From the NCBI GenBank assembly GCA_030620935.1, contig JAUXIP010000129.1, positions 1 through 6,325 on the forward strand: a DNA stretch of 6,325 nucleotides, in the 5' to 3' direction. Position numbers and translations under genes: made by a program. This document shows positions 1 through 6,325 of this stretch, one piece after another. Each line of letters starts with the position of its first letter. Positions within the stretch are counted from its first letter, which is position 1. The notes below the pieces were generated by a model. That model ran no database searches. It worked only from the letters and a program-made list of their open reading frames with translations, and was not told the origin of the DNA. This DNA is from Deltaproteobacteria bacterium. GTDB taxonomy: Bacteria; Desulfobacterota_B; Binatia; UBA9968.

Positions 1-200
1 ACAAGAACTACTATGCACGGTCTCCCGAGCGCAATCCGCAGGGGCCGGCCACCGGCGTGCGGCGCGCTTCCCGCGGCGGCTCCTGGCGCCACCACATCAA
101 ATTCAGCCGCTGCGCGGCACGTAGCTCGCTCCCGCCCGCGTCTCAATACGCAGACTATGGTTTTCGAGTGGCGATGAGCTTGAAAAAGGAGTTGAGTTGA
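1..200 (+). CDS. Formylglycine-generating-enzyme-like (SUMF1-fold) protein, C-terminal fragment
   Basis: This is the 3' end of a gene that begins outside the window. It is read from base 3 and leaves 65 residues before TGA at 198-200. The fragment shows the C-terminal signature of the FGE-sulfatase/SUMF1 fold: NPQGPATGVRRASRGGSW, then RCAARS, then YADYGFRVA. This matches the family pattern NPxGPxxG, RGGSW, RxAxR, GFRvA. True FGE oxidises a sulfatase Cys to formylglycine with a Cys pair lying between GGS and the CAAR motif. Here that stretch is RHHIKFSR with no Cys, and only the CAAR Cys remains. A canonical sulfatase-activating enzyme is therefore unlikely. Many bacterial members of this fold have other or unknown roles. 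The DNA is much more GC-rich than what follows after about base 280, so this gene may belong to a separate transcription unit or have a different history. Confidence 0.85.
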   Translation, partial: KNYYARSPERNPQGPATGVRRASRGGSWRHHIKFSRCAARSSLPPASQYADYGFRVAMSLKKELS

Positions 201-242
201 GCCGGCCCCGGCTGCCGAGAGCCTAACTATTCCCAGGGGTGT

Positions 243-259
243 CCGGGATAAGATCCCGG
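243..259 (+). terminator. Short hairpin downstream of the SUMF1-like gene
   Basis: CCGGGAT and ATCCCGG form a perfect 7-bp stem around an AAG loop, 42 nt after the stop codon of the SUMF1-like gene. No T-tract follows, so a classical intrinsic terminator is not shown. It could mark the 3' end of that transcript or serve the opposite-strand unit ending at 335. The rest of 201-334 shows no convincing gene. A second weak hairpin (AAGCGC...GCGCTT, 319-335) abuts the minus-strand stop codon. Confidence 0.35.
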
Positions 260-334
260 CTTCACTGCCCGACGCACCGCCATTACGGGAGTTTCGTCCT
301 TGGTGGAAACGTCTTTTCAAGCGCATCTAGCGCT

Positions 335-601
335 TCATTTGACCCGGGACCATGCTCCGCGATCGTCGAATACTGCCTGTTCAAAAAGTGTATCCAGGAA
401 GGTTTCAGTAATCCCAAGGTTGCCCTGTCTTTTTGCTTCGGAAAGAGGTGTCCATATCTCTTGCCAGGAGATCAGTTTCATCCCTTCGGTTGCTTTCTTG
501 ACTTTCCAGAACAACGCCAGTAACGGAACCATTAATACATGGCGAAAGTTCTCACCGTATAATAAAAACGCCAACAATTTGAATTTAGCCAACGGTTCCA
601 T
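335..601 (-). CDS. Small hydrophobic protein of unknown function (88 aa)
   Basis: The start is well supported: ATG at 601 is preceded by AGGAGG at a spacing of about 8 nt. The first 35 residues are hydrophobic and basic, with LLAFLLYG and LMVPLLALFW segments. They could form a membrane anchor or a paired amphipathic hairpin. The second half is polar and mixed-charge (KKATEG, SEAKRQ, FDDRGAW). I recognise no domain or catalytic motif. It lies 85 nt downstream of the exported protein at 687-1094 on the same strand, with no strong terminator between them, so the two are probably co-transcribed. The upstream 85 nt also hold a short ORF that starts in an ATGA overlap. The ribosome-binding site is the main reason to call this a gene; a chance ORF cannot be excluded. 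Confidence 0.55.
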   Translation of the reverse strand: MEPLAKFKLLAFLLYGENFRHVLMVPLLALFWKVKKATEGMKLISWQEIWTPLSEAKRQGNLGITETFLDTLFEQAVFDDRGAWSRVK

Positions 602-686
602 AAGAGATCCCTCCTCATTTTTTTAACAAGCGGTGATGGGCAAAACTTCACTTTGTCAAGCAGCAGGTTGTTCAGGACCTCTATCT

Positions 687-1094
687 TCATAATGGAGTCC
701 CTTCAAGGAGAAGAATGAGAACTCCTTCGAGCCTAGGAGACTCTTCTTGAAGAAGTCCACGGTCCATTGCAGTCCTGAGAATACCGAATCTATCAATCCA
801 GCTAGCCGACAAAAGATTCCCTGAACTATCATAGAGCTCGAGATAATCTACTGGCCTTTTAGTTTGAGCATCATCATACACAGCTGCTGTGCCAATGATT
901 TCCGTTTCCAGGACGATCGAAGCTAACGAAACCTGGATGAGTCGACTCTTAGCTGGCGCGGATGGGGGAAGAAAGATGGTTTCCTTCCGAAGGTTCTCCA
1001 TGACTTGCATCGGCTCAGCACGGAGAGTATTGCTGAAGAGTAATAGTATCATGAGGCTCAATATTACGAAATAGATTTTTTTCTTCTCTTCCAT
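687..1094 (-). CDS. Exported protein of unknown function (135 aa)
   Basis: ATG at 1094 follows an AGGTGAAGAG Shine-Dalgarno region. The N-terminus is a textbook Sec signal peptide: a basic MEEKKK, a hydrophobic core of about residues 7-20, and probable cleavage at LRA|EP (about residue 26). The mature part of about 109 residues contains no Cys and no His, so it is neither a heme nor a thiol protein. It has an alternating, beta-like pattern (IQVSLASIVLETEIIGTAAV, then YLELYDSSGNLLSASWID) that suggests a small periplasmic beta-rich domain. I do not recognise the family. An ECF-type promoter (GGAAC at 1168-1172, TGTTT at 1146-1150) lies upstream. It matches the three other promoters around the sigma/anti-sigma genes, so this protein is a likely member of the same envelope regulon. 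The stop codon overlaps a short ORF start (ATGA). Confidence 0.85.
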   Translation of the reverse strand: MEEKKKIYFVILSLMILLLFSNTLRAEPMQVMENLRKETIFLPPSAPAKSRLIQVSLASIVLETEIIGTAAVYDDAQTKRPVDYLELYDSSGNLLSASWIDRFGILRTAMDRGLLQEESPRLEGVLILLLEGTPL

Positions 1095-1142
1095 CTCTTC
1101 ACCTCGTCCAATCCAGTAGATCTAATGATGTATCCTCTGACT

Positions 1143-1174
1143 CTAAAACAATCCCGCTAATCTTTTAGTTCCCC
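1143..1174 (-). promoter_or_regulatory. ECF-type sigma promoter upstream of the 1094 gene
   Basis: Read on the minus strand, a GGGGAACT -35 element (GGAAC at 1168-1172) is followed after 15 nt by TTGTTTTA (TGTTT at 1146-1150). The same two boxes, with 15-16 nt between GGAACT and TTGTTT, occur at three other gene starts in the window. GGAAC is the classic -35 box of RpoE-like ECF sigma factors. The predicted leader to the ATG at 1094 is about 45 nt. Confidence 0.65.
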
Positions 1175-1178
1175 TTAA

Positions 1179-1280
1179 TTGCCCCACAAAAGGATTATAA
1201 AAAAGCTGGCCGCCCAGGGCGACGGAGACTTTGCCTATCTCTTCGGATACAACAAACACGATCGCATCGTCGACTCGTGA
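1179..1280 (+). pseudogene. Possible 3' remnant of an unidentified gene
   Basis: This plus-strand frame is open from the stop at 1176 to TGA at 1278-1280. It reads as protein-like sequence (RIIKKLAAQGDGDFAYLFGY, then NKHDRIVDS) with coding-like codons such as GCC CAG GGC GAC. It has no start codon or ribosome-binding site, and it overlaps only a promoter on the other strand. A 7-bp hairpin (TGAGAGC...GCTCTCA, 1278-1304) follows immediately. I do not recognise the family. It could be the tail of a gene lost by rearrangement, or chance. The remainder of 1095-1391 holds the minus-strand promoter at 1143-1174 and no other convincing gene. Confidence 0.25.
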
Positions 1281-1391
1281 GAGCAGCGTCTGACTCGGCT
1301 CTCAACTTTAGGGGAAAAGCATGGTTGGTTCCTCGATCATTTTTTAGTTCCTCCAGGAATCGGCGAGTCTCTCAGCGAGTTTCTCTTGCCC

Positions 1392-2004
1392 TCAGGTAGC
1401 TGAGGGTCTATAGGCAGCGCCTAAAACCACGCCAAAAAGCAAATGGACCATTAAGCTCATGGCTTGAGGCGAAGGCCCCTTAGAAGAAGGAGTACCGCTC
1501 CCACAAGGGTTCGCCACAGCACACGGATTGGCCTTCACTCCACATGGGTTGCTTGCTTTTGGAGCGCATGGATTGGAGTTGATTCACTGCACATGGATTT
1601 ACTGGCCGAACGGAACATGGGTTGGCTACAGCGCACGGGTTTGCCGCGACCGCTTCTTTCCCCTTTAAGAATTCACCAGCCATTTGAAGGCCTGGACCAA
1701 GAAGGGTTATGGCGAAAATCCAAGGGAGAAAGGAAAACAAGGCACCGCGTATCCACCCTGGGCCAGGTAGCCACGGATAAAAAAACAGGGCATAGATCAG
1801 TGCAAGTGAAATCCCTATCCCGAGGTGGATCACCGATCCCATGAAGTAGGGCGACATGTTAAAGGGGAACACCCCTCCTAATGCAGCCATGATATCCATA
1901 CTTGGTAAGCCGATGAGCGGCCAGCCGTACATTAAAATGGTCATAGCCGCCGTTCCTAGCAGACCGGCCAACAGAATCCTTCCAAACTTGAGTGATCTTA
2001 TCAT
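1392..2004 (-). CDS. Membrane protein with seven NPC repeats, frameshifted
   Basis: ATG at 2004 follows GAGGAGA. The uninterrupted frame stops at TAA 1480-1482 (174 aa), but its last 31 residues are off-frame. Skipping one base at about 1575-1578 (CTCCAAT read as CTCAAT) continues to TGA at 1392-1394 and gives 203 aa. The restored part adds four more NPC units and a hydrophobic C-terminal helix, SLMVHLLFGVVLGAAY. Helices fall at about residues 8-30, 52-78, 86-106 and 181-198, so it is a four-helix membrane protein. The NPC units (residues 122-168) fill the loop between helices 3 and 4. The helix pattern resembles small DUF6789-like membrane proteins, but I am unsure of the family. It lies 92 nt downstream of the exported protein gene at 2097-2402 and probably shares its ECF promoter. 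The frameshift may be a sequencing error, a real mutation or recoding. Confidence 0.75.
1500..1641 (-). repeat. Seven NPC peptide repeats in the membrane protein
   Basis: The units are NPCA, NPCS and NPCA in the first frame, then NPCA, NPCG, NPCA and NPCG in the shifted frame. They are spaced by 6 to 8 residues. The Pro and Cys codons differ between units, so the peptide rather than the DNA is what is conserved. The frameshift falls between units three and four. The other seven-unit NPC array in the window is at 5676-5801. Confidence 0.8.
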
Positions 2005-2041
2005 GCTCGCTATCTCCTCTTTATTTCGTCTCTGATTATGG

Positions 2042-2071
2042 GAGGGGGAGGTGCCAAAACACCTCCCCCTC
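2042..2071 (-). terminator. Perfect 12-bp GC-rich hairpin between two operon genes
   Basis: The stem arms are at 2042-2053 and 2060-2071, with a 6-nt loop. It lies 26 nt after the stop of the exported protein gene and 37 nt before the start of the NPC membrane protein gene. No T-tract follows on the minus strand. It is thus better read as a partial terminator or an mRNA-stabilising intercistronic structure that lowers expression of the downstream gene. Confidence 0.6.
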
Positions 2072-2096
2072 GGCGAAAGGGATCAGGGAAACTTAA

Positions 2097-2402
2097 TTAA
2101 CCATCAATCGTCCTATCCTTGTGCAAATCATCCTTCTGTATTTCGATCTCCTCTTTGCCAAGAGGGTCATAGTCGCACGGTCCGTAGAAATCGATGAGCG
2201 TACTTGTGCTGGCGTCCTCAAGAACAGGGCGGTCCCAGCTCAAAGTGTCCTCACGGATCGGCGGGAACTTCAGGTGGCAGTAGTTGTTCTCTAAGGTTGC
2301 GACTGCCTTTGAAACGATCGGTTCGGCTCCCACCGTGGTGGAGCCTAATCCCAAAACGCCGGCAAGAAGCACAGCGCCTAAAATGAAATTGATGTTCTTC
2401 AT
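2097..2402 (-). CDS. Small exported two-cysteine protein (101 aa)
   Basis: ATG at 2402 has a strong AGGAGG site 6-8 nt upstream. Residues 1-26 form a signal peptide: KN at the start, a hydrophobic core, and cleavage at VGA|EP. The mature protein is about 75 residues and acidic. It has two Cys, in NNYCHLKFPPI (C42) and IDFYGPCDYDPLGKEEI (C76), which could form one disulfide or bind a metal. There is no CxxCH, so it does not carry covalent heme. I do not recognise a characterised family; the Cys-bearing blocks look like conserved motifs of a small periplasmic protein. It is the first gene of a minus-strand unit driven by a sigma-like promoter at 2424-2455. The NPC membrane protein follows, so the two probably act together in the envelope. 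Confidence 0.88.
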   Translation of the reverse strand: MKNINFILGAVLLAGVLGLGSTTVGAEPIVSKAVATLENNYCHLKFPPIREDTLSWDRPVLEDASTSTLIDFYGPCDYDPLGKEEIEIQKDDLHKDRTIDG

Positions 2403-2423
2403 TTTTTCTCCTCCTTTGCTTCT

Positions 2424-2455
2424 TTAAACAAACGCCGCACCGAAAAGAGTTCCCC
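2424..2455 (-). promoter_or_regulatory. ECF-type promoter of the 2402 operon
   Basis: On the minus strand GGGGAACT (GGAAC at 2449-2453) is followed after 16 nt by TTGTTTAA (TGTTT at 2426-2430). The predicted start of transcription, near 2418, leaves a very short leader that holds the AGGAGG site and the ATG at 2402. It is divergent from, and nearly identical in its boxes to, the promoter at 2495-2527. Confidence 0.7.
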
Positions 2456-2506
2456 AAAAAGCAAAAAACTTATCTTCGAATAAAGCGATTTTCCGGGAAC
2501 TCTTTT
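2443..2506. repeat. 12-bp perfect inverted repeat made of two divergent -35 regions
   Basis: AAAAGAGTTCCC (2443-2454) and GGGAACTCTTTT (2495-2506) are perfect inverted copies 40 nt apart. Each arm contains the GGAAC box of the promoter that reads outward from it. The symmetry is explained by two divergent copies of one promoter element, but the match runs past the -35 core into the spacer. A shared activator or repressor site is therefore possible. Confidence 0.75.
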
Positions 2507-2527
2507 TGGAGAAAAGTTGTTTCAAAT
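2495..2527 (+). promoter_or_regulatory. ECF-type promoter of the 2540-sigma operon
   Basis: GGGAACT (GGAAC at 2496-2500) is followed after 15 nt by TTGTTTCAA (TGTTT at 2518-2522). It stands directly upstream of the ATG at 2540, so the leader should be only about 10 nt. Because the sigma gene is downstream, this gives positive autoregulation if that sigma factor recognises the element. Confidence 0.68.
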
Positions 2528-2539
2528 ATAGGTACTATT

Positions 2540-2959
2540 ATGCTGGATGAGACAAGCGGTATGGTTGAAGAAGGGGGAGCTTCTCTGTTCCAGCCGGATG
2601 TACTTCTTCCGGCGCAGTATTTTGAGACCTTGCACAGAAAAGCCTATCCGGAGCCGGAAAAGAGACTTATGCTCGCGGTATTAGAAGACGCTATCGTGTG
2701 CTTCCAGCGTTATACGTTTGCCCGAGACAGTAAACGAAACGGACTGTATCGCGAAGCGGAGAAGTGGATTTTGCAAGTGCAAGAGAATGATGAGGGAGTT
2801 TTATCCTTTGAGAATATTTGTGAGGTGTTAGGTTTTTACCCCGAGTCTATCCGGCAAGGATTACTGCGATGGAAGGAAAAGAAAATGGCGGAGCGCTTCG
2901 TGGACAAGGCCTGTCGCTGGTCTCTCCGATCAGAAATCGTCGAAAATAGGAGGTCTTAA
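2540..2959 (+). CDS. Putative DNA-binding protein of unknown function (139 aa)
   Basis: ATG at 2540 has only a weak AGG upstream and a very short leader after the ECF-type promoter. The protein is soluble, with no signal peptide and no membrane segment. The middle part is helical and conserved-looking: PEKRLMLAVLEDAIVCFQRY, then a basic FARDSKRNGLYREAEKWI. Residues about 85-115 (LSFENICEVLGFYPESIRQG, then LLRWKEKK) have the spacing of a helix-turn-helix with a basic end, so DNA binding is a fair guess. I do not recognise a named family. It precedes the ECF sigma gene on the same strand, with a 149-nt gap that contains a hairpin, and is probably co-transcribed with it. It may be an extra regulator of the same envelope response. 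Confidence 0.82.
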   Translation: MLDETSGMVEEGGASLFQPDVLLPAQYFETLHRKAYPEPEKRLMLAVLEDAIVCFQRYTFARDSKRNGLYREAEKWILQVQENDEGVLSFENICEVLGFYPESIRQGLLRWKEKKMAERFVDKACRWSLRSEIVENRRS

Positions 2960-2999
2960 ATTGCACCCAGCTGCATGAAGACCAGGGAGGAATGTCTGT

Positions 3000-3027
3000 C
3001 GCAAAGCCGCAATAGGTAAGCTTTGCG
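3000..3027 (+). other. 8-bp hairpin upstream of the sigma factor gene
   Basis: CGCAAAGC (3000-3007) pairs perfectly with GCTTTGCG (3020-3027) around a 12-nt loop, in the gap between the 2540 gene and the sigma gene. No T-tract follows, so it is not an obvious terminator. It may tune translation or mRNA stability. A riboswitch was considered and not supported. Confidence 0.4.
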
Positions 3028-3108
3028 GGTCAACCTTGGGATAGAGTGTTGCAAAACACTGTTGCCAGCCTGGTCAAAAAGGTCCCAGATGCGAGGAAGC
3101 CCAAACGT

Positions 3109-3735
3109 ATGAATGGCACAACCGAAGCATTGTCTGGGGGGAGGCTATTGCCGTTTCCCCTGAGCAGGAAGAGGGCCTTGAAAGAGGAGTTTGAACGGCT
3201 GGCTCTTCCTCATCTTTCGGCTCTTTATACTGCCGGCTACTACCTTACAGGGAGCGAAGCAGAAGCTGAAGATCTGGTTCAGGAGACTTATCTGCGGGCC
3301 TTTCGCTTCTTTCATAAATTTCAGCCGGGGACAAACTGCAGGGCGTGGCTCCTCTCGATCCAGCGGAACCTTTTCTTCAATCTCTATAGGCAAAAGAGGC
3401 GTGAGCCGGAAATGGTGGATTGGGAAAAGATCGATCAGGCTTATGAAACCATTGTGGATCGACAGGAGAACGCACGAGCGGAGGAAGGTGACCCCGAAGA
3501 GCTTTTTTTCTCCCGGCTCATGGATGGCGAAGTGGAAAGCGCCCTCAAGGAACTCGCTGAAGAGTTTCGCACTGCCATTCTGCTTGTGGATATTGAGGAG
3601 CTGAGCTACCAAGAGGCGGCTAAGGTCATGGGGTGCCCGGTCGGCACGATCCGATCGAGGGTTTCTAGAGGGCGTCGCTTTTTACAGGTAACACTAAAGG
3701 AGTATGCCCTAATGAGAGGGGTGATAAAAGAATAG
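3109..3735 (+). CDS. ECF-family RNA polymerase sigma factor (sigma-70 regions 2 and 4)
   Basis: Region 2 is clear: YYLTGSEAEAEDLVQETYLR, then AFRFFHKFQPGTNCRAWLLS and IQRNLFFNLYRQKRR. This is the core-binding and -10-recognition part of RpoE-type ECF sigma factors. Region 4, near the C-terminus, has ELSYQEAAKVMGCPVGTIRS followed by RVSRGRRFL, the helix-turn-helix that reads the -35 box. There is no region 1 or 3, as in ECF factors. I chose ATG at 3109 (208 aa), with AGGA at a longish 11-nt spacing. An in-frame GTG at 3046 would add 21 basic residues and cannot be excluded. The anti-sigma gene follows at 3928, so the factor is probably held at the membrane until an envelope signal arrives. Four GGGAACT/TTGTTT promoters around it are its likely targets, including its own. 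Confidence 0.95.
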   Translation: MNGTTEALSGGRLLPFPLSRKRALKEEFERLALPHLSALYTAGYYLTGSEAEAEDLVQETYLRAFRFFHKFQPGTNCRAWLLSIQRNLFFNLYRQKRREPEMVDWEKIDQAYETIVDRQENARAEEGDPEELFFSRLMDGEVESALKELAEEFRTAILLVDIEELSYQEAAKVMGCPVGTIRSRVSRGRRFLQVTLKEYALMRGVIKE

Positions 3736-3744
3736 CCGTTGAGC

Positions 3745-3779
3745 GGGGAACTTTTTAATAGCTGGTCCTTGTTTATAAA
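3745..3779 (+). promoter_or_regulatory. ECF-type promoter between the sigma and anti-sigma genes
   Basis: GGGGAACT (GGAAC at 3747-3751) is followed after 16 nt by TTGTTTATAA (TGTTT at 3770-3774), just after the sigma stop codon. It would drive the anti-sigma gene at 3928 through the REP-like element. The sigma factor would then induce its own inhibitor independently of the upstream operon promoter. Confidence 0.65.
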
Positions 3780-3786
3780 AAGGTAA

Positions 3787-3892
3787 ACCCCGAACCACGG
3801 ACTTACGTCCGTGGCTTTGGGGCGCTTCCCTTCGGGGAAGTTCGGAACATTCATCCCCGGACTCACGTCCGGGGCGTTCTGTGGTACGGGGT
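3787..3892. repeat. REP/MITE-like palindromic element between sigma and anti-sigma genes
   Basis: The element is about 106 bp and is bounded by ACCCCGAACCAC (3787-3798) and GTGGTACGGGGT (3881-3892), which match inversely at 11 of 12 positions. Inside are three perfect hairpins. The first is CCACGGAC/GTCCGTGG with a TTAC loop (3795-3814). The second is CTTCCC/GGGAAG with a TTCG loop (3825-3840). The third is CCCCGGAC/GTCCGGGG with a TCAC loop (3855-3874). The first and third share the core GGACTYACGTCC in direct orientation. Such arrays are typical of REP sequences mobilised by RAYT transposases, or of the subterminal hairpins of IS200/IS605 elements. No transposase is present. In RNA it would form a compact branched structure in the anti-sigma leader. 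Confidence 0.7.
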
Positions 3893-3927
3893 AAAGGTCG
3901 CTGACGGGGTGGGAATAAGGGCGGAAA

Positions 3928-4674
3928 ATGATGGATTGCCAAGAATATAAAGAAATTATATCGGCTCACGTGGATGGAGCCCTTTCGTCAAGGGAGCGAC
4001 CTGTAGTCCAAGCTCACCTCAGCCAATGTCCCAAATGCACGCAAAAGTTTTTGTGGGAGACCGAGGTGAAGAAATCTCTTAAACGAAAGCTCTCTCCTAT
4101 TCCGCTGAGACCCGGTTTGAGAGAAAGACTCTTGGAACAATTAGGAGAGACTAATAAGGAAGGATTTTTTGGTTGGTCCTATATGACTCATGGGTTGGCG
4201 GCTGCCTTTGCCCTTCTGCTTATCGTAGCCGTGCCCTACCTCTTGCGGCAGGGTAAAGTCCAAGAGGAGATCTTTACCAACGCGATAGCCCAGTACCAAA
4301 TGGTAACTCAGGGGATCTCGGATACTCCACCAGCTTCAACGACCCCTGCTGCTCGGGTCCTAGATTTGAGTCCCTGGGGCTATCATATATTAGCAAGGCA
4401 AACCAAGCAGGTTAGAGGGCAAGAAGGGCGGGTTTTTGTCTATCAAGGGCAAGGGAAAGAGTATCTACTGGCTCAGGAATTTGAGGGGGCAAGTATTTTG
4501 CCTCATCGCCACGCCGAATCCATCCAGGTATCCAACCGTGATTTTGTAAGCTACAGCCAGGACGGCGTGAATCTAATCGCCTGGAAGGAGAAGGACCTCC
4601 TCTGTATCCTCACCTCCACCCTTCCCAAAAAGAAACTCCTCGGCCTTGCTCAAAAAATCGTCACGGTCAACTAG
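3928..4674 (+). CDS. Membrane anti-sigma factor with zinc-binding (zf-HC2/ZAS) domain
   Basis: The N-terminal cytoplasmic domain begins MMDCQEYKEIISAHVDGALS and carries the zinc-binding anti-sigma motif HxxxCxxC in AHLSQCPKC (H30, C34, C37), with a further Cys at position 4. One transmembrane helix follows at about residues 86-106 (YMTHGLAAAFALLLIVAVPY). The roughly 140-residue periplasmic domain includes a Pro/Thr/Ala linker and a mainly beta-like region with LPHRHAESIQVSN, whose function I do not recognise. Such proteins sequester their cognate ECF sigma factor and release it on an envelope or redox signal. ATG at 3928 (AAGG 7 nt upstream) is used; the second ATG at 3931 is equally possible. 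Its own ECF-type promoter and a REP-like element separate it from the sigma gene by 192 nt, an unusually loose arrangement for such a pair. Confidence 0.93.
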   Translation: MMDCQEYKEIISAHVDGALSSRERPVVQAHLSQCPKCTQKFLWETEVKKSLKRKLSPIPLRPGLRERLLEQLGETNKEGFFGWSYMTHGLAAAFALLLIVAVPYLLRQGKVQEEIFTNAIAQYQMVTQGISDTPPASTTPAARVLDLSPWGYHILARQTKQVRGQEGRVFVYQGQGKEYLLAQEFEGASILPHRHAESIQVSNRDFVSYSQDGVNLIAWKEKDLLCILTSTLPKKKLLGLAQKIVTVN

Positions 4675-4681
4675 CAGACCG

Positions 4682-4794
4682 TTGAAAAAGACCCACGAAT
4701 GGGTTTTGAGTCTCGGGTCTCGAGTGACTTGAAACCCGGAATCCCGAAAGCACGGGCGGGACCTTTTTGACCGGCCTGGGAACAAGTTTTTCAA
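4682..4794. terminator. Convergent intergenic structured region with terminator-like hairpin
   Basis: The 127 nt between the anti-sigma stop and the diheme cytochrome stop serve two converging genes. A 12-bp stem (4701-4712 with 4726-4737, including two G-T pairs) has an inner TCG/CGA pairing and would act in the plus-strand transcript. The region is bounded by TTGAAAAA (4682-4689) and TTTTTCAA (4787-4794), an 8-bp inverted repeat. This gives it the look of a small MITE-like repeat that doubles as a bidirectional terminator. No gene is seen here. Confidence 0.5.
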
Positions 4795-4801
4795 TGCCTC
4801 G

Positions 4802-5575
4802 TTAGTTCTTTTTCCTGCCTGCCTGGCCACTCTCCCGGTTGGGAATTATGAAGGTTTCACGAATGTAGCGAATTAGGCTCCAAATCTCTTGATCGCTTAG
4901 TACCTGACCAAAGGGTTGCATGGTGTCGAATTTTGCCTCCTCAACAGCACCAATTTTCCCTCTCTTTATGAGGGCAAAAATGAAATCGTCACTAAAGCGG
5001 GCCATCAGCTGGGGATCCGTTAGATTCATGGGAGAGGGTTGCGCATCTCTTACGAAATATTTCGGCGCAGGCTGAATAGAAGATGCCCTTTCACCGTCAC
5101 CTCGCCCGCCCTTTCCGTGACAGATCGCACATGCGGCATCGAAAATCTCTCTCATCTCGGCCGACTGGTTTCCTCCACGGCTGAAAGCCCTTTCGAATTC
5201 GATCAGTTCACGAATCTGATCGTCTTCAAGCACATCTCCGAAAGACGGCATGGCAAGGGACTCAAACGTTTCGTCAGGGATTTCTCTCTTCAGCACCGCG
5301 AGCTTCCCGTACTTAACGACGTTAAACATATATTCCTCAGTAAGCCGTGACATATAGACGGAGTTGATGAATACCTGCGGACTAGGTTTGGTATTACGCC
5401 AGCCTGGCCCTTTGCCATCCCCTTTCAGACCGTGGCAGGCAAAACAGATCTCTTTGTAAACCTGCTCTCCCAGCCGGAGATCCCCCTTTTTTATTGCCGT
5501 TTCGTCTCCTTGAGCTTTTACACTCCAGGAAAACAAGGCGAATGCGGTGATGAGAAACATTGCTGTGCTCTTCAC
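4802..5575 (-). CDS. Periplasmic diheme c-type cytochrome
   Basis: I place the start at GTG 5573-5575, which has GGAG 8 nt upstream and opens directly into a signal peptide (VKSTAMFLITAFALFSWSVK, cleavage near KA|Q). The open frame runs upstream to 5776, but only as antisense of the NPC repeats of the preceding gene. The 257-residue protein has two cytochrome c domains of about 100 residues. Heme motifs are CFACH (C44, C47, H48) and CAICH (C149, C152, H153). Matching axial-Met regions are AMPSFGDVLEDDQI (M109) and TMQPFGQVLSDQEI (M219). It is a soluble periplasmic electron carrier or a subunit of an electron-transfer complex; its partners are not shown. It lies 94 nt downstream of the monoheme cytochrome, separated by a strong hairpin, and is probably co-transcribed with it. 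Confidence 0.93.
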   Translation of the reverse strand: MKSTAMFLITAFALFSWSVKAQGDETAIKKGDLRLGEQVYKEICFACHGLKGDGKGPGWRNTKPSPQVFINSVYMSRLTEEYMFNVVKYGKLAVLKREIPDETFESLAMPSFGDVLEDDQIRELIEFERAFSRGGNQSAEMREIFDAACAICHGKGGRGDGERASSIQPAPKYFVRDAQPSPMNLTDPQLMARFSDDFIFALIKRGKIGAVEEAKFDTMQPFGQVLSDQEIWSLIRYIRETFIIPNRESGQAGRKKN

Positions 5576-5601
5576 GATGTCATCTCCATACTTTGATGTA
5601 A

Positions 5602-5634
5602 CAAGGGAGAGCGGAAACATTCCGCTCTCCCTTG
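5602..5634 (-). terminator. Perfect 15-bp hairpin between the two cytochrome genes
   Basis: The arms at 5602-5616 and 5620-5634 pair without a mismatch around a 3-nt loop. The structure starts 35 nt after the stop of the monoheme cytochrome and ends 26 nt before the GTG of the diheme one. On the minus strand it is followed by TTACATC, not a T-tract. It may act as a partial terminator or as a 3'-end stabiliser that sets the ratio of the two cytochromes. Confidence 0.65.
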
Positions 5635-5669
5635 CTTTAAGCCATGAAGCTTCTTGATCCCCTGCTACG

Positions 5670-6317
5670 TTACCTTCTAGGCGCACAGGGGTTTTTAGCC
5701 GCACATGGGTTCTTGGCTGCACACGGATTCTTAGGCGCGCAAGGATTTTTGGCGGCACATGGATTTTGTGCCGCACAGGGATTCTTCGCTGCGCACGGAT
5801 TTCCTGCGGCCATCTTCTTTTCCACCTGGAATCTCTTCGCCTCCCAAGTCTTCATGGCCTTATAGACCTGGGGGGTCAGAGAGGCTACGTAGGAGTAAAG
5901 ATCGATGTACTCTTGCGAGTTCGGGTCCATTGGCTCACGGCCAAGGAAAATAGTGTTTCAGAGGTCGTTCATAACGCCAATGGTGGCCATAAACCCAGAT
6001 GCCGCCCTGCGCGGATAATGGAGAGCCGAATTTTTGAGAGTTGGGATCTCGATGTTCATCCTAGTGCCAGTGGCATCTACCGCCGTGCCGCCGATAGTCC
6101 CTCCGCGAGGATGACATCCAGCGCAACCGAGTCCGTTAAAGAGCTTTCGGCCTCGCGCGATCGACGCGTCGATGCGGTCGTTCGACTTCAAGGTTTGAAA
6201 ATAGGGACCCATAACAATTTCTTTCTTTTGCTGAGCGTAAAGAAGACCAGGAAGGCTCAGGGCCAGAAAGATTGATACGGACGCCGCGATACTTGTCATT
6301 CTCAATTTTCCTTTCAT
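5670..6317 (-). CDS. Monoheme cytochrome c with in-frame TGA (possible selenoprotein) and NPC-repeat tail
   Basis: Read through one TGA, the gene encodes 215 residues. A signal peptide (MKGKLRMTSI, then a hydrophobic core, LYA|QQ) leads to GRKLFNGLGCAGCHPRGG, with heme at C65, C68 and H69. Codon 120 (5958-5960) is TGA. The same frame continues NTIFLGREP, MDPNSQEYIDLYSYVASL (the usual C-terminal helix of cytochrome c domains), a basic linker, and seven NPC hexapeptides ending in TAA. From memory of TsdA-type and related cytochromes, a Cys stands at this point (C, then L or M at +10, S at +14, E at +16), and the spacing fits exactly. A SECIS-like hairpin follows the TGA. ATG at 6317 gives a basic n-region; ATG at 6299 has a better AAAGGA site. 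ATG at 5930 has no ribosome-binding site. The alternative is a nonsense-mutated gene. Confidence 0.8.
5676..5801 (-). repeat. Seven 18-nt units encoding NPC hexapeptides
   Basis: The units are NPCAAK, NPCAAQ, NPCAAK, NPCAPK, NPCAAK, NPCAAK and NPCAPR, at residues 173-214. The DNA units differ at many third positions: the Pro codons run CCG, CCC, CCA, CCT, CCG, CCA, CCC, and the Asn and Cys codons also vary. This indicates an old repeat held by selection on the peptide, not fresh slippage. Seven Cys at a 6-residue spacing in the periplasm suggest metal binding, disulfide linkage or thiol scavenging. Confidence 0.9.
5926..5960 (-). promoter_or_regulatory. In-frame TGA with bacterial SECIS-like hairpin
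   Basis: On the minus strand TGA (5958-5960) is followed by a hairpin with UUGGC (5944-5940) paired to GCCAA (5934-5930) around the loop CGUGA. The stem is extended by UCC (5947-5945) paired to GGA (5928-5926), with one bulged U. The loop begins 18 nt after the TGA. Known bacterial SECIS rules, as I recall them, ask for an apical loop 16-37 nt from UGA with a G in its first two bases, and this hairpin meets both. A short GC-rich hairpin can also occur by chance. Confidence 0.45.
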
Positions 6318-6325
6318 CTTGTTTC

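Follow-up and report, generated by a model that had tools for sequence, protein, structure and literature searches.

We analysed a window of 6,325 nucleotides, the whole stretch of DNA considered here, and found the candidate cytochrome gene on its minus strand, running from 6317 down to 5670; the original prediction had given no strand. The upstream part of the gene is an open reading frame of 119 amino acids (6317-5958, minus strand), and past the TGA that follows it the frame continues for 95 residues, open until a TAA at 5672-5670 (minus strand). The earlier claim that the frame is open on both sides of a single TGA is thus correct: the read-through frame comprises 215 residues, contains one TGA and ends with TAA. 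We assigned the following features to the locus.

5670..6317, minus strand: gene for a predicted selenocysteine (Sec)-containing monohaem cytochrome c of 215 residues, read via one TGA (translation, homologs and DNA loci)
6234..6317, minus strand: probable signal peptide, residues 1-28, ending LYA (assigned by eye)
6111..6125, minus strand: haem c motif CAGCH, residues 65-69 (translation)
5958..5960, minus strand: TGA codon 120, probably read as selenocysteine (TGA in 11/11 loci of the clade, Cys codon in 12/12 sister loci)
5926..5947, minus strand: SECIS-like hairpin of 8 bp with one bulge, its loop CGUGA starting 18 nt after the TGA (folding)
5673..5801, minus strand: C-terminal NPC(A) repeat tail with seven Cys (translation)
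4802..5575, minus strand: dihaem cytochrome c gene immediately downstream, with two Cytochrome_CBB3 stretches (start codon by inspection)

The two parts of the frame together make one complete cytochrome c, as originally proposed. The haem motif is encoded before the TGA, and the C-terminal helix that closes the cytochrome fold (residues 135-146 in our structural model) is encoded after it. CAGCH is the only CXXCH motif in the protein, and its Cys-65 and His-69 are invariant across 41 alignment rows. A 145-residue core of the protein scores 24.6 bits against Pfam Cytochrom_C (PF00034, cut-off 21.3), and the full 215-residue protein has no match to this model at E<=0.1. No NCBIfam model (June 2026) was matched above its cut-off by the window protein, and PADLOC found nothing. 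The tail carries seven NPC repeats whose synonymous codons differ from one repeat to the next, in agreement with the codon divergence noted earlier.

We compared the surroundings of the gene with those of related loci (L numbers). Homologs of the dihaem cytochrome, 50-79% identical, lie beside the cytochrome gene in L001-L004 and L137-L142. The dihaem gene follows the Sec cytochrome in at least L001-L004, L137 and L139-L142 and follows a Cys-containing cytochrome in L138; the L005 contig ends before the position of this gene. Upstream of the cytochrome, several relatives carry a gene for a BNR/sortilin-like propeller together with genes for NPC-repeat proteins. In L005 (6915-7958), L137 (1363-2346) and L142 (8896-9975), the beta-propeller gene immediately precedes the Sec cytochrome region. 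Separate small NPC(A)-repeat proteins, which possibly bind metal, are encoded near the cytochrome in the window (1480-2004, minus strand), in L003 (6348-6890) and in L137 (2372-2959), the one in the window being fused to a DUF6789-like part of sub-threshold score.

Elsewhere in the window, an FGE-sulfatase-like protein (PF03781, E 1.8e-6) is cut by the window edge, its C-terminal end being encoded at positions 3-200 (plus strand), and a similar FGE-like gene is present in L137 (4710-5363). An ECF sigma factor and a zinc-finger anti-sigma factor form a pair at 3046-3735 and 3928-4674 (plus strand), on the strand opposite to the cytochrome genes, and similar pairs occur in L001, L005 and L142. 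Short palindromic repeats (CACGGACTTACGTCCGTG-like) occupy positions 3785-3880, over which an Rfam search of the window returned its only match, to Acido-Lenti-1, with an E value of 0.51 and below cut-off. Five-haem cytochromes are encoded near the locus in L005 (4878-6038, minus strand) and L003 (4895-6202, minus strand); the L005 protein scores 64.8 bits against the ExtKL (seleno)protein model, far below the cut-off of 250.

We next asked which residue relatives have at the position of the TGA. A protein search returned 550 relatives, 120 of which were listed, and the counts that follow refer to those 120. Ninety of them stop exactly before the TGA position (118-147 amino acids, mostly 119), their stop codon being seen only where the same gene was also fetched as DNA. 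Another 28 have Cys at the site and continue beyond it; of the remaining two, P0114 aligns a Cys at the site and P0109 ends earlier. In alignment A3, Cys is found in 29/29 non-TGA rows that reach the Sec column, and 27 further rows stop just before the column. At the DNA level, codon 120 is TGA in 11/11 loci of the clade, the window included, and conserved protein sequence follows it (the L005 contig ends shortly after the TGA); the 12 sister loci have TGC in 11 cases and TGT in one. Both expectations of the original prediction, that homologs would have Cys at residue 120 and that relatives would share the TGA (10 further DNA loci), were borne out. The genome labels in the TGA clade include Deltaproteobacteria, Rokuibacteriota and Tectomicrobia. 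In a tree built from 32 rows, a branch with a support of 100/100 separates the 11 Sec rows from all others; several of the Cys rows represent identical or almost identical proteins and do not count as independent.

A scan of one genome per species across 84,980 species yielded 22 loci, among them 8 full family members with TGA in L001-L006 and TGC in L007 and L010; genome searches added the TGA loci L050, L051 and L052 (from the class of G006) and L097. The gene was present in 4/95 genomes from the class of G006 and in 4/25 genomes from the family of G001, with TGA in all 4 in either case, and in 14/18 genomes from the phylum that holds G004 and G007, where 2 have TGA and 12 have a Cys codon. 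Within a sample of 297 genomes from the phylum of G001, the full-length gene was found only in G001 and G003, all other matches being to NPC repeats.

The sequence after the TGA appears to evolve as coding sequence. Over the 48 codons that follow it, third codon positions hold at least half of the differences in 9/9 pairs of the window with a relative. Differences between the window and L002 number 4, 3 and 12 at the first, second and third codon position, respectively, and in the weakest pair, with L003, they number 5, 4 and 9 (third position 9/18). For the most distant relatives, synonymous and amino-acid-changing codons are about equal (16/16 for L051, 14/15 for L052).

The same stretch forms the SECIS-like hairpin. 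The bacterial SECIS model, as given in a 2026 review of prokaryotic selenoproteins (PMC13188914), has a loop of 3-9 nt with a G in the first two loop positions, located 16-37 nt from the UGA, and an MFE of -7.5 or below. All 11 of the 11 TGA loci conform to this model, with the loop at 18 nt and energies of -8.5 to -14.6 kcal/mol, and 0/12 Cys loci conform to it in full; in the Cys locus L093 the loop rule is satisfied and an energy of -7.1 kcal/mol misses the limit. The window hairpin alone is no proof of a SECIS element, because the model is also satisfied by 438 out of 2000 versions of the window with uniformly randomised synonymous codons, 196 of these reaching the energy of the window as well. 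Conservation across loci is stronger evidence for a SECIS element than the fold of a single sequence. Codon usage was compared in 10 rows, L005 being left out as it is cut by the contig end. Phe+4, Gly+6 and Glu+8 each use a single codon in 10/10 rows and Arg+7 uses CGT in 9/10; in the 10 remaining invariant Gly columns, 3-4 codons occur per column. Within the hairpin, 3/7 invariant columns are single-codon (mean 1.57 codons); outside it, this is true for 4/47 (mean 2.60 codons). Pair 18:30 is T-A in 6 loci and C-G in 5, with both sides synonymous. It is the only covarying stem pair, and 11 of 500 shuffles reach its covariation score; G+C bias could contribute to this signal, since C and G occupy these positions in the Cys loci L084-L089 as well. 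The hairpin nucleotides U17, G23 and U24 presumably match the numbering of E. coli fdhF.

The search for sel genes suggested with the original prediction was run on the genomes of relatives, and Sec genes were present in most of those searched. Among genomes with the TGA gene, tRNA-Sec scores above cut-off in 8/10, selA in 7/10 and selB in 4/6 searched. Two TGA-bearing MAGs whose completeness is not stated, G003 and G004, have no selA, selB or tRNA-Sec above cut-off, their best tRNA-Sec scores being 45.8 and 40.7 (cut-off 47), and G322, with the TGA gene, has no selA above cut-off. In genomes with the Cys form, selA is above cut-off in 11/12 (G007, G008 and 9/10 others). L002 is a single 6.4-kb contig on which the Sec cytochrome, the dihaem cytochrome, tRNA-Sec, selD and selB lie in succession.

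L002, 3349-6345: tRNA-Sec, selD and selB in tandem, adjoining the Sec and dihaem cytochromes

The SelD of this contig itself has an in-frame TGA where the UxxK motif fits (motif as in PMC13188914). tRNA-Sec is located less than 2 kb from the cytochrome gene in G420 (TGA) and in G419 (Cys), and none was found within the window.

The candidate Sec-containing cytochrome c is supported by the Cys of its homologs, by the shared TGA and by the Sec genes of its relatives. Judging from these sequence comparisons, we consider it very probable (roughly 0.93-0.95) that the product of the locus is a secreted monohaem cytochrome c with selenocysteine at residue 120. SelB and tRNA-Sec would decode the TGA, aided by the hairpin directly 3' of it, and decoding would yield the 215-residue protein rather than the 119-residue stub found in the databases.

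Other accounts of the codon have to be weighed against this. A broken gene or a sequencing error, in which a Cys codon has turned into TGA and no selenium is involved, had been raised with the original prediction as a one-base change from TGC or TGT. One base change is indeed enough, and the window is a single record without reads. Yet 10 further loci share the TGA at this codon and encode conserved protein beyond it, and 90 among the 120 listed proteins end at this position; because of the 10 further loci, mutation or read error is very unlikely, to a degree that makes it almost negligible. The cytochrome could also end after 119 residues and a second product, a downstream peptide, could start from the ATG at codon 130, located 27 nt after the TGA; a 119-residue product does exist in the databases. 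However, the same sequence is one protein in 12/12 Cys loci, and the first half would be without the C-terminal helix at residues 135-146 of the model. In addition, positions +1, +2, +4, +6 and +9, which precede the ATG, are identical in 11/11 Sec rows, and a plain stop need not be TGA in 11/11 loci, so that we give this arrangement very little credence. We hold it for just as improbable that a changed code or leaky readthrough places another amino acid, such as Trp, at the TGA. The open frame would be expected in this case as well, but the aligned residue is Cys in 29/29 readable non-TGA rows, and Sec genes and a SECIS-like hairpin accompany the gene in most relatives tested. In L004, L051, L097 and the Cys locus L088, the frame terminates with TGA; since TGA also ends the frame in the first three of these, it is not globally reassigned.

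We compared our model of the protein with known haem proteins. SoxA (1h31) and TsdA rank first in VIA-align, with peroxidases not far behind (Z up to 8.9), and a Foldseek search with the model found nothing at E<=0.001. When profiles were aligned, SoxA domain 1 reached a probability of 88.7 and an E value of 2.6e-6 (one comparison); Sec120 is placed on the Cys of this domain, and the distances from there to a Pro, to a Ser and to the C-terminal helix are the same in both. The Cys of SoxA domain 1 ligates its haem. Alignment to the catalytic SoxA domain 2 is poor (probability 5.5); a three-haem family, which has no Cys at the Sec position, is on a par with SoxA domain 1 (probability 89.9). A sequence search of the PDB gave mostly matches at the level of the haem motif, with SoxA 1h31 as a weak one (E 0.055). 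The SoxA model TIGR04484 weakly matches 24/62 family rows (best 1.6e-4), and PF21342 matches 25/62 alignment members at E<=10 (best 5.8e-6); for the window protein, PF21342 gives no match at E<=0.1 or at E<=10. The domain resembles SoxA domain 1 and the N-terminal domain of TsdA, with Sec120 located where these have a Cys near the haem iron. We lean towards a fold of the SoxA type in which Sec faces the haem.

Selenocysteine may, on the other hand, be inserted into a protein that has a plain class I haem ligated by His-69 and Met-130, with Sec120 as a nearby or surface redox residue that perhaps pairs with the NPC cysteines. Met-130 is nearly as conserved as Cys/Sec, being present in 10/11 Sec rows and 40/40 Cys rows, and the trimmed protein passes Pfam Cytochrom_C, which both argue for such a haem. 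It is at odds with the Leu found at residue 130 in L052 and with the first rank of SoxA and TsdA in the VIA alignment. SoxA domain 1, P0114 and the distant L013 and L015 (weak matches) also have Leu at the 130 position and have Cys at the Sec position; because these Leu-bearing proteins keep their Cys, Cys/Sec is favoured as the ligand, without this settling the question. We regard the His/Met haem as a serious alternative of somewhat less than even probability. A natural selenolate-ligated c-type haem, with Sec120 bound to its iron as the distal axial ligand, is a tentative assignment, which in our estimate falls just short of an even chance. Such a haem might, with the same reserve, represent the selenium counterpart of the Cys-ligated haems of SoxA and TsdA. 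In its most probable role, the Sec120 selenolate would ligate or closely face the haem and carry the chemistry, for example by transiently binding a sulfur or selenium compound as an adduct, and electrons may be exchanged with the dihaem cytochrome encoded next door.

With SoxA and TsdA, which head the VIA alignment, the protein shares a single haem c domain, and it differs from them in having one haem, Sec in place of Cys and an NPC tail. With regard to SoxX or a second haem domain as electron acceptor, what the window shows is one haem motif in the chain and an adjoining, separate dihaem gene. In TsdA, Cys123 ligates the haem and the active-site Arg119 sits four residues before it (PMC4423706); by residue offset, the Arg119 position is Met or Leu in the 11 Sec rows and Phe or Met in the 40 Cys rows. 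The Cys form (Nitrospinota and relatives, L084-L095) is the same kind of gene, with 44-55% identity and an NPC tail, and in the Cys locus L138 its neighbours include the dihaem cytochrome and an NPC protein. The forms L084-L095 differ in their TGC or TGT at the site and in the SECIS features, complete in none of the 12.

ExtKL (NF040886), which we take to be the Geobacter candidate of Fujita et al. 2007, is likewise a c-type cytochrome with an in-frame TGA. The Geobacter selenocytochrome candidate has five CXXCH motifs and no non-Sec homologs, and its authors found no SECIS (PMC1914089); the window protein, in contrast, has one CXXCH and no NF040886 match. An octahaem tetrathionate reductase family cytochrome (TIGR04315, GenBank-annotated) is a further c-type cytochrome listed with Sec in the 2026 review, but it has eight haems, whereas the window protein has one and does not match the model. 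That review counts 119 families, and its table names two c-type cytochromes, one multihaem (ExtKL) and one octahaem; a family of Sec monohaem cytochromes c is absent from the table as available (PMC13188914). Titles and the beginnings of abstracts among the literature matches listed do not describe the family either, and Haft and Tolstoy 2025 or Deng et al. 2026 may mention it. The original statement that no Sec cytochrome c is known at this site therefore stands for the family and the site; it does not extend to Sec cytochromes in general. Because Sec multihaem cytochromes c are already on record, the novelty lies in the family and the site.

If our reading is correct, a monohaem cytochrome c joins the selenoproteins, a class absent from the available 119-family table. 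The 119-residue database entries, represented by the 90 among 120 listed relatives, would then be stubs cut at the Sec codon. The family would offer a natural protein in which to test the effect of selenium beside a haem, with the Cys sister family as a control. In the accessible part of PMC11273360, Sec-ligated haems appear only as engineered P450s, and should Sec120 turn out to be an iron ligand, the cytochrome would be a natural counterpart of these seleno-P450s. It is conceivable, though we would not quite bet on it, that uncultured bacteria use a Sec120-ligated haem, together with its dihaem partner, in the redox chemistry of sulfur, selenium or metals.
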